Source: Thermocoleostomius sinensis A174
GTDB lineage: Bacteria > Cyanobacteriota > Cyanobacteriia > Elainellales > Elainellaceae
Assembly: GCF_026802175.1 (NCBI RefSeq)
Contig: NZ_CP113797.1
Span: 1,465,026-1,529,025 of the forward strand
Direction: 5' to 3'
Length of the DNA stretch: 64,000 nucleotides
The position numbers were made by a program, and so were the translations under genes. Numbering within the stretch: the stretch's first letter is position 1; the number at the start of each line of letters is the position of its first letter. Positions 1-64,000 of the stretch are shown here, one piece after another. The notes below the pieces were generated by a model. The model ran no database searches and was not told where the DNA came from. It saw only the letters and a program-made list of their open reading frames with translations.

Positions 1-183
1 CGCCGCCTCACAATCGGACTGATTGGCTGCCACAATCTCAGCCGACGCCGCTTCTAAAGCTGCGGCTATTGCTTCGATCGCTTGATTTCGGGTTTCAGTC
101 GATGCGATCGCCAACTGACGTGCGGCCTCACGGGTTTCACGAGCCAACGTAGCAAGAGACGGAGTCAGAGTTTGAGAAGTCAT
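1..183 (-). CDS. proA: Glutamate-5-semialdehyde dehydrogenase (gamma-glutamyl phosphate reductase), N-terminal part
   Basis: The minus strand reads an open frame from an ATG at 183 to the window edge (61 codons). The N-terminus has the alternating Ala/Arg/Glu helix pattern of ProA: LARETREAARQLAIASTE, then RNQAIEAIAAALEA, then IVAANQSD. These match the family's conserved start, which packs around the NADPH-binding domain. ProA reduces gamma-glutamyl phosphate to glutamate semialdehyde in proline synthesis. The catalytic cysteine lies beyond the window and cannot be checked. The gene is divergent from the next one. Identification rests on pattern recognition of a short N-terminal stretch, but the match is characteristic. 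Confidence 0.85.
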   Translation of the reverse strand, partial: MTSQTLTPSLATLARETREAARQLAIASTETRNQAIEAIAAALEAASAEIVAANQSDCEAA

Positions 184-479
184 TGGTGGTTGGGAAGTGG
201 GGATTGGGGGTTGGGGAACTAGGAAGTAGGATTGGGGACCGGGAATCGGGGGGGGGTAGAAATACCTCTGCTATTCTCGATTACCCATCACCCATTACCC
301 ATACCCCTGTGTTGAGAGTATAGATCTCCATCCTAAAATTTTGCAGATACAAAATCCTTGAACTTTTATAGCTACAGATTCATGTCCATACCGTTGCAAT
401 TGAAGTGTTCTCTATGCTTCTTGCAACATAGTCCCAAAATATAGCGATAAAGTAGATCAGCAGGCTTTCCCTATTTGGC
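184..479. other. Intergenic region with G-rich short repeats and CCCATTA-type tandem repeats
   Basis: No gene is visible between the divergent proA and the DUF2232 gene. The part at 186-256 is a run of short purine-rich units (variants of GGGGATTGGGG and GGGAATCGGG). The part at 280-307 repeats CCCATCA/CCCATTA/CCCATAC. Such short tandemly repeated sequences are common between cyanobacterial genes. Related G-rich units recur at 59226-59270 and inside coding sequence elsewhere in this window. Confidence 0.7.
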
Positions 480-1352
480 ATGAGCGATTCCTTCGAGGGT
501 AATCAGGCAGATCCCAAGCATTCCCAATCAACCAATTCTCCTACGTCTGATTCTCTTACCTCTGGCACGAATCATTCGGTGAATGAGCCAACTCCATCTG
601 AGACATCTGACTTGGCAGAGGAACTGGCGGCCGTTGAAGCCAGCTTAAGCTTGCCAACATCCTCCCATGCCTCCCATGATGCGCCGCATTCTACAACGCC
701 AATTTCAACCCCAACGCCGCCACTGGTAATGGTGGAAACGGCCTTTTTGGCTAGCACGGCCAGTTTGCTGTGGCTGGTGAGCTATTATCTCAGCGTTGGC
801 CCGTGGATGCGGATTCTATTTCCCGTACCGATCGCCCTGGTATATCTTCGCTGGGGTCTGCGGGCGTCCTGGATGTCGGCACTGGTGTCTGGGTTGTTGT
901 TGGCGGTGTTGATGGGTCCCTATCTTAGCCTGTTGTTTTGTGTACCCTATGCGCTGTTGGGTGTGCAGCTTGGAGCCATGTGGAAACGTCACTCGCCTTG
1001 GCTACCATCGATCGGCATTGGGACTCTGATTGCCACGTTTGGATTTTTCTTCCGCATGTGGCTGTTGTCAGTATTTTTGGGCGAAGATTTGTGGGCATAT
1101 CTCACCAACCGCATTGCAGATTTTATTCAGTGGGCCCTCAGCAAACTAGTTGACTGGGGATGGTTAGACATTGGTGTATTAGGACAAACTAACCTAACGG
1201 TAATCCAAGTGATGACCGTTGGCGCAATTCTATTAAGTGATGTCATCTACTTGTTCACCGTCCATCTTGCCGCGTGGTTACTACTAGAGCGGTTAGGCAA
1301 TCCCATTCCGGAACCGCCACAGTGGGTGCAAACATTGCTAGAAGAGGAATAA
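480..1352 (+). CDS. DUF2232 family multi-spanning membrane protein
   Basis: 290 aa. Residues 1-80 are a Ser/Thr/Pro-rich, probably disordered cytoplasmic tail. From about residue 82 follow five or six hydrophobic segments (TAFLASTASLLWLVSYYLS, the GPWMRILFPVPIALVYLRWG segment, and a long C-terminal VMTVGAILLSDVIYLFTVHLAAWLLL). The PVPIALVYLRWG motif and overall layout match the cyanobacterial DUF2232 (YybS-like) family, whose role is not established; some relatives resemble ECF-transporter S components, which is only inference here. It ends 22 nt before cobT, so the two are probably co-transcribed. Confidence 0.8.
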   Translation: MSDSFEGNQADPKHSQSTNSPTSDSLTSGTNHSVNEPTPSETSDLAEELAAVEASLSLPTSSHASHDAPHSTTPISTPTPPLVMVETAFLASTASLLWLVSYYLSVGPWMRILFPVPIALVYLRWGLRASWMSALVSGLLLAVLMGPYLSLLFCVPYALLGVQLGAMWKRHSPWLPSIGIGTLIATFGFFFRMWLLSVFLGEDLWAYLTNRIADFIQWALSKLVDWGWLDIGVLGQTNLTVIQVMTVGAILLSDVIYLFTVHLAAWLLLERLGNPIPEPPQWVQTLLEEE

Positions 1353-1374
1353 CAAGGATGCAGGATGAGCGGGA

Positions 1375-2487
1375 ATGATTCGATCGTATAGCCAAATTGA
1401 GCAAGCGCAGGCCTGGCTAGAACGGTATCAGTCTCGTCCACCTGTGTTTGCCTGTGTATTGGGCTTCACAGCCACCGGATTGATCCCCGGTATTTCTGCG
1501 GCCGGGGCAACCCCACTCGATCGCCAATACACAGCCATTGCCGATGCCGAATTTCTTGTTTACGGGCCACAGTCACAGCCACAACATCCACTGCCGCCGC
1601 TGAGTGCGGGAGTCTCGCCTGTTTTCATTACGCGATCGGTGGTGGCTACTCAACACATTCCAGTGACTTTATTTAACGCCGGATTGCTCCATGCGCCTAC
1701 AGTTCCCTGTACTGATTTAGCAGGACAGCCAGCACACTGCCTCAGCCAAGGCAACGCAATGACATTGAGTATCGTGAAACACTTGTTCCAGCAGGGGTTG
1801 TATTGGGGAGATAAGCTAGCCGATCGCGGCAGTTATGTGATTTTGTCGGAATGTGTCGTGGGCGGCACAACGACAGCATTGGCGGTGCTAACAGGGTTGG
1901 GTTGGGCCGCGGCCGGCAAAGTGAACAGCAGTCATCCCACTTGCAATCATTTACAGAAATGGCAATTAGTGCAAGCAGGGCTACGATCGGCTAATTGGCT
2001 TGATCCCAAAACCTGTCAATTTGATCCCTTACGCCTAGTGGCTGCCGTTGGTGATCCGATGCAAATCACGGTTGCAGGCATGATGATTGCGGCGAGTCGG
2101 CGAGTCGGCGTGTTGCTAGCGGGCGGTACCCAGATGATCGCCGTCTATGCATTGGCCCAAGCCATCGCTTCCCACTTGACACTTGCCTGGCACCCTCAAT
2201 CGGTGGTGATTGGCACCACCCGCTGGGTAGTTGAAGATCCAACGGGAGATACGATCGGGCTAGCAGACCTGATTGGGGTTCCATTAATTGGTAGCCAGCT
2301 TTGCTTCGCTTCGTCCCAATATGCTCAATTGCGAGCCTATGAACAGGGCTATGTCAAAGAAGGGGTTGGCGCAGGGGGCTGTGCGATCGTCTCGGCACTG
2401 TATCAAGGATGGACTCACGAGCAACTGCTTGCAGCGATCGAATCTCTTGTAGCGGAGTACGCGAGGGTAGTAAATCGGGAAAAGTGA
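1375..2487 (+). CDS. cobT: CobT-like nicotinate mononucleotide-dependent phosphoribosyltransferase (TIGR00303 family)
   Basis: 370 aa, starting at ATG 1375. It carries the glycine-rich stretch ECVVGGTTTALAVLTGLGW and a later AVGDPMQITVAGMMIAAS segment, both typical of the cyanobacterial/archaeal branch of the CobT family. The family transfers phosphoribose from nicotinate mononucleotide to the lower-ligand base in cobamide assembly. Cyanobacteria usually make pseudocobalamin, so adenine may be the real acceptor; this is known of the group, not seen here. The gene closely follows the DUF2232 membrane protein. No cobalamin riboswitch is seen upstream. Confidence 0.85.
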   Translation: MIRSYSQIEQAQAWLERYQSRPPVFACVLGFTATGLIPGISAAGATPLDRQYTAIADAEFLVYGPQSQPQHPLPPLSAGVSPVFITRSVVATQHIPVTLFNAGLLHAPTVPCTDLAGQPAHCLSQGNAMTLSIVKHLFQQGLYWGDKLADRGSYVILSECVVGGTTTALAVLTGLGWAAAGKVNSSHPTCNHLQKWQLVQAGLRSANWLDPKTCQFDPLRLVAAVGDPMQITVAGMMIAASRRVGVLLAGGTQMIAVYALAQAIASHLTLAWHPQSVVIGTTRWVVEDPTGDTIGLADLIGVPLIGSQLCFASSQYAQLRAYEQGYVKEGVGAGGCAIVSALYQGWTHEQLLAAIESLVAEYARVVNREK

Positions 2488-2612
2488 GACAGCGATCGGC
2501 AAAAACGGGAGGAACTATCAAGAAACCAGGGCAATGACTTTCCTCAGCTTTTCTGGGATCGTGAAACTTGAGGAATAGATTGCATCTGACCTATATCCAT
2601 TGAATGAATTCG

Positions 2613-3014
2613 TTAATGAATTCGCTTAGAAAGCAGTTGCTCTTCCAGGGCGGCAATACGATTGTAGGCGGCTGTTAGTTGAGCGGTTAGGCGTTGAATT
2701 TGCACTTCAGGTGCAAGGGTGCGTTCACCACTTTGGCTATCTGTTTCAAGATAGGTGAAATCAGATAGCACATCTTTGTGCTCTAGTTCTTCATCCAACC
2801 TGCGGCTTTGGTAAGATTGCCGAACGGTTGCTGCTCCAGGCTGAAGCGGATTTTTGTCGGCTGTCACCAGCTTTACTTCCGAGAGAATCTCGGTTACTTG
2901 TCCCCCTAATTCCTCGATGGTTTGATGCAGTGCGTCAACCTTGTCATTCAACGCAGCCATCTGATCGTGGAGTAAATCCATGTGACGCTCTACTTTCTGC
3001 TTAGATCTCCCCAC
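2613..3014 (-). CDS. Coiled-coil hypothetical protein
   Basis: Up to 133 aa from a GTG at 3014. An ATG at 2981 (MDLLHDQMAALNDKV) is an equally plausible start, giving 122 aa. Residues about 12-50 form a heptad-like helix (MAALNDKVDALHQTIEELGG) and the C-terminus is a second one (QIQRLTAQLTAAYNRIAALEEQLL). The middle is charged and lacks a recognisable fold. No catalytic motif, signal peptide or membrane segment is visible. It may act as a small scaffold, but I do not recognise the family. Confidence 0.6.
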   Translation of the reverse strand: MGRSKQKVERHMDLLHDQMAALNDKVDALHQTIEELGGQVTEILSEVKLVTADKNPLQPGAATVRQSYQSRRLDEELEHKDVLSDFTYLETDSQSGERTLAPEVQIQRLTAQLTAAYNRIAALEEQLLSKRIH

Positions 3015-3565
3015 TATCTTAGGGAAGAAACCCTCTGAATAACTGAATACTCCTGAATCATTTAATTTTTAAACGAGAATCTTACAATTGCTAAAAACTA
3101 ATCGGATTATGCAACAGCTTTATTGTTACAGAATGTATATCAAAAAATGAATACTGCTCGAAAGATTGGTGGTGTCCTTCCTATCCTATTTGGCAGCTTT
3201 AGGCGGTGAGAACCAGTCTTGCCGCACTTTCATGCCGATCGTCGATCGATGCTACTTGCTAACCAACGTCGTGTAGGTAATGGCAGTTTTCGCTCAGTTA
3301 TTTATGAACTTATTCGGTTTTTTGTGCCAATTGATTCAATCAATGCGTCAAATAATTAACTAATCCATTGCAAGAGAAAAGTCTGACGGCTGTGCTTGAA
3401 AAACGTAACCGATCGCGCCTAAACATCAACCGTGATCGACAACCGTCGTTTCCCACGTTTTGATTGAGAAGCGAAGGACAAAACACTGCTAGAGAAAATG
3501 GCAATTCTGTAGGACACTGAAGGTTAAGCAAAAATACAGTTAACACTCGATTCGGTCACATCACA
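3015..3565. other. Gene-free spacer between divergent genes
   Basis: About 550 nt with AT-rich parts and no credible reading frame. It must hold the promoters of the coiled-coil gene and the lyase gene. I see no repeats, tRNA or strong hairpins. Confidence 0.5.
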
Positions 3566-4231
3566 ATGCTAAGTTTTCAAGACTTTTTCACAAACTGTGC
3601 AGGACTTTGGAAAACAGAGAGAACATATCACAGTGTGTTAACGGGAGAAGTCGAACGATCGTACACAGAATTTCGAGCGAGTGTGCTTGATTTATCAGAA
3701 AAACAGCAGATTTTGGCCGGTTCATCTTCCAATGATTCTGCTGATTCTGCATTTGCCGATCTTGCGATTGATGTTGAACAGGCAATGATCAATCCAATCA
3801 CTATGCCAGGGTTTGCCATCTCCTTTGAAACGCGATCGGAAACGGGAGAAGAGGTATCGATGAGTTTGAAGGCGTTGTTTGTGCCCAACATCTATGTCCT
3901 CTCCAAAATACCTGAGCGAGTGACGATGCCGTTTCCAACCGCTGCGCAAGTGCCCAATGATTCTGAAGAAATCATTCAGGGGTTGTATCTCCGCGACCAG
4001 GGTTATTCCGAAGCCGGGGCGATCGCAGGTCGCTTCACCTATCAACCTACTCGGCAAACTCTGGAAATGACCACTTACTACCGTCGATCGGTGGCCGTCG
4101 ATCAGATGCGTTTTGTTGAACCCAATCTCCGGTTGCGCACGATCGTCACCTATGAGCGACCTTTTGAGGATGCGTCACCGTCGGTGATTAATTTGGTGGG
4201 ATTCGGCGTAGAGCGGAAGGATGTTGAGTAG
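3566..4231 (+). CDS. CpcS/CpeS-family phycobiliprotein chromophore lyase
   Basis: 221 aa, slightly longer than the usual 170-200 aa. The N-terminus FQDFFTNCAGLWKTERTYH corresponds to the family's opening motif (typically a Phe-rich helix, then AGxWxxxRTxH). The C-terminal half has GLYLRDQGYSEAGAIAGRF and FVEPNLRLRTIV, matching the LLRDxGY, AxGRF and SPNLRxRTS signatures of the lipocalin-like barrel. Members attach phycocyanobilin to Cys-84 (beta-Cys82) of phycobiliproteins. A Ser/Asp-rich insertion near residues 54-63 is unusual. No phycobilisome structural genes are nearby, so its target cannot be told from context. Confidence 0.8.
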   Translation: MLSFQDFFTNCAGLWKTERTYHSVLTGEVERSYTEFRASVLDLSEKQQILAGSSSNDSADSAFADLAIDVEQAMINPITMPGFAISFETRSETGEEVSMSLKALFVPNIYVLSKIPERVTMPFPTAAQVPNDSEEIIQGLYLRDQGYSEAGAIAGRFTYQPTRQTLEMTTYYRRSVAVDQMRFVEPNLRLRTIVTYERPFEDASPSVINLVGFGVERKDVE

Positions 4232-4615
4232 GGAGGCGGGAAGAGAACCTTCATTCTCGGTGTGTCTTTCACAGGCTTTAGCCCTGCCGCGGGCGGGCGC
4301 CATTGATGTCATAAGGAAATCTGTAGATAACTCACGATATCTATAAATTCTCTTGAAGTCTTAATGAAAAAACTTTGCAAATAGGTCGCTTATATCGTAA
4401 ATTAGGTTACAGTGTTGTTGATTCTAATTCTCAATAAGCAAGATTAGATGCTTAGTGGTTCATCCCCGACATATAGATTTTATTGTCATGTCATTCCCGT
4501 AATTTCAGGTGTTCGTTTGATCTCTATCTGGTTCAGAAAAATTTAATTAAGAATCTATTGCATCAGTTTTATCAAAGCTTGTTCAGGAATTTTTAAGACA
4601 GTCAGGATAGCTTGA
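4232..4615. other. Intergenic region without visible genes
   Basis: 384 nt. It contains a short GC-rich patch at 4283-4301 (CCGCGGGCGGGCGCC core) followed by AT-rich sequence leading to the small gene at 4616. No hairpin terminator with a T-tract was found. Confidence 0.4.
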
Positions 4616-4873
4616 ATGGATCAACTCTCTCCTCAGTCCTCATCTTCAGCCGATCGATCGCCTCAAATTATTTCGATTCCTCGCTGCGATCGTTGGCAAG
4701 CCTATCACCGTCTACAGGAACTGCATATTCCCTGCATTTGCCTAGAGGATGGTCGGCTACAGGTCGAAATCACGTCACCCCATGCAGCGGTTCAACTATG
4801 GAGCGTCATGCAACAGTTGACTCGACCGCGCCAACAATTATCTAATTGGTTAGAGCGCTGCTGGCACATGTAG
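4616..4873 (+). CDS. Small conserved cyanobacterial protein of unknown function
   Basis: 85 aa. The overlapping frame at 4612 is rejected because this one has the look of a known small cyanobacterial family: IPRCDRWQAYHRLQELHIPCICLEDGRLQVEI, then AAVQLWSVMQQLTRPRQQLSNWLERCW. The conserved features are the DRWQxYxRLQEL helix, paired cysteines, the LWSVxxQ motif and the LERCW tail. I recall no assigned function. It stands alone, 114 nt before the ferredoxin-like gene. Confidence 0.7.
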   Translation: MDQLSPQSSSSADRSPQIISIPRCDRWQAYHRLQELHIPCICLEDGRLQVEITSPHAAVQLWSVMQQLTRPRQQLSNWLERCWHM

Positions 4874-4987
4874 CGTCATTCCCTAGTTTTAAGTTTTAAT
4901 CAGTTGGCTTCATTGCTTCAACTGTAGCTCCAGCGGGTGATTCCAGTGAATAATTGTCCTCCTCTCTAGCATCTCCTCCTTAGTCTT

Positions 4988-5644
4988 ATGAGTAAATCCG
5001 ATCGCCACCAAACCGAATTTACGCTTGAAGGTCGATTCTTGGGCTTTGCCGCCAAGGATAGCTACAAGCTGAAGTATGTGCGTCTAGCTGCCAATGCCAA
5101 TGAATACTTCATCAAAATCCCGAAAGAGTTGCGCTTAACGCTCTATCGAACCCTAGCAGCAGGTGATTGGGTGGCGGTATCGGGGCGGCAGCATATCTGT
5201 TCTAAAACCGGAACGGTTAAGTTAAAGGCTTATGACATGAGACCGATCGCGGCTCCGTCCAGGTTGTCTGAAACGGTTGAGGCAATTCCCGTGGTGTCAC
5301 CAAGCAAGGTATCACCAAGCGGTGGGCGCCCGTCAGGGGCAAAGAAAGCCAGTATTTTAGTCTGCCAGAAATCAGATTGTTGTAAGCGGGGTGGACGGGC
5401 CCTTGTGGCAGCGTTGCAAGCTGAGTTAGCCGATCGGGGCATGGGCGATCAGGTGTCCATCAAAGGAACTGGGTGTATGAAGCATTGTAAGGCCGGTCCG
5501 AATCTGGTGATGCCCGACAAAACCCGCTATAGCCGCATTCAGGCAGATGATGTGCCTGCGCTGCTAGACAAGCATTTTCCTGCGTCCACTCCTGCGGCAA
5601 GTTCCCCTCCTAATGCCACGCCCGTGACGACACGTGTGGCATAG
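4988..5644 (+). CDS. Thioredoxin-like [2Fe-2S] ferredoxin domain protein with N-terminal OB-like domain
   Basis: 218 aa in two parts joined by a Ser/Pro/Gly linker (about 100-120). Residues 8-82 look like a small beta barrel (FTLEGRFLGF...WVAVSGRQHICSKTGTVKLKAYDM). Residues 121-195 are a thioredoxin-like [2Fe-2S] domain with C126, C131/C132, C163 and C167 (VCQKSDCC...GCMKHCKAGP), which matches the cluster-binding layout seen in NuoE/HoxE-type and shethna-like ferredoxins. It probably transfers electrons in the cytoplasm; no redox partner lies nearby. The extra adjacent Cys (131/132) makes the exact ligand uncertain. Confidence 0.8.
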   Translation: MSKSDRHQTEFTLEGRFLGFAAKDSYKLKYVRLAANANEYFIKIPKELRLTLYRTLAAGDWVAVSGRQHICSKTGTVKLKAYDMRPIAAPSRLSETVEAIPVVSPSKVSPSGGRPSGAKKASILVCQKSDCCKRGGRALVAALQAELADRGMGDQVSIKGTGCMKHCKAGPNLVMPDKTRYSRIQADDVPALLDKHFPASTPAASSPPNATPVTTRVA

Positions 5645-5695
5645 GGTTGTTGACAACTGAGTCATGATATCGAGATAACTCCGGAAAAGCTGAAG

Positions 5696-5730
5696 AAAGA
5701 CGATCGAGACTGAGGCGATCGTCTTTTTTT
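5696..5730. terminator. Intrinsic terminator between convergent genes
   Basis: A perfect 11-bp stem (AAAGACGATCG, 5696-5706, with CGATCGTCTTT, 5716-5726) surrounds a 9-nt loop and is followed by a run of T to 5730. It serves the plus-strand ferredoxin gene. The reverse orientation (ending ...GTCTTTCTTC) may also stop recA transcription. Confidence 0.85.
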
Positions 5731-5757
5731 AAGTTCAGCAATACCGCCAAATGAGCA

Positions 5758-6828
5758 TTACGCCTCTTCAAACATCTCGTCTTCCTCGTCATCCGGTGGA
5801 GCAACTGAATTCGCTGAAACCACGGCTCCCATTTCCAGTTTCTCGCGCACCAGCTTTTCTACTTCCTTGGCAAATTCAGGTTTTTCTTCCATATATTTAA
5901 TGGCATTATCTCGACCTTGGCTAATGTTTTCGCCGTTATAGCTGTACCAAGCGCCACGGCGTACCACTACTCCGGTTTCCTCAGCCAAGTCAATCAAACA
6001 CCCCAGCGTTGAGATACCCTTACCAAAAATAATGTCAAATTCGGCAATACGGAACGGAGGAGCCACTTTATTTTTGGCAACCTTGACCTTGGCGCGGGTT
6101 CCATATTCTTCGTTACCCTTCTTCAGGGTTTGAATGCGACGAATATCTAGACGCACTGACGCATAAAATTTGAGGGCATTCCCACCTGTAGTGGTTTCGG
6201 GGTTGCCATAGGTGACACCAATTTTTTGTCGCAATTGGTTGATGAAAATGACGCTACAGCCAGTTTTGCCGATGTTTCCCGTAATTTTTCGTAGGGCTTG
6301 GCTCATCAACCGGGCTTGCAAACCCACGTGAGCATCCCCCATTTCGCCTTCAATTTCAGCCCTGGGGACTAACGCTGCCACGGAGTCTACAATGACAATA
6401 TCGATCGCATTCGATCGCACTAATTGATCTACAATTTCCAGCGCTTGTTCGCCCGTGTCGGGCTGGGAGATCAGCAAATTGCCAATATCGACCCCCAATA
6501 CGGCTGAATAGGTCGGGTCTAGCGCGTGTTCTGCATCCACATAAGCCGCTACACCACCCGCTTTTTGGACTTCAGCCACCGCATGAAGGGCTAAGGTTGT
6601 TTTACCCGAGCTTTCCGGCCCATAAATTTCGATAATACGTCCTTTGGGTAAACCCCCACCCAACGCTAAATCTAGCGTTAGTGCGCCGCTAGGAATCGTT
6701 TCCACTTTCATACGGCTGGCATCACCCAAACGCATGATCGTTCCTTTGCCAAAGGTTCGATCGATCTGGGTCATCACCAAATTTAGGGCTTTGTCCCGTT
6801 CAGAATGTTCACTGCTAGTTTTTGCCAT
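5758..6828 (-). CDS. recA: Recombinase RecA
   Basis: 356 aa from ATG 6828 (MAKTSSEHS...); an in-frame GTG lies two codons upstream but is less likely. Walker A is GPESSGKT (about 70-77), Walker B is in [10 protein letters not shown], the L2 loop contains [10 protein letters not shown] with [17 protein letters not shown], and the C-terminus is acidic ([11 protein letters not shown]). It binds single-stranded DNA, drives strand exchange and stimulates LexA-type self-cleavage. The length fits the family. It is transcribed alone, convergent with the ferredoxin gene, with a nearly 400-nt upstream region that may hold a LexA-type operator. Confidence 0.98.
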
Positions 6829-7220
6829 TCGCACCTCAACAAGAACCTGCGAAATAATCTATGAAGCTGTCTCAACAAAGGTCAGGGCGGGTAGATCTAA
6901 GTCTAACGCTAGAATTTGATGTCGAAACGACTGAACTCAAAACTTGCGGTTTTGCTAAGGATGTCGCTGAGGAACCGCCATATTGTGCCAATGTCCTTGC
7001 ATTCATCTTAACGCGGTTTTGATGTCATCATACAAATGTACTAAATTAAAACAGATTTGACGACTGATGGGAGTGATCAATTCGTTCGTTTCAATTGACA
7101 CCTTTGGCTTTGAAACAAAGGCGATCGGCTAGTTAAAATGCTGACTAGAATAGCTAGTAACGATTGCATAGACCCTTTACTGATTCAAAATAGCGCTTAA
7201 AAAATCACCCAAATTCAGCA
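6829..7220. other. Divergent promoter region of recA and xseA
   Basis: 392 nt without genes. It must contain promoters for both DNA-repair genes. A LexA-box-like element lies at 7029-7042; no other clear motif was found. Confidence 0.6.
7029..7042 (-). promoter_or_regulatory. Possible LexA-type operator upstream of recA
   Basis: Read on the minus strand, the sequence AGTACATTTGTATG matches the Anabaena LexA-box consensus RGTACNNNDGTWCB at all defined positions but one (T in place of C). It is about 200 nt upstream of the recA start and 179 nt upstream of xseA, so it could act on either. A single degenerate match may be chance. Confidence 0.35.
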
Positions 7221-8519
7221 ATGACTTCCAACCTTCCCAGCTTGCTCCTGCCGGATACTGCCCTCTCGGTGACAGGACTCACGGCCTACATTCAAGCATT
7301 GCTAGAGCAGGATCAGCAGCTTCAACAAGTGTGGGTCACTGGCGAGGTCTCTAGTGCGACTCGCTATCGCAGTGGTTTGTTTTTTACGCTGCAAGACCCC
7401 GATGCTCAGGCTGCCATCAATTGTGTAGTTTGGAACAGTCAATTAAACCGGTTAGCAGTGTTGCCTGAACCAGGCGAACAACTGATCATCTTAGGACGGG
7501 TGCAAATTTATCCACAGAAAGGCAGCTATCAGTTGATTGTATGGCAGGCGCTTCCGGCGGGCGAGGGGCTGCGAGCATTGCGCTATCGGCAATTGCGTAA
7601 ACGGTTGGAGTCTGAAGGGCTGTTTGACTTGGCCCGGAAGCGATCGTTGCCGCCCTATCCACAAACGATCGCCGTGGTGACATCACCCCAAGCGGCCGCA
7701 TGGGGCGACATTAAGCGCACCTTGAAACGACGGTATCCTGGGCTGCGGGTGTTGTTCTCTCCGGCATTGGTGCAAGGCGAGCAAGCTCCGTTGTCAATCG
7801 TTCAGGCTATTAATCGGGTTGAACGAGATGGACGAGCAGAAGTATTGATTTTATCTCGCGGCGGCGGTGCCACTGAAGATATGGCCTGCTTTAATGATGA
7901 GCGAGTGGTGCGGGCAGTGGCGGAATGCTCGATTCCGATCGTGGCAGGTATTGGCCATCAACGCGATGAATCTTTAGCCGACTTAGTTGCGGATGTCTAT
8001 GCTCATACGCCAACCGCCGCTGCCGAGCAAACCGTACCCCTGCTCGCAGATGTGTATGCCGAACATCAAGAGCGCATTGCGGTTCTCAATCGTACGGTGA
8101 CGGCGACCTTATATCAGTCCTATGCGGAGCTAGAGCGATTGCGGAGTCGTTTACAACGATTGCACCTCGATCGACAGATCCGTCAAGAAACCCAGTCCAT
8201 AGCGTGGGTGCATCAACGGTTGGTACAAAGTACCCATCAGCGGTTACAGCAGTCCATTCAGCATTGTCACCTGCTGCGGCAAAAGTTGGTCGCGCTCGAT
8301 CCAAAATCAGTATTGCAGCGGGGCTATGCAGTGGTATGTCAGGAGCAGACTGGTTCTACTGTTCGATCGACAGCGGATGTTACCGTAGGGCAAGCGCTCA
8401 CAATTCAACTTGCTAGCGGTCGCTTAACCGTCACCGTTACGAACCTGCATTCAGATTCAACTGCTGCTGCCTCGATCCTTGAAGACCGAATTGAACCATC
8501 GAGCAATTACCAGCTATGA
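7221..8519 (+). CDS. xseA: Exodeoxyribonuclease VII large subunit
   Basis: 432 aa. The N-terminal OB fold ([29 protein letters not shown]) is followed by the catalytic domain with [46 protein letters not shown] and [21 protein letters not shown], then a long coiled coil (about 275-375) and a C-terminal beta hairpin with LQRGYAVV. All are hallmarks of XseA. With XseB it degrades single-stranded DNA from both ends. Its stop overlaps the xseB start as ATGA (8516-8519), showing translational coupling. Confidence 0.97.
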
Positions 8520-8797
8520 GCGATCAACCAGACCTATCAGATCTCCAATCTAGTGGGCAGTTGGACTCGGTTCCTTCAGAGACACTGCCCGTCGGTTGGA
8601 ACTATGAAGCCACTGTTGCTGAAATCGAAGCGATTATCGATCGAATTGAACGGGGCGAGTTAGATTTAGCTGATATGTTTGACCAATTTTCGATCGCCGT
8701 CGAGCGCTTGCGTCAGTGCGAATCGTTCTTAGCCCGACAACAGCAGCAGGTTGATTTGTTGGTAGAAACCCTATTAGATGAACCCGATTTGTTTTAA
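8516..8797 (+). CDS. xseB: Exodeoxyribonuclease VII small subunit
   Basis: 93 aa, in the family range. The conserved core is [44 protein letters not shown], a helical hairpin that wraps the coiled coil of XseA. The first 25 residues are a nonconserved acidic extension. The ATG overlaps the xseA stop codon, so the subunits are made from one mRNA. Identification is firm. Confidence 0.96.
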
Positions 8798-8801
8798 GCG
8801 G

Positions 8802-8865
8802 GGGCAAAACATTTGCAGTGATACAGCCTCCTAGGTGGAGAGCTTGTTCGACAAATGCTTTGCCC
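8802..8865. terminator. Nested inverted repeat between convergent xseB and sodB
   Basis: GGGCAAAACATTTG (8802-8815) pairs with CAAATGCTTTGCCC (8852-8865) with one mismatch. An inner CTCC/GGAG hairpin lies near 8828-8840. There is no T-tract, so a factor-independent terminator is not certain; RNA processing or stability element is an alternative. Confidence 0.5.
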
Positions 8866-8879
8866 TAGTAAAGCGGTGC

Positions 8880-9482
8880 CTAAGCGGCCGCCAAATTGCT
8901 GCTAGCGAAGTCCCAGTTCACTAGTTTCTCTAAATAGTTATCGATGAAGGCAGGACGCTTGTTCTGGAAATCAAGGTAATAGGCGTGCTCCCACACATCC
9001 AGCGTCAGCAACGGAACCTGGCCATGCACGATCGGGTTTTCGGCATTGGGGGTTTTGGTTACTTTCAACGTACCGTTGTCTAGTACCAGCCAAGCCCAGC
9101 CGCTGCCAAACTGAGTAGCCGCTGCGTTCTTGAACTCTTCCACAAACTTGTCATAGCTGCCAAAATCGCTATCAATTTTAGCGGCTAGATCACCACTGGG
9201 TTTACCGCCTCCGTTGGGGCTGAGGCAATTCCAGTAAAAAGTGTGGTTCCACGCTTGCGCGCCATTGTTGAAAATACCGGTCTTAGACGGATCTTTGAAA
9301 GCAATCTGAATCACTTCTTCGATCGGTTTATCGGCTAGCTCGCTGTCGGCCGTCATTTTGTTGTAGTTATCAACATAGGCCTTGTGATGCTTGCCATAGT
9401 GAAAATCGAGGGTGGCCGCGGACATACCGTTGGGTTCAAGCGCACCAGGATCGTAGGGTAGGGGAGCTTGTGTGTAGGTCAT
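8880..9482 (-). CDS. sodB: Superoxide dismutase, Fe type
   Basis: 200 aa from ATG 9482; the longer frame begins at a TTG. Metal ligands are in FHYGKHHKAYV, NHTFYW and [11 protein letters not shown]. The Gln in AQAWNHTFYW together with a non-Gln position in TPNAENP is the signature of iron enzymes, in contrast to the two Mn-type enzymes at 44.9 and 49.5 kb. No signal peptide, so it is cytoplasmic. It detoxifies superoxide made by photosynthetic electron flow. It is monocistronic, facing xseB. Confidence 0.96.
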   Translation of the reverse strand: MTYTQAPLPYDPGALEPNGMSAATLDFHYGKHHKAYVDNYNKMTADSELADKPIEEVIQIAFKDPSKTGIFNNGAQAWNHTFYWNCLSPNGGGKPSGDLAAKIDSDFGSYDKFVEEFKNAAATQFGSGWAWLVLDNGTLKVTKTPNAENPIVHGQVPLLTLDVWEHAYYLDFQNKRPAFIDNYLEKLVNWDFASSNLAAA

Positions 9483-10201
9483 GGTGTTCAATCCTCTCTT
9501 AGGTTTTAGCTAGGAATCGAGGGGTGAACGGCAAATATTAGTGTCCGATGCTGGCTAACAGCCTCGGATGGTTTGCAGTTGACTCCTCTGCTCTAACTAT
9601 TGATAGCATTTTATATCAAAAACCCAGAAATCCAGCGTTTTCCTGTCTACCCCAATGGTTAGAAAAAGGGCAAATTAGGTCGTGCGCCGATAGTAGACAT
9701 TCATTTTGCAGACCCTCCGGGGTCAGGGGTGGGCAGATACAAACTCCACGTGGTAGCTCCGCGAATGCGGGCATTGTGCAATTGATGCACAATTTCTTGG
9801 ATTCCTTTTCTATAGCCAAACACGGCAATTTTGATTGACTCTCGACCCGTCAGAGTGTCTCCAGGTTGCCCAAAAAACCTATTTTCGCTGACATTGCTGG
9901 CAAATTCCTAAGTTTTCGTCAAAGGAAACCCAGAAGCCTAGTTACCCAACAGGCAACTGAGTCTAGCGACTGTCATTGATCGACGATCATGATCTACGAT
10001 CGAACACAGCCTTACAGACTGTTTGGGTTTAGGAACCTAATCTGTGGGTCAGTGGTGCTAGCACTTTTTAACTCCACTAGACTTCTGAGCGGACATAGTT
10101 GTTACGAGAAAAACCCGTTGATTCGTTTTGTCCTGTTCAAACGGAGTACTGAGTTCGATCAGTTGTGTCAATCGTAAAATGGTTAGTTTAGATCTAAGTC
10201 C
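9483..10201. other. Long intergenic region with clustered hairpins
   Basis: About 720 nt between divergent sodB and the cytochrome gene, with no credible protein frame. Four short hairpin-forming elements cluster at 9711-9793: GACCC-TCCG-GGGTC (9711-9724), CCACGTGG (9746-9753), CCGC-GAAT-GCGG (9759-9770) and ATTGTGC-N7-GCACAAT (9773-9793). This may be a small structured RNA or regulatory leader, but that is inference. Confidence 0.45.
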
Positions 10202-10564
10202 ATGTTAAAAAACTTCGCTCGGCGACTAGCGATCGGTTGCATTACCCTAATTACCCCTTGGTTTCTGTTGTGCGCTCCGGTGATGGCATTGAACTTGAGC
10301 AGTGTGGATCATGGGGCGCAAGTGTTCAGCGTTCACTGTGCGGGGTGTCATGTGAATGGTGGTAATATCGTGCGGCGCGGCAAGAACCTGAAGCTGAAAA
10401 CCCTGCAACGCCATCATATTGATTCCCTAGAGGCAATCGGTGAAATTGTGGCGAATGGTCGCGGCATTATGTCTGCCTATGGCGATCGATTAAGTGAGCA
10501 AGAGATTACCGATGTGTCGGCTTATGTGTTACAACAAGCTGAGCAAGGATGGAAAAACAAATAA
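10202..10564 (+). CDS. Cytochrome c6-like protein (low-potential c6 variant suspected)
   Basis: 120 aa with a signal peptide (basic N-terminus, hydrophobic 9-25, cleavage likely after VMA at 29). Haem site is C46-A-G-C49-H50, and M90 (RGIMSAYG) is the likely axial ligand. The C-terminal helix VSAYVLQQAEQGW is as in c6. It would carry electrons in the thylakoid lumen or periplasm. The position normally held by a conserved Gln in PetJ (NQV/YQV motif) is I82 here (GEIVANG), and the usual AMPAF is IMSAY. Such replacements mark the c6B/c6C-type paralogues, so this is probably not the main plastocyanin substitute. Confidence 0.85.
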   Translation: MLKNFARRLAIGCITLITPWFLLCAPVMALNLSSVDHGAQVFSVHCAGCHVNGGNIVRRGKNLKLKTLQRHHIDSLEAIGEIVANGRGIMSAYGDRLSEQEITDVSAYVLQQAEQGWKNK

Positions 10565-10588
10565 TCTGTATAAAACCAAAGTCTGATC

Positions 10589-10612
10589 AACTATGGTATT
10601 AACTATGGTATT
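10589..10612 (+). repeat. Two tandem 12-nt units
   Basis: AACTATGGTATT occurs twice in direct succession just after the cytochrome gene (10589-10600 and 10601-10612). The rest of the 250-nt gap up to 10815 holds nothing else recognisable. Confidence 0.7.
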
Positions 10613-10815
10613 AAAAGCTGCAATATTGCATTCCCTATTGTGGTCTTTGAGTGTTTCCTCGCTGTGGTATAATGCTGAATTTCTCTCAGCTTGACTTTAT
10701 CCAAAATTAGGTAGATAAGATAGTAGAGCAAGCTGACAGCGTTCCAACAAGCAAGTTGTGTGCTGAGAGACAAATTGCACCCACCGATGATCTATCTTCC
10801 GATATCTACCTTCTG

Positions 10816-11421
10816 TTACTGGTTGCTTATCCCTCCAAATAGGGAAGCAATTATATATGCTAGTACAGCAAGTATTGAAGCTCCTAAAATCGGTAATACT
10901 TTACGTCCGATATTAGATAGCACAACTAGAAGTGCAAAAACCGTAATGATTAAAGCTGCAACTCTTGTAGCATGTAAAGGAAACTGAAAAGTAAGTAACA
11001 GGACTCCTACTGATAGCAGCAGATTAGACACATGAAAAAGTATGAGTGCAACATTAAACACTGCATGTTTAGTTTTCTTAGTTAAAAAACTGATGGAATT
11101 AGCAAAAATACCGGCCGAATAAATATAAAGTCCTGCCGAAAGTAAAACTAAACCTACAACCCAGTCTTTACCACTGTCACTAACAATTGTGCCAGGAGTT
11201 AAAGCTAAAACTACTATTGTTATGCTGAAACCGCCTAACACTCCTGCTACTGAGGAAAACGCGGCGGCAGCAGACGATGTATCAGACTCACGGGCAAGAG
11301 CCTTTGCCAGCACCAAGATTTCTTCCTCATTGGTCGGGGCAGAAGTATCTGACAAGGTATCGATATTAGAGACGGGAAGTTGTGACTCTTCTTCAGACGC
11401 TGAGGATGCAGGTTCATTCAT
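10816..11421 (-). CDS. Hypothetical four-helix membrane protein
   Basis: 201 aa. The first 60 residues are acidic and Ser/Thr-rich (cytoplasmic tail). Four hydrophobic segments follow: about 62-78 (VLGGFSITIVVLALTPG), 88-110 (VVGLVLLSAGLYIYSAGIFA), 120-148 (NVALILFHVSNLLLSVGVLLLTF) and 152-195 (two closely packed stretches around LIITVFALLVVLSNIG and ILGASILAVLAYIIASLFGG). No known motif is visible. The gene is flanked by long AT-rich spacers and is probably an accessory gene. Function unknown. Confidence 0.65.
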   Translation of the reverse strand: MNEPASSASEEESQLPVSNIDTLSDTSAPTNEEEILVLAKALARESDTSSAAAAFSSVAGVLGGFSITIVVLALTPGTIVSDSGKDWVVGLVLLSAGLYIYSAGIFANSISFLTKKTKHAVFNVALILFHVSNLLLSVGVLLLTFQFPLHATRVAALIITVFALLVVLSNIGRKVLPILGASILAVLAYIIASLFGGISNQ

Positions 11422-12079
11422 GTTTGTATCACTCTTGTTTCTGAAATTTACTGAAGTCTAACTCAACTCAAATTACTCCGCCAATAGTTCTAAGAGGTTG
11501 TTTGAACAGTGAAGATTGCAACAGTCTCTTGGCAGTACCCGCATTTTTTCTTAAGTCAGTAGAAGAAAAGTACGGCTTTGGTGTGACGTTTCTAGAAACT
11601 ACGGAGAAACGTCAGTATTTCCCGTGCAAAAGACTGTTGATATTACCGATCGCATCTTCATGAAATTTTCACATACTAGGTGAAGTGAATTGAATGGTGC
11701 TACTGCTATAGCTCACATAGACAAAGAAAGAGTTGTTCACATTAAAAATAAACACAAGCTGAACAACTGTATGAATGAGTATTAGTCACAACTGAGGTGA
11801 ATTTCTGCTAATTCAATTTTCGTTTCTTTAAGCTATCCATTGGTGAACTGTGTGAACTCCACTCTGAGCAGTGATTAAGCTCAGTCAGAACGGCTTGGCG
11901 ATTAATGGTAATTGCCATAAAAACACAATAATTTCCTAGCAAATTGCATACAGGGTTGAATTTCTAATACCTCTATTCTAGGGGGTTTGTGACTTAGAAA
12001 TCTTGAGCAAAGTGAATACTTTAAACCCATTAGAGATATAGAAATATCTCTAGAATGTTGTCTTACATCTTATTAGTTT
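11422..12079. other. AT-rich spacer before the RTX gene
   Basis: About 660 nt, no reading frame of note, no tRNA or clear hairpin. It separates two divergently transcribed accessory genes and must contain their promoters. Confidence 0.4.
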
Positions 12080-14293
12080 ATGACTACACATCAGACTGCA
12101 AACCGGAATGAAACTGGGCGATCTCTAGGAATTGGTTTAAACGGAATCAGGGCTTGGTCAACTGAATTACCATTCTTAGATGCTTTTCGATCCGCACGAT
12201 CGTGGTTTACCCATACGCCCACCATTTGGGATACTCGTGAATCTCTCAATTTAGACAGTAATGGTTGGGTGCAATCGATTCCAAGTGCAGCGAGTTCGCA
12301 ATCCTATCGCTCGGTCGGAACGTTGCTCAATCAACATACTAACTATCGTCCCGGACGCTATGTCGTCTTTTATGAAGGGACAGGCACAATCAACTATGGT
12401 CTAGATGCTGAGAAGGTGGCGGCTGATTCAACACCAGGGCGAGATGTGATTCAAGTAACTACGCCCAGAGCCGGTATGCATTTCAGTATTCAGTCCACTG
12501 ATCCACAGCGTACAGGAGATTACATTCGCAATCTTCAGGTTTATCACGAAAGCGATCTGCCGTTGGTTGAACTGGGTGTTCAATTCAATCCTGATTTTTT
12601 GCAGAAAATCAAAGAGTTTGGCACTCTGCGCTTTATGGACTGGATGGCGACGAACGATTCCGATCAAAAACACTGGAGCGATCGACCCACTCTCAAAGAT
12701 GCTAATTGGTCGTCGAAGGGGGTTCCAGTGGAAGTGATGGTGGAGTTGGCCAACGAAACTGGGTGTTCAGCTTGGATTAACATTCCGCATCAAGCCACCG
12801 ACGATTACATTCGCAAATTTGCTACCTATGTGCGCGACCACCTCGATCCGAACCTCAAGGTATATGTGGAGTTTTCTAATGAGGTTTGGAACTGGGATTT
12901 TGAGCAAACACACTATGCCCAAGCTCAGGCTGAAGCTCGTTGGGGCAGCAATGTCCGGAACGGTCATTTGCAATGGTATGGAATGCGATCGGCTCAAACA
13001 GCGCAAATTTGGAAATCGGTGTTTGGTGATCAACACGATCGAGTGGTAGCGACCATTGCCACGCAAACAGGGTGGCGCGGATTAGAAGATCCTATTTTGA
13101 ACACGCCTGCGTGGGTGGCTGAGGGCAATCAGGCCGCTTGGCGCTCGATGGATGCCTACGCTATCACTGGTTACTTTAACGGTGGTTTGGGGATGCCAGA
13201 GAATGCAACTACGGTACGCTCCTGGCTATCGGAACCAGACGGTGGATTTCGCAAAGCTTTTGAACAACTGCGACATGGTAACTTGCTAGAAGTGGGCAGT
13301 TCGGTTGCAGATGTAATTGAGAACTTCCGCTATCATGGCGCAGTAGCACGCCAATACAATCTGCAACTAGTATCTTATGAAGGCGGTCAGCATGTCGTTG
13401 GCATTCGAGGACTTGAGAATGATAGCCAACTAACAAATTTCTTTATGGCGCTGAATCGTCATCCTGAGATGAGGCAGTTGTATCAACAGATGCTAGAAGG
13501 TTGGAAACAAGCAGGAGGCACATTATTTAATCATTTTGTGGATGTGGCAGCTTCAGGCAAGTGGGGAAGTTGGGGAGCGTTGGAACACCTCAATCAAACC
13601 ACCTCTCCCAAATACAGTGCACTGATGGAATTCATTGCTAGCCATAATCGCTGGTGGAATGAATCCTCTTCAGGGGTGAAAATTGGTCGCTATGAACGTG
13701 GCAATGCATACAACAACACCATGAATGGTTCTTCACATAGTGATACACTTTTGAGTGGAGCCGGAAATGACATTATCAACGCCGATACAGGACACGATCG
13801 ACTGCATGGTGAAGCCGGAAATGATTACCTCAAAGGCGAAACTGGAAACGATCGAATTGGAGGTGGAGGTGGAAACGATACATTACTCGGTGGAGGTGGA
13901 AACGATGTATTAATGGGTGGAGCCGGAGATGATTTGCTCGATGGAGGGCGAGGTAGCGACATCTACTGGTTTGACACCTGGCAGCCATTTGCCACCGCTG
14001 ATGTCGGAGTCGATACAGTGAAGTTTCAAGCGGGTGACAAAATTGGCCTTGCGTTTAGAACGTTTACAGCCGGTGTCACCTTTGCCAAGGTTGCTACAGA
14101 TGCCGGCGCTGCAACGAGTTCAGCCACGCTCACGTATAGCGCTGCAACTGGTCACTTGTTCTACAATCCAAACCGGACAGCCGCCGGATTTGGTTCAGGG
14201 GGTCACTTCGCTACCCTTGTCAACAAACCTACGTTGAGTGCAGTCGATGTTCTATCTACCGAAAACATCTTCAATTTAACGCCTGCTGATTGA
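12080..14293 (+). CDS. Secreted glycoside-hydrolase-like protein with C-terminal RTX calcium-binding repeats
   Basis: 737 aa. Residues about 1-530 resemble a (beta/alpha)8-barrel carbohydrate enzyme: VYVEFSNEVWNW (N267-E268) looks like the Asn-Glu acid/base motif of clan GH-A and LVSYEGGQH (E434) like its nucleophile. This is inference from motif shape. Residues about 548-625 hold seven or eight GGxGxDxL-type nonapeptides (GAGNDIINADTGHDRLHGE..., GGGGNDTLLGG, GGAGDDLLDGG), followed by a tail. RTX repeats bind calcium outside the cell and mark type I secretion; consistent with this there is no N-terminal signal peptide. No secretion genes are nearby. Possible role in modifying own or foreign polysaccharide. 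Confidence 0.75.
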   Translation: MTTHQTANRNETGRSLGIGLNGIRAWSTELPFLDAFRSARSWFTHTPTIWDTRESLNLDSNGWVQSIPSAASSQSYRSVGTLLNQHTNYRPGRYVVFYEGTGTINYGLDAEKVAADSTPGRDVIQVTTPRAGMHFSIQSTDPQRTGDYIRNLQVYHESDLPLVELGVQFNPDFLQKIKEFGTLRFMDWMATNDSDQKHWSDRPTLKDANWSSKGVPVEVMVELANETGCSAWINIPHQATDDYIRKFATYVRDHLDPNLKVYVEFSNEVWNWDFEQTHYAQAQAEARWGSNVRNGHLQWYGMRSAQTAQIWKSVFGDQHDRVVATIATQTGWRGLEDPILNTPAWVAEGNQAAWRSMDAYAITGYFNGGLGMPENATTVRSWLSEPDGGFRKAFEQLRHGNLLEVGSSVADVIENFRYHGAVARQYNLQLVSYEGGQHVVGIRGLENDSQLTNFFMALNRHPEMRQLYQQMLEGWKQAGGTLFNHFVDVAASGKWGSWGALEHLNQTTSPKYSALMEFIASHNRWWNESSSGVKIGRYERGNAYNNTMNGSSHSDTLLSGAGNDIINADTGHDRLHGEAGNDYLKGETGNDRIGGGGGNDTLLGGGGNDVLMGGAGDDLLDGGRGSDIYWFDTWQPFATADVGVDTVKFQAGDKIGLAFRTFTAGVTFAKVATDAGAATSSATLTYSAATGHLFYNPNRTAAGFGSGGHFATLVNKPTLSAVDVLSTENIFNLTPAD

Positions 14294-14897
14294 GCTAAAA
14301 AACTGAAACGAGTCGGTGTCTTGTTTTCAGAATCCGTCAATCATTGATCAGCCGTGCTAGTGCCGGGATCGATCGAGGAAACATGACCTGATGGTTGAGA
14401 GAAAATAGCAGCAGTACTTGAGTGGCTTATTTTATTACCTGAAGGGTTGGCTAACGGATTGAACCTAAACTGTTTACTTGAAACTAATTCGCATCCAATG
14501 GTGGCAGCGCACCCGATCGATCTCGCCATACCAACCTGAATAGTTCCAGGTAGCACTGCTGCTAAGTTGCCAACATCGGTATTTGCCACCGATGGTTATG
14601 ATGTGCTCAAGACACCGATCGATCTCAGTAATTTTGCTATGCTTACCCTTCTTTCTACTCTAACGCTTAATGCCAATTTACAGGATTGCCATGGGAATAA
14701 TTTAAGACTGTTTTAGCGTTCCTTTGCCTCGGTTTAAGTAGAGAGTAAGCTTCATTGTATTGCGAAAGATGAAGAAAATGAGAGCGACTGGTGTAGGGCG
14801 GTAGCCGTGACTGCCTGAAGAGGTTGACCATGCAGCGAGTTTCAACGGCATTGCCTCAACCAACCTGTTCTTCAATTTCCCTAAGCAATGCTTCCGA
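14294..14897. other. Intergenic region
   Basis: About 600 nt after the RTX gene. A minus-strand frame at 14341-14589 has no family resemblance and is not accepted. No terminator hairpin with T-tract was noticed. Confidence 0.4.
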
Positions 14898-15146
14898 CTA
14901 TAGTGATTGCCGATCGAACCGTTGTCGCAGCCAACCCAATAAGCCGCTGAGTAATGCTCCGGCCATAAGAATGCCGATCGCAGGGGTAAACACAGGCTCC
15001 CACAGGCGATACCACAGGTCTAACCCTAAGGAAACGCCAAAGGCTCGACCTGTCACCGCAACAGCAAGCCAAAAAAAACTAAAGAGTACTAGAAACAGGT
15101 TGGCAACCAGCGCTAGATTTAACCACTCTAAAAACTTTTCTTTCAT
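14898..15146 (-). CDS. Small conserved membrane protein
   Basis: 82 aa from ATG 15146. The frame continues upstream to 15365, but that part is unlike coding sequence and the accepted start (MKEKFLEWLNLALVANLFLV) fits a small family common in cyanobacteria. Two membrane helices: about 7-29 (LNLALVANLFLVLFSFFWLAVAV) and 50-70 (FTPAIGILMAGALLSGLLGWL), joined by a loop with GVSLGLDLWYRLWEPVF. The C-terminus is basic. Function unknown. Confidence 0.75.
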   Translation of the reverse strand: MKEKFLEWLNLALVANLFLVLFSFFWLAVAVTGRAFGVSLGLDLWYRLWEPVFTPAIGILMAGALLSGLLGWLRQRFDRQSL

Positions 15147-15410
15147 GAGTGTTGATTGGCAACAGAGAGAAACATAGATGGCGGATAGCCGTGGAGAATA
15201 ATTCGAAGGTTGGTCATGACAGGACGATCGATTTCCTTCAGAGTTGGCTATCCCTTTAAAAACTGTACAGGGCTTCTGCTCAAAAGCAATGAAAAGAAAC
15301 TGAAAAAACAAAGAAAAAGCAAAAATAGGCAAACAAAAAATATGGCTGTATTGAAGAACAGCCACATGAGTAGAACAGCAATCTATTAAAGTTTCCGGGA
15401 GTTGTTCAGA

Positions 15411-15599
15411 TTAGCTTTCTACTAACTCCTCAACATCCTCTAAACTATCTGGATCTACATAGTGGCAAGTAGCATCATCAACACAAATTAGTGCCCATCC
15501 CGATTGATCGATGCCCATAAATTTGTACAAACCTTGCTCAATGAAAAAGCCTTTGTGATTGCGAGTATCCTGCTTCACTTCGACGTTATTACTGTGCAT
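15411..15599 (-). CDS. Small hypothetical protein
   Basis: 62 aa (MHSNNVEVKQDTRNH...), ending in an acidic tail DPDSLEDVEELVES. The composition and alternating pattern suggest a small beta domain (GFFIEQGLYKFMGIDQSGWALICVDD). No known motif, signal or membrane segment. I cannot assign a family; the even codon pattern and a start without competitors support that it is real. Confidence 0.5.
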   Translation of the reverse strand: MHSNNVEVKQDTRNHKGFFIEQGLYKFMGIDQSGWALICVDDATCHYVDPDSLEDVEELVES

Positions 15600-15785
15600 A
15601 GCTCCCGACTCCTTGCATTTTATAAAACAAACTTTTAATTAGCTATGAGTTTAGCTAATCTCCAACTTCACTAAAGCTTATCATTAGAAATCCGAGTTTT
15701 TTATTACAAATCTTGAGCGATGATTACAAGATATGTATCGCTATCTAGCTTTATGGCTGTATTCGCGAGCTACAGCATAAATCGG

Positions 15786-15828
15786 GCAGAGAGCACACGC
15801 CTAGCCGATTTGACGATATGCTCTCTGC
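15786..15828. repeat. Perfect 10-bp inverted repeat with 23-nt spacer
   Basis: GCAGAGAGCA (15786-15795) and TGCTCTCTGC (15819-15828). It is downstream of the TPR gene on the minus strand and upstream of the 62-aa gene. No T-tract follows on either strand, so it could be an operator or a processed RNA end instead of a terminator. Confidence 0.6.
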
Positions 15829-15871
15829 TGAAATGGAACAACCCTTATTTTCTTTTGCCGTAATGAAGTTA

Positions 15872-16291
15872 TTAATTCTCAAATAACCAGCTTCTAACCC
15901 GCATTAAACTCTTCCAATCTGGTTTGCGCGTTAAACCTTCTTTAAAATTCCGCTCGATTTCTTCTTTTAATTCTGGAACTGCCATCATCTGCCCTGCTAT
16001 TTCAACATGTTGGCGTACTCCAGTTTGAGCAGTTTCGAGCATGGCCATCGCTAAGTTCACCCGGGCTTGCGGATCTTGAGGATTGAGTTTGACAGCCCGT
16101 TGAGCCGCTTTATAAGCTTGCGAGGGCTTATTGTCCAATAAGTAAAGCCACGCTAAGCACGTCCATGCTGAGCTATTTTTGGGAGCGCGATCGCAAATTT
16201 CTTTAAATGTCGGCAACAAGGTTGCAGCCGATTCGCCAGCATTGTAGCGTTCAATGCCTTGATCAAATAAAACTTCAACCGATTCGGTCAT
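15872..16291 (-). CDS. Tetratricopeptide-repeat protein
   Basis: 139 aa. Residues about 6-75 contain two TPR units (VLFDQGIERYNAGESAATLLPTF and SAWTCLAWLYLLDNKPSQAYKAAQRAVKLNPQDPQARVNLAMA). The C-terminus (ELKEEIERNFKEGLTRKPDWKSLMRVRSWLFEN) is conserved in a single-copy cyanobacterial family. TPRs mediate protein contacts; no partner is suggested by the neighbours. No signal peptide, so it is cytoplasmic. Confidence 0.8.
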   Translation of the reverse strand: MTESVEVLFDQGIERYNAGESAATLLPTFKEICDRAPKNSSAWTCLAWLYLLDNKPSQAYKAAQRAVKLNPQDPQARVNLAMAMLETAQTGVRQHVEIAGQMMAVPELKEEIERNFKEGLTRKPDWKSLMRVRSWLFEN

Positions 16292-16700
16292 AACCGTTCG
16301 AGTGGCAATGCAATGAATAACAAATAATCACAGTCTCAAAGCATACCAAATTTAGCCCTCGACTTGCTGATTCGATGGATGCTATAGAGATGCTGCTTCC
16401 GCTGCCTAACATTCCGGTCTAGGTTGTTGCCCTTGATCTTGAGCGGGTTGGTTTCTCGGTTTCGATCCTTTCTAACGGGTTTGTCCTACCAGAGCCATTG
16501 CTGCCGCATCCTCTCCATCAGGGGATGATTGGCCGCAAACGCACGTTGCTACGTTACCTTATCGCTAGGACGAGTCACTGTGCGTTCTGCACCCATTGAC
16601 CAACTGCATCGAATTTTATGTTTTCAAGAAAAAACTGGGTGAGCAAAAGAAATTGTGAGTTATTGTTAGGAGAACCCTCACTTTACACCGAACAGTTGCA
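16292..16700. other. Intergenic region upstream of the caspase-fold gene
   Basis: About 410 nt between divergent genes; no frame, repeat or RNA gene recognised. It must carry promoters for both. Confidence 0.4.
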
Positions 16701-18545
16701 ATGGCGAACTATTGGGCAATCACGATCGGCATCGATCGCTATCAACACTTACAACCCCTCATGTATGCCCAACGGGATGCTCAAGCATTCCGCACGTTTT
16801 TGATCCAAGAGGCAAAGATTCCAGCAAAGCACTGTTTTTTGCTCACCGATTCTGCCTCTCGCCGGCATCGGACAGAAATTTATCCCACTCGCGATGGCAT
16901 TCAAGCGTGTATTGCCCGCATGTGCCAGCAACGCTTACAACCCGGAGATTTTCTTTGGTGTTTTTTCAGTGGCTATGGTGTGCGGTTTGATGGTAAGGAT
17001 TATCTGCTGCCGATCGATTGTAGGCTTGAGGATGTTACTACGACCGGGATACCAATCGAACGGTTGTTTAGCACGTTTGAAACGGCTCCGACTGATAACA
17101 TTCTGTTGGTGTTGGATGTTAACCGTAATCAGGGTCAGTTGCCAGCGGAAGGGGTCGGCGATCAAGTCGCCCTGTTAGCCCGTGAGCACGGTGTTCCAAC
17201 GATCGTGTCTTGCTTACCAGATCAGGTGTCGCACGAAACCTTGGCGCTACGGCAAGGGCTATTTACCACCGCATTATTGGAAGGGCTGCGATCGTCCGCT
17301 GGAGCAACGCTGGAGCAACTGGTTCAATATCTCAGTTATCGCCTGCCCGAACTCAGCCATCACCATTGGCGTCCTCGTCAAGATCCATTCGCAATTATTC
17401 CTTCTGAAAAGCGGTTTCAGTTTGTGTTACCAGACGCGAAACACCTCTCTGTTAATGGAACAATCGCACCGTTCCCAGATCTACCTATCGTAGAGGAGCG
17501 GTTGCTGACGTCTCCAGACTTTGTGTTTTTTGACAGCGGAGTGGATGTCCCTGTCGGGCGGGTAGGAAGAGGTGCATCCGAGGTGGGACGCCGGTATCCT
17601 ACGGTGCAACTGAATCCGGCTTGGCACTTTTCAACTGGATCGGAGATGGAAGCGGTTGTGGGTAGGCAGTCCGAGACACGGATGCTGAACGCAGCGATCG
17701 CCGATCGATTGGTTGAAGAGGACTTAGCAGATTCTGTGTTTTGGCGGCGAATGCTGGCTTGGAGCGGCCTTGTAGCAGCCGTGTTGTTGATTGGCGTCGT
17801 CGTTCGCAATACTGGAACCGAGTCGCCCCCCTCTTCTGCACTTGATGCTGAGCCAATTGTTGAATCGGAGACCTCAAGCCCGGTACAAGGCATTGCACCA
17901 TCGGTGATTGAAGCGGAGCCAGGTTCGCCCTTAGAGTCTGCTTACTTGGAAGCACGCGCCCGCAATTTCTTGGATGCCAAGCAATTTTTGAATGCGGTAC
18001 CAGCGGAGGAACGCAATGCTGATTTTGACCGTTTGCTGGATCAAATCAATAAAGGACTATTGAGTGATGCCAAGATTCAATTGGCCCGAACTCGTGAGTT
18101 GACGAGCGAAAATCAGGCGGCAGATTTTGTGGAGGCGATGAAAATTGCGCGATTGATTCAACCCAATGAGCCGCAATATCAGGAAGCGCAACAGTACATC
18201 ACTCGCTGGAGCCATGTGATTTTGGATATGGCGCAGGGGCGAGCCGATCGCCGCAACGATTCTTCTACATCGATTGCTGCTGACAACTTTGGAGCCGCAA
18301 TCACGACGGCTCGGATGGTTCCTCCAGATAACGCCGAAGTTTACCAAAAGGCCCAAAAAGCGATCAATCAATGGAGCCAACAGATTTTTGATTTGGCCCA
18401 AGATCGAGCCGATGAAGCCAAGTATGAAGTCGCTGTGCAGACGGCTGAAATTATTCCCCCCGATGTAGCAATCTATCCAGAAGTGCAAGCGGCGATCGCT
18501 GTTTGGCAAGACAAGCCCTCATTGTTGATCTTGCCCACTCCCTAG
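16701..18545 (+). CDS. Membrane-anchored caspase-fold (peptidase C14) protein lacking the catalytic dyad
   Basis: 614 aa. Residues 1-245 form a caspase/orthocaspase-like domain (MANYWAITIGIDRYQHLQPL, then GDFLWCFFSGYG and NILLVLDVNR). The usual FSGHG His is Y92 and the DxCR Cys is N141, so proteolysis is not expected. Such Tyr/Asn-type variants are known among cyanobacterial orthocaspase homologues. A membrane helix lies at about 351-369. Residues about 430-600 hold three degenerate helical repeats of the form AxxxAxxIPPDxxxYxxAQxAIxxWSQ. A role as binding scaffold is inference. Its TAG stop overlaps that of the convergent pta gene. Confidence 0.85.
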   Translation: MANYWAITIGIDRYQHLQPLMYAQRDAQAFRTFLIQEAKIPAKHCFLLTDSASRRHRTEIYPTRDGIQACIARMCQQRLQPGDFLWCFFSGYGVRFDGKDYLLPIDCRLEDVTTTGIPIERLFSTFETAPTDNILLVLDVNRNQGQLPAEGVGDQVALLAREHGVPTIVSCLPDQVSHETLALRQGLFTTALLEGLRSSAGATLEQLVQYLSYRLPELSHHHWRPRQDPFAIIPSEKRFQFVLPDAKHLSVNGTIAPFPDLPIVEERLLTSPDFVFFDSGVDVPVGRVGRGASEVGRRYPTVQLNPAWHFSTGSEMEAVVGRQSETRMLNAAIADRLVEEDLADSVFWRRMLAWSGLVAAVLLIGVVVRNTGTESPPSSALDAEPIVESETSSPVQGIAPSVIEAEPGSPLESAYLEARARNFLDAKQFLNAVPAEERNADFDRLLDQINKGLLSDAKIQLARTRELTSENQAADFVEAMKIARLIQPNEPQYQEAQQYITRWSHVILDMAQGRADRRNDSSTSIAADNFGAAITTARMVPPDNAEVYQKAQKAINQWSQQIFDLAQDRADEAKYEVAVQTAEIIPPDVAIYPEVQAAIAVWQDKPSLLILPTP

Positions 18546-20650
18546 CGAGTTGGTGAGGAATTTGCCGTCATCGCTTGAGCCTGAATTGCGGTGATGGCGA
18601 CAGTGTTAACAATATCTGTCACGGTGCAACCACGGCTGAGGTCATTCACTGGCTTCCGCAGTCCTTGCAAAATTGGCCCGATGGCCACGGCATTGGCCGA
18701 TCGCTGTACGGCTTTGTAGGTGTTGTTACCAGTGTTCAAATCAGGGAAGACAAATACAGTGGCGTGTCCAGCGACTTGGCTACCAGGCAGTTTTGTTTGG
18801 GCGACCCTCTCGTCGATGGCAGCATCGTACTGAATTGGACCTTCAATCTTTAAGTTCGATCGCTGCCTGACCAATTGGGTTGCTTCCTTTACTTTGTCTA
18901 CATCGGCTCCTTTGCCCGATTCTCCAGTGGAATAAGAAAGCATGGCAACTAATGGATTAATGCCGAACAGGGTGGCGGTTTCAGCAGAGCTAATGGCAAT
19001 ATCGGCTAGCTGTTGCGGATTGGGATTGGGGTTGACAGCGCAGTCTCCATAGACCAGCACACGATCGTCTAGACACATGAGAAACACACTGGAGACAATT
19101 GAGCAACCGGGCTGGGTACGAATGAATTCTAAAGCAGGACGAATGGTATGGGCGGTGGTATGCAATGCGCCAGATACCATGCCGTTAGCCGCATCCTTGT
19201 ACACCATCATCGTACCAAAGTAGCTGACATCGTGCATCATGTCTCGCGCAAAGTCTTGAGTAATTCCTTTATGCTTTCTCAGTTCAAAATAGGTGGCAGC
19301 ATAATCATCATGAAGGTCTGAGTGCAGAGGATCAATAATCGCAACTCCATCCAGATCCAATCCTAATACTGCAATTTGTTCACGAATTTCTGATTCATTA
19401 CCTAGTAGCGTAATATCAACCACACCACGTCGCAATAAAATTTCACTCGCGCGTAAAATTCGTTCGTCTTTGCCTTCTGGTAAGACAATGTGTTGTTTCG
19501 CTGATTTTGCTCGTTCGATTAATTCATACTCAAACATAATCGGCGTGATCCGATCGGAACGGGAAATCGAGATTCGCTCCTCAATCTTTGAGGTATCAAC
19601 ATAGGATTCAAAAATTCCTAATGCCAAGGCAATTTTGCGTTCATTATCGGGTGTAAGTTCGGCGCGAACTGCGTTCACCTGAGTGGCGGTTTCATAGGTA
19701 TCACTAGCAACTTGAACAATTGGCATCGTCCAGCGTGAAAAGCCATCAATCAACGATCGTATCGTGGGTGGCAATGACAAGCCTCCGGTCAGCACAACCC
19801 CCGCGATCGGGGGGTAATGATCAGAAAAGCTGGTGGCCAAGCAGGCCAACAGAATGTCAGCCCGATCGCCGGGTGTAATTACTAAACTACCGTCTTCAAC
19901 ATGGCTGAGAAAATTTGGTACTTGCATTGCGGCGGCCTTGAATCCAGAAATTTCACGGTTGAGGTGTTCAGGTTCTCCATAAATTAACTGCCCATTCAAT
20001 GCTTTCGCAATTTCAGCCATCGTCGGTTTTGCCAACGTGTCATCTTCAGGTAAGACGAACACGGGTTCTGCGTAGCTCCACACTTTTTGAAGTTGAGACA
20101 CAACTTCGTCTTGTTGTGGTGAAAATACTCGATTAACAAACGTAGCGACGATCGAACAACCCGCTTCTACAAACACATCTCGCGCCGTTTTAACCGTACT
20201 AATCACTTCTTCTGGTTGTTTTTCATGACCGTTTGCAACTAATAAAATGGGAATGGCTAAATGACTCGCAATTAAACTATTGAAATTATCGATAAAAGCC
20301 GGATCAATGTCAGTGGAATCGCAACCTTCACACACCACAAACTGACACTGTCGTTCTAAGGCTTTGTAAGCAGTAATGACTCGCTTGAGTAATTCATCGG
20401 TTTGACCGTTGGCAATCAACTGCCGTGCTTCAGCCGCTGTCAGTGCATATTGCGACTCGTAAGGCAGCTCTATTTGATAGCGACTGCGAACCAGCACCAT
20501 ATCGTTATCCTGCTCTGGATGGTTATGAATCACTGGGCGAAAAAACCCCAGTTTCTCGACTCGCTTTGATAGTAGCTCTATCATGCCAAGCAGTACTAAT
20601 GACTTACCACTGCCAGGTTCGATCGCTGCAATATATAAATTGTTTGTCAT
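18542..20650 (-). CDS. pta: Phosphate acetyltransferase, long form
   Basis: 702 aa from ATG 20650 (MTNNLYIAAIEPGSGKS). The N-terminal part is BioD-like with a P-loop (EPGSGKS); the middle (about 210-325) is a DRTGG domain; the C-terminal part (about 375-700) is the PTA/PTB catalytic domain with VLPEGKDERILRASEILLRRGVV, MVSGALHTTAHTIRPALEFI and GPILQGLRKPVNDLSRG. It interconverts acetyl-CoA and acetyl phosphate. The long three-domain form is usual in cyanobacteria. It converges on the caspase-fold gene with 4-nt overlap. The acetate kinase gene is not in the window. Confidence 0.96.
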   Translation of the reverse strand: MTNNLYIAAIEPGSGKSLVLLGMIELLSKRVEKLGFFRPVIHNHPEQDNDMVLVRSRYQIELPYESQYALTAAEARQLIANGQTDELLKRVITAYKALERQCQFVVCEGCDSTDIDPAFIDNFNSLIASHLAIPILLVANGHEKQPEEVISTVKTARDVFVEAGCSIVATFVNRVFSPQQDEVVSQLQKVWSYAEPVFVLPEDDTLAKPTMAEIAKALNGQLIYGEPEHLNREISGFKAAAMQVPNFLSHVEDGSLVITPGDRADILLACLATSFSDHYPPIAGVVLTGGLSLPPTIRSLIDGFSRWTMPIVQVASDTYETATQVNAVRAELTPDNERKIALALGIFESYVDTSKIEERISISRSDRITPIMFEYELIERAKSAKQHIVLPEGKDERILRASEILLRRGVVDITLLGNESEIREQIAVLGLDLDGVAIIDPLHSDLHDDYAATYFELRKHKGITQDFARDMMHDVSYFGTMMVYKDAANGMVSGALHTTAHTIRPALEFIRTQPGCSIVSSVFLMCLDDRVLVYGDCAVNPNPNPQQLADIAISSAETATLFGINPLVAMLSYSTGESGKGADVDKVKEATQLVRQRSNLKIEGPIQYDAAIDERVAQTKLPGSQVAGHATVFVFPDLNTGNNTYKAVQRSANAVAIGPILQGLRKPVNDLSRGCTVTDIVNTVAITAIQAQAMTANSSPTR

Positions 20651-21300
20651 TTGCACAACCCTTCGCAGTACTGGATGGTTTGGGAATCTGATTCGATCGG
20701 ATTATCGTAAAATGGAACACCAAAATTTCGTTAATCTTAACGGCAAATCTGTCTTTGAATTGTTCGTTTTGATCGTAATGAGTAGACGGTACATTGCCTC
20801 AAACCATCAGTTGCGTCGGCCGCTGGTTAGGGTTGTGTACTGCCCGACTAACACTAGCTTAGGAAACTCTAAGATTCCAGAAAACTCTAAATAGACTAAC
20901 TGCTTCTAACAATCCCTTGGACAGTGTTTGTGAAAACGCTGAACTCCCTCGTCATGCCGTCAGTTTCAGCCCTCGCCCTCAATCCCTCTGCTGCCTTGAG
21001 CGAAGGACATTGATCTGGCTTCCCGTTGCCCTGTTTGAGAGCAGGAACTGGGGGATGACGGCAGTTCGGAATAACGTGTCCGGACTTAAAACAAGCGCCA
21101 AATAACAGTAGACAAACTGAGTAAATTTTAAGTATAATCACTGAAATTTATGTAATAAATAACACTATAAATTGAATGGATTGATGATTGAATCAATCAC
21201 CCCCACTGGCTATCTCTTCTGCTTTTTGAGAAGCTCAGCTACTAGCTTGTCAACCAATTGAGTCAATTTAGTAACTCGCACAGCCACAATCAAGAACTAA
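20651..21300. other. Intergenic region with a GC-richer central block
   Basis: 650 nt between divergent pta and the 458-aa gene. A block at about 20938-21085 has higher GC than its AT-rich flanks and contains TGCCGTCA (20956-20963) and TGACGGCA (21056-21063) as inverted copies. It might encode a structured RNA or be a remnant element; no protein frame is convincing. Confidence 0.35.
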
Positions 21301-22677
21301 ATGATGAGTAAAGATAACCTAGCCGTACAGGCGTCCTGTTGTGATGCCGCGATGCATTGGGACGATAGTACCGATCGCCTCAAACAAGATGCCGAACTAG
21401 CCGATCCAGAACGCCTATATCGAGAGTTACTGGTTTTGGTAAAAACTCAACCAGCAGAACTGGTTTTGGCAACATTTAAGGATACCTTTTTTGCTACTGC
21501 TGATGCTGATCCGGATACTGCTGCACTCTGCCAGAGGGACTGGTTCGCGGTGTTGAAGCCAATGCTTCTGGCTAATCAGGCGCAAACCTTTCGCAATACG
21601 CTAAAGCGATGTTGCTATATTCTGGTAAACAACTGGGAGATCGCCCGCAACTATGGTGCTATCCGGGCACTTGTGCAACTCTTCTCTGATCCCATCCTCG
21701 CGAAGTCTTCAGTTTTACCTATCATTCGACGACTACGAAATTGGTTGAAGGATTTTGTGACAAGTCCGGATTTTCAAGAACTAACACTGTTTGCGGCTCG
21801 TTATCCCGATCGCACGACAACTCATTGGACGGATCGCTATGTTCCCTATTTACTGGTGCCGCAGTACGTCAATCTGAATAATCCATTTGAGCAACGACAA
21901 GCCGCTAGAGCACTATATAAAAAAATGAAAGCTCAGTTCAAGTTTGACTTAGCAATGTACACCGCTCATGCTCATGCGTCTAATACGAGTGAGGCAGTCA
22001 GTAAGAATCCAACTCGTTTGGGCGATGAGGCGGTTCAACTAATCAAGCGGATTGTGCTAACGCGCAGGTTTGTTGACTATCCGCATTTAGCTCACGTTTT
22101 TCTTGAGCAAACGCAGTACCTGTCGTATCGAGAATTCAAGTGCAGTCTGATTGATTATTTGATTTTTTCGATCGACAAGGGTGAAATGGCCACAACGCTG
22201 AGATCCTATCTTGCTGATCAGTTAAACTCGCTATACCAGGAGCACGATGATGACCTGATAGACAAGTCATTGCGCCTGCGAACGGCAAATCGGTTAATTG
22301 ATTACCTAACCATTGAAAAACAACAGCAACCTTCTACTCTCTTTACACTGTTTTTAGCTCATAATGCTGCACTAACACTGGTAGTGATCCTACTCAAACT
22401 TGTGCTAAGTAGCCAATACTCTCGCACTCATTTAGAAGTTCGAATAGCAGAATTGATTAAATACTACGAAATCTATGCCGAAAGTGAATGCCAGTGGATC
22501 ATTCGATTTCTCGAAATCTTGAACATTGCGATGACGATTTACACCGAAAACGTAGAATATAGTTTAGTAAACATGACGAGAGCCTGCTCAGCATCTCCGT
22601 CCGTTGCTTTGGCAGAAGCTCACTTAGCAGACTATCGTATCTTTTCCCAATTGAGGTCAGGTAAATCGGCAAGCTAA
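21301..22677 (+). CDS. Conserved hypothetical alpha-helical protein, 458 aa
   Basis: The protein is mostly helical and soluble, without signal peptide; one hydrophobic stretch near 350-368 (NAALTLVVILLKLVLSS) is probably buried rather than transmembrane. Notable parts are FRNTLKRCCYILVNNWEIARNYGAIRALVQLF, VPYLLVPQYVNLNNPFEQRQAARALYKKMKAQFKFDLAMYTA and RVRTANRLIDYL-like motifs, which have the feel of armadillo/HEAT-type packing. I believe similar proteins occur in other filamentous cyanobacteria but I know no function. It is convergent with gyrA, 18 nt apart. Confidence 0.7.
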   Translation: MMSKDNLAVQASCCDAAMHWDDSTDRLKQDAELADPERLYRELLVLVKTQPAELVLATFKDTFFATADADPDTAALCQRDWFAVLKPMLLANQAQTFRNTLKRCCYILVNNWEIARNYGAIRALVQLFSDPILAKSSVLPIIRRLRNWLKDFVTSPDFQELTLFAARYPDRTTTHWTDRYVPYLLVPQYVNLNNPFEQRQAARALYKKMKAQFKFDLAMYTAHAHASNTSEAVSKNPTRLGDEAVQLIKRIVLTRRFVDYPHLAHVFLEQTQYLSYREFKCSLIDYLIFSIDKGEMATTLRSYLADQLNSLYQEHDDDLIDKSLRLRTANRLIDYLTIEKQQQPSTLFTLFLAHNAALTLVVILLKLVLSSQYSRTHLEVRIAELIKYYEIYAESECQWIIRFLEILNIAMTIYTENVEYSLVNMTRACSASPSVALAEAHLADYRIFSQLRSGKSAS

Positions 22678-22695
22678 TCTGTGCTGCTAGCCCAG

Positions 22696-25251
22696 TTATT
22701 CAACCCCATCTGGTTCATCCATGTTAGCCGGTGGAACTAATGCCACAGCGACGATCGCATCATCTCCATCCAACCGTTGCACTCGCACCCCAGTAGCCGC
22801 CCGCGACTGACAGGAAATGGCATTGACGACTTGACGAATAATAATGCCACGGCTCGTTACCATGATAATTTCATCGTTCTCGTTAACAATTTGCAATGCT
22901 GCCAGGCGATCATCGGTCTTGCGAAACTTAATGGCACGCAGTCCCATTCCAGCCCGCTTTTGCAATCGAAATTGTGAAACGGGTACGCGCTTACCTAACC
23001 CGCCCATGGTGATAATCAGCGCCCAAGGGCCTTGATTGCGCAAGTCTGCATCCAGTTCTTCGGTCTCACAATCAACATCAGCGTCTTCGCTTTCGGCGAT
23101 ACTATCCACCACCTGACTGGGCAAAATATCCATGCTGATTAACTCATCACCGGGACGCAGCGCCATTGCCCGCACTCCCCGAGTAGGACGCCCCAACGGA
23201 CGCAATTGTTCATGATCGGCGCGAAAATGGATTGACATCCCTTGGCGTGACCCGATAATGATACTGTCGTCTGCCCGGGCGCGGCGCACCCACCGCAACT
23301 GATCGCCCTCTTCCAAAGAAATAGCAATTAACCCATTGGCGCGGATATTACTGAACGCTGCTAACTCGGTCTTTTTGATGTACCCTTTTTGAGTCAACAT
23401 GACTAGATACTCGTCGCTGGTGAACTCAGCCACCGGCACGATCGATGTGATTCGCTCTTCATGAGAAATGGGCAGCATTTGCACGATCGGAGTTCCGCGT
23501 GATGTGCGCGAACCCGTTGGAATTTGGTAAGCTTTGAGGCAATAGGAAATCCCCCGATCGCTGAAAAACAAAACGCTGTCGTGATCACAGCAAGTAAGGA
23601 AATGTTCGACTCCATCATCTTCCTTCATCCGAGCAGCCGCTTTGCCGCGTGTGGCCCGGCTTTGAGCTTCAAACGTGCTAACAGGCATCCGTTTGATATA
23701 GCCTTGTTCAGTCAGCAGAATGATGGCTTGCTCGTTGGCGATCAAGTCAGTATCCACCAGTTCACCATCAGCCCGCTCAATCAGAGTGCGACGCGGATTG
23801 GCATACGCTGATTTCAAGTCAGCCACTTCAGCCTCGATCATCTGCAAGATGCGTTCGCGGCGCTCTAAGATATCTCGCAAATCGGCAATGCGAAGCTGCA
23901 ACTCATTATGTTCCTGCTGAATCTTTTCCGCCTCTAAGGCGGTTAGCCGTCGCAGTTGCATTTGCAAAATAGCGTCTGCTTGTACCTCCGATAGTTCGTA
24001 AGAAGCAATCAATTCTTGCCGCGCCGTTGTGGTATCGGCTGCATGGCGAATCAGATGGATAATGGCATCCAAGTTAGCCAGCGCCACCAGTAGTCCTTGC
24101 AGTACATGATCGCGTTCCTCTGCTTTACGCAACTCATAGCGAGTGCGGCGTGTGATGGTTTCGATCCGGAAATCAAGGAAGACCTGAAGCGACTGTTTCA
24201 GCCCCAGTAATTGGGGTTCCCCATCAACCAGCGCCAGCATGTTTACACCAAAATTGGCTTGAAGCGGCGTTTGCTTATAGAGATTATTGAGAACCACTCG
24301 TGGATAGGCATCCCGGCGTAGCTCAATCACAATCCGCATTCCGTCTCGATCGCTTTCGTCGCGAATATCAGCAATCCCTTCCAGGCGACGTTCGTTCACC
24401 ATTTCAGCAATGCGTTCAATCAAAGCTGCTTTGTTCGTCTGGTAAGGCAATTCTGTGATGATGATGGCATCGCGATCGGGGCGACCTCGGTGCTCAATCG
24501 TTTCGATCGTCGCCACTCCTCGCATGGTAATTGAACCGCGCCCCGTGGTATAGGCTTCTCGAATACCGCTGGTTCCTAAAATTTGTCCACCCGTGGGGAA
24601 GTCAGGACCCGGAATATATTGCATCAATTCCAGATCGGTCATTGCTGGATTACGAATTAGCGCTACTAAGCCATCTAACAGTTCCCCCAAGTTGTGCGGT
24701 GGAATGTTGGTGGCCATGCCTACGGCAATTCCCGATGAGCCATTGAGCAGCAGTTGCGGAACGCGGGCCGGTAGCACCAGCGGCTCTTGCTGCGAGCCAT
24801 CAAAGTTTGGTGTGAAGTCTACCGTATCTGATTCAATATCTTGCAGCAGCGCGTTGGTGGTGAGTGCCTGTAATCGACACTCGGTATAGCGCATGGCAGC
24901 AGGTGGATCGTTATCAATTGAACCAAAGTTGCCGTGACCGTCAATCAGCGGCGATCGCATCGAGAAATCTTGAGCCATCCGCACCAAGGCATCGTAAACC
25001 GCTGTATCGCCGTGGGGGTGATACTTACCCAATACTTCTCCCACCACACGGGCGCATTTACGAAACGGGCGATCGTGCGTTAAGCCCAACTCGTGCATGG
25101 CGTACAGTATCCGCCGATGTACAGGCTTCAAACCGTCCCTAGCGTCTGGTAATGCCCGGCCCACGATCACACTCATGGCGTACTCTAAGTACGATCGAGA
25201 CATTTCATTGCGCAGATCGGTGGGAACAATCCGTTCCTGTGGAGTAGTCAT
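22696..25251 (-). CDS. gyrA: DNA gyrase subunit A (type IIA topoisomerase A subunit)
   Basis: 851 aa. The breakage-reunion domain is at the N-terminus, with catalytic Tyr122 in [10 protein letters not shown] and the quinolone-determining helix around [20 protein letters not shown] (Thr83, Asp87 positions). The C-terminal beta-pinwheel repeats run from about 500. The GyrA box is QSRATRGK at about 531, a form common in cyanobacterial GyrA and different from the QRRGGKG of E. coli. Together with GyrB it introduces negative supercoils. A second type IIA A subunit (ParC-like) exists in some cyanobacteria, so the paralogue identity is slightly uncertain. Confidence 0.93.
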
Positions 25252-26247
25252 ACTGGAAAAAGCTCCGAAAATCTATGCGTATCGCCGAAAAACCTAAAAA
25301 TTGCGCAAAAATTCCCTAAACCACCAATTTGTTCACTGAATTTGCTCAATATGCTGCGATCAGATGACCAAGTTTAAATATTGTAACATATTTGGCTTCA
25401 AGGCATCCTACACCACCTTGGATGACCCAGCCCCAACAATGTGCTTGCTCCACTTCCTTTACTCCTCAATCTGTAGCTCACAGCACTTACAATCTAAGCA
25501 GCCATTGCAACCGCTATTTTAGCTATACTCGCTCAAACTGGAACGAGTCCCTTTGAAACGCAGAAGAGGCGCTGTCAAGCCACTCACACCACATCAAGAG
25601 CAAACAACCAGCGTAAACGAATCTTGTGTCTATAGCCCTCATGCTCAAGTCCTTTCCCATCCTATAAGTAGGGGAGGGGTGGCAAAACAGGAACATCTTT
25701 GTTTATCTCTGTTTATCTCTTGATGTTTGCCTCTTGATTGGGCTATGTCACAAGGGATGCCAAACCCCGCTTCTAGCATTTTTAGAACAATTCTGAAGCC
25801 GAGTGTAAGGTCTTTTAAGGGAGCATCCACTGCCAAATCGATCGACACTGCCACTGGTGGTTTACGGTGATTAATGCAGTTGGAGACGCCCGAGTGGGGT
25901 TCTGCAAGGTAATTGCCTTAATTCTAAGTATCACTAGTTACATTTTAACCTGACATCGAATTCATTGGAGTTTTGTCCGGGTTCGGTAGCAATCATGGCT
26001 GAAATCTTGGTGAATCGATCGCACCTTTATCCCGCAGAACTACCGACAACGCTATCTCACAAAATTGACACAACAGCTTCGTAAGATTGACATCCGTTAC
26101 TCTTGCCATTGATAGAGTTCGTTTTCTAAGTTGGTAACGGAGAAACAAAACTTAATGGCTATGGCGTCTCTATGGTTGAACTCTTCTGAGTACTGCATCT
26201 TTGAACTTTAAACACAAATGCATCATTACTGCTGAGAGGAACTCTGA
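25252..26247. other. Near 1-kb gene-free region
   Basis: Between divergent gyrA and the YdcF-family gene. The only minus-strand frame of note (25645-25854) looks noncoding. Includes short oligomeric repeats (GTTTATCTCT twice at 25699-25720) and no tRNA, IS or strong terminator. It is the longest empty stretch in the window. Confidence 0.5.
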
Positions 26248-27042
26248 ATGTTAACTTCTATGTATTGTCCCGATACCATTAGCGCTTCGTGGGTCCCTTT
26301 CGCTGGAATGCTGACTGGTTGGTTAGTGCGTCCTTTGTTTGTGCTACCGTTCTTTGTTCTATTATTTAGTGCAGCAAGCTTACTGCCACGGGCGTTTGGG
26401 CGTCGCCCCGTGCAAATGGCGGTTGTAGGGCTAGGTTTAGTTTACGCACTAACGCTGTTTCCGGTTACAGCCAATGTAGCTGAGGTGGCGCTGGAGTGGC
26501 GAATCCCTCACGATTCTGGGGCAGCGGCGGATGCAGTCGTCGTTTTGGGACGGGGTGGAGACTTGAATCCGTCCCGGGTTGAAGTTGCGGCTCAGTTATG
26601 GAAAGAGCGGCGTGCTCCACTAATTTTCGCCAGTGGCATTAGCGATGCGCCCAAAATTCTGACAATGCTGCGTGACAAGGGCATTCCAGACCAACAGTTA
26701 CAGGGGGAAGAATGCTCACGCACGACTTATGAAAATGCAGAATATACGTCAACTTTGTTGAGACCCCAAGGAGTTCAACGAATTTTACTGGTCACGGATG
26801 GCCCTCACATGCTGCGATCGTGGCTAACCTTTCGCGGGTTTGGATTCACCGTTACTCCGATTGTCAGCGCTGGTCCCGATTCCTTGAGCCGCGTTGGTCG
26901 GACTCGGCTAATCTTACGGGAGTATCTAGGACTAGTTAGCTATGGGTTGCTGGGGCGGTTTTCGTCATCTCCGCAAAGCAGTGCCATGAGTGGTCCGCAA
27001 CCATCAGTTTCGCAGCCGTTGACGGCCTCCTACTCAAGCTAG
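26248..27042 (+). CDS. YdcF/SanA-family (DUF218) membrane protein
   Basis: 264 aa. Two membrane segments at about 24-45 (WLVRPLFVLPFFVLLFSAAS) and 57-75. The DUF218 domain follows: AADAVVVLGRGGDLNPSRVEVAAQLW, then PLIFASGISDAPKI, SRTTYENAEYTSTLL and LVTDGPHMLRSWLTFRGFG. These match the GG, SG, TxxNA and THxxHxxR-type motifs, although His positions are partly changed (DGPHMLRS). Family members act at the inner membrane in envelope functions; the reaction is unknown. The next gene starts 42 nt downstream and may be co-transcribed. Confidence 0.85.
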   Translation: MLTSMYCPDTISASWVPFAGMLTGWLVRPLFVLPFFVLLFSAASLLPRAFGRRPVQMAVVGLGLVYALTLFPVTANVAEVALEWRIPHDSGAAADAVVVLGRGGDLNPSRVEVAAQLWKERRAPLIFASGISDAPKILTMLRDKGIPDQQLQGEECSRTTYENAEYTSTLLRPQGVQRILLVTDGPHMLRSWLTFRGFGFTVTPIVSAGPDSLSRVGRTRLILREYLGLVSYGLLGRFSSSPQSSAMSGPQPSVSQPLTASYSS

Positions 27043-27084
27043 AGTCATCTAGACTGAGGGGTAGGGTTTAGTCAAGTTGTTGCC

Positions 27085-28032
27085 ATGCTGCCAATTATTT
27101 ACTCTGACAAGTTTCTAGAACACGACACTGGGGCATATCATCCGGAACGACCGAGTCGTCTCACCGCCATCATCCAAGCGTTGCACGCGGCCCCTTGGGC
27201 CCACCAGTTAGATTGGCAGCCCCCTACCCCCATTGACGTGGCTGGCGATCGACTCATGCTATCCATTCACTCGGTGCATCCACCTCAGTATGTAGAAGCC
27301 GTGGCGCGCTTAGCCCAAATGGGAGGAGGGCACATTGACCCCGATACAATCGTATCGGAGCACAGTTACGATGTGGCCTTATTAGCAGTTAGTGCTTGGT
27401 TGGACGGGGTCGATCGCGTGATCGAAACGGGGTCTCCAGCGTTTGTGCTAACTCGTCCTCCCGGACACCACGCCCTTCCGTCTCAAGGGATGGGATTTTG
27501 TCTGTTCTCGAATGCCGCGATCGCCGCTCATTATGCATTGAGTCATCCATCGGTTAAGCGGGTTGCCATTCTGGATTGGGATGTACACCACGGCAACGGC
27601 ACTCAGGCGATCGTAGAAACCCACCCCAACATTGCCTACTGTTCACTGCATGAGTTTCCACACTATCCTGGTACGGGTGCCGCCACAGAACGGGGCAAGT
27701 TTAATAATGTACTCAATTTTCCGCTAGCCGCTGGTAGCACCCTGGCCGACTATGAGCCGTTGTTTCAAGAAAAAGTCGTTCCCTTCTTACAAGCGTTCCG
27801 TCCTGATTTGCTGATTGTCAGCGCTGGCTATGACGCCAATCGAGCCGATCCACTCGCCCACATGGCTCTGCAACCTCAAGACTATGGTCGGTTCACCGAC
27901 TACTGCCTGCACGTAACTCGGCAGGTTGTGTTTGGGCTAGAGGGAGGCTATGATCTCAAGTCTTTAGGGCAATCGGTGGTAGCCACAATCGGGTCCTGCC
28001 TCAGTGCTAACTCTGCTTCGCCAATCCGCTAA
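27085..28032 (+). CDS. Histone deacetylase-family (class II-like) amidohydrolase
   Basis: 315 aa with a complete active site: H128-H129 in RPPGHHAL, zinc ligands D166, H168 (DWDVHHGNGTQ) and D250 (SAGYDANRADPLA), and the catalytic-loop Tyr in EGGYDL. The family removes acetyl groups from lysines, polyamines or related amines with a Zn2+ ion. In cyanobacteria protein deacetylation of metabolic enzymes is a plausible role, as inference. No signal peptide. Lies between the YdcF-family gene and tpiA in the same direction. Confidence 0.92.
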   Translation: MLPIIYSDKFLEHDTGAYHPERPSRLTAIIQALHAAPWAHQLDWQPPTPIDVAGDRLMLSIHSVHPPQYVEAVARLAQMGGGHIDPDTIVSEHSYDVALLAVSAWLDGVDRVIETGSPAFVLTRPPGHHALPSQGMGFCLFSNAAIAAHYALSHPSVKRVAILDWDVHHGNGTQAIVETHPNIAYCSLHEFPHYPGTGAATERGKFNNVLNFPLAAGSTLADYEPLFQEKVVPFLQAFRPDLLIVSAGYDANRADPLAHMALQPQDYGRFTDYCLHVTRQVVFGLEGGYDLKSLGQSVVATIGSCLSANSASPIR

Positions 28033-28130
28033 TCCTTAAAATTACCGACTATATTTCGTCCACGAAGCCTTAGACTAGAGGTTGCATCTTTTTTGTGTTC
28101 TAACCAACGTTCAAATATTGAGATTTACCC

Positions 28131-28865
28131 GTGCGAAAGGTCATCATTGCTGGCAACTGGAAAATGTACAAAACCCAGGCAGAAGCCCTGGATTTCTTGC
28201 GAGGGTTCCTAGACCACCTCAATGAAACCCCAGACGATCGGGAAATCGTGATTTGTGCCCCCTTTACGGCCCTGGGAACGTTGTCTAAGAACTTGCATGG
28301 TAGCCGCGTGCGCGTGGGAGCACAGAACGTACACTGGGAAGACGCTGGGGCATTTACCGGCGAAATTTCTGCCCCGATGTTGGTCGAATTAGGTGTGCGC
28401 TATGTGGTGGTAGGGCACAGCGAGCGTCGGCAATATTTTGGTGATACCGATGTGACAGTCAATCTCCGCTTACGGGCTGCCCAAACCCACGGACTCATTC
28501 CGATTCTTTGTGTGGGAGAAACTAAGCAGCAGCGGGATGCGAACGAAACCGAAGCCGTGATCATTGGACAACTGGACAAAGACCTGCGTGGCGTCGATCA
28601 AGAGCGGTTGGTCATTGCCTATGAGCCAATTTGGGCGATCGGCACAGGTGACACCTGTGAATCGGAAGAGGCTAACCGCATTATTGGCTTAATTCGCAGC
28701 AAGCTCAATTATCCCGATGTCCCGATTCAATACGGTGGCTCGGTAAAACCTGGCAACATCGACGAAATCATGGCCCAACCCGAAATTGATGGTGCTTTAG
28801 TCGGCGGTGCTAGCCTTATTCCCAATGATTTTGCCCGCATTGTCAATTACAAAACCGTTGTTTAG
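28131..28865 (+). CDS. tpiA: Triosephosphate isomerase
   Basis: 244 aa, starting with GTG at 28131 (encoding [14 protein letters not shown]). Active-site residues: Lys11 in GNWKMYK, His96 in [10 protein letters not shown] and Glu165 in [11 protein letters not shown]; the phosphate-binding YGGSVKPGN and GALVGGASL loops are intact. It interconverts dihydroxyacetone phosphate and glyceraldehyde 3-phosphate in the Calvin cycle and glycolysis. The upstream gap of 98 nt probably holds its own promoter. Confidence 0.98.
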
Positions 28866-28942
28866 TGAAGCGGGGGCTAGGGGGGTGCCCATTGAGCAGG
28901 CATAATCCCCTATCACCAACTTCTGAGAAAATGCTATAGAAA

Positions 28943-28975
28943 AAGCACCCCTAATTAGGGTGCTTCCAACCAGCT
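28943..28975 (-). terminator. Intrinsic terminator of the DUF4278 gene
   Basis: AAGCACCC (28943-28950) and GGGTGCTT (28958-28965) form a perfect 8-bp stem around CTAATTA. Read on the minus strand the stem is followed by TTTTTCTA (from AGAAAAA on plus), which fits a terminator for the minus-strand gene at 29047-29508. It may also stop tpiA transcripts, though the T-tract there is weak. Confidence 0.75.
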
Positions 28976-29046
28976 AATTTGAGACAATCGTTGCAACAGT
29001 AGGTTGCTTGATCTCAAAACTTTAGTGTTAACTGAATCGGACTGAA

Positions 29047-29508
29047 CTAGCTAAGAGCAGCATGGCTGCGATCGTAGGAATCACCAAAGGAAGGATGGAC
29101 TTTCCCTTGAATATGGTTCCAATAGCGGCCGGCCTCATCCCCAGACAAACCAACTCTGGCATCTAAGCGACTCAACATCGCTTGCTGGCGTTGCTTAACT
29201 TTGCGATGGTGATTCATCATTAGCACGCGGGCCCGATCTTGAATTGAGGATGCCGGTGCGTTGATTGTTGCCGCCACCTCTGGAGCGTCTACCTCTGTGG
29301 ATTCGATCGCATCCTTGACTTCAACCGGATTGGCAGTATAGGCCGTGCCGCGATAGAGCAGATCTAGTGTGGGCTGTAATACAGGAACTTTCTTGGGATT
29401 GCGGAACCGAACATCTAGTCCACGATATTTTCCAGACTGGCTGAGATCGCCATATTCCACAGCCGGGGGATTGTATTCGTAACTAACGCCGCGATATTTA
29501 ATCTTCAT
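29047..29508 (-). CDS. DUF4278 domain protein
   Basis: 153 aa. Two copies of the DUF4278 motif: MKIKYRGVSYEYNPPAVEY with GKYRGLDVRFRNPKK at the N-terminus, and LDLLYRGTAYTANP at about 48-61. The C-terminal half is a basic helix-rich segment with MMNHHRKVKQRQQAMLSRLDARVGL. DUF4278 proteins are small cyanobacterial proteins of unknown function. The promoter-side region (29509-29600) has a strong Shine-Dalgarno-like AGGCGAAGACC just upstream of the start. Confidence 0.85.
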   Translation of the reverse strand: MKIKYRGVSYEYNPPAVEYGDLSQSGKYRGLDVRFRNPKKVPVLQPTLDLLYRGTAYTANPVEVKDAIESTEVDAPEVAATINAPASSIQDRARVLMMNHHRKVKQRQQAMLSRLDARVGLSGDEAGRYWNHIQGKVHPSFGDSYDRSHAALS

Positions 29509-29695
29509 GGTCTTCGCCTCTCGAATTCAACGTAGTGATGTGAGGCGCGTTCCTTCGGGGACTTCCCTACTTCCGTCCTTTCAATCTGCACTTCTTGGAT
29601 GATTGAAGGATGAACGATTTATCTTTCTGTATCTATTGTTACGGTTTTGACGGTTTTTGTCAACACCTAACGAAAAAATATCAGAAAATCTTGAC

Positions 29696-30050
29696 TTATA
29701 CAGCAATTGCCGCCATGACAACATCCTTGAGTTGCGATCGTTGTCGTAGAGATTCAATCACCTGTTCAGCGGCGATTGGAGTTCCGGTCAGCAGAATGGT
29801 CTGTCCATCCGTGGTCTGAGCAATCTTTCGGATTGAATTGAGGTGGCGGCAAGATTCAGATCGGCTAAGGTCGTGGCTTGCACCACTGCAATTGGGCGCA
29901 GACGCGAATCATCATAGCCATAAGCTTCGACCTGCACGACTTTCGAGAGACGGGGTCCCGTTGCAGTCCCTGTTTTTTGCGCTCGGTGACTTGGAATCGC
30001 AAAATTAATCGTCCATCTTCTATCGCCACTGGCTCCGATGATTGAAACAT
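29696..30050 (-). pseudogene. Frameshifted small conserved gene (two single-base shifts)
   Basis: Three minus-strand segments in different frames read as one coherent protein of about 118 aa: MFQSSEPVAIEDGRLILRFQ... from ATG 30050; then TGTATGPRLSKVVQVEAYGYDDSRLRPI...LAATSIQS; then RKIAQTTDGQTILLTGTPIAAEQVIESL...VVMAAIAV ending in TAA at 29696. The first change of frame falls in a run of six A (29973-29978), the second near 29830. Restoring one base at each site joins all parts. Either a decayed gene, sequencing errors, or (for the A-run) translational or transcriptional slippage. I do not know the family name. Confidence 0.7.
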
Positions 30051-30115
30051 CCATACAATACCTAGAAGTGTCCGATCGGGATGAGCTTATAGGTTCGTAT
30101 AAGCACGTACAAGCA

Positions 30116-30673
30116 TCAGAGTAGCAGGGGAAATTCTGCCTGAACGTGCCACTGTTGACCATTGTGAAGAAATAGTGTGAGTCGATCGCTTAGAAAGGTG
30201 AACTCAACCGCTTGGGCGGCTAGCTCTGCCCAAGCTTGCTTAAATGACTGCCGGGTTACGTTGCGAGAAGCGACCGTAAGATGAGGAGCAAAGGAACGCT
30301 GTTTCGAGACTGGGTCTACAATATCGAGTTGCTGTTTTAGGTGAGCCATCAAGGTAGACTGCAATTGCAATAGCTCTGGTGTTTTTACAACGTTGATAAA
30401 CAAAACGCGGGGCGCAAACACACCAAACCCGGATAACTGAATTGGAACGGGCGCTTGCGCCTGAGCTACGGTCTGAAGTTCACTGTGTAACCTTGAGATG
30501 GCGTCGATCGACCACAAAAAGGGGGGTTGCAGGGTAATGTGGGGTGGGGCTTTGGCGGTGCGCATACGATAGCGATCGGTGAGGTCTTGAATTACCTGAT
30601 TGGCATAATCCTGAATGGCAGGCGGTGGCAACAGTCCTACAAAAAAACGGGATGGGCGATCGGAGGAGGGCAT
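30116..30673 (-). CDS. 2H phosphoesterase, RNA 2',3'-cyclic phosphodiesterase-like (ThpR/LigT family)
   Basis: 185 aa from ATG 30673; a TTG lies three codons upstream. The two catalytic HxT/S motifs are present as PHITLQ (about 42-46) and PHLTVA (about 141-145), with RFFVGLLPPPAIQDYANQV at the start as in the family. Members hydrolyse 2',3'-cyclic phosphodiester or ligate RNA ends in vitro; the physiological substrate in bacteria is not settled. Upstream of the pseudogene in the same direction (66 nt between). Confidence 0.85.
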   Translation of the reverse strand: MPSSDRPSRFFVGLLPPPAIQDYANQVIQDLTDRYRMRTAKAPPHITLQPPFLWSIDAISRLHSELQTVAQAQAPVPIQLSGFGVFAPRVLFINVVKTPELLQLQSTLMAHLKQQLDIVDPVSKQRSFAPHLTVASRNVTRQSFKQAWAELAAQAVEFTFLSDRLTLFLHNGQQWHVQAEFPLLL

Positions 30674-30942
30674 TCTAGTCAACTCTAATTAATCGTGATT
30701 AATTGTACGGCTAGCATCTTCCTAATTGTGGGGAATGCTCAACCAACCGCGCCGATTTGCGTTGCAACTCTTTATTGCAACCGATTATTGCAACTGAGAT
30801 CTCAGTTGCCTCGATTTTCGGTACACTTTGGAAAAATTCTAAAGTTCAGAGAAAATTAAATCAATCCACCTTCAATCAACAGCCAGAGAGCAACAGCTAG
30901 GTTGTTCAGCTTTATTGTTTGTAGCGCTAACTCACCAATTCT

Positions 30943-31746
30943 ATGAAAAATGGACTGCCCTTTGTTCCCGCAGTGCTTGCCTTCGGTGTAATTACAACAG
31001 GTTTTGTTCTGCCTGCTAATGCAGAAAACCATGAGCATGTGCAGCAGTTGCTTCAAACTCGGCACTGTTCAAGTTGCGATTTGAGTCGAGTTGGGCTGGT
31101 TTACAGTAATTTAGCGGATGCGGATTTAAGCCAAGCTAATTTATCTCAGGCGAATCTCAGCCGCGCGAATCTCACTGGGGCAAACCTCAGCGGGGCTAAT
31201 TTGACCGGAGCAACGCTGGTTCATGTCAACCTCAGCGGTGCAGATTTAACCGGGGCCGATCTGCGAGGAGCCGATCTGCGAGGAGCCATTTTAACCGGAG
31301 CGAATGTTGCTGGTGCGAGGTTAGACGAGGTCAATTTGTTGGGAGCGGTAGGGCTACCCCGCGAAGTAGCTACTCCAGAGCAACTCTATCGATTAGGTTT
31401 AGCCGAGGTCGATCGCGGTCACTATCGCGGGGCGATCGATCAGTTCAACCAAGTGCTCCAGTTAGATCCATCTTTTGCACATGCTTACCTTGCCCGAGGC
31501 ATTGCTTGGTTTCAATTGGGCGAGCGATCGGCGGCTCTAGAAGATGCTCGACAGGCAGAACAACTTTATTTAGCACAAACCAACGAGGACGGCTATCGCA
31601 TTGCTAATCAACTGAGCCAAGGTATTGTAGCCATTCAAGAAGTCCATGAAAAACAGCAAGAGCAAATGCAAGGCAATGGCATTGGCACCAGCATTCTCAA
31701 CTTGCTAGGAGTGGCCGCTTCCCTATTTCTGCGGTTTGGGCTGTAG
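30943..31746 (+). CDS. Secreted pentapeptide-repeat and TPR protein
   Basis: 267 aa. Signal peptide 1-27 (VLAFGVITTGFVLPANA|EN). After a short HCSSCDLSRVGL segment come about 16 pentapeptides of the A(D/N)Lxx type (residues 51-132), forming a right-handed quadrilateral helix. A TPR pair follows (about 141-200, PEQLYRLGLAEVDRGHYRGAIDQFNQVLQLDPS...). A weakly hydrophobic C-terminus (STSILNLLGVAASLFLRFGL-like) may touch the membrane. Function unknown; the arrangement suits periplasmic protein-protein contacts. Confidence 0.85.
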   Translation: MKNGLPFVPAVLAFGVITTGFVLPANAENHEHVQQLLQTRHCSSCDLSRVGLVYSNLADADLSQANLSQANLSRANLTGANLSGANLTGATLVHVNLSGADLTGADLRGADLRGAILTGANVAGARLDEVNLLGAVGLPREVATPEQLYRLGLAEVDRGHYRGAIDQFNQVLQLDPSFAHAYLARGIAWFQLGERSAALEDARQAEQLYLAQTNEDGYRIANQLSQGIVAIQEVHEKQQEQMQGNGIGTSILNLLGVAASLFLRFGL

Positions 31747-31754
31747 AAGTTGTT

Positions 31755-33176
31755 CTACCGTTGTGGGGCTAGTTGTTGGTTGCTGGCGCTGGCAGGGATC
31801 GATCGCGGCGCTTTGTTGAGTTTCTCCCTGGGTTTCAGCGCCATTGTCGCAATGCCGCCTGCTGCGACAACGTAAATTGGATTGATTAGAGCGTTAAGAA
31901 TAGAGTCTGTCATGTAAAGCACAACCCCAACAGCTAGCACGGCCGTTGGAGCCACTTTCGGGTTAAACCAGAGCCGAGCCGGATACCGAGACCAAAATAA
32001 TGCCATCACGGGCAGCAGCATCCCTGTAAATAGGCTAATTAGTCCCACAGCGCCATTGTGACCAAATGCAATAATCCATAAGCTGTCTTGAATAGTTCGA
32101 CCGCCATAGTCGTCTGTGGCAACCAGCGCTCGGCCAAAGCCACCCCAACCAAACCAAGGGCGCATCCGTGCTCTGTCCACCAGTAATTCTTCATTGTCAA
32201 AACGAAACTCCAACGATTCAATTCGATCGGGCGGAAAGACTTGGGACAGGGTCTCAATCAATTGGTCAGCAATATAATTTTCAGTAGCAGCACTGATATA
32301 AAGGTAAACCCCCAGCGCACCAATGAGCAGGAATACGGGTAGGGCTGTACGAAACCGCTTGCCGATGAACATAATGCCTAACCCGGCAGCCAGCAATGCG
32401 TAAGCCCCTGTCGATCGCACCAAAATGAACGTAACGAACAAGGCCGCTACTGCCCATTTAACAGGAATATTCCAAACTTTCTTCACCGCTTTGGTTTGCC
32501 AGAGCCAGATACCAGCTAGTGTTGCCACCATCATAAAGGCTCCAACTGCCAAGCCGTGCTGCAAGAAAACCGTGGGTCTGAATCCACCAAGCCGGATTGA
32601 TTGACCAAAATCGGCAAAGGCGTGATCGCCATAGACAATTCGGTGTAACTGGGGGCTGAAGCGGTTTTCAAACAGACAGAGAGGAACATAAGACAGTCCT
32701 CCCATAAAAATCCCCATCGCTAACAGCCGAAACCCTTCCAAATTGTTGATGTAAATTCTCCCTAAGAAATAAGGAATACCCCATGTGACTACCTGTCCCA
32801 GCGTTGCCGAAAACCCGTCGTAGGCTCCCAAACCATTGGTCATAGATGAGGTAAAGGGACAAACCAGGCACCAGATTGCCATTGGAACATCAACCCAGCC
32901 AAACCGAAAGGTTGAGAACCTACCAGCGTCGTAGATAAACGTGGCTAGCAAAATTCCATAACAGGTTGCGGAAGCCTTGGTGTAATCTGGAATGCCAGGT
33001 AAATCTAGCTCGGCTTGGGGTAAATATAGCCACGCCACAATAAAGCTAATGACGACTGCTTTTCTGGCAGGAAAGCGCGAGAAAAGATAAAGCACCGCCG
33101 GAATCCACAAAAACATCACCAGCGGTGTGGTGATGGCGACGTTTGGAAAGTCATTGCCAGTGAATGTAAAACCCAT
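31755..33176 (-). CDS. Wzy/O-antigen-ligase-like polysaccharide polymerase, membrane protein
   Basis: 473 aa with about ten membrane helices and one large periplasmic loop (about 296-360, ATENYIADQLIETL...RARMRPWFGWGGFGRALVATDDYGGRTIQDSLW), in the style of Wzy and WaaL proteins. The WFGWGGFG motif and following DSLW are seen in such proteins. Conserved key Arg residues cannot be confirmed without alignment. Followed upstream by an oxygenase-like and a GT4 gene on the same strand, suggesting an extracellular polysaccharide locus. Confidence 0.7.
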   Translation of the reverse strand: MGFTFTGNDFPNVAITTPLVMFLWIPAVLYLFSRFPARKAVVISFIVAWLYLPQAELDLPGIPDYTKASATCYGILLATFIYDAGRFSTFRFGWVDVPMAIWCLVCPFTSSMTNGLGAYDGFSATLGQVVTWGIPYFLGRIYINNLEGFRLLAMGIFMGGLSYVPLCLFENRFSPQLHRIVYGDHAFADFGQSIRLGGFRPTVFLQHGLAVGAFMMVATLAGIWLWQTKAVKKVWNIPVKWAVAALFVTFILVRSTGAYALLAAGLGIMFIGKRFRTALPVFLLIGALGVYLYISAATENYIADQLIETLSQVFPPDRIESLEFRFDNEELLVDRARMRPWFGWGGFGRALVATDDYGGRTIQDSLWIIAFGHNGAVGLISLFTGMLLPVMALFWSRYPARLWFNPKVAPTAVLAVGVVLYMTDSILNALINPIYVVAAGGIATMALKPREKLNKAPRSIPASASNQQLAPQR

Positions 33177-33322
33177 ATCGATCTATATTGGTGTGCTGTC
33201 GGTACACTATCGATGCTGAATTTAGGAGGCTGAACCAGTTCGTTGACGTGCTAGAGTTCTACCTTAACCTGCGGAATACAGTTTGATCACGGGTTTGGGC
33301 ATACTTAGCGTCGTTCTAAGCC

Positions 33323-34273
33323 TCAGCCTTCAAAAGTTGAGTTTGTGCGAAACACCAATCCGTTATTCTTGAGGTTGCCTGCTCCTTCCGGGATAAGTCG
33401 AGGCAGCCGAGGTTGCGGAGGTCGATTGGCTGCTTGTATCGAGCGGGGTGGTGCAGCCCGATCGCTGGAAACGCTGTAGTACGAAAGCGCTAGCAGTTTA
33501 CGGCTTTCACCATCGGGGCAGTTGAGGGGTTCTGGATGACCGTGATATGAGAAATCCGTGGTGCTGAAAATGACACAGCGGTTGAAGATGGGCAAGATAC
33601 GCTTCTCGCAATGAGTCATGTCAGCATTCCATAATTCAAGATGTCCACCATACTCTTCTTTCCAATCTTTGTTCAGATAGATCAACAGGTTTATTTTGCG
33701 ATCGAGGGGCGGTTTGATGCGGTGTGGAGGCAACACTGACTGTGACACAAAAACGGGCTGCGGAACGAGACTAGAGGATTGCATGGAGGGTTGAACAACG
33801 CTGAGCAATCGGTCGGTTGAGGAAGGGCTGGCTCGATCGACTCCTGAAAGCTGAGTTGATGAATGACCAGATAGTTCATTAACTAGGTCTGGATCTGCCA
33901 TGATGCCGCTCGTATTTGTCAACTGTTCTAGAAAACTAATGAAAGTCGGTGAATTCAGTTCTAGGAGTAGTGTCTGCGTTGTTTGACCCATCTGAACGTT
34001 AGACTTGGGTGTACTGTCGGCAGCTAGCTTATGGATTGACCGCTCGAGCGGTTGCCCAGTCGGTTGCCAACTACAGGCAATCGCGTTGGGAAATTCATCT
34101 AGCACTCGATCGAGAACGTTTGCTGGCAGAAACTCGTCAATAACTAAGTGGGGAAATGGTTTGGCTTGATTGTAAAGGTTACGACTGGTTTCTAGCAGAT
34201 GATTGAGATACTTTGAATGTAAGTAGGGCCCTGAGTATAACGTCATTGGTTCCGCTGAAGACTCGGTTAGCAA
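33323..34273 (-). CDS. 2OG-Fe(II) oxygenase-like protein with altered metal site
   Basis: 316 aa. The C-terminal half is clearly of the prolyl-hydroxylase-like family: INLLIYLNKDWKEEYGGHLELWNADMTHC, FNRCVIFSTTDFSYHGHPEPL (distal His about 244) and ESRKLLALSYYS (2OG-binding Arg258). In relatives a GGGLH...HxDFN motif lies just before. Here residues about 131-191 are instead Ser/Pro/Gln-rich low-complexity sequence (NELSGHSSTQLSGVDRAS...), with no HxD. Catalysis is therefore doubtful. It sits 146 nt from the Wzy-like gene and 107 nt from the GT4 gene; a role in sugar or protein modification is inference. Confidence 0.75.
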   Translation of the reverse strand: MLTESSAEPMTLYSGPYLHSKYLNHLLETSRNLYNQAKPFPHLVIDEFLPANVLDRVLDEFPNAIACSWQPTGQPLERSIHKLAADSTPKSNVQMGQTTQTLLLELNSPTFISFLEQLTNTSGIMADPDLVNELSGHSSTQLSGVDRASPSSTDRLLSVVQPSMQSSSLVPQPVFVSQSVLPPHRIKPPLDRKINLLIYLNKDWKEEYGGHLELWNADMTHCEKRILPIFNRCVIFSTTDFSYHGHPEPLNCPDGESRKLLALSYYSVSSDRAAPPRSIQAANRPPQPRLPRLIPEGAGNLKNNGLVFRTNSTFEG

Positions 34274-34380
34274 CAGAAAGGGGGCGGAATTTGCTTCTTA
34301 CAACCATATCAAAGCCCTCTAAGTATCTAGAGGTTCTAACCTCTCGCTTCATAGAAACTTTGCTTGTGAGTCCGTACAAT

Positions 34381-35673
34381 CTAGGGAGCTTTTGAGTAGG
34401 CGTTGGTAACGGATAGATCCCGATAGGAGTGAGATGCTGTTACCGCTGGCTGGTTTTGATGTCGTTCGGAACTAGCCCGGAACAAGATTGCCAATTTGCC
34501 TGCTTCGATCGCCACGTTATGCTGTTGGGCCACGCGGGCTGCCCCTTGCCGTCCCAGGTGCTCTAGATGCTCTGGGGAAGCTTGTAATGCCTGCCGCATG
34601 GTGCTAACTAAGTCCTCGACGGAACTGGGAGGCGTTAGCCAACCACAAACCCCTGGTTTCACGAGTTCGGGAATGCCAGCGATCGTAGTACTGATTACCG
34701 GCCGCCCCAACGCCAACGCTTCCATAATGGCAACTGGCAACCCCTCTGCAAAACTAGGCAACACCATCACCCACGCATTCAGCAAATGCCGCCGCACTTC
34801 CACGTTACTGGCCCAGCCGGTAATCTCGATGTAGGGTTGTAGGTGATGAGCCGCAATCAGGGCTTCAATCTCAGGGCGAATCGTGCCGTCGCCCACTAAA
34901 ACTAGCCTAAACCGAAAACCTTCCTGAATTAATTGTTGGGCCGCTTGTACTAGCAGCAATTGTCCCTTATCTTCACACAGTCGCCCGATGCAAACAAATT
35001 GTGGTTCCGTTGGCATGGGTGTAAAGGGATGGTCTAAGTAGACTTGATCGACCCCACAGTGAACCACGTGAATTTTCGGCCACTGATCAAGCGAGCACCA
35101 GCGATAAAGCTGGCTTTTGCCAAATGAACTGATCGCTACAACAAAATCAGCGCGTTTAATTTTTTCGGGTAGTCCGATCGCCTGAACTTTATCAAATTCT
35201 TCCGGCCCATGCACCGTGAAACTATAGGGCGGCCCTCCCAGCGATCGACAGAGCAAAGCTACCGTTGTTGAGTTAGTGCCAAAGTGGGCATGAAGATGAG
35301 CCACGTCAGCTTGATTCAACCATTCCAGCAGCACACATGCCTCGGCTAGGTAGATGAGGTGGTACAAAATCCCTTGCTCTGAACGGCGCCCCAGCTTCCA
35401 GGCCAACCGGAAGCTTTGCCAAAACTGACTCGGACGGCTAATTGCTACCCGACAAAAGCTGAGCAGCACTCCAAATAACCCCACCCCCAGAATGAACCGA
35501 GTTTTGTCTAGCTCTTGGCGATCGGCTTCATCAACCAACTCAGTCGCGCAGGAGCGCACAGAAAATCGTAAAACCGGTATTCCATCAGCTTCCAGTGCCA
35601 AAATTTCTCGCCGAATGAAACTGTGGCTGACTTTCGGATATTGGTTAACGAGGTAGGCAACGGTGATAGACAT
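34381..35673 (-). CDS. Glycosyltransferase family 4
   Basis: 430 aa with a GT-B layout. N-terminal domain VAYLVNQYPKVSHSFIRREILALEADG, typical of exopolysaccharide and colanic-acid GT4 enzymes; middle VAHLHAHFG; C-terminal domain FVCIGRLCEDKGQ, GDGTIRPEIEAL and the E-x7-E motif E310-E318 (AEGLPVAIMEAL). It would add a sugar from a nucleotide-sugar donor to a lipid-linked acceptor at the inner membrane. It leads the run of same-strand genes with the oxygenase-like and Wzy-like proteins. Confidence 0.92.
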   Translation of the reverse strand: MSITVAYLVNQYPKVSHSFIRREILALEADGIPVLRFSVRSCATELVDEADRQELDKTRFILGVGLFGVLLSFCRVAISRPSQFWQSFRLAWKLGRRSEQGILYHLIYLAEACVLLEWLNQADVAHLHAHFGTNSTTVALLCRSLGGPPYSFTVHGPEEFDKVQAIGLPEKIKRADFVVAISSFGKSQLYRWCSLDQWPKIHVVHCGVDQVYLDHPFTPMPTEPQFVCIGRLCEDKGQLLLVQAAQQLIQEGFRFRLVLVGDGTIRPEIEALIAAHHLQPYIEITGWASNVEVRRHLLNAWVMVLPSFAEGLPVAIMEALALGRPVISTTIAGIPELVKPGVCGWLTPPSSVEDLVSTMRQALQASPEHLEHLGRQGAARVAQQHNVAIEAGKLAILFRASSERHQNQPAVTASHSYRDLSVTNAYSKAP

Positions 35674-35993
35674 GTCGCTTGCTGGGATAGCTGGGATAGG
35701 AAATGATCAAAAGTCTATAGTTACATGAAAAACTAACAGGTTACAGTCGAGCTATTTCTTATCTAGAAGCTTCACCCTTTCTTTTTAATCCTTGAGGCGA
35801 TTCTTGGGGGAATGCCATGCCGGATGAAGATTTGACAAAGCTAAGCGCCTCGATCGAGTCTCTTAACCGAGAGATTACCTAGATTTGCTCAACTAAAGTC
35901 ATCTGATGAACTGAGTCGATCTAGGTTGACTAGATCTTTCACCTTAGAAACGAGTACAACAGTTGGTTGAAACCTGATTAACACCTGAAGTCC
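35674..35993. other. Divergent promoter region
   Basis: 320 nt between the GT4 and metallophosphatase genes. No repeat, RNA gene or convincing regulatory motif. Confidence 0.4.
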
Positions 35994-37826
35994 TTGAGTC
36001 GAAGCTATAGTCGTCCTAAACATACCGCTAGGTTCAGTGCTGCCAATGGCCGTTGGATTATTGTTGCGATCGTTTTGTTGATTTTCCTAGTTTACGGTTT
36101 GCTGATTTCGCGCTCGTTAATCAATCCTGTGCAGATGACTCCTTTGCGTCTACTCACCGATCCATTTTTGCAACTGCCAACTGCCACTTCAGTGCGAGTG
36201 GTTTGGTTTACAGAGTTTGCAGGTCTGGAGCATACTGTTGCCTATGGAAATGACCTTGAGTACACGGTCACTGCCACCACAACTAAGCTCAGCCACGTTC
36301 GTGAAGATCAAGAATCATCGGTGGCTGGACAAACAGAGACAAATCCTATTTATTCACACCCCACTTACCGTGACATTTGGCGACACGAAGCCGAAGTAAC
36401 TGGATTGTCGGCCGGACTATGTTTGCCCTACCAGGTCATTAGTACCGAAGCTAACAATCAATCGGTGCGTAGCGATCGGTTTATGCTTTGCCCCACGCCG
36501 ATGGTTGGTCAACCGTTGAAGATTCTGTTAACCTCCGATCATCAACTAAAGCCTCTAACCGCCGCTAACTTACAAAAAGTAGTGGAAACGGTGGGGCAGG
36601 TTGATGCAGTGTTTCTCGCAGGCGACTTAGTAGATATTGCCGATCGGGCTTCGGAGTGGTTTGACAGCGATGAGGGCAATGCCTTTTTTCCGTGTTTACA
36701 AGGACGCGCCCACTATGATCTGAAGCGTGACGGAACCACGACTCGCTATCGAGGCGGTGCAATCATTCAGTCGGCTCCGTTATTTCCAGCACTGGGCAAC
36801 CATGAAGTTATGGGTCGATTTTCAATGGAACAGACCCTTGGGGCACAGTTCAACGATCCGATTCCACAGGCAGTTGCTCAGCAGCGCTATGCCGAAGTAG
36901 CGGCTCAGGTGAATCCACAAAATGATCCGGCTGTGCAGCAAGCTTGGCTTAAGGATCATTCCTTCAACACCGATACCTATGAGGAACTGTTTTCGCTACC
37001 TGCTGATAGTCCAGGCGGGAAGAAATACTACGCTGTCAGCTATGGCGATATTCGTCTCATCTCTCTATATGTGACGAATATTTGGCGGGTTCCTAGCCTA
37101 GATGCCGGAGCACGAGGGCGCTATCGCGAACGTGATGAAGATCTGATGAACCCCGATCGCTGGGGCTACGGACAGCACATCTTTGAGCCAATCTCTGTCG
37201 GAAGCCCCCAGTATGAGTGGCTGCAAGCGGAGTTAAATCGTCCAGAATTTCAGCAGGCGAAATACAAAATCGTCATGTTCCACCATCCGCCCCATAGCCT
37301 AGGGGACAACATCGTTCCAGCTTATACCGACCCAGTGCAGACGATCGACTATTTTCCGGATGGAACCATTAAAGCCGTGCGCTACGAATACCCAATGGAG
37401 GCAGACTATCTGATTCGAGATGTTGTGCCGTTACTAGAAGCCGCAGGGGTGCATCTGGTGCTGTATGGACATTCGCATCTATGGAACCGCTTTACGAGCG
37501 ACAGCGGAATGCACTTTCTAGAAACCTCAAATGTGGGCAATACCTACGGAGCCTATACCTTCAGTAACCAGAAACGTCGCCCAATTCCCATTAGTTACGA
37601 GCAAACTTACAAAGCCATGGGCGATCCCAATGGCTTAACCCCAATTATGCCATCTATCAGCCCCCTGATGGAGCAAACAGAGCCACAGCCCTATATCGCC
37701 AGCAACGATATCACAGTGTTCAGTATCCTAGAAACCGCAACGGGAACGGTGAGCAGTTATCGATTTGATACGCGCAACCCTGACTCGGCAGTTGTGAAGT
37801 TCGACGAATTTCAACTAGGGCGCTGA
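35994..37826 (+). CDS. Membrane-anchored metallophosphoesterase
   Basis: 610 aa from a TTG (codon start 35994), weakly preceded by GAAG. A signal anchor spans about 21-39. An N-terminal fibronectin-like, purple-acid-phosphatase-style domain is followed by a calcineurin-like fold with TSDHQL, AGDLVDIA, ALGNHEVMG, FHHPPHS and YGHSHLWNR. All five metal-site motifs are present, so it should bind two metal ions and cleave phosphoesters outside the cytoplasm. A large insert (about 260-345) separates GNHE and HH motifs. It is divergent from the polysaccharide genes. Confidence 0.85.
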   Translation: MSRSYSRPKHTARFSAANGRWIIVAIVLLIFLVYGLLISRSLINPVQMTPLRLLTDPFLQLPTATSVRVVWFTEFAGLEHTVAYGNDLEYTVTATTTKLSHVREDQESSVAGQTETNPIYSHPTYRDIWRHEAEVTGLSAGLCLPYQVISTEANNQSVRSDRFMLCPTPMVGQPLKILLTSDHQLKPLTAANLQKVVETVGQVDAVFLAGDLVDIADRASEWFDSDEGNAFFPCLQGRAHYDLKRDGTTTRYRGGAIIQSAPLFPALGNHEVMGRFSMEQTLGAQFNDPIPQAVAQQRYAEVAAQVNPQNDPAVQQAWLKDHSFNTDTYEELFSLPADSPGGKKYYAVSYGDIRLISLYVTNIWRVPSLDAGARGRYRERDEDLMNPDRWGYGQHIFEPISVGSPQYEWLQAELNRPEFQQAKYKIVMFHHPPHSLGDNIVPAYTDPVQTIDYFPDGTIKAVRYEYPMEADYLIRDVVPLLEAAGVHLVLYGHSHLWNRFTSDSGMHFLETSNVGNTYGAYTFSNQKRRPIPISYEQTYKAMGDPNGLTPIMPSISPLMEQTEPQPYIASNDITVFSILETATGTVSSYRFDTRNPDSAVVKFDEFQLGR

Positions 37827-37874
37827 TGGCTGTGGCCTGATCGAGAGATTTATCAGTCAATCAAGACTATGGCT

Positions 37875-38792
37875 TTAGCGGAGTAACGCCGTCCATGTAG
37901 CAGGTCCGACAACACCATCTGGCTCTAGATCGTAGCTGCGTTGTGCAGCCTGGACGGCCGCCTGCGTTTCTGTTCCAAATACACCATCGATCGGTCCTTG
38001 GTAGAACCCAAGCGACTTTAACCGCTCTTGCAGCCGTGCCACAGCCGGACCCCGCATTCCTACTCGCAACACAGGCAGATCAATCGACGCTTCTGGCGAT
38101 GCTTCCGGGGTGGATCGATCGGGTTGGCTAGAAGTAGCCGCTTGGGCCGGTGGAGCAGTTTCGCTGCTCCTAGGGGAAGCTGCCTCGACTCCGGTCGTTT
38201 CGGGAGCGGTTGCCAGTGGTGCAGGAGATGGGGCGGGCACGGGATCGGTCGCCGTAGTAGCGGGTGGGGCGGGTAGTAGACGTCCCCAAGTATTGGCTCC
38301 AACAATACCATCGGCCTGTAGCCCTACCGCTTGTTGAAATGCAGAAACAGCCGCCGCTGTGTTGGCTCGATACACGCCATCCACCTCGCCTGAGTAGTAA
38401 CCCAACAGCTTCAATAGGGCCTGTACCTCAGAAACCGACTCTCCTTGACTGCCCACTTGCAATACCGGTCGTGGATCAGGTTGGGATAGATTTGGCTGAA
38501 CAGGGCTAGGCTGAATGGGATTGGGTTGAGTCGGTGTTGGTTGAACTGGTTCCGGCTGAACTGGAGCGGGTTCAAGCTGTGGCAAGGTTTGCATCCCTTC
38601 ACCCTGAGCTTGGCTGTGGGCAGGTGCAATCGACAACGCCACGACGAACGCCATTAAACAGAGGAGTGTCTGCCTGAATTGACCAGGATGGGAACACAAC
38701 TGAGCGTAAAACAACGATCGAATAGATAATTCTCGATGAAGCACTCGATTAAGCATAAGCATGGTTTGGCAGCGAGTCGGCGTACCGTTCAT
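37875..38792 (-). CDS. Peptidoglycan-binding protein with two PG_binding_1 domains
   Basis: 305 aa. A hydrophobic segment at 44-60 (TLLCLMAFVVALSIAPAHSQA) acts as signal peptide; the start may lie at M11 or M13 instead. A Pro/Gln repeat (VQPEPVQPTPTQPNPIQPSP) leads to domain 1 (about 110-170: VLQVGSQGESVSEVQALLKLLGYY) and, after an Ala/Pro linker, domain 2 (about 245-303: VLRVGMRGPAVARLQERLKSLGFY). These domains bind cell wall. No hydrolase domain is attached. Likely anchors to the periplasmic peptidoglycan. Confidence 0.9.
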   Translation of the reverse strand: MNGTPTRCQTMLMLNRVLHRELSIRSLFYAQLCSHPGQFRQTLLCLMAFVVALSIAPAHSQAQGEGMQTLPQLEPAPVQPEPVQPTPTQPNPIQPSPVQPNLSQPDPRPVLQVGSQGESVSEVQALLKLLGYYSGEVDGVYRANTAAAVSAFQQAVGLQADGIVGANTWGRLLPAPPATTATDPVPAPSPAPLATAPETTGVEAASPRSSETAPPAQAATSSQPDRSTPEASPEASIDLPVLRVGMRGPAVARLQERLKSLGFYQGPIDGVFGTETQAAVQAAQRSYDLEPDGVVGPATWTALLR

Positions 38793-38968
38793 TGCCCTAA
38801 ATCGTTAGTGAACCTAAATCGCTAATATGAATGGAAAGAAGTAAAAGGAGTAAAAGAAGTAATCGGGTTCAGACCCCAACTTTATACCTCAAACTTTTGT
38901 TGATTGGAAATCGTTCATAATTTGTATTCCTTGGGTTAGACGGCACATTCACAGGATAGTTCCACCTC

Positions 38969-39958
38969 ATGCAGCATTCACTTCGTCATCGATTTCGTGG
39001 GGCCCTGTTGGGAGCTGCCCTTGGAGAAACCCTTGGAATCACCGGTGCCGATCGAATGGTGACACAAACACCTCGCTCTTGGTTCACCGTACATACCTGG
39101 GGATTTCAGGTTCCGCCGTCTGCTGCGGTATGGTGGGGGAAACTGGCAGCCATGCAATTAAGGAAGTTACTGCCTACTGGGCCAAGTTTGTCTGCGTTAC
39201 CGAACGGCGCAATCATTTCAGAGATTTCTCAAGGGTCTTCCGTCGATCGGGCGAAAATTTCAGGATTTGCCATTGCCAGTCTGCCGATCGCTTTGTTTTA
39301 TCACGAAGACTGGCAACAGTTGCAGCATCACCTAGAACAAACACTGTCTGACTGGCAACTATCCGTCCAAGACTCGCCAGTAGGAACCGCTCTGTTAGCC
39401 GTTCACTATGGAGTGGCCCTAGCACTTCGAGAACGACTGCATCCCGCCCATCTGCTGGCTCGTCTTACGGTTGATTTGGATTTGCAAGATCGTGCTCCCC
39501 TCTTTCTACAACAACTCAATCAAGTCCAACGGTGGTTAAGTGAAGGAACAGAGCTATCCACGATCCAGTCGATGCTCAAAGACGGATGCTTGGATGGCTC
39601 TAGGGATACTACTCCAATCGCATTAGCGCTGTATGGTTTTCTCGGAACTCCCACAAACTTTCGGGTATCACTTCTGCGAATGGCGCAACTTCCATGTCAG
39701 CCCCAAATAACATGTGCCATCACAGGCGCGTTGTCTGGAGCGTACAACAGTTTATCTGGGTTGCCGTGGCACTGGCGAACAGGGACGCGATCGATTACCC
39801 CATCCCCCGTTTGCACGTGGGGAGCAACGTCAGAAGCAGATTTACTCAACCAAGCAGATCTGCTATGGGCGGCTTGGTCTGGGGCTTATAACCCAACAAC
39901 ATGGCTGTCTCAACCAACTTGTGTAACCGCGTCCCCCCATGTGATTCGACCTCGATAG
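38969..39958 (+). CDS. Degenerate ADP-ribosylglycohydrolase-fold protein
   Basis: 329 aa. The start (HRFRGALLGAALGETLG) matches the family's RFxGxLLGxAxGDALG, but the metal-binding Asp is Glu or absent. At the C-terminal side ITCAITGALSGAYNSLSGLPWHW corresponds to the DTDxxAxxxGALxGAxxGxxxIPxxW motif without its Asp pair. Intermediate TDDT motif is also not seen. Catalytic removal of ADP-ribose is thus improbable; ligand binding or a structural role is inference. Next gene on this strand is the HD phosphohydrolase 490 nt away. Confidence 0.65.
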   Translation: MQHSLRHRFRGALLGAALGETLGITGADRMVTQTPRSWFTVHTWGFQVPPSAAVWWGKLAAMQLRKLLPTGPSLSALPNGAIISEISQGSSVDRAKISGFAIASLPIALFYHEDWQQLQHHLEQTLSDWQLSVQDSPVGTALLAVHYGVALALRERLHPAHLLARLTVDLDLQDRAPLFLQQLNQVQRWLSEGTELSTIQSMLKDGCLDGSRDTTPIALALYGFLGTPTNFRVSLLRMAQLPCQPQITCAITGALSGAYNSLSGLPWHWRTGTRSITPSPVCTWGATSEADLLNQADLLWAAWSGAYNPTTWLSQPTCVTASPHVIRPR

Positions 39959-40450
39959 AAAAAGGCGGGGTAGGGGGGTGGAGATGGGGAACAGAGGATT
40001 GGGAGAGGATGATTCACCTATACCCTGCTTCAGTTTTCGACTTTTCTTCTCGCTTCTTGCTTTCCTATAAAAGCTCCTGTTTGCCAAAAATGGGCTGGGC
40101 GATATGATTGACTGAAGGTGTGGCTGCCTCAGATCTCGTTACAGTCTGCACAAATGGTGAGAACACACTTATATTATGTGGGGCTAGTATGTTGGTCCGT
40201 CTTAACTTGTTGGGCTGGTTGATTGTCCTCGATCGGCTATCCTTCGGTCATCCTCGTCGATTGTTAAGGTTTACTGCCTCCGGGTCAGGTGTTAGCTGCT
40301 AGAACTAAAGAACTGAGCGTTTCAATGTAGTGTCTTAATGTCCTTTGCGATGTAACTGCGATCGTCATCTATCATGCCAGACGTTCGGTTGAACTTGCTG
40401 AGCTTCCTCCCCAGTTTCCTCTTATTGGTTATGAACACCTGGTATTGCTG
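39959..40450. other. Intergenic region with G-rich repeat
   Basis: A G-rich run at 39964-40010 (GGCGGGGTAGGGGGGTGG...GGATTGGGAGAGG) resembles the short repeats elsewhere in the window. Small frames at 40108-40302 look noncoding. No RNA gene recognised. Confidence 0.4.
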
Positions 40451-43000
40451 ATGAAACCTTTCCAAACGTTGACCCGGCAGATAGCTCAGTGGCGAAAATT
40501 CTCCACATCTCAGCAGTCTGTACAACGTCCTCTGAATTTGTTTGCCAGAAGGACAGCGATTCAGGTCAAGCGTTGTCGAAGATTAGCTCGCATTCACTTC
40601 AAGTCGGCAGCGGTTTCTAGTGTTTTGCCTTCCAGTACAAAACGGCGCAAGGCTCGATCGAAAGTTCGGGGACAGCCCTCGGTGTTCTTTGTCTTAGCGG
40701 TGCTTTCCCTGACGAGTGCCATTGGCTATCGACTCTATAATGAACCCGAGCTTGGAGTAGGAACGGTGGCTCCTCAGACGCTGCGGGCCCCTGCTTCGGC
40801 ACGGGTGATTGATACGAAAACCACTGAATCCAACCGCAAGGCCGCCCGTACGGCTGCAATTCCGGTTTTGATGATCGATCAAACTACCAATGAGGAGGTG
40901 AATCAATCGCTGCAACGCCTGCTCGATCGCGGCAACCGTGTGCGTCAGCAGTCCGGCTCGTTTCCATTCGTCGATACAGCGGTGTTATCGACTCAAACGC
41001 AACAATATGTTCGTCAAATTGAGGAGTGGGAATGGCGGATGATGCTGTTTACCATTGAAAACAATGCGACCCCTGCCCCTGCTCCGACTGAAATAGCGCC
41101 ATCAACGAATCCATTAACAAATTCTGGAAAAGCGGCGATTTCTTCCAGCACCGCTCATCAAGTCTCCGTTTCGGAGTTGCAGGCGTATCGTCGATCGAGT
41201 TCAGCCGAAGATTTTGCCGCCCTCAAGGAAGCTGTCAATCAAGCACGACAGCGCTACGCTACTGCTATAGCCCTGTTGATAGCAGACGCTACTAGTGAAC
41301 AAGATCGGTTTTATGATCCTTCGTTGCTGTCTCTAACGGATGGAGAGTGGACACGAACGCAATCAGCCGTTCGTTTGATCTTGGAACGAATCTTGACACA
41401 AGGTGTTCCTCCTGGGTTGCCTGATGCGTTACTAAAGACGGCGATCGAGACACAGGTGCGAAGTGAGGCACCTGCCACGGCCACTGCCTTGTCCACACGA
41501 CTGTTAATGGCGGTAATTCAGCCCAATTTGGTGCAAGACCCCGAACAAACGAAGGCTCGGGCCGAGCAAGCGGCTCAGTCGGTTGAAGATGTAGTGGTCG
41601 AAATTCGTCAAAGTGAAATCATTGTTCGATCGGGAGAAATTATTACTCAAAGTGATTTTGTTTTGCTCGACTATTTTGGGCTAAGTCGGCGTCGAATTAA
41701 CTGGTCTGGCTTGCTTGGATTTGGGGCTTTGGTGAGCGGTTCGGTTGTTGTTTTTCTACTTGTTGAGCAAAAGTTTCATCCTGGACTGCGCCGACGTGAT
41801 CATCTGCTGCTGCTGCTGTTAACGCTGGGGGTGTCTTTAGTGGTGGCGCTCGATACGCCGGCGATCGGTCTATCGGCGTTGGGGTTGTTAGCTGGCAGTT
41901 TCTATGGTTCGGCGCTGGGGGTTACAGTTGTCGCAATCCTCAGTTTTCTGCTGCCAGTTGGGCTAGAAGTAACCTGGACAAATTTAGTGGCCAGTTCCTT
42001 GGGTGGCATTGTAGGAGCAGCCATGGCAGGGCGGTTGCGATCGCGAGAAGAATTGGCGATGTTGGGAATTGGTGTGGGGTTAACCCAAGGATTGGTCTAT
42101 CTCATTTTAAACTTGATGCTTAGCCCTGCGACCTTTCCTGTCTGGTATGTGGTATTAAAAGGAGCCGGACTGCAAGCTCTGTTGGGACTTGCTTGGAGCA
42201 TTGTTGCACTAGGAATTAGCCCCTACCTAGAAAACCTATTTGACTTGGTTACGTCAATCCGCTTAGCCGAACTGTCAAATCCTAACCGTCCCTTGCTGAA
42301 GCGCCTAGCATCTGAAGCACCGGGTACATTTCAACATACGCTGTTTGTAGCAACCTTAGCGGAAGCTGCCGCGCGGGCGTTGGGCTGTAATGTTGAACTG
42401 GTTCGTGCTGGAACCTTGTATCACGATATTGGCAAGATGCACGATCCGTTGGGCTTCATCGAAAACCAGATGGGAGGCCCCAACAAACACGATACGATCG
42501 ATAATCCTTGGGTGAGTGCCGCCATCATCAAAAAACACGTCACCGAAGGCATTTTCATGGCCCGCAAATGTCGCCTGCCCAAAGCTATCCAGTCCTTCAT
42601 TCCTGAGCATCAAGGGACGATGCTGATTTCCTACTTCTATCACCAGGCTCAACAACGCGCTAAAGACCAACCCTATCTAGAGGTCAACGAAGCTGATTTT
42701 CGCTATGACGGACCTATTCCTCAGTCCCGCGAAACCGGCATCGTTATGTTAGCCGACTCTTGTGAAGCCGCGCTGCGATCGCTCAAAGACGCCACTCCCG
42801 ACGAAGCCTTAGCCATGGTCAACCGAATTTTGCGGGCCCGTTGGCAAGATAATCAACTCGTAGATTCTGGGCTGACACGAGCCGAAATGACGCGAATTGC
42901 CGAAATTTTTGTCAAGGTTTGGCAGCAATTTAACCATCAACGCATCCCGTATCCCAAAGCCGTCTTTAGTTCCCAACCATCTAATACCAATTCTCTGTAG
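40451..43000 (+). CDS. 7TM-HD phosphohydrolase (PgpH family, c-di-AMP phosphodiesterase-like)
   Basis: 849 aa from ATG 40451; the longer frame begins at TTG. One helix at about 80-97, a large extracytoplasmic 7TMR-HDED domain (about 100-395), seven helices (about 420-600), then a C-terminal HD domain with FQHTLFVATLAEAAARALGCN, TLYHDIGKMHDP and IPEHQGTMLISYFY. The HD residues needed for metal binding are present. The PgpH family hydrolyses cyclic di-AMP, known from Gram-positive bacteria and present in cyanobacteria. The basic 60-residue N-terminus is unusual in length. Confidence 0.9.
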   Translation: MKPFQTLTRQIAQWRKFSTSQQSVQRPLNLFARRTAIQVKRCRRLARIHFKSAAVSSVLPSSTKRRKARSKVRGQPSVFFVLAVLSLTSAIGYRLYNEPELGVGTVAPQTLRAPASARVIDTKTTESNRKAARTAAIPVLMIDQTTNEEVNQSLQRLLDRGNRVRQQSGSFPFVDTAVLSTQTQQYVRQIEEWEWRMMLFTIENNATPAPAPTEIAPSTNPLTNSGKAAISSSTAHQVSVSELQAYRRSSSAEDFAALKEAVNQARQRYATAIALLIADATSEQDRFYDPSLLSLTDGEWTRTQSAVRLILERILTQGVPPGLPDALLKTAIETQVRSEAPATATALSTRLLMAVIQPNLVQDPEQTKARAEQAAQSVEDVVVEIRQSEIIVRSGEIITQSDFVLLDYFGLSRRRINWSGLLGFGALVSGSVVVFLLVEQKFHPGLRRRDHLLLLLLTLGVSLVVALDTPAIGLSALGLLAGSFYGSALGVTVVAILSFLLPVGLEVTWTNLVASSLGGIVGAAMAGRLRSREELAMLGIGVGLTQGLVYLILNLMLSPATFPVWYVVLKGAGLQALLGLAWSIVALGISPYLENLFDLVTSIRLAELSNPNRPLLKRLASEAPGTFQHTLFVATLAEAAARALGCNVELVRAGTLYHDIGKMHDPLGFIENQMGGPNKHDTIDNPWVSAAIIKKHVTEGIFMARKCRLPKAIQSFIPEHQGTMLISYFYHQAQQRAKDQPYLEVNEADFRYDGPIPQSRETGIVMLADSCEAALRSLKDATPDEALAMVNRILRARWQDNQLVDSGLTRAEMTRIAEIFVKVWQQFNHQRIPYPKAVFSSQPSNTNSL

Positions 43001-43406
43001 GATTGCACCGGATGCCGATCTCTCCCAACCTCTTCTTGCTAAGGAGAGGAGCCGTAGGCAGTGGGGTGAATCCGATGGCGCCTGACGACGAATGGGGATA
43101 ACGTCGCTAGCCGAGAAGGAAAAGGAGAAAAGACAAAGGATGACGTGCAGTGTTTTAGCCTTTTATCTTCCCCAACCCCCAATTTCTATTCATCCTGAAG
43201 CGCACCAACGATCGCTGTAGGTTGTATTTAGCCCCTTGGCTCACAATCAGAGTTTGCCTATAGGCTAGGCCAACTTTAAGTGAGTTCAACGGCATGATCA
43301 TTGTTGAGCCTTGATCAAAATTGCTACAACTCAGAAGGCTCTACTCTTCAATGCCTTAATGCCTCTGATTCGATCGGTTTCATGCCAACTCTCTGTCCTT
43401 GTGGGT
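43001..43406. other. Intergenic region with repeat-like sequence
   Basis: About 400 nt. An imperfect inverted sequence at 43021-43052 (CTCTCCC...GGAGAGG) has the look of the purine/pyrimidine repeats common between cyanobacterial genes. No gene. The frame extending upstream of 43407 to a TTG at 43311 is not favoured. Confidence 0.4.
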
Positions 43407-44498
43407 ATGCACATGCTGAAAGGAAAGCGCTTCTACTCGACCAAGCTGTTTTGGGGATCGCTGGCAGTTCTTGTCATTGTCGCGACGGCTCTTACGCAAG
43501 TACAGGGAATGATTAATGGATTGACTGAAATCGCTTCAGCCGATGAACCGTTTCCTCGTCGCCGCTCTCCGTCGCCTGATTTAGCCGATCGATTGCCACC
43601 CTCTCAACCATCACAGCCATCAGGGACAGGGACTCAGGACCGATCGCTTCCCCTTCATACGGTCGGATTGTCCCAACCAGAGATCCTGGAGAAGTATCAG
43701 AATTACATTTATGAACTGGTCACTGAGGAAAACCTAAAGCAATTACAAGTCAGTGATCCACTGAGAAATACAGCGAAAGCGCAAACGTTGGCAATTTTGG
43801 AGCAACTAGACGGCACCTACAGAAGCCAACTGCTGACATTTTTGGTGGACTCTAATTTGGTGGCGGCCGAAAATCCAACGGTGTCGCTGCATGGAGGCAA
43901 CTTCAGTAACACCGATTTTAGCGATCGATCGCTGAGCAACATTAATCTGCGAGGAGCCAATTTCAGCGACGCGAATCTGAATCAAACTGACTTCAGCCAA
44001 ACCAAGCTGTTTGGAGCCACGCTCGATCGCAGTGACTTGAGCTTTGCCAACCTCAGCAATGCAGAATTGTTTAGAGCCAGCCTCAAAAACGCCAATTTGT
44101 TTCTGGCTACATTGACCGGAGCCACACTACAAGAAGCCGATTTGACCGCAGCCGATCTGTTCCTGGCAAATTTGCAGAACACGAATCTCAATAAAACCAC
44201 GTTGACGAATGCTGATCTGTCGTTTGCTAACTTGAGCCAAGCAGAGCTTGTATTTGCCAACGGGCGCGATGCTAACCTGTCGTTTGTGAATCTCAGCGAT
44301 GCCAGTTTAAGCGGAGCCGATCTGAGCCGATCGAACTTACGAGGCGCCAACCTCAGCAACGCCAACTTAAGCGGCACTAATTTGAGTAATGCCGATTTGA
44401 CTGGCGCCAACCTCAGCAACGCCAACATCGTTGGAGCTAATCTCACGGGCGTGATTCTCTTTAACACCACCATGCCAGACGGAACTGTGCAGAACTAG
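43407..44498 (+). CDS. Membrane-anchored pentapeptide-repeat protein
   Basis: About 363 aa from ATG 43407 (a second ATG at 43413 is equally possible; the frame could extend to TTG 43311). A signal anchor follows (KLFWGSLAVLVIVATALTQVQG). After a Pro/Ser linker and a helical segment comes a run of roughly 35-40 pentapeptides (LHGGNFSNTDFSD to ...NIVGANLTGVIL), which would fold as a long right-handed quadrilateral helix. No TPR or catalytic domain. Function unknown; pentapeptide proteins are abundant in cyanobacteria. Confidence 0.85.
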   Translation: MHMLKGKRFYSTKLFWGSLAVLVIVATALTQVQGMINGLTEIASADEPFPRRRSPSPDLADRLPPSQPSQPSGTGTQDRSLPLHTVGLSQPEILEKYQNYIYELVTEENLKQLQVSDPLRNTAKAQTLAILEQLDGTYRSQLLTFLVDSNLVAAENPTVSLHGGNFSNTDFSDRSLSNINLRGANFSDANLNQTDFSQTKLFGATLDRSDLSFANLSNAELFRASLKNANLFLATLTGATLQEADLTAADLFLANLQNTNLNKTTLTNADLSFANLSQAELVFANGRDANLSFVNLSDASLSGADLSRSNLRGANLSNANLSGTNLSNADLTGANLSNANIVGANLTGVILFNTTMPDGTVQN

Positions 44499-44923
44499 AC
44501 AGGATACCTATGGCATCTACTCCTCACCCGATCGGGTGAAATTGTTGGTCTAGGTTGCAACTCGTACTCATAATGAGTATGATTTAGGAAGTAAGGGAAA
44601 AGTACTCACAAGTGAATTGTGTGACAGCAGATTTAGCTCGCGTTTAATGACTCGATAAAAGGTGAAAAGTAAAAGGCAACTCTGCTAGCCACAAGGATGT
44701 GATTAACCAACCGATGTGATCGAGAAAGTGTGATTGACTATGACCTCGACCGGCCAATCCAACTAAAAGGCTGAAAAAGACTGACTGATCCAGCGCGTAG
44801 CGATCGCTATCTCAACTTCACTGTTCCTATGCTTTGTGGATTGGACTAGTTGCGAGTTTTGATTCACCAACCCGTTTATTGACACGAGTTTATTGACACG
44901 AATGATGTTACAGGAGGATCTCA
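44499..44923. other. Regulatory region upstream of the Mn-SOD gene
   Basis: 425 nt without a gene. It includes a perfect tandem repeat just upstream of sodA, described separately, and AT-rich sequence. The minus-strand frame at 44763-44945 is judged spurious. Confidence 0.5.
44874..44901 (+). promoter_or_regulatory. Tandem 14-bp repeat with -35-like TTGACA upstream of sodA
   Basis: GTTTATTGACACGA occurs twice back to back (44874-44887 and 44888-44901), each holding TTGACA. It lies 22 nt from the sodA start. AGGAGG at 44912-44917 with 6 nt spacing gives a strong ribosome-binding site. The repeat could be a doubled promoter element or operator; no matching -10 box is clear. Confidence 0.5.
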
Positions 44924-45541
44924 ATGGCTCATACGCTTGCGCCATTACCTTACGATTACGCTGCCTTAGAGCCGTATATCGATGCCCAAACGATGCAACT
45001 GCATCACGATAAGCACCATGCTGCTTACGTCAACAACTTGAATGCTGCCTTGGAAAGCTATTCCGAGTTGCAATCCAAATCGATCGAAGAGCTTGTCACC
45101 AGCTTGGATACGCTGCCAGAGTCAATTCGCACCACGGTACGTAACAATGCCGGTGGGCACTATAACCATACGTTGTTTTGGAATTTAATGGCTCCAAATG
45201 CTGGCGGACAACCGACCGGAGCGATCGCCGACGCCATTAATGCAGCCTTCGGCAATTTTGATACATTCAAACAGCAGTTTGTGACGGCAGGAACCAAAGT
45301 GTTTGGTAGTGGCTGGGTATGGCTTGTATCATCATCCGACAGACAGTTGCAAATCATCACCACGCCCAACCAAGATACCCCGCTCGCCAGCGGCTTCTAT
45401 CCCCTATTGGGTAACGATGTTTGGGAACATGCCTACTATCTCAAATACCAAAACCGTCGTCCAGAGTACCTCAACGCTTGGTGGAATGTTGTCAACTGGG
45501 AAGAAGTGAATCGTCGCTTGCAAACATCTACCACACGGTAG
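44924..45541 (+). CDS. sodA: Superoxide dismutase, Mn type (cytoplasmic)
   Basis: 205 aa. Ligand motifs: [27 protein letters not shown], and [16 protein letters not shown]. The GGHxNH and NQDTP motifs are Mn-type signatures, contrasting with the Fe enzyme at 8.9 kb. No signal peptide. AGGAGG and a strong start context suggest high expression. The next gene downstream is dps in the same direction, 150 nt away, so both may respond to oxidative stress. Confidence 0.95.
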
Positions 45542-45708
45542 TTGCGATCGATAGAAAGAGTCGGTACTTTTTGAGTGGTGCCTGACTAGTAGTAATACCT
45601 GAATGCCAACTCCTGAGTCAGTTTAAACTAAAGCGTTAGATCTAGCTGGCTCAGGCTCTTGAATCAACCTTAGCCCAATTTATTGTCAGATTAATGGGGA
45701 CTACAACT

Positions 45709-46188
45709 ATGACAGCTACATTAGAAACTAAGCAAACTGGTGTGATTGCCGCGCTAAATCGTCAGCAAGCCAACGCATTAGTGGCTTTTCTCAACTACAA
45801 GAAATATCATTGGTTAACCTATGGCCCCTTGTTCCGCGATTTGCACCTGTTGTTTGAGGAGCAAGGCGACGGTGTCTTTGCCACGATCGATGAATTGGCA
45901 GAGCGCAGCTTAATGCTTGATGGTCAACCTGTGGCTGATCCGACTGATTACTTGCCAGTGGCAACCGTACAGCCTTCTACGGGTAAGCTTTCGGTGCGGC
46001 AGATGGTCGAAGAAGCAATCGCGACCCATGAGTTGATCATTAAAGAGATGCATGAAGATGCTGAAACCGCAGATGACGCCGGCGATATCGGGACGGCTGA
46101 TTTGCTGACCCGGTTGGTGCAAGATCATCAAAAATATCGCTGGTTCCTGAAAGAACTGCTGCAAAAGGGTGATGGACTGGTCTCCTAG
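45709..46188 (+). CDS. dps: Dps-family DNA-binding/ferritin-like protein
   Basis: 159 aa from ATG 45709 with GGGGAC upstream; an ATG at 45694 is in frame but would overlap this site. The ferroxidase motif is intact: YHWLTYGPLFRDLHLLFEEQGDGVFATIDELAER, where His, His, Asp and Glu supply the intersubunit di-iron centre. The N-terminal tail is short with few Lys, so DNA binding is uncertain. It oxidises Fe2+ with peroxide and stores iron, limiting Fenton chemistry. It follows sodA. Confidence 0.95.
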   Translation: MTATLETKQTGVIAALNRQQANALVAFLNYKKYHWLTYGPLFRDLHLLFEEQGDGVFATIDELAERSLMLDGQPVADPTDYLPVATVQPSTGKLSVRQMVEEAIATHELIIKEMHEDAETADDAGDIGTADLLTRLVQDHQKYRWFLKELLQKGDGLVS

Positions 46189-46247
46189 TTCAATCCATCT
46201 CAATCATCCCTGAGTGGTACATAGTCTTGTAAAGCATAAGAATCCTC

Positions 46248-46272
46248 AAGGGCACGGCACGGCTGTGCCCTT
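46248..46272. terminator. Hairpin between convergent dps and the LysM gene
   Basis: AAGGGCAC (46248-46255) and GTGCCCTT (46265-46272) form a perfect 8-bp stem with a 9-nt loop. There is no long T-tract, so it may work as a bidirectional terminator only weakly. Confidence 0.6.
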
Positions 46273-46300
46273 AAGCGTATGATTGAGAATATTCTTGGCC

Positions 46301-47293
46301 TTACGGGCTATTGCCAGTTTGGGGTCGCCGCCGAATTTGATCAGCCGATCGAATATCCGGAATATAGCTACCTGGATCTTGGGCTACCCAGCCCAAATTG
46401 GAGTTCGATCGCACTTCAAAGTGCAGAAATGATGGGGTAGTGCCAGCACCTACCGTTCCCAACGATGTACCAGCTGTAATTTGTTGACCTGTTTGCACGG
46501 CGACACCGCCTAAGCGAGCATAGCGCGTTTGTAACCCATCGCTGTGGTTCACTACAACCAAATTCCCGTACCGATCGTCGGCCCCGGCAAAGGCAACCGT
46601 ACCTGCTCCTACAGACAGCACTGGGGTTCCCGCTTCGGCTTGTAAATTGACACCACTTTCAAACACAAATTCATTGGTACTAGGATTGAGTTGCCAACCA
46701 TAGCTTGTCAATATCTCGGCAATGGCAGGTAATGGATAGCCAGTGAGAGGATTGTTTGCAGGAGCCGGATCGTTCACAGTCGGAGCAGTAGATCCGGCAG
46801 GAGACCAGTTCACACCCGGAATAAAAACTACACTGGGCACTGCTTCTTGACAGCCGTTCACCTCAAACAACGCATCGGCACGCACGCCATAATCTTGTGC
46901 TAATTGTCGCCATGTGGTTCCGGTTGGAACATTGACTTGCACGCCGTTGTAGGGCGGAATCAGAATTTCTGTGCCAGTTGGGGCAGTACCGCTCCGCAGC
47001 GCAGGATTAAATCCTTGTAATGTGGCAGGAATTAAGTTGTAGCGCTGAGCAATACTCTCTAGGGTTTCACCTGGAGCGATCGTATGCCGAACCAGACGAG
47101 ACAAAGCCGCCGCTTGGCACAACTCAGCTTGGGCAATTTGAATGGGGGCTACCCAACCAGTTGCAGATGCAACACTTGATCGAGTAGGCATTGACATCGC
47201 TGCTTGGGTAAGCATTAGCCAACCAAACCCGACAGAAAACGACAAAATAGGGGTGAGAGAAAGAACAAATTGGCGTTGAAAACGATTCTTCAT
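46301..47293 (-). CDS. LysM and M23-like protein with degenerate zinc site
   Basis: 330 aa. Signal peptide 1-32. Two LysM-like domains (about 68-113, RHTIAPGETLESIAQRYNL; 118-160, VPTGTTWRQLAQDYGVRAD) bind glycan. The M23 fold follows (about 205-300) with AGTPVLSVGAGTVAF, RYGNLVVVNH and LGTVGAG...FLHFEV. The metal ligands have changed: the HxxxD pair is E212/N216, YAHL is YARL (R260), and HLHFE is FLHFE (F289). Zinc-free M23 proteins such as EnvC-type factors activate amidases, so a regulatory role is possible as inference. Confidence 0.85.
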   Translation of the reverse strand: MKNRFQRQFVLSLTPILSFSVGFGWLMLTQAAMSMPTRSSVASATGWVAPIQIAQAELCQAAALSRLVRHTIAPGETLESIAQRYNLIPATLQGFNPALRSGTAPTGTEILIPPYNGVQVNVPTGTTWRQLAQDYGVRADALFEVNGCQEAVPSVVFIPGVNWSPAGSTAPTVNDPAPANNPLTGYPLPAIAEILTSYGWQLNPSTNEFVFESGVNLQAEAGTPVLSVGAGTVAFAGADDRYGNLVVVNHSDGLQTRYARLGGVAVQTGQQITAGTSLGTVGAGTTPSFLHFEVRSNSNLGWVAQDPGSYIPDIRSADQIRRRPQTGNSP

Positions 47294-47480
47294 CCCTGAT
47301 TAAGTGATGTAATTGAAGTCTAAGTAAAGGGCTGACACTAAAATTTTGACAAATTTTGTCGCCCCTCCGAGACTAGCACTTTATCAATCGTTCAAGGGTC
47401 AGGGGAGGGATCGGGATGGAATGGTTCTTCAATTGTTGCGATCGACGGCTCTGATCTGATGCAACAGTACTCTAGCGCTT

Positions 47481-47867
47481 CTAGGCGTTGCCCTTTTGTT
47501 CATAATAGCTATTGATGTGTTCATATACCTGATCAGGAAAGGTCAGATCTTTATAGACATTGCAGCTATCTGGATCATCAGGATTCGGGCAAATGGGAAA
47601 ATCTTGATGTTGCTGCCATTCCAAGATCCGATCGCGTTTGGGTGGATTGTAATCTTTGCCTTCGACTTGTCGAACTAGTGCCTTGGCATCAGCTTCACTG
47701 CAATTGGGATCTTGTTGAAGGTACTGAAGTAACTCTGACTCAGAAATAAAGTGCCGGGCTACCATCGCAAAGACCAAACGCCCATAGTGACCAATATCTG
47801 TTTTGGCATCTAGGGCGTCAAGTAAATGCGCCATCATGTCGTTTTTCCGGAGTTCTGCAATTGCCAT
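47481..47867 (-). CDS. Conserved small cyanobacterial protein of unknown function
   Basis: 128 aa. N-terminal helix-rich part (MAIAELRKNDMMAHLLDALDAKTDIGHYGRLVFAMVARHF) and a conserved motif NPPKRDRILEWQQHQDFPICPNPDDPDSCNVYKDLTFP, which I recognise as recurrent in cyanobacteria. Two cysteines (C109 and C117 region) could form a disulfide or bind metal. No signal peptide. Function unknown. Upstream gap of 239 nt to the AI-2E gene. Confidence 0.75.
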   Translation of the reverse strand: MAIAELRKNDMMAHLLDALDAKTDIGHYGRLVFAMVARHFISESELLQYLQQDPNCSEADAKALVRQVEGKDYNPPKRDRILEWQQHQDFPICPNPDDPDSCNVYKDLTFPDQVYEHINSYYEQKGNA

Positions 47868-48106
47868 AACGTACCTTTCGTTTGTTTGTAATCTGGTAAG
47901 AGCGATCGATCACTTCTGTTTTTGTTATAGAAATTGCAGCGCTTGGCGTCGTCTATCCAAGGATACTTTTTAGTGCAAATATACTACTATCAAATACACT
48001 AGTAACGCACTCTAAAACGGACTAAACTCAAGTCAAGTCTGGTTATACATCTGGTTATACAGTCTAGTTTTACAGATTGATTGCGCTTCTCATCCCTGAA
48101 GGCCAG
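47868..48106. other. Gap between the conserved small gene and the AI-2E gene
   Basis: AT-rich, 239 nt; nothing recognised. Confidence 0.3.
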
Positions 48107-49129
48107 CTACCGTTCCCAATGATCCATGACATCAGTGAGCAACACTTCCTCAATCCAAGTTTTTGCAACCACCGTGAGCGGAATGGCCATCACCAAGCCC
48201 AGCGCCCCAAACATACTAGCAAAGACGAGTTGTGAAATTAACGTGATGGCGGGAAGCAGTGCCACTTGTTTGGCCATGATGGTAGGAGTCAACCAATAGC
48301 TTTCTACCTGTTGAATTACAATATACAAAATGAGAACGGCGATCGCCTTCCATGGTGCATCCAATAGCGCTACGGTCATCGGCAAGAACACACTTAAGGT
48401 GGGGCCGATATTGGGAATAAAGTTAAGCAATCCAGCTAATAGGGCGTGGGCTAAAACGAGGGGAACTTGCAACAGCCAAAGACCAACCGCACTAAAGACA
48501 GCAATAAAACCCATTTCAATTAATGCTCCAGCCGACCAACTTGCGATCGCGATTTGACATCGATCGAGAATTTCGTTGGCTCGACGGCGATAAAAAGATG
48601 GAAATAATCGTACTAATCCTTGACGATAGGCTTTGGGATTACTTAGAAACATCAAAATTAGTACTAAAACCAGCAGAAATTGCAGCAAAGCAGTGACAGA
48701 GGTAGAGAACACATCAAGCGATTGTTGTAGCACTTGCCGGCTCAGAGGTTGTAATTGCCGAATTAAAGAATTGGTATCTGGGATATCCGGTAAATATTCC
48801 CCAAGAATGGTGTTTTCCAACCACTCAAGTCCGTTCTGGATTTGTACCAATGCGGCCGGAAATAAATCGACCAGTTGCTGAAACTGTTCAATAAACGGCG
48901 GCACAATTAACCAGAAGAACAGCACCAGGAAGCAGAGCAGAATTCCAATGCTTAAAAATACAGACCACGGGCGTCGAAGGCGCGATCGCTCAAAGCGTTC
49001 TACTAATTGATTAAGGGCAGTTGCGAGCACGATCGCCGTGAACACCAGCAAAAGAATTTGCCGAATTTGCCAGAGGACATAGAGGGCAATAACAAATATA
49101 AGTAAGCCAATCCATTGACTGAGTTTCAC
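48107..49129 (-). CDS. AI-2E family transporter
   Basis: 340 aa with about eight helices: two at the N-terminus (IGLLIFVIALYVLWQI, ILLLVFTAIVLATALNQL), a soluble segment (about 115-180), and a C-terminal group including IGPTLSVFLPMTVALL and FGALGLVMAIPLTVVAKTW. The NFIPNIGP and GxxGLVxAIP motifs are typical. Members export solutes or AI-2; the substrate here is unknown. It is divergent from the lipoprotein SOD. Confidence 0.9.
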   Translation of the reverse strand: MKLSQWIGLLIFVIALYVLWQIRQILLLVFTAIVLATALNQLVERFERSRLRRPWSVFLSIGILLCFLVLFFWLIVPPFIEQFQQLVDLFPAALVQIQNGLEWLENTILGEYLPDIPDTNSLIRQLQPLSRQVLQQSLDVFSTSVTALLQFLLVLVLILMFLSNPKAYRQGLVRLFPSFYRRRANEILDRCQIAIASWSAGALIEMGFIAVFSAVGLWLLQVPLVLAHALLAGLLNFIPNIGPTLSVFLPMTVALLDAPWKAIAVLILYIVIQQVESYWLTPTIMAKQVALLPAITLISQLVFASMFGALGLVMAIPLTVVAKTWIEEVLLTDVMDHWER

Positions 49130-49499
49130 AGAAATGTTGCTCCATTTGCCGAAGGGCCGTTGACCAAAAGCAATGTATCAAAAGATCGTTGCTCAAGAAA
49201 TTGACCACAGAAGTAGTCTACGTTGTCTAATAATATTGCCTAATAATGAGGTCACTTAACGAGTGTTAGGATGCCGATATTGCAGAATTGAACACATCAG
49301 GTATGATCCATTCAAATTTAACCCCTGCGACACAGGTAAAGCAGCCTCCGATCGCCTACTATCATCACTAACTGCCTTAACAGCATCATGATGCTTACTA
49401 AAATGATGTGACTTTAGGAACTTCTGCTATTCTGCCGTGAGCGTCGTAGAAAAGGCATCTATCCCAAGCGTTCTATCAACAGTAAAAGAGGATTTGTTG
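49130..49499. other. Intergenic region upstream of the lipoprotein SOD
   Basis: 370 nt including promoters of two divergent genes. A GTG frame reaching 49437 is not the preferred start. No motif recognised. Confidence 0.4.
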
Positions 49500-50306
49500 A
49501 TGAGACATTTTTGGCAACAACTTCTGCAACGACCGATTCATTTTCTTCTCGCAGGCCTTGTGGCGATTGTTCTGATCTCCTGCCAACAGACCATATCTCA
49601 AGCTCCACCTTCACCAACCGGAACCCCTAACCCAGAACTGCTAGAATCACCCTTACCGTCACCCGCCGTCACCCCCGGAACCGGACTAAGTGCTTCTCCG
49701 GCTGAACTTCCTCCCTTGCCTTATGATTACGCTGCCCTCGAGCCTTACATTGATGCTGAAACGATGCGGCTACATCATGACAACCATCATGCCACCTACG
49801 TTGAAAACCTGAACGAGGCGGTGCAAGCTTATCCAGAACTGCAAGGTCTGAGTGTAGAGGCAATGCTACGAGATTTGAATGTTGTCCCCGAAGATGTACG
49901 GATTCAAGTCCGCAACAACGGTGGCGGTCATCTTAACCACACAATGTTTTGGCAGATTATGGCTCCCAATGCGGGTGGTGAGCCGACAGGCACGATCGCA
50001 GATGCAATCAATCAAACGTTTGGTAGCTTTGAGCAGTTCAAGGAACAATTTAACGAAGCAGGGCGCAATCAATTTGGCAGTGGTTGGGTATGGCTGGTAC
50101 GCAATCCTCAAGGAGAACTCCAAATTACCTCAACCCTGAATCAGGACAATCCTATTATGGAAGGGTTGTACCCTGTCATGGGCAATGACGTGTGGGAACA
50201 TGCCTATTACCTCAACTACCAGAATCGCCGGGGTGAGTACCTAGAAAATTGGTGGAATGTAGTGAATTGGCCAGAGATTGAGCGGCGATTTGCCGATGCA
50301 GGATAG
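49500..50306 (+). CDS. Lipoprotein Mn-type superoxide dismutase
   Basis: 268 aa from ATG 49500 (an upstream in-frame GTG at 49437 would add 21 residues). Lipobox LVAIVLISC at about 16-24 predicts lipid attachment, followed by a Pro/Ser-rich linker (about 27-70). The SOD domain has [32 protein letters not shown] and [16 protein letters not shown], i.e. all metal ligands and the Mn-type Gln. It would act in the periplasm or at the outer face of the membrane against extracellular superoxide. It is about 60% like the sodA product by eye. Confidence 0.9.
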
Positions 50307-50350
50307 GCGATCGAAACAGGGCATCTCCCTTATGTAGCTCTCATTTCAAT

Positions 50351-50417
50351 CCCTCTCTTAATCTTGGAGAGGGATGTTGAAGCGTTTCTCCCCTGCTCTC
50401 AAACTCGGAAGCAGGGG
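50351..50417. repeat. Two adjacent hairpin elements downstream of the lipoprotein SOD
   Basis: CCCTCTC (50351-50357) pairs with GAGAGGG (50367-50373); CCCCTGCT (50390-50397) pairs with AGCAGGGG (50410-50417). Both are perfect stems of 7 and 8 bp. Likely transcription or mRNA end signals, or a small interspersed repeat. Confidence 0.5.
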
Positions 50418-50581
50418 TTTGAGGATGCGGATAAATGCTGCAACCTGCAAACGTGGCAGGCTCCTGACGACGATCGTCCCGCTAGAACTTTGATAGTTTT
50501 CCGGAGAAGTAAAATTAAATTTTTAACAAAACTCAATACTTGCTTAGAATAAGCAAAGACGCATTCATCTCGGGATCTGCT

Positions 50582-51688
50582 ATGCCGTTTAAGCTGACCG
50601 AATCCAAACTTCCATTTGCACCCCTCTTACTGATTGCTCCTTTCTTCCTGTGGGGAACAGCAATGGTAGCTATGAAGGGAACGATTCCCCACACAACCCC
50701 TTTGTTCATGGCAGGGGTTCGCCTAGTGCCGGCCGGCATACTAATTCTGGTCCCTGCCTTTTTCATGAACCGACCGCAACCGCGAGGGTGGACGGCCTGG
50801 CTGTGGATTGCGCTGTTTGGATTGGTTGATGGTGCTCTATTTCAGGGATTTTTGGCTGAAGGACTGGTGCGTACCGAAGCGGGCTTGGGGTCTGTCATGA
50901 TCGATTCTCAACCGATCGCTGTAGCCCTGATGGCGCGCGTCCTCTTTGGTGAAATAGTAGGGTTATGGGGCTGGCTGGGGCTGGGGTTTGGCGTCGTTGG
51001 CATCAGCTTGCTGGGGTTGCCCAAAGCATGGATTTTAGGGCTATTGCAAGGCGATACATCGGCGATCGAGTTCGGCGAAGATGTCGTACAACAGCTTTTT
51101 CAGAATGGGCAGTGGTTAATGTTGCTGGCCGCGTTGTCGATGGCCGTTGGCACAATTTTAGTGCGGTATGTTAGCCGACATGCTGATCCGGTAATAGCGA
51201 CTGGGTGGCATATGATTTTGGGCGGCGTGCCGTTGTTTGTGGGTTCTGCTGTGTGGGAAACACAGCCTTTTGTCCATTTAACGACCTCGGATTGGTTGGC
51301 GCTCAGCTACTCTACTATTTTTGGTAGCGCCATCGCCTATGGGCTGTTCTTCTACTTTGCCGCCCGTGGAAACCTGACCAGTTTGATCTCGCTAACGTTT
51401 TTAACTCCGGTCTTTGCCTTGCTATTTGGCAACTTATTTTTGGGAGAAGTTTTAAATTCGGTACAGTGGATAGGGGTAGGATTAACGCTTATTAGTATTT
51501 ATTTAATTAATCAACGGGAACACCTGCTTCAACGGTTCAAGCAAGATCAATCGACTGAACGACAAGGATCTAAATCATCTAACTTAAATGGTTTGAAACC
51601 TAGCGAGATGGAACCAGACCCTCGATCGATGGCACAGACTCAACCTATCACGCTAGAAGTAGAGTCAGAATTTTCTTCAAGATCTTGA
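50582..51688 (+). CDS. EamA/DMT-superfamily transporter
   Basis: 368 aa from ATG 50582 (the frame opens at a TTG at 50540). Ten membrane helices in two EamA repeats; characteristic are LLLIAPFFLWGTAMVAMKGT near the start and VLFGEIVGLWGWLGLGFGVVGISLLG and ALLFGNLFLGEVLNSVQWIGVGLTLISIYLIN. A cytoplasmic loop of 30 residues (about 150-180) separates the halves and the C-terminal 50 residues are a charged, nonconserved tail. It exports metabolites or amino acids; substrate unknown. Confidence 0.9.
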   Translation: MPFKLTESKLPFAPLLLIAPFFLWGTAMVAMKGTIPHTTPLFMAGVRLVPAGILILVPAFFMNRPQPRGWTAWLWIALFGLVDGALFQGFLAEGLVRTEAGLGSVMIDSQPIAVALMARVLFGEIVGLWGWLGLGFGVVGISLLGLPKAWILGLLQGDTSAIEFGEDVVQQLFQNGQWLMLLAALSMAVGTILVRYVSRHADPVIATGWHMILGGVPLFVGSAVWETQPFVHLTTSDWLALSYSTIFGSAIAYGLFFYFAARGNLTSLISLTFLTPVFALLFGNLFLGEVLNSVQWIGVGLTLISIYLINQREHLLQRFKQDQSTERQGSKSSNLNGLKPSEMEPDPRSMAQTQPITLEVESEFSSRS

Positions 51689-51965
51689 AGGTGAGGAATG
51701 AGGTTCGATGAGTAATTGGCTCGATGACTAGGCTGATTGCAATATCACTTAAACGTAAGCAATAGACTTAAACGTAAGCATTTAGACAGTCCACAGAAGC
51801 GTCAATTTATTACCAGCACTTTTTATTGCCAACACTTTAAGATTTACCAACACTCTTTGCCTTCTGCCTTGCCTATCCTGAACGAACACGGTGAAATAGG
51901 AAGTTGTGGAACAACAAGTGGCCTTCTCAACCCCGCTTCGGTTCCTCTACTAGAGATAGGCAAGA

Positions 51966-54770
51966 ATGAAAATTCTGATTGTTGAAGACGATAAATTGAC
52001 GGCTGAGGGACTAATCGTTGCCCTAGGCAACCAAAACTACACGATCGAGGTGGCAGCCGATGGCGAAGCGGCCTGGACACTCGTTGAGTCCTTTGCCTAT
52101 GACTTGATTGTGCTGGATATCACATTGCCCAAATTGGATGGAATTTCGCTCTGTCAGCGATTGCGATCGCACGGATACCAGATGCCAATTCTGCTATTGA
52201 CTGCTCGCAGTAGTAGCCATGACAAAGCGATCGGGTTAGATGCCGGAGCCGATGATTATCTGGTTAAACCGTTTGATCCAGAAGAGTTGTTGGCTCGAAT
52301 CCGCGCATTATTACGCCGCAATCAAGTCATGGGTCAGTCGGTGTTGACATGGGGCCTTTTGCAGCTTGATCCACAAAGCTGTGAGGTCAGGTATGGAGAA
52401 CAACCCGTCCCACTAACTGCTAAAGAATACGCCATTCTAGAACTATTTTTGCGACATTCTCGGCGTGTGTTTAGCTGTGGGGCAATCCTGGAAAATATTT
52501 GGTCGTTTGCAGAGATTCCTAGTGATGAAGCCGTTAGAACCCATATTAAAGGTCTACGGCAGAAGCTGAAAGCGGCTGGAGCACCAGCTAATTTTATTGA
52601 AACGATTTATGGCATTGGCTATCGACTCAAACCATTGGAGAGAGATGTGGGGAGTCGAGAGCAGGGAACGGGCTTGAATCATGAAGCTCGATCGAATGGA
52701 ACGGGAGAAGATCGACAGGCAACCAGTGTTGCAGAGGCAGAGCAGCAGGCTAGATCTCAAACATTGGCGGCGATCGCAGAGGTATGGCAACGCTTTCAAC
52801 CACGAGTGTGTGAACAAGTGGCTGTTTTGGAACAAGCGGTAGCGGCTCTCAGCCACCATACGCTATCTGAGGAGTTACGGCAGCAAGCAGAGCAAGAGGC
52901 ACACACATTGGCGGGGTCGCTGGGAACGTTCGGCTTCGAGCAAGCTTCGCGTCTAGCCCGTTTAATTGAGCAGCAATTTCAGCACCCCTTGCCTTCGATC
53001 GATCGCCTTCATCCTAACCAAATTCGACATCTCGAACAGTTAGTCACAGCGCTACGTCAAGACCTTGAAGCGACCAATACTCATCAACCTCCGTCATCAC
53101 ACCCGTCAGCTACCCTGCCCAATGCATCACTAGATGCACAACAGTCCAAAATCTTGATGGTGGACGACGATCTGCAACTGTTGATGACCGTTAGGACACT
53201 CTTGCATCCATGGGGGCTATACGTCACAACCTTGGACAATCCCAATCAGTTTTGGAAAACCCTGGAAGCAACTGTTCCAGATTTACTGCTCCTGGATATC
53301 AAAATGCCGGAAATTAGTGGTATTGAACTATGCCACATTGTGCGCAATGATGCCCGTTGGGGTGGACTGCCGATCGTCATCTTAACGGCTCATAATGATG
53401 CCGACACGATCAATCAAGTGTTTGCAGCGGGTGCGGATGATTTCATCAGCAAACCGATTGTGGGTCCAGAATTGGTGACTCGCATCATTCATCGCTTGGA
53501 ACGCATGAAATTACTAGAAAACTTATCGTCACGGCACCAACAGGAAGTTGCCGATCGACAAAGGTCTGAAACATCATTGCGAAAAGTAAAAGATGAATTA
53601 GAAATGCGCGTAGCAGAACGAACGGCTGAATTGGTTAGCGTCAATGAACGTCTCCGGGCTGAACTCAATGAACGTAAACAAATTGAAGACGCGTTGAAGA
53701 TATCTCAAGCTCGCTTTTCTGGCATTTTAGAGATTGCTGATGATGCCATTATTTCGGTAGATAGACAGCAGCGAATTACGCTATTTAATCAGGGTGCAGA
53801 AAAGATTTTTGGCTACACGGTACAAGAGGCGATCGGACAACCCTTAGACTTGCTGTTACCCCGTCGCTTTGCAAACGCACACCGACAGCATGTCGCTGAT
53901 TTCGGTCAGTCTGCTAATGAGGCACGCCGGATGGGAGAACGTCGCGAGATTTTTGGTCGTCGCAAAAATGGCGAAGAATTTCCCGCTGAAGCCTCTATTT
54001 CTAAACTGGAATTGAAAGGTGAAACAATTTTTACAGTAATTTTACGAGATACAAGCGATCGCAAAATTGTTGAACGTATGAAAGATGAATTTATTTCCAT
54101 CGTTAGCCATGAGTTGCGAACACCGTTAACCTCTATCCACGGATCGCTGAAAATGCTGACCAGTGGTTTGTTAGATGCTGAGCCGAACACTGCAAAACGT
54201 TTACTGGATATTGCTGTTGATAGCACTGAACGATTAATTCGATTGATTAATGATGTGCTGGATGTTGAGCGTATTGAATCAGGAAAGGTAACGATGAACA
54301 AAAATACTTGTAATGTTACCGATTTAATGAATCATGCAGTGAACGTAATGCAGGCAATGGCTGAAAAATTTGGAGTGACGCTATCAGTTTCCTCGCTGCC
54401 AATCACTGTATATGCTGACAGCGATCGGATTATCCAAACGCTGACAAATCTGTTAAGTAATGCCATCAAGTTTTCGCCACCTGGTGCAACAATCTGGCTT
54501 TCCGCTACACGGAACACTGATCAAGTGTTGTTTCAAGTCAAAGATCAAGGACGCGGCATCCCAGCCGACAAACTTGAAACCATCTTTGAACGCTTTCAAC
54601 AAGTAGATGCGTCTGATTCTCGCAATCACGACGGCACAGGCTTGGGCTTGGCGATATGCCGCAATATTGTGCAGCAGCATGGAGGTCAGATTTGGGTAGA
54701 AAGTGTTGTCGGCAAGGGCAGCACGTTTTACTTCACGCTTCCGATTGAAAGCGGACTGGCTAATTCATAG
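51966..54770 (+). CDS. Hybrid response regulator/histidine kinase with phosphorelay and DNA-binding domain
   Basis: 934 aa. Domains in order: receiver 1 (1-118, Asp51, Lys101), OmpR-type winged helix (about 127-222, LTAKEYAILELF, HIKGLRQKL, GIGYRL), Hpt (about 270-368, His313 in EAHTLAGSLGTFG), receiver 2 (about 394-512, Asp444), coiled coil, PAS (about 580-700), HisKA (His715 in SHELRTPLTS) and HATPase (about 810-930, NLLSNAIKFSPPG, DQGRGIP, GTGLGLAI). It can in principle run a four-step relay within one chain and bind DNA. A linker near 228-246 (VGSREQGTGLNHEA) comes from a G-rich repeat. Its 3' end overlaps the convergent gene by 43 nt. Confidence 0.9.
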   Translation: MKILIVEDDKLTAEGLIVALGNQNYTIEVAADGEAAWTLVESFAYDLIVLDITLPKLDGISLCQRLRSHGYQMPILLLTARSSSHDKAIGLDAGADDYLVKPFDPEELLARIRALLRRNQVMGQSVLTWGLLQLDPQSCEVRYGEQPVPLTAKEYAILELFLRHSRRVFSCGAILENIWSFAEIPSDEAVRTHIKGLRQKLKAAGAPANFIETIYGIGYRLKPLERDVGSREQGTGLNHEARSNGTGEDRQATSVAEAEQQARSQTLAAIAEVWQRFQPRVCEQVAVLEQAVAALSHHTLSEELRQQAEQEAHTLAGSLGTFGFEQASRLARLIEQQFQHPLPSIDRLHPNQIRHLEQLVTALRQDLEATNTHQPPSSHPSATLPNASLDAQQSKILMVDDDLQLLMTVRTLLHPWGLYVTTLDNPNQFWKTLEATVPDLLLLDIKMPEISGIELCHIVRNDARWGGLPIVILTAHNDADTINQVFAAGADDFISKPIVGPELVTRIIHRLERMKLLENLSSRHQQEVADRQRSETSLRKVKDELEMRVAERTAELVSVNERLRAELNERKQIEDALKISQARFSGILEIADDAIISVDRQQRITLFNQGAEKIFGYTVQEAIGQPLDLLLPRRFANAHRQHVADFGQSANEARRMGERREIFGRRKNGEEFPAEASISKLELKGETIFTVILRDTSDRKIVERMKDEFISIVSHELRTPLTSIHGSLKMLTSGLLDAEPNTAKRLLDIAVDSTERLIRLINDVLDVERIESGKVTMNKNTCNVTDLMNHAVNVMQAMAEKFGVTLSVSSLPITVYADSDRIIQTLTNLLSNAIKFSPPGATIWLSATRNTDQVLFQVKDQGRGIPADKLETIFERFQQVDASDSRNHDGTGLGLAICRNIVQQHGGQIWVESVVGKGSTFYFTLPIESGLANS

Positions 54771-55159
54771 TCAGGAGAGTCAAACAGCCCTAGGTTCTCT
54801 GCTCGTTCAAATGCTTGTTCTAACGTTTCGCCTTGGCGCACAGCAATGTGCATTAATACCATTGCCGCTGCTAATCTAGCACTACGGCTACACACCAAGA
54901 TCGGTTTCGGCAGTTCATCAATTTGCTGAAGCACGATCGCCACAAGTTCTGTATTGATTCGTTTATGATTAATTGCAAAGTTAAGATAATATAATCCCAA
55001 TCGTTCAATCTGTTGTTTCTCATTTATTAAATTATCGTTACTTAATTGTTGCAAATTTAATATCGATTTAAATCCAATTTCAGTTAGCTGTTGCAGTTCT
55101 TGCCAACTTATACAACCAGCGATCGCGAGTTCATCATTGATTTGTCTGACTACTTCCAT
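54728..55159 (-). CDS. Phosphatase-like protein (DUF442/beta-lactamase-hydrolase-like fold)
   Basis: 143 aa. The fold resembles the dual-specificity-phosphatase-related DUF442 family: QINDELAIAGCISWQELQQLTEIGFKSILNLQ at the start, then C90-x4-R95 in PILVCSRSARLAAAMVL. The preceding His of the usual HC motif is Val and the Gly of the loop is Ala/Ser, so activity is uncertain. Overlaps the 3' end of the hybrid kinase on the other strand. A regulatory link to the kinase is suggested only by position. Confidence 0.7.
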   Translation of the reverse strand: MEVVRQINDELAIAGCISWQELQQLTEIGFKSILNLQQLSNDNLINEKQQIERLGLYYLNFAINHKRINTELVAIVLQQIDELPKPILVCSRSARLAAAMVLMHIAVRQGETLEQAFERAENLGLFDSPDYELASPLSIGSVK

Positions 55160-55309
55160 CCCTACCTCCCAAATTGCCTATCGCGATCGAATCTGGAATT
55201 AAGTTCTATACCTCAAAGTAAGCAAACAACGTGAGAAAGTTGTGAGGAAAAGTAGAACCGGAGAAAGATAAATGTTACAACTTGTGAATGGTTTGGCAAT
55301 CTCTGGATC

Positions 55310-55687
55310 TCATAGGCTCCATCCCAAGGTTTCTGCGACTTGGCTAGCTAACTGAAGGGGATCAAAGGGTTTGGCAATGGCTCCTTGCACGCCTAACTCA
55401 TCGTAGCGTTGCCGATCAGCCGCTTGCACCTTCGCGGTCAGCAAAATCACTGGAATTTGACAAGTCGCTGGATTTGCTTGTAACTGCTGAAAGGTCGTGG
55501 GGCCATCCATATCGGGCATCATCACATCCAATAGAATGGCATCGGGGCGATCGGCGTCTGCCTTGGCAATGCCTTCACGTCCTGAACTTGCTGTTGAAAC
55601 CTGCCAACCCGCAGTAGTGCGTAAGCAAATCTGGGTAATTTCTTGAATATATTGTTCGTTGTCAATTACGAGAATGTGTTTAGTCAT
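55310..55687 (-). CDS. Single-domain response regulator (receiver)
   Basis: 125 aa. Standard CheY-like receiver: HILVIDNEQYIQEI (acidic pocket has Asp-Asn where Asp-Asp is usual), phospho-acceptor Asp in DAILLDVMMPDMDGP, Thr in VILLTAKVQ, Lys in AIAKPFDP. No output domain, so it works by protein contact or as a phosphate sink. Located between two large kinase genes, but the partner is not shown. Upstream 325 nt is gene-free. Confidence 0.93.
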   Translation of the reverse strand: MTKHILVIDNEQYIQEITQICLRTTAGWQVSTASSGREGIAKADADRPDAILLDVMMPDMDGPTTFQQLQANPATCQIPVILLTAKVQAADRQRYDELGVQGAIAKPFDPLQLASQVAETLGWSL

Positions 55688-56011
55688 GAAAGCCTACACT
55701 CGCACTTGAACAGTGATACTGAGTATAAGTCGAGTATAGATTGAGTATAAATTGTTGAACGATCGCCTTGAAGTGGCTCGAATCGGAAATGTCATTGCTG
55801 AGTGCCTGATTGGGCAAAATTAGCCGCCATAATCACTCATAATCCCTGACAGGTTAAGCTGAGTTAAACCGTCTAGGATTTAATTATTTGATTTTCAACT
55901 ATTTATGGCGTTGTTGGATAAGCGATCGCGTTGAGGTCAGGTTTCAAGATGGTATGCATAGCGGCGATCCCTCTGATTTGGTGCGTCGCTGAGTGAGAGA
56001 AGACTGGTGCT
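55688..56011. other. Gap with nothing recognised
   Basis: 324 nt between two minus-strand genes. Short repeated elements such as GAGTATA (55711-55747, three or four times: ACTGAGTATAAGTCGAGTATAGATTGAGTATAA) are present; otherwise empty. Confidence 0.5.
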
Positions 56012-56380
56012 TCAGGCAGTGAGACGAGGAGTGGATGCGGCTGACTCCTTGGGTGTGTCTTCGCAGCAAAAGTCTGGTTTAAGATTCATCTGGTCGCCGT
56101 TTGGGGCATGGGTTGGGAGTGATTCAGCCGGCAGGTGCTTACATAGCTGATCAAGACGCTCGCTCAGCACATCCAAACGACGCTCTAAAAAGATAGTCCG
56201 CTGGTCAATCCGGCTATCAATTCGCCCCCAATCAAGCGGCGGAATGGTTTCAGGGGATTCTAGTTGCTGGTGCACGATCGCCATCAGCCACTCCTCTAGG
56301 GTTTGACCCGATTGATCGGCTTTGGCTTTGGCTGCTCGATAAAGGTCTGGTGGAAATACGAGTTTGATTTTTTTGTCCAT
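56012..56380 (-). CDS. Small protein with ribbon-helix-helix-like N-terminus
   Basis: 122 aa from ATG 56380; the frame extends upstream to 56473 but the extension is not protein-like. The N-terminus MDKKIKLVFPPDLYRAAKAKADQSGQTLEEWLMAIVHQQL has the beta-strand plus two-helix pattern of RHH DNA-binding proteins. A coiled coil follows (about 55-87, RIDQRTIFLERRLDVLSERLDQL) and then a nonconserved tail with CC. DNA binding is inference. Neighbours suggest no target. Confidence 0.6.
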   Translation of the reverse strand: MDKKIKLVFPPDLYRAAKAKADQSGQTLEEWLMAIVHQQLESPETIPPLDWGRIDSRIDQRTIFLERRLDVLSERLDQLCKHLPAESLPTHAPNGDQMNLKPDFCCEDTPKESAASTPRLTA

Positions 56381-56779
56381 TGTGCCAGTCCTGTTGGTTA
56401 GCTCCTGATAACTACGTCTTGACTGAAGCCCGATTTCATGCCATCTACAGCAGTCTTTCATTAGTATCCGCAATCCTGCGGAGTCACTGTAGGTGCTTTA
56501 CACCAACTTTAAGAAATGGTGAAAATTTGGCGTCCGTAGAACTACGTTTTTCGATCGTGATGCTCCTGCCAGTTTCGATCGTGATGCTCCTGCCAGCGGT
56601 TCATCCATTTGGAGGACGTTGCCGATTGAGTGATTGGGTCACTCTAAGGATGGGAATGGTATCGAAAGATAGCAAAGGTATCTTGACCATCCGTCTAGCA
56701 TCCCGCACCAAACCCATATAAGCCAATATTTATGCTTGAACCTATGCGTTAGTGCCTTGACATTTGTAGGATAAGAGTC
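56381..56779. other. Intergenic region with a short direct repeat
   Basis: Nearly 400 nt between divergent genes. TTTCGATCGTGATGCTCCTGCCAG occurs twice (about 56550-56573 and 56574-56597), an almost exact tandem duplication. No gene. Confidence 0.5.
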
Positions 56780-59245
56780 ATGCAGCCTGGGATTTTTACT
56801 CGTGTAATGAAAATTGATCAGCGACGGACTTCAACCCCGACTCAGGCTAAATTAAGATGTCTTGTGGTGATTGGAACAATCGCGTTGGCTTACTTGCTGA
56901 CGGCACGGCTGTCGCTGGCAGTGTTGAATTTAGGCTCTAGTGCATCTCCGGTTTGGCCACCCGCTGGAATTGCGTTAGCGGCACTAGTGTGGGGCGGACA
57001 ATCGGCAAGTCTTGGGGTTGCTTTAGGAGCGCTGTTGTCTAACTACACACTGGGAGTTAGCTGGCAATTGTCTGCTGGATCAGTAGTAGGTACAACTTTA
57101 CAGGCGATCGTAGGAGAGAGTCTACTGCGTCGCTATCGTTTCCGGTCAAGCATGGAACGGTTGAGCGATGTTCTGAGTTTGGCGATCGTGGTTCTGGTGT
57201 CTCCGTTGGTCAATGCCACCATTGGAACACTGAACGCTGTTTGGGTGGGTCACTTTGGCTGGGACAGTGCGGCTCAAAATTGGTGGACGATTTGGCTAGG
57301 GGACGGTATGGGAATTCTCGTTGTCACCCCTTGTTTATTGACATTTCGGCACTGGCTGTATCAAGAGCGCTGGCAAGAGGTTTTGTGGCGAAAGCAACGT
57401 AGCACTCCCTCCAAGGTTTCAAGTTTTGCCAAAAAATTTCACTATTTTCTTCATTGGTTTAGTTCATGGGCTGCTTTGTCGGCTGAAAATCAACCGCGTG
57501 TTCTCAATCGGTTAGAAGATTTACAACTTGCCGCAACCAGTCGATCGCAGACCGAGCGCTGGCTATGGCTCGGCTCGTTAATTGCGGTGAGTTGGATTGT
57601 GTTCTATTCTCAACCTACCCAAGCAACAGCCCTTTATCCGATTGAATATTTCCCATTTCCATTTGTGATGTGGGCCGCGTTGCGGTTCGGGCAATTTAGA
57701 GCGGTCTTAGCCAGTTTTATTTTGTCGGTGATTGCCATTAGTGGCACAATTCTCGATCGCGGCCCGTTTAATGCGAAAGCAACTAATTCTAGCCAGGAAA
57801 TTTTGCTGTTGCAGGCGTTCATCGGAGTTATCACAATTACCGCCTTGATTTTAGCGGCCGTGATGGCAACTCGGCAGGCGGCTGAACGACAATTGCACTT
57901 GACGGCTGAGCGTAACCGTTTGTTGAGTGAGATGGCGATGCGCATTCGTCGATCGCTGGACTTACATGACATTTTGCAAACAACCGTCGAAGAAGTACGG
58001 CAGTTTTTGCAGGCCGATCGGGTGTTTTTCAGCCAATTTGATGCACAGGGACAAGCCCAAGTCGTTGCAGAATCGGTCGCACCCGGCTGGACATCAACCT
58101 TGGGCTGGACTTGTCCTCCATCGGACTATCAGGAAATTCAAGCGCTGTTTGCTCAAGATCCTATTAAAGTGGCGCATGACACGGCGCAGGAAGAGATTTC
58201 GCCGTTGGTGAAGCAGTATCATGAGCGGTATCAAGTGAAGGCTGGTATGGCGGTTCCCATTTTGCTAACTGCACAGGCGTCTCATCAGGGCTTGTGTACG
58301 TCGGCCGATCGCCTTTCCGGTTCTTCAGGACCACAACTGTTGGGGCTATTGGTTGTGAATCAGTGTTCAGGACCGCGTCAATGGCAGCCGCTCGAGATTG
58401 AACTATTAGAACAACTGGGAACACAAGTCGCGATCGCCATTCAGCAGGGAAAACTCTACCAACAAGTGCAAGATCTCAATACGAATTTGGAACAGCAAGT
58501 AACTGACCGGACTTTACAATTGCAAGCGAACATGACCGAACTGGAAGAGTTAAACCAATTGCGAGATGTTTTTATTCATGCGATCGCCCATGACCTTCGC
58601 ACCACGGTAATGGGTAGTCTCATGGTACTTAAAAATATCCAGAATCAACCCGGCGATGAAAAGGTAGCAATTCCTCGTAATTTTCTAGAGCGAATGATTC
58701 AATCGGGCGAAATTCAACTATGCAAACTCAATTCCCTTTTAGAAGCCTATAAAAATAAAACTGAAGGCATTGTCATTCATTCACAACCAGTGGCTTTGCC
58801 ATCGCTGATTGAAACCATTCTTTCAGATCTAAAAGCGTTTTTCGATCTCAATCAAGCTCAAGTTATCAATCACATTCCTGCTGACTTGCCAAACATCATT
58901 GCTGATTGGGAACAGTTGGAGCGGGTTTTTCGGCATTTGTTGGTGAATGCAGTGAAGCACAATCCTCCGGGTGTGCAGGTGATATTGCAAGCCACCGTGG
59001 AGGGCGATCGAGTGCGCTGTATCGTAGCAGATAATGGCAAGGGCATCAGTTCCAGTCAATGTGAACGTTTATTTGACCTCAGCATTGGCAATCAGCAGGA
59101 GCGGCAGCTAACGGGAATTAGTTTGGGGTTATATCTTTGTCAACAAATCGTTACGGCTCATGGCGGCAAGATTGGGGTGACGAGTCAACTAGGCAAGGGG
59201 TCGCAGTTTTGGCTGATGCTGCCGTGTTTGGGAAGTCGGGAATAG
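56780..59245 (+). CDS. MASE1-GAF sensor histidine kinase
   Basis: 821 aa from ATG 56780. MASE1 membrane sensor domain (about 28-365, SPVWPPAGIALAALVWGG, WTIWLGDGMGILVVTP), a GAF-like domain (about 380-555), coiled coil, HisKA-type helix with His604 (IAHDLRTTVMGS), and HATPase (about 690-815, LLVNAVKHNPPG, DNGKGIS, GISLGLYLCQQIV). It would sense an unknown signal at the membrane. The G1/G2 boxes are less canonical (TGISLGLYL). It ends in LGSRE encoded by a G-rich repeat. The target response regulator is unknown. Confidence 0.9.
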   Translation: MQPGIFTRVMKIDQRRTSTPTQAKLRCLVVIGTIALAYLLTARLSLAVLNLGSSASPVWPPAGIALAALVWGGQSASLGVALGALLSNYTLGVSWQLSAGSVVGTTLQAIVGESLLRRYRFRSSMERLSDVLSLAIVVLVSPLVNATIGTLNAVWVGHFGWDSAAQNWWTIWLGDGMGILVVTPCLLTFRHWLYQERWQEVLWRKQRSTPSKVSSFAKKFHYFLHWFSSWAALSAENQPRVLNRLEDLQLAATSRSQTERWLWLGSLIAVSWIVFYSQPTQATALYPIEYFPFPFVMWAALRFGQFRAVLASFILSVIAISGTILDRGPFNAKATNSSQEILLLQAFIGVITITALILAAVMATRQAAERQLHLTAERNRLLSEMAMRIRRSLDLHDILQTTVEEVRQFLQADRVFFSQFDAQGQAQVVAESVAPGWTSTLGWTCPPSDYQEIQALFAQDPIKVAHDTAQEEISPLVKQYHERYQVKAGMAVPILLTAQASHQGLCTSADRLSGSSGPQLLGLLVVNQCSGPRQWQPLEIELLEQLGTQVAIAIQQGKLYQQVQDLNTNLEQQVTDRTLQLQANMTELEELNQLRDVFIHAIAHDLRTTVMGSLMVLKNIQNQPGDEKVAIPRNFLERMIQSGEIQLCKLNSLLEAYKNKTEGIVIHSQPVALPSLIETILSDLKAFFDLNQAQVINHIPADLPNIIADWEQLERVFRHLLVNAVKHNPPGVQVILQATVEGDRVRCIVADNGKGISSSQCERLFDLSIGNQQERQLTGISLGLYLCQQIVTAHGGKIGVTSQLGKGSQFWLMLPCLGSRE

Positions 59246-59270
59246 AGAATAGGGAGTCGGGAATCGGGGG
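59226..59270 (+). repeat. G-rich repeat overlapping the 3' end of the MASE1 kinase
   Basis: Units such as GGGAAGTCGGGAATAGAGAATAGGGAGTCGGGAATCGGGGG. The first unit encodes the last residues GSRE and the stop. Similar units occur in the linker of the 52-kb kinase, in mfd and at 186-256. Confidence 0.7.
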
Positions 59271-59277
59271 GCGATCG

Positions 59278-59970
59278 TTATCCGACGTTGTAGGGGCTGG
59301 GGATGCATTCAAGGGTTTGAAAGACGGCTTCAGCGTTGCGTTCAGCGTCTTGCCCGATGGTAACTAAGATGGTGATGTAGTTACTTTGGTTACGATCGAC
59401 GTTCATTTCGTATTTCATGGCGGGGACTTGGGCGGCTTGTTCAGGCAGTGTCAGCTTGCCCGTTTGAATGGTGACAGGGGCGATCGCGCCACAAAACTCG
59501 CGATATTCTGTCTGACTTTGCTCGACTTCAAAGGCTCCCTGTACTTGATAGGAGAATGAGAAGCCCGAGAAGAATTCGCTGGTGGCTTCTCGCTCAATTT
59601 CTAAGGTTTCTTGGCTGACTGGAATTTGCGCTACTAATAGCTCTACGGTGGGTAGAGGATCATCTGTAACTGGAATGGTATCCCCTTGCAGGATGGTGTT
59701 GCTAGTAACGACTGCCACTCTGGCCCCGCCTAAATTGGTGCCAAATACGCCTTGAGAACCGCCCGGAATACTGTAGGTGAGAATGCTGCGGGCGATCGCC
59801 TCGGAACGACCGGGATGAAAGGCATTATTCAAGGCTTTGACTCCCAATCCTGCTAACCCAATGGCGGTTAGCAACACGGCTCCGGCAGCAATGCCAATTG
59901 TTTCCCAAATGCTCACTGAGTATTGTGGCATTGAATCCGGGGATGGCTGAGAGGACTCGAACGAAGGCAT
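59278..59970 (-). CDS. Conserved hypothetical protein with one membrane segment
   Basis: 230 aa. A helix at about 24-45 (IGIAAGAVLLTAIGLAGLGVKAL) anchors a mostly beta extracytoplasmic domain with GGARVAVVTSNTILQGD, EIEREATSEFFSGFSFSYQVQGAF and YITILVTIGQDAERNAEAVFQTLECI. Two cysteines may form a disulfide. I do not recognise a function; similar proteins seem to occur in cyanobacteria. The first 13 residues before M14 are uncertain. Downstream of mfd, probably transcribed with it. Confidence 0.65.
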   Translation of the reverse strand: MPSFESSQPSPDSMPQYSVSIWETIGIAAGAVLLTAIGLAGLGVKALNNAFHPGRSEAIARSILTYSIPGGSQGVFGTNLGGARVAVVTSNTILQGDTIPVTDDPLPTVELLVAQIPVSQETLEIEREATSEFFSGFSFSYQVQGAFEVEQSQTEYREFCGAIAPVTIQTGKLTLPEQAAQVPAMKYEMNVDRNQSNYITILVTIGQDAERNAEAVFQTLECIPSPYNVG

Positions 59971-60050
59971 AAGTTGTGGATGATGTGGTGCTCGGGGTTC
60001 TCTCCTCTTGTATAGCAGATGAAGAGAGTGAACGATCGACGTTTGCTCCG

Positions 60051-63000
60051 CTAGCCGATCGCCACAGGTTGTGGAATAGCGCCGGTCATCCGTTTGAGGT
60101 AATCGATTAGGTTTTCCAGTTGTTGATCAGCTTTCAGCACGCCCAAGCCGCGCACGGTAACTTTACCAGGGGTATAAACAAAGCGGGTTTTCAGGTGGTC
60201 TGGCAGGTTATCTTTCAGCAGGTTCCAGGCGGGTTCCTCCATGGGTGTTTCTAGAACCACATGCTGCTTGCCGTCTGGTTTGATTCGACTAAACCCAAGG
60301 GACTTGGCAATTTGCTTCAGTTCCATAATTCGCAATAGTTGTTGCGCGGCGGGTGGAATGGCTCCATAGCGATCGTTCCAATCAGCAGCAATTTGGGTCA
60401 GTTCTCGCTGGGAATGGGCGGAAGCGACGGCGCGGTAGGCACTCATTTTTTGGTCGAGATCGGGAATGTAATCCGCGGGAATAAAGGCCGTCAAGTTGAG
60501 ATCGATCTGGGTATCATCAACTTGGGGAATTTCCTGTCCGCGAATTTCTTTGATCGCTTCTTCCAACATTTCCATGTATAAATCAAAGCCGATCGCGTTC
60601 ATCTGCCCGGATTGTTCCGCTCCTAGCAAATTGCCGACACCACGAATTTCCATGTCGCGCACGGCTAGTTGATAGCCTGACCCCAGTTGCGTAAACTCTT
60701 GAATTGCTCGTAACCGCTGTCGAGCTTGCTCGGTGAGTTGGTTTTGCTTCGGGAAAAATAGCCATGCGTGAGCCTGAATGCCAGCCCGCCCAACCCGCCC
60801 GCGCAATTGATACAACTGCGACAAACCAAACTTTTGGGCGTCTTCAATCAGGATTGTGTTGACGCGGGGAATGTCTAACCCCGATTCGATGATGGTAGTG
60901 CAAACCAAAATATCGGCGTCGCCATTGCTGAAGGTGAGCATGGTCGCTTCCAGTTCGCCTTCTTGCATCTGACCATGGGCGATGGCAATGCGAGCACTGG
61001 GAACCATTTCACGAATACGACCCGCTGTTTCTTCAATGCCTTCCACACGCGGCACAACATAGAAGATTTGCCCACCGCGATCGAGTTCCTGCCGAATGGC
61101 GGTGCGCACCACTTCCCCATCATAGGGAGCCAGATGGGTTTTAATTGGGCGACGAGACGGCGGTGGTGTGGTAATCAAACTCATCTCTCGTACCCCCGAC
61201 AGCGACATATACAGCGTGCGCGGAATCGGCGTAGCGCTAAGGGTCAGCACGTCTACCTGAGTTTTCAGTGTTTTAATCTTTTCTTTCTGGTTAACACCAA
61301 ACCGCTGTTCTTCATCTACTACCAGCAAACCCAGATCTTTAAATTGCACACCTTTACCCAACAATTGATGCGTGCCCACCACCACATCTAATTCCCCAGT
61401 CGCCAGCCGTTGTTGAATCTCTTTGCGTTCTTCAGCCGTGCGGAAGCGATTCAGTAAGCCTACTTGAATGGGATAGGGGGCAAACCGTTCTTTGAGGGTG
61501 TGATAGTGCTGCTGTGTCAGAATGGTGGTAGGAGCCAGCAGCGCCACCTGCTTGCCAGCCGTAATTGCCTTGAAAATGGCGCGGATTGCCACTTCGGTTT
61601 TGCCAAACCCTACATCGCCGCACACTAGTCGATCCATTGGACGCGGGCTTTCCATATCGCGCTTCACGTCCTGAATTGCCTTCAGTTGATCTGGGGTCGG
61701 CTGATAGGGAAACGAATCCTCCATTTCTTGCTGCCACGGAGTATCGATCGGGTAAGCAAAGCCTTGCTGTTGCGCCCGTTGGGCATAAAGTTGGAGCAGA
61801 TCAAACGCTACTTTTTTGATGGCTTTGCGAACTTTGCTCTTGGCTTTTTCCCATGCTTTCCCCGACATTTTATTTAGTTCGGGCGCCTCACTACCCGTAC
61901 CGCGATAGCGCGATAGCGCATTCAACTGATCGGCCGCCACCCGCAGCAAGCCATCTGCATATTGCAGCACCAAATATTCGCGGGTTTCATTGTTAATCGT
62001 TAGACTTTCCAGCTTCAAAAATCGCCCCACCCCGTGATTGCGATGCACCACATAATCGCCCAGTTCTAGCTTATTGGGGTCAACTTGCTTCGAGGCGGCT
62101 TGCCGTCGCTTGCGAACATAAGTGGGTGTCGCCAAGGTATGCTGACCAAAAAACTCGCGATCGGTGACAACCACCACGCGAAACGTCGGCAGAATGAAGC
62201 CTTCTAGTTCCGCTAGTCCTGAATATTTCACCGCCACGGGCGTCCGCTGAGCTTGCAACTTATCAATCGCCGGATAATCGCGAGGATTTGGTACAAACTG
62301 AGCCGGACAGTCGTGTTCTTGCAGCAACGCCACCGATCGAGACGGTTGCGCCGACACCAACCAAATTGAAAAGCCTCGATCGCGCTCTTGCCGCAGCGTT
62401 TCTGCCAACCTAGCAAACTGATGTGGAATCGCCGGAACTGGACGACTCGACAGATTTAACCCATTGCCCTCCTCCGCCAATTCCGATAAATAAAGGCGAT
62501 CGAACTGTTCGAGAGCAGTTAACGATTCGGTAAACGATCGATGGATAGGGGGGATTGAGGGTTGGGAGTTAGGAGTTTGCTCTTCTCGACTCCCGACTCC
62601 CGGCTCCCGATTTCCCAATTCCTGCCATTGTTCTTCAGCATATTCAAACCACCGATCGCTGTGAGCGCGGCATTGTTCGGGTTCGTCAATGGCAACGAGT
62701 GTGTCGCTCGGCAGGTAGTCCAACAGAGAGACAGGACGATCAAACGCTAAACCTAAAAATCGCCGCATTCCCTCCAACGGCGTGCCTGCCTGCAATTGCT
62801 CTAGCTCTTCGGGAGTGAGTAGAGACCCTAGAGATTCGAGTGTTCCCGTTGCCCTTAGCCCTTGCAGAATCAGGGGACGAAAATCGGTGGCCGTTAGTAG
62901 CAGCCGATCGACGTTATCGAGCGATCGTTGGGTGGACGGATCAAACTCGCGGATTTGATCGAGTTCATCACCAAATAGTTCCAAGCGCACTGGCAACTCA

Positions 63001-63617
63001 GACGCCACCGGAAACACATCAATGATGTCTCCGCGACGACTCCACTGTCCCTCCATTTCCACCAACGGCACGCGATCATAGCCCAAGTGCGCCAATTGCT
63101 GACTCAAATCTTCCAGATCCAGTTCCATGCCCCGCTGCAAGGTTAAGCAGTAGGGACGAAACGCCTCCACGGGTGGTAAATGCGGTTGCAGCGCTCGGGC
63201 CGTGGTGACAATGGCAAAGGTCGAGGGTCGGAGGTTTGTAGCATCAGCGTCAGGTTTATCTGCTATTGTTTCGCCTTTCTCCTTGGTTAAATCAGCCAGG
63301 ACTTGTAGTTGTCCCCAAGTCATTTCCGATTCCGAGTCAAACGGTTCGTAGGGGGACGCCTCCGAAGTGGGATAAAAATGCAACGTTGCCCAACCCATCG
63401 CTTCTAATTGGGCCGCCCAGCGTCCGGCTTCCTCGAGTGTGGCCGTGACAACCAGCAAAGGCCGCTTTTGGGCTTGGGCTAAGGCAGATGCCACCAGTCC
63501 CTTGGGCAAACGAGAGATGCCGTTTAGCTGCAAGCAATGCTGTTGGTCAAGTTTGGACAACAGTTCGGTCGTGAGGGGCAAGCGTCCCAAGGCACGAGTG
63601 ATGGAGGAGAAGGCCAT
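60051..63617 (-). CDS. mfd: Transcription-repair coupling factor
   Basis: 1188 aa. UvrB-homology module at the N-terminus, RNA-polymerase-interacting domain with [16 protein letters not shown], then a SF2 translocase with [13 protein letters not shown] (Walker A), [23 protein letters not shown] and LRGRVGRAG..., and a C-terminal TRCF domain ([14 protein letters not shown]). It removes stalled RNA polymerase and recruits UvrA. An insertion of about 25 residues around residues 335-360 ([17 protein letters not shown]) is encoded by a G-rich short repeat at 62540-62630 and is absent from typical Mfd proteins by my recollection. Confidence 0.96.
62540..62630 (-). repeat. G-rich short repeat inside mfd
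   Basis: The minus strand reads GGGAGCCGGGAGTCGGGAGTCGAG, then CTCCTAACTCCCAACCC and similar units, matching the intergenic repeats. It keeps the reading frame of mfd and encodes a Gly/Arg/Glu/Ser/Pro linker. Confidence 0.75.
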
Positions 63618-63843
63618 ACGCTCTGGAATCGGTGAAAAATTGGAAGGTTGAGGGGAAATGATACAGCAATTTACTAATGTTTACTATTCTAAAAGCTGTT
63701 TTTATGGAAGATGGGTCGATCGCAAGGCAGATCCTATCTCGGCAAACTTCTCGACAAAGGATTTTTTTCTTTGAAGAGAATGCTACCTTGCTTATATCTC
63801 TCAGTCCGATCGGTTAAGTTCCAACCTGTACTTTGCTGCCGCT

Positions 63844-64000
63844 ATGTCTTCTCAAATTGTGATCATTTTGCTGCTCATTTTGGCCAATGGGCTGTTTGCG
63901 ATGTCGGAGATGGCAGTTGTGTCGGCACGCAAAGCTCGACTTCAGGAACTAGCGGCTCAAGGCAACACCAACGCTCGCACCGCCTTGAGTTTGGCCGAGT
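63844..64000 (+). CDS. CNNM/HlyC (DUF21) family membrane protein, 5' part
   Basis: The frame opens at ATG 63844 and runs off the window. The first 52 residues (MSSQIVIILLLILANGLFAMSEMAVVSARKARLQ, then ELAAQGNTNARTALSLAE) match the first helix and conserved NGxFAxxExAxxxxRxxRL motif of CNNM/CorC-type transporters. The rest, including CBS domains, is not visible. The region 63618-63843 upstream is the divergent promoter area with mfd. Confidence 0.9.
   Translation, partial: MSSQIVIILLLILANGLFAMSEMAVVSARKARLQELAAQGNTNARTALSLAE

Follow-up and report, generated by a model that had tools for sequence, protein, structure and literature searches.

The findings in this study indicated, with a high degree of confidence, that a 359-nt locus of Thermocoleostomius sinensis A174 is the pseudogene scar of a lost two-gene unit, a dehydrogenase gene and its ACT-domain partner, left by ordinary gene loss. 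The locus occupies positions 30054-29696 of the minus strand, within a 607-nt spacer of the window, the latter being the whole 64,000-nt stretch of DNA that was analyzed. Two features expected of a pseudogene were found: homology to intact genes elsewhere, and lesions removing essential parts and the reading frame, three in total (a deletion of ~1.15 kb, a net loss of 4 nt and a net loss of 1 nt). We infer that the remnant yields no product. The features of the locus and its neighbors are listed in Table 1.

Table 1. Remnants, lesions and neighboring features of the locus, in window coordinates.
Feature	Coordinates	Strand	Evidence
LigT / 2'-5' RNA ligase-like protein, 188 aa, intact upstream neighbor	30116..30682	-	PF13563, E 1e-25
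Dehydrogenase remnant, codons 1-11 (MDVSIIGASGD), lactate/malate-dehydrogenase-like gene	30022..30054	-	N-terminus matches; tblastn E 8e-4
GCGAT, inferred junction of the ~1.15-kb deletion	30022..30026	-	Hand comparison of the window with L036 and L037 sequences
ACT-protein remnant, segment 1: AIEDGRLILRFQVTERKKQGLQR	29958..30026	-	Frameshift-aware profile alignment; tblastn 64% identity over 22 aa, same frame
A6 run, codons of the conserved Lys pair, not a break	29973..29978	-	Column counts over 19 homologues
Second lesion: 5 nt against three codons in homologues, net loss 4 nt	29953..29957	-	Frameshift-aware alignment at low frameshift costs
ACT-protein remnant, segment 2: RLSKVVQVEAYGYDD...SIQSE	29827..29952	-	Joined-protein search; frameshift-aware alignment; tblastn
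Third lesion: 2 nt against one codon in homologues, net loss 1 nt	29825..29826	-	Frameshift-aware alignment
ACT-protein remnant, segment 3, through the original stop codon: IAQTTDGQTILLTG...AAIAV*	29696..29824	-	Joined-protein search; frameshift-aware alignment
Promoter-like TTGACA and TAACAAT before the riboswitch	29663-29658; 29641-29635	-	By eye; resembles relatives' spacers
Glutamine riboswitch (RF01739) of the downstream neighbor	29544..29618	-	56.5 bits
DUF4278 protein, 153 aa, gifB/IF17-like, intact downstream neighbor	29047..29508	-	PF14105, E 3.6e-19

A preliminary description of the window had pointed to three consecutive coding-like segments in three minus-strand frames (30050-29696), and this observation held, as all three were aligned to one protein family. 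The description had also proposed that the segments join into one 118-aa protein and that this be searched for in relatives. The joined-protein search gave hits in 10 of 60 genomes. One of these was the window's own genome, in pieces; the remaining 9, from 59 other relatives, carried an intact homologue in one frame. A single-sequence search with the joined protein over genome contigs returned no match; an alignment of 8 intact homologues used as the query then succeeded, matching 16 named loci and finding the protein in 18 of 388 genomes of the class (E<=1e-10). Nineteen distinct intact proteins of 153-178 aa were collected, each in one frame. The segments are not a complete gene; they cover the C-terminal ~110 residues of a protein of ~155 aa, beginning ~44 residues into the family, and the ATG at 30050 that had been taken as the start is out of frame. 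When the missing ACT N-terminus was sought upstream of 30050, no trace scored better than chance, with 29 of 100 shuffled sequences doing equally well.

All 8 intact homologues scanned contained an ACT domain resembling that of acetolactate synthase small subunits, with PF22629 and PF01842 each in 8 of 8 at E<=0.1. The homologue L009 reached 29.0 bits against the 27 bits required for PF01842, while most of this domain is missing from the window remnant; the joined 118-aa protein gave chance-level Pfam matches only, because the recognizable ACT half was deleted. The intact homologues share their ACT domain and a similar length with the small subunit itself (IlvN/IlvH; TIGR00119, PF22629), but they fall far short of the TIGR00119 equivalog cut-off of 56.9 bits, the listed member scoring 23.4 bits. 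The window's genome encodes a separate, true TIGR00119 protein (C1:1196493-1196963, 220.8 bits), and no second homologue of the ACT protein was detected in that genome at E<=1e-10.

The frame breaks were placed by frameshift-aware alignment of the window with a profile of the 19 homologues. At the first break within the ACT part, five nucleotides (29957-29953) stand for three codons, and at the second, two nucleotides (29826-29825) stand for one codon. When the frameshift cost was set high, the first was drawn instead as two lost codons and two extra bases, at the same place and with the same net change. The gene had been described as broken by frameshifts that one restored base each would repair, at an A6 run and near 29830; the frameshifts themselves were confirmed, and the second site was close to the mark, with a net change of one nucleotide. 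The A6 run does lie at 29978-29973, as described, but it is not the break, and four nucleotides rather than one are lost at the true first site. The run encodes a conserved K-K/K-Q pair and the frame is unchanged across it: the upstream frame matched the homologues for five codons past A6, through ...ERKKQGLQR, and tblastn independently extended it to the same Arg. The Leu three residues past the Lys pair is invariant in the 19 homologues, 17 of which also have the Arg at the fifth residue past the pair; a break placed at A6 would match neither.

These placements bear directly on the proposal that polymerase or ribosome slippage at A6 (a ribosomal -1 frameshift or transcriptional slippage, programmed or tolerated) allows the overlapping frames to be expressed as a single protein. 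The run does lie in the upstream frame and near a frame change, but the change falls 16-20 nt 3' of A6 and has a net size of -4 nt. A canonical slippery heptamer has the form X XXY YYZ; by inspection, the zero-frame codons at the run, CGC AAA AAA CAG, contain none, and no such heptamer in the correct frame was found at the frame change. Nor is the frame change conserved, as every one of the 19 homologues has a single reading frame. Even with slippage at A6, the second break and the missing N-terminal third would remain. Judged from the alignments, slippage is unnecessary and is contradicted by the homologues, and we give it almost no credence.

The largest lesion was absent from the preliminary description. 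The dehydrogenase start in the window was found because the neighbors of the intact homologues were compared. In 14 of 15 named loci, a gene for a dehydrogenase of ~350 aa, starting MDVSIIGASGDCGRE in several of them, lies directly upstream of the ACT gene; a direct search placed the dehydrogenase upstream in 16 of 16 named loci (partial at a contig end in L048), and by coordinates it lies within about 80 nt of the ACT gene in all 18 ACT-bearing genomes of the class. Three more genomes carried only a diverged relative of the dehydrogenase (39-41% identical), without the ACT gene. The dehydrogenase is lactate/malate-dehydrogenase-like (PF00056 and PF02866) and scored below every NCBIfam cut-off. 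The window's genome contains only a distant malate dehydrogenase, 36% identical, and no match to the dehydrogenase at E<=1e-40. In an alignment of the dehydrogenases of the intact pairs (L033-L048; for example, L036:1955-3465) with that malate dehydrogenase, the D-S-x-R-F and HG-D/E motifs were common to both and the substrate-loop region differed. The pair is patchy even within genera: two of the five g4 genomes carry it, as does one of the two in g3. Two Guanidine-I riboswitches lie on opposite strands near one intact ACT locus (L044:4819-5322). A narrow literature search on the dehydrogenase and ACT pair returned no paper, and we make no claim about prior publication.

In the window, MDVSIIGASGD (30054-30022, minus strand) runs straight into the final ~110 codons of the ACT gene, which lie in a different frame, and the ATG at 30050 is an out-of-frame ATG inside the dehydrogenase start, ATGGATGTTTCA. 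Drouetiella hepatica (L037), Pegethrix bostrychoides (L033), Phormidium tenue FACHB-886 (L035) and others carry the intact unit. Its dehydrogenase N-terminus is identical to the window's at 11 of 11 residues in L035, L036, L037 and L047 and at 10 of 11 in L033, and 23-28 of the 33 nt were identical in 14 loci; elsewhere in the six-frame translation of the window, no site reached more than 6 of 11 matches. The C-terminal two-thirds of the ACT protein, the gene order and the strand are likewise the same as in the intact units. The window copy differs from them by the absence of ~1.15 kb across both genes (~1,150 nt, calculated by hand from L037 coordinates), by the two frame-shifting lesions, and by its chromosomal site, as LigT and DUF4278 are absent from the examined flanks of intact loci. 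The genus was represented in the comparison set by the window's own genome alone, so the undeleted ancestor of the locus was not seen. The GCGAT at the junction, which fits both the dehydrogenase side and the ACT side, is a possible microhomology.

The deletion could also be read as having created a new chimeric gene, since the dehydrogenase start codon opens an ORF of 88 codons (30054-29788) that would encode a putative new peptide just upstream of the glutamine-sensing gifB-like gene. The frame stays open from the native ATG of the dehydrogenase gene, but the ORF consists of MDVSIIGASGD, an out-of-frame stretch of about 23 codons of junk, and 42 native ACT residues, after which its C-terminus enters a foreign frame. 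The ACT core is lost and the arrangement occurred in no homologue found, leaving a new gene extremely improbable.

Another explanation is sequencing or assembly error, by which either the two minor indels or the entire break would be artefacts and the gene would be intact in the living strain. The 1-nt loss adjoins a short A run, the first small break lies among short G and C runs, and the residues of the remnant are well conserved, so that the small indels taken alone could be read as sequence errors. Against this, base errors cannot account for the loss of ~1.15 kb with precisely the beginning of the adjacent operon gene left in place. The assembly is one contig of 5.81 Mb with an estimated completeness of 99.98%. 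In the syntenic stretch of the relative G010 (11 ORFs, 7 of them matching the window over nearly their whole length), all 7 matched neighboring genes are intact in a single frame in the window, in agreement with the earlier statement that the neighbors are intact. As for the earlier opinion that random sequencing error is less likely, such error alone is insufficient when most of two genes is missing, and we regard the artefact as very unlikely.

The age of the scar was considered from a tree of the C-terminal part, in which the remnant was placed among homologues of the same family with support of 87/89. Its end branch (0.54) lies within the range of the intact homologues (0.03-0.87; 106 columns) and thus suggested no sign of long neutral drift. 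The decay may be recent, or the tree test may be without power at 106 columns.

The surroundings of the remnant were compared with those in relatives. Of the 35 other relatives searched, 29 have the LigT-like protein, 2 of these by short, weak matches, and the order seen in the window, LigT followed by the riboswitch and DUF4278, is repeated in relatives. In PMC6316151, DUF4278, the glutamine riboswitch and the gifB/IF17 glutamine synthetase inactivating factor arrangement are linked, and window positions 29047-29618 (minus strand) match the arrangement as given there. LigT and DUF4278 are neighbors in 13 relatives where both were readable, with spacers of 100-337 nt in 11 of them and of 662 and 729 nt in the other two, G015 and G021, whose spacers contain an additional riboswitch copy and a short DUF4278-like ORF; both of these genomes have the intact pair at a different location. 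No match to the remnant or to either protein of the pair was found in these 13 spacers, and subtracting the remnant from the window's 607-nt spacer leaves 248 nt, similar to the 100-337 nt of relatives; the remnant therefore sits in a spacer otherwise conserved in plan. Among the intact loci searched, no synteny with LigT, DUF4278 or TpiA was found, and one weak pentapeptide-repeat match was obtained. In two relatives (L060:793-1354 and L066:2240-2669), two glutamine riboswitches stand in tandem and, by eye, an additional short DUF4278-like ORF follows LigT, ahead of the main DUF4278 gene. A second region of the window's genome (G000:C1:242705-242760) shares 82% identity over 57 nt with the promoter and riboswitch start of the window, and perhaps precedes another riboswitch-controlled DUF4278 gene.

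Under the gene-loss explanation, the spacer between the LigT gene and the DUF4278 gene with its riboswitch would once have contained the dehydrogenase-ACT unit. Through a deletion of ~1.15 kb, codon 11 of the dehydrogenase gene would have become fused, out of frame, to approximately codon 44 of the ACT gene, and the remaining ACT part would have lost a net 4 nt at one site and a net 1 nt at another, each loss shifting the frame. The three lesions may have arisen in any order, and the pair may either have been gained at this site or have been lost from it in the other relatives.

The locus represents a clear case of operon loss, in which the start of one gene was fused to the end of the next. 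Read without relatives, such a scar can mimic a small gene that depends on slippage. The unit of dehydrogenase and ACT protein is itself a minor lead, being adjacent in every ACT-bearing genome found and patchy across the cyanobacteria.
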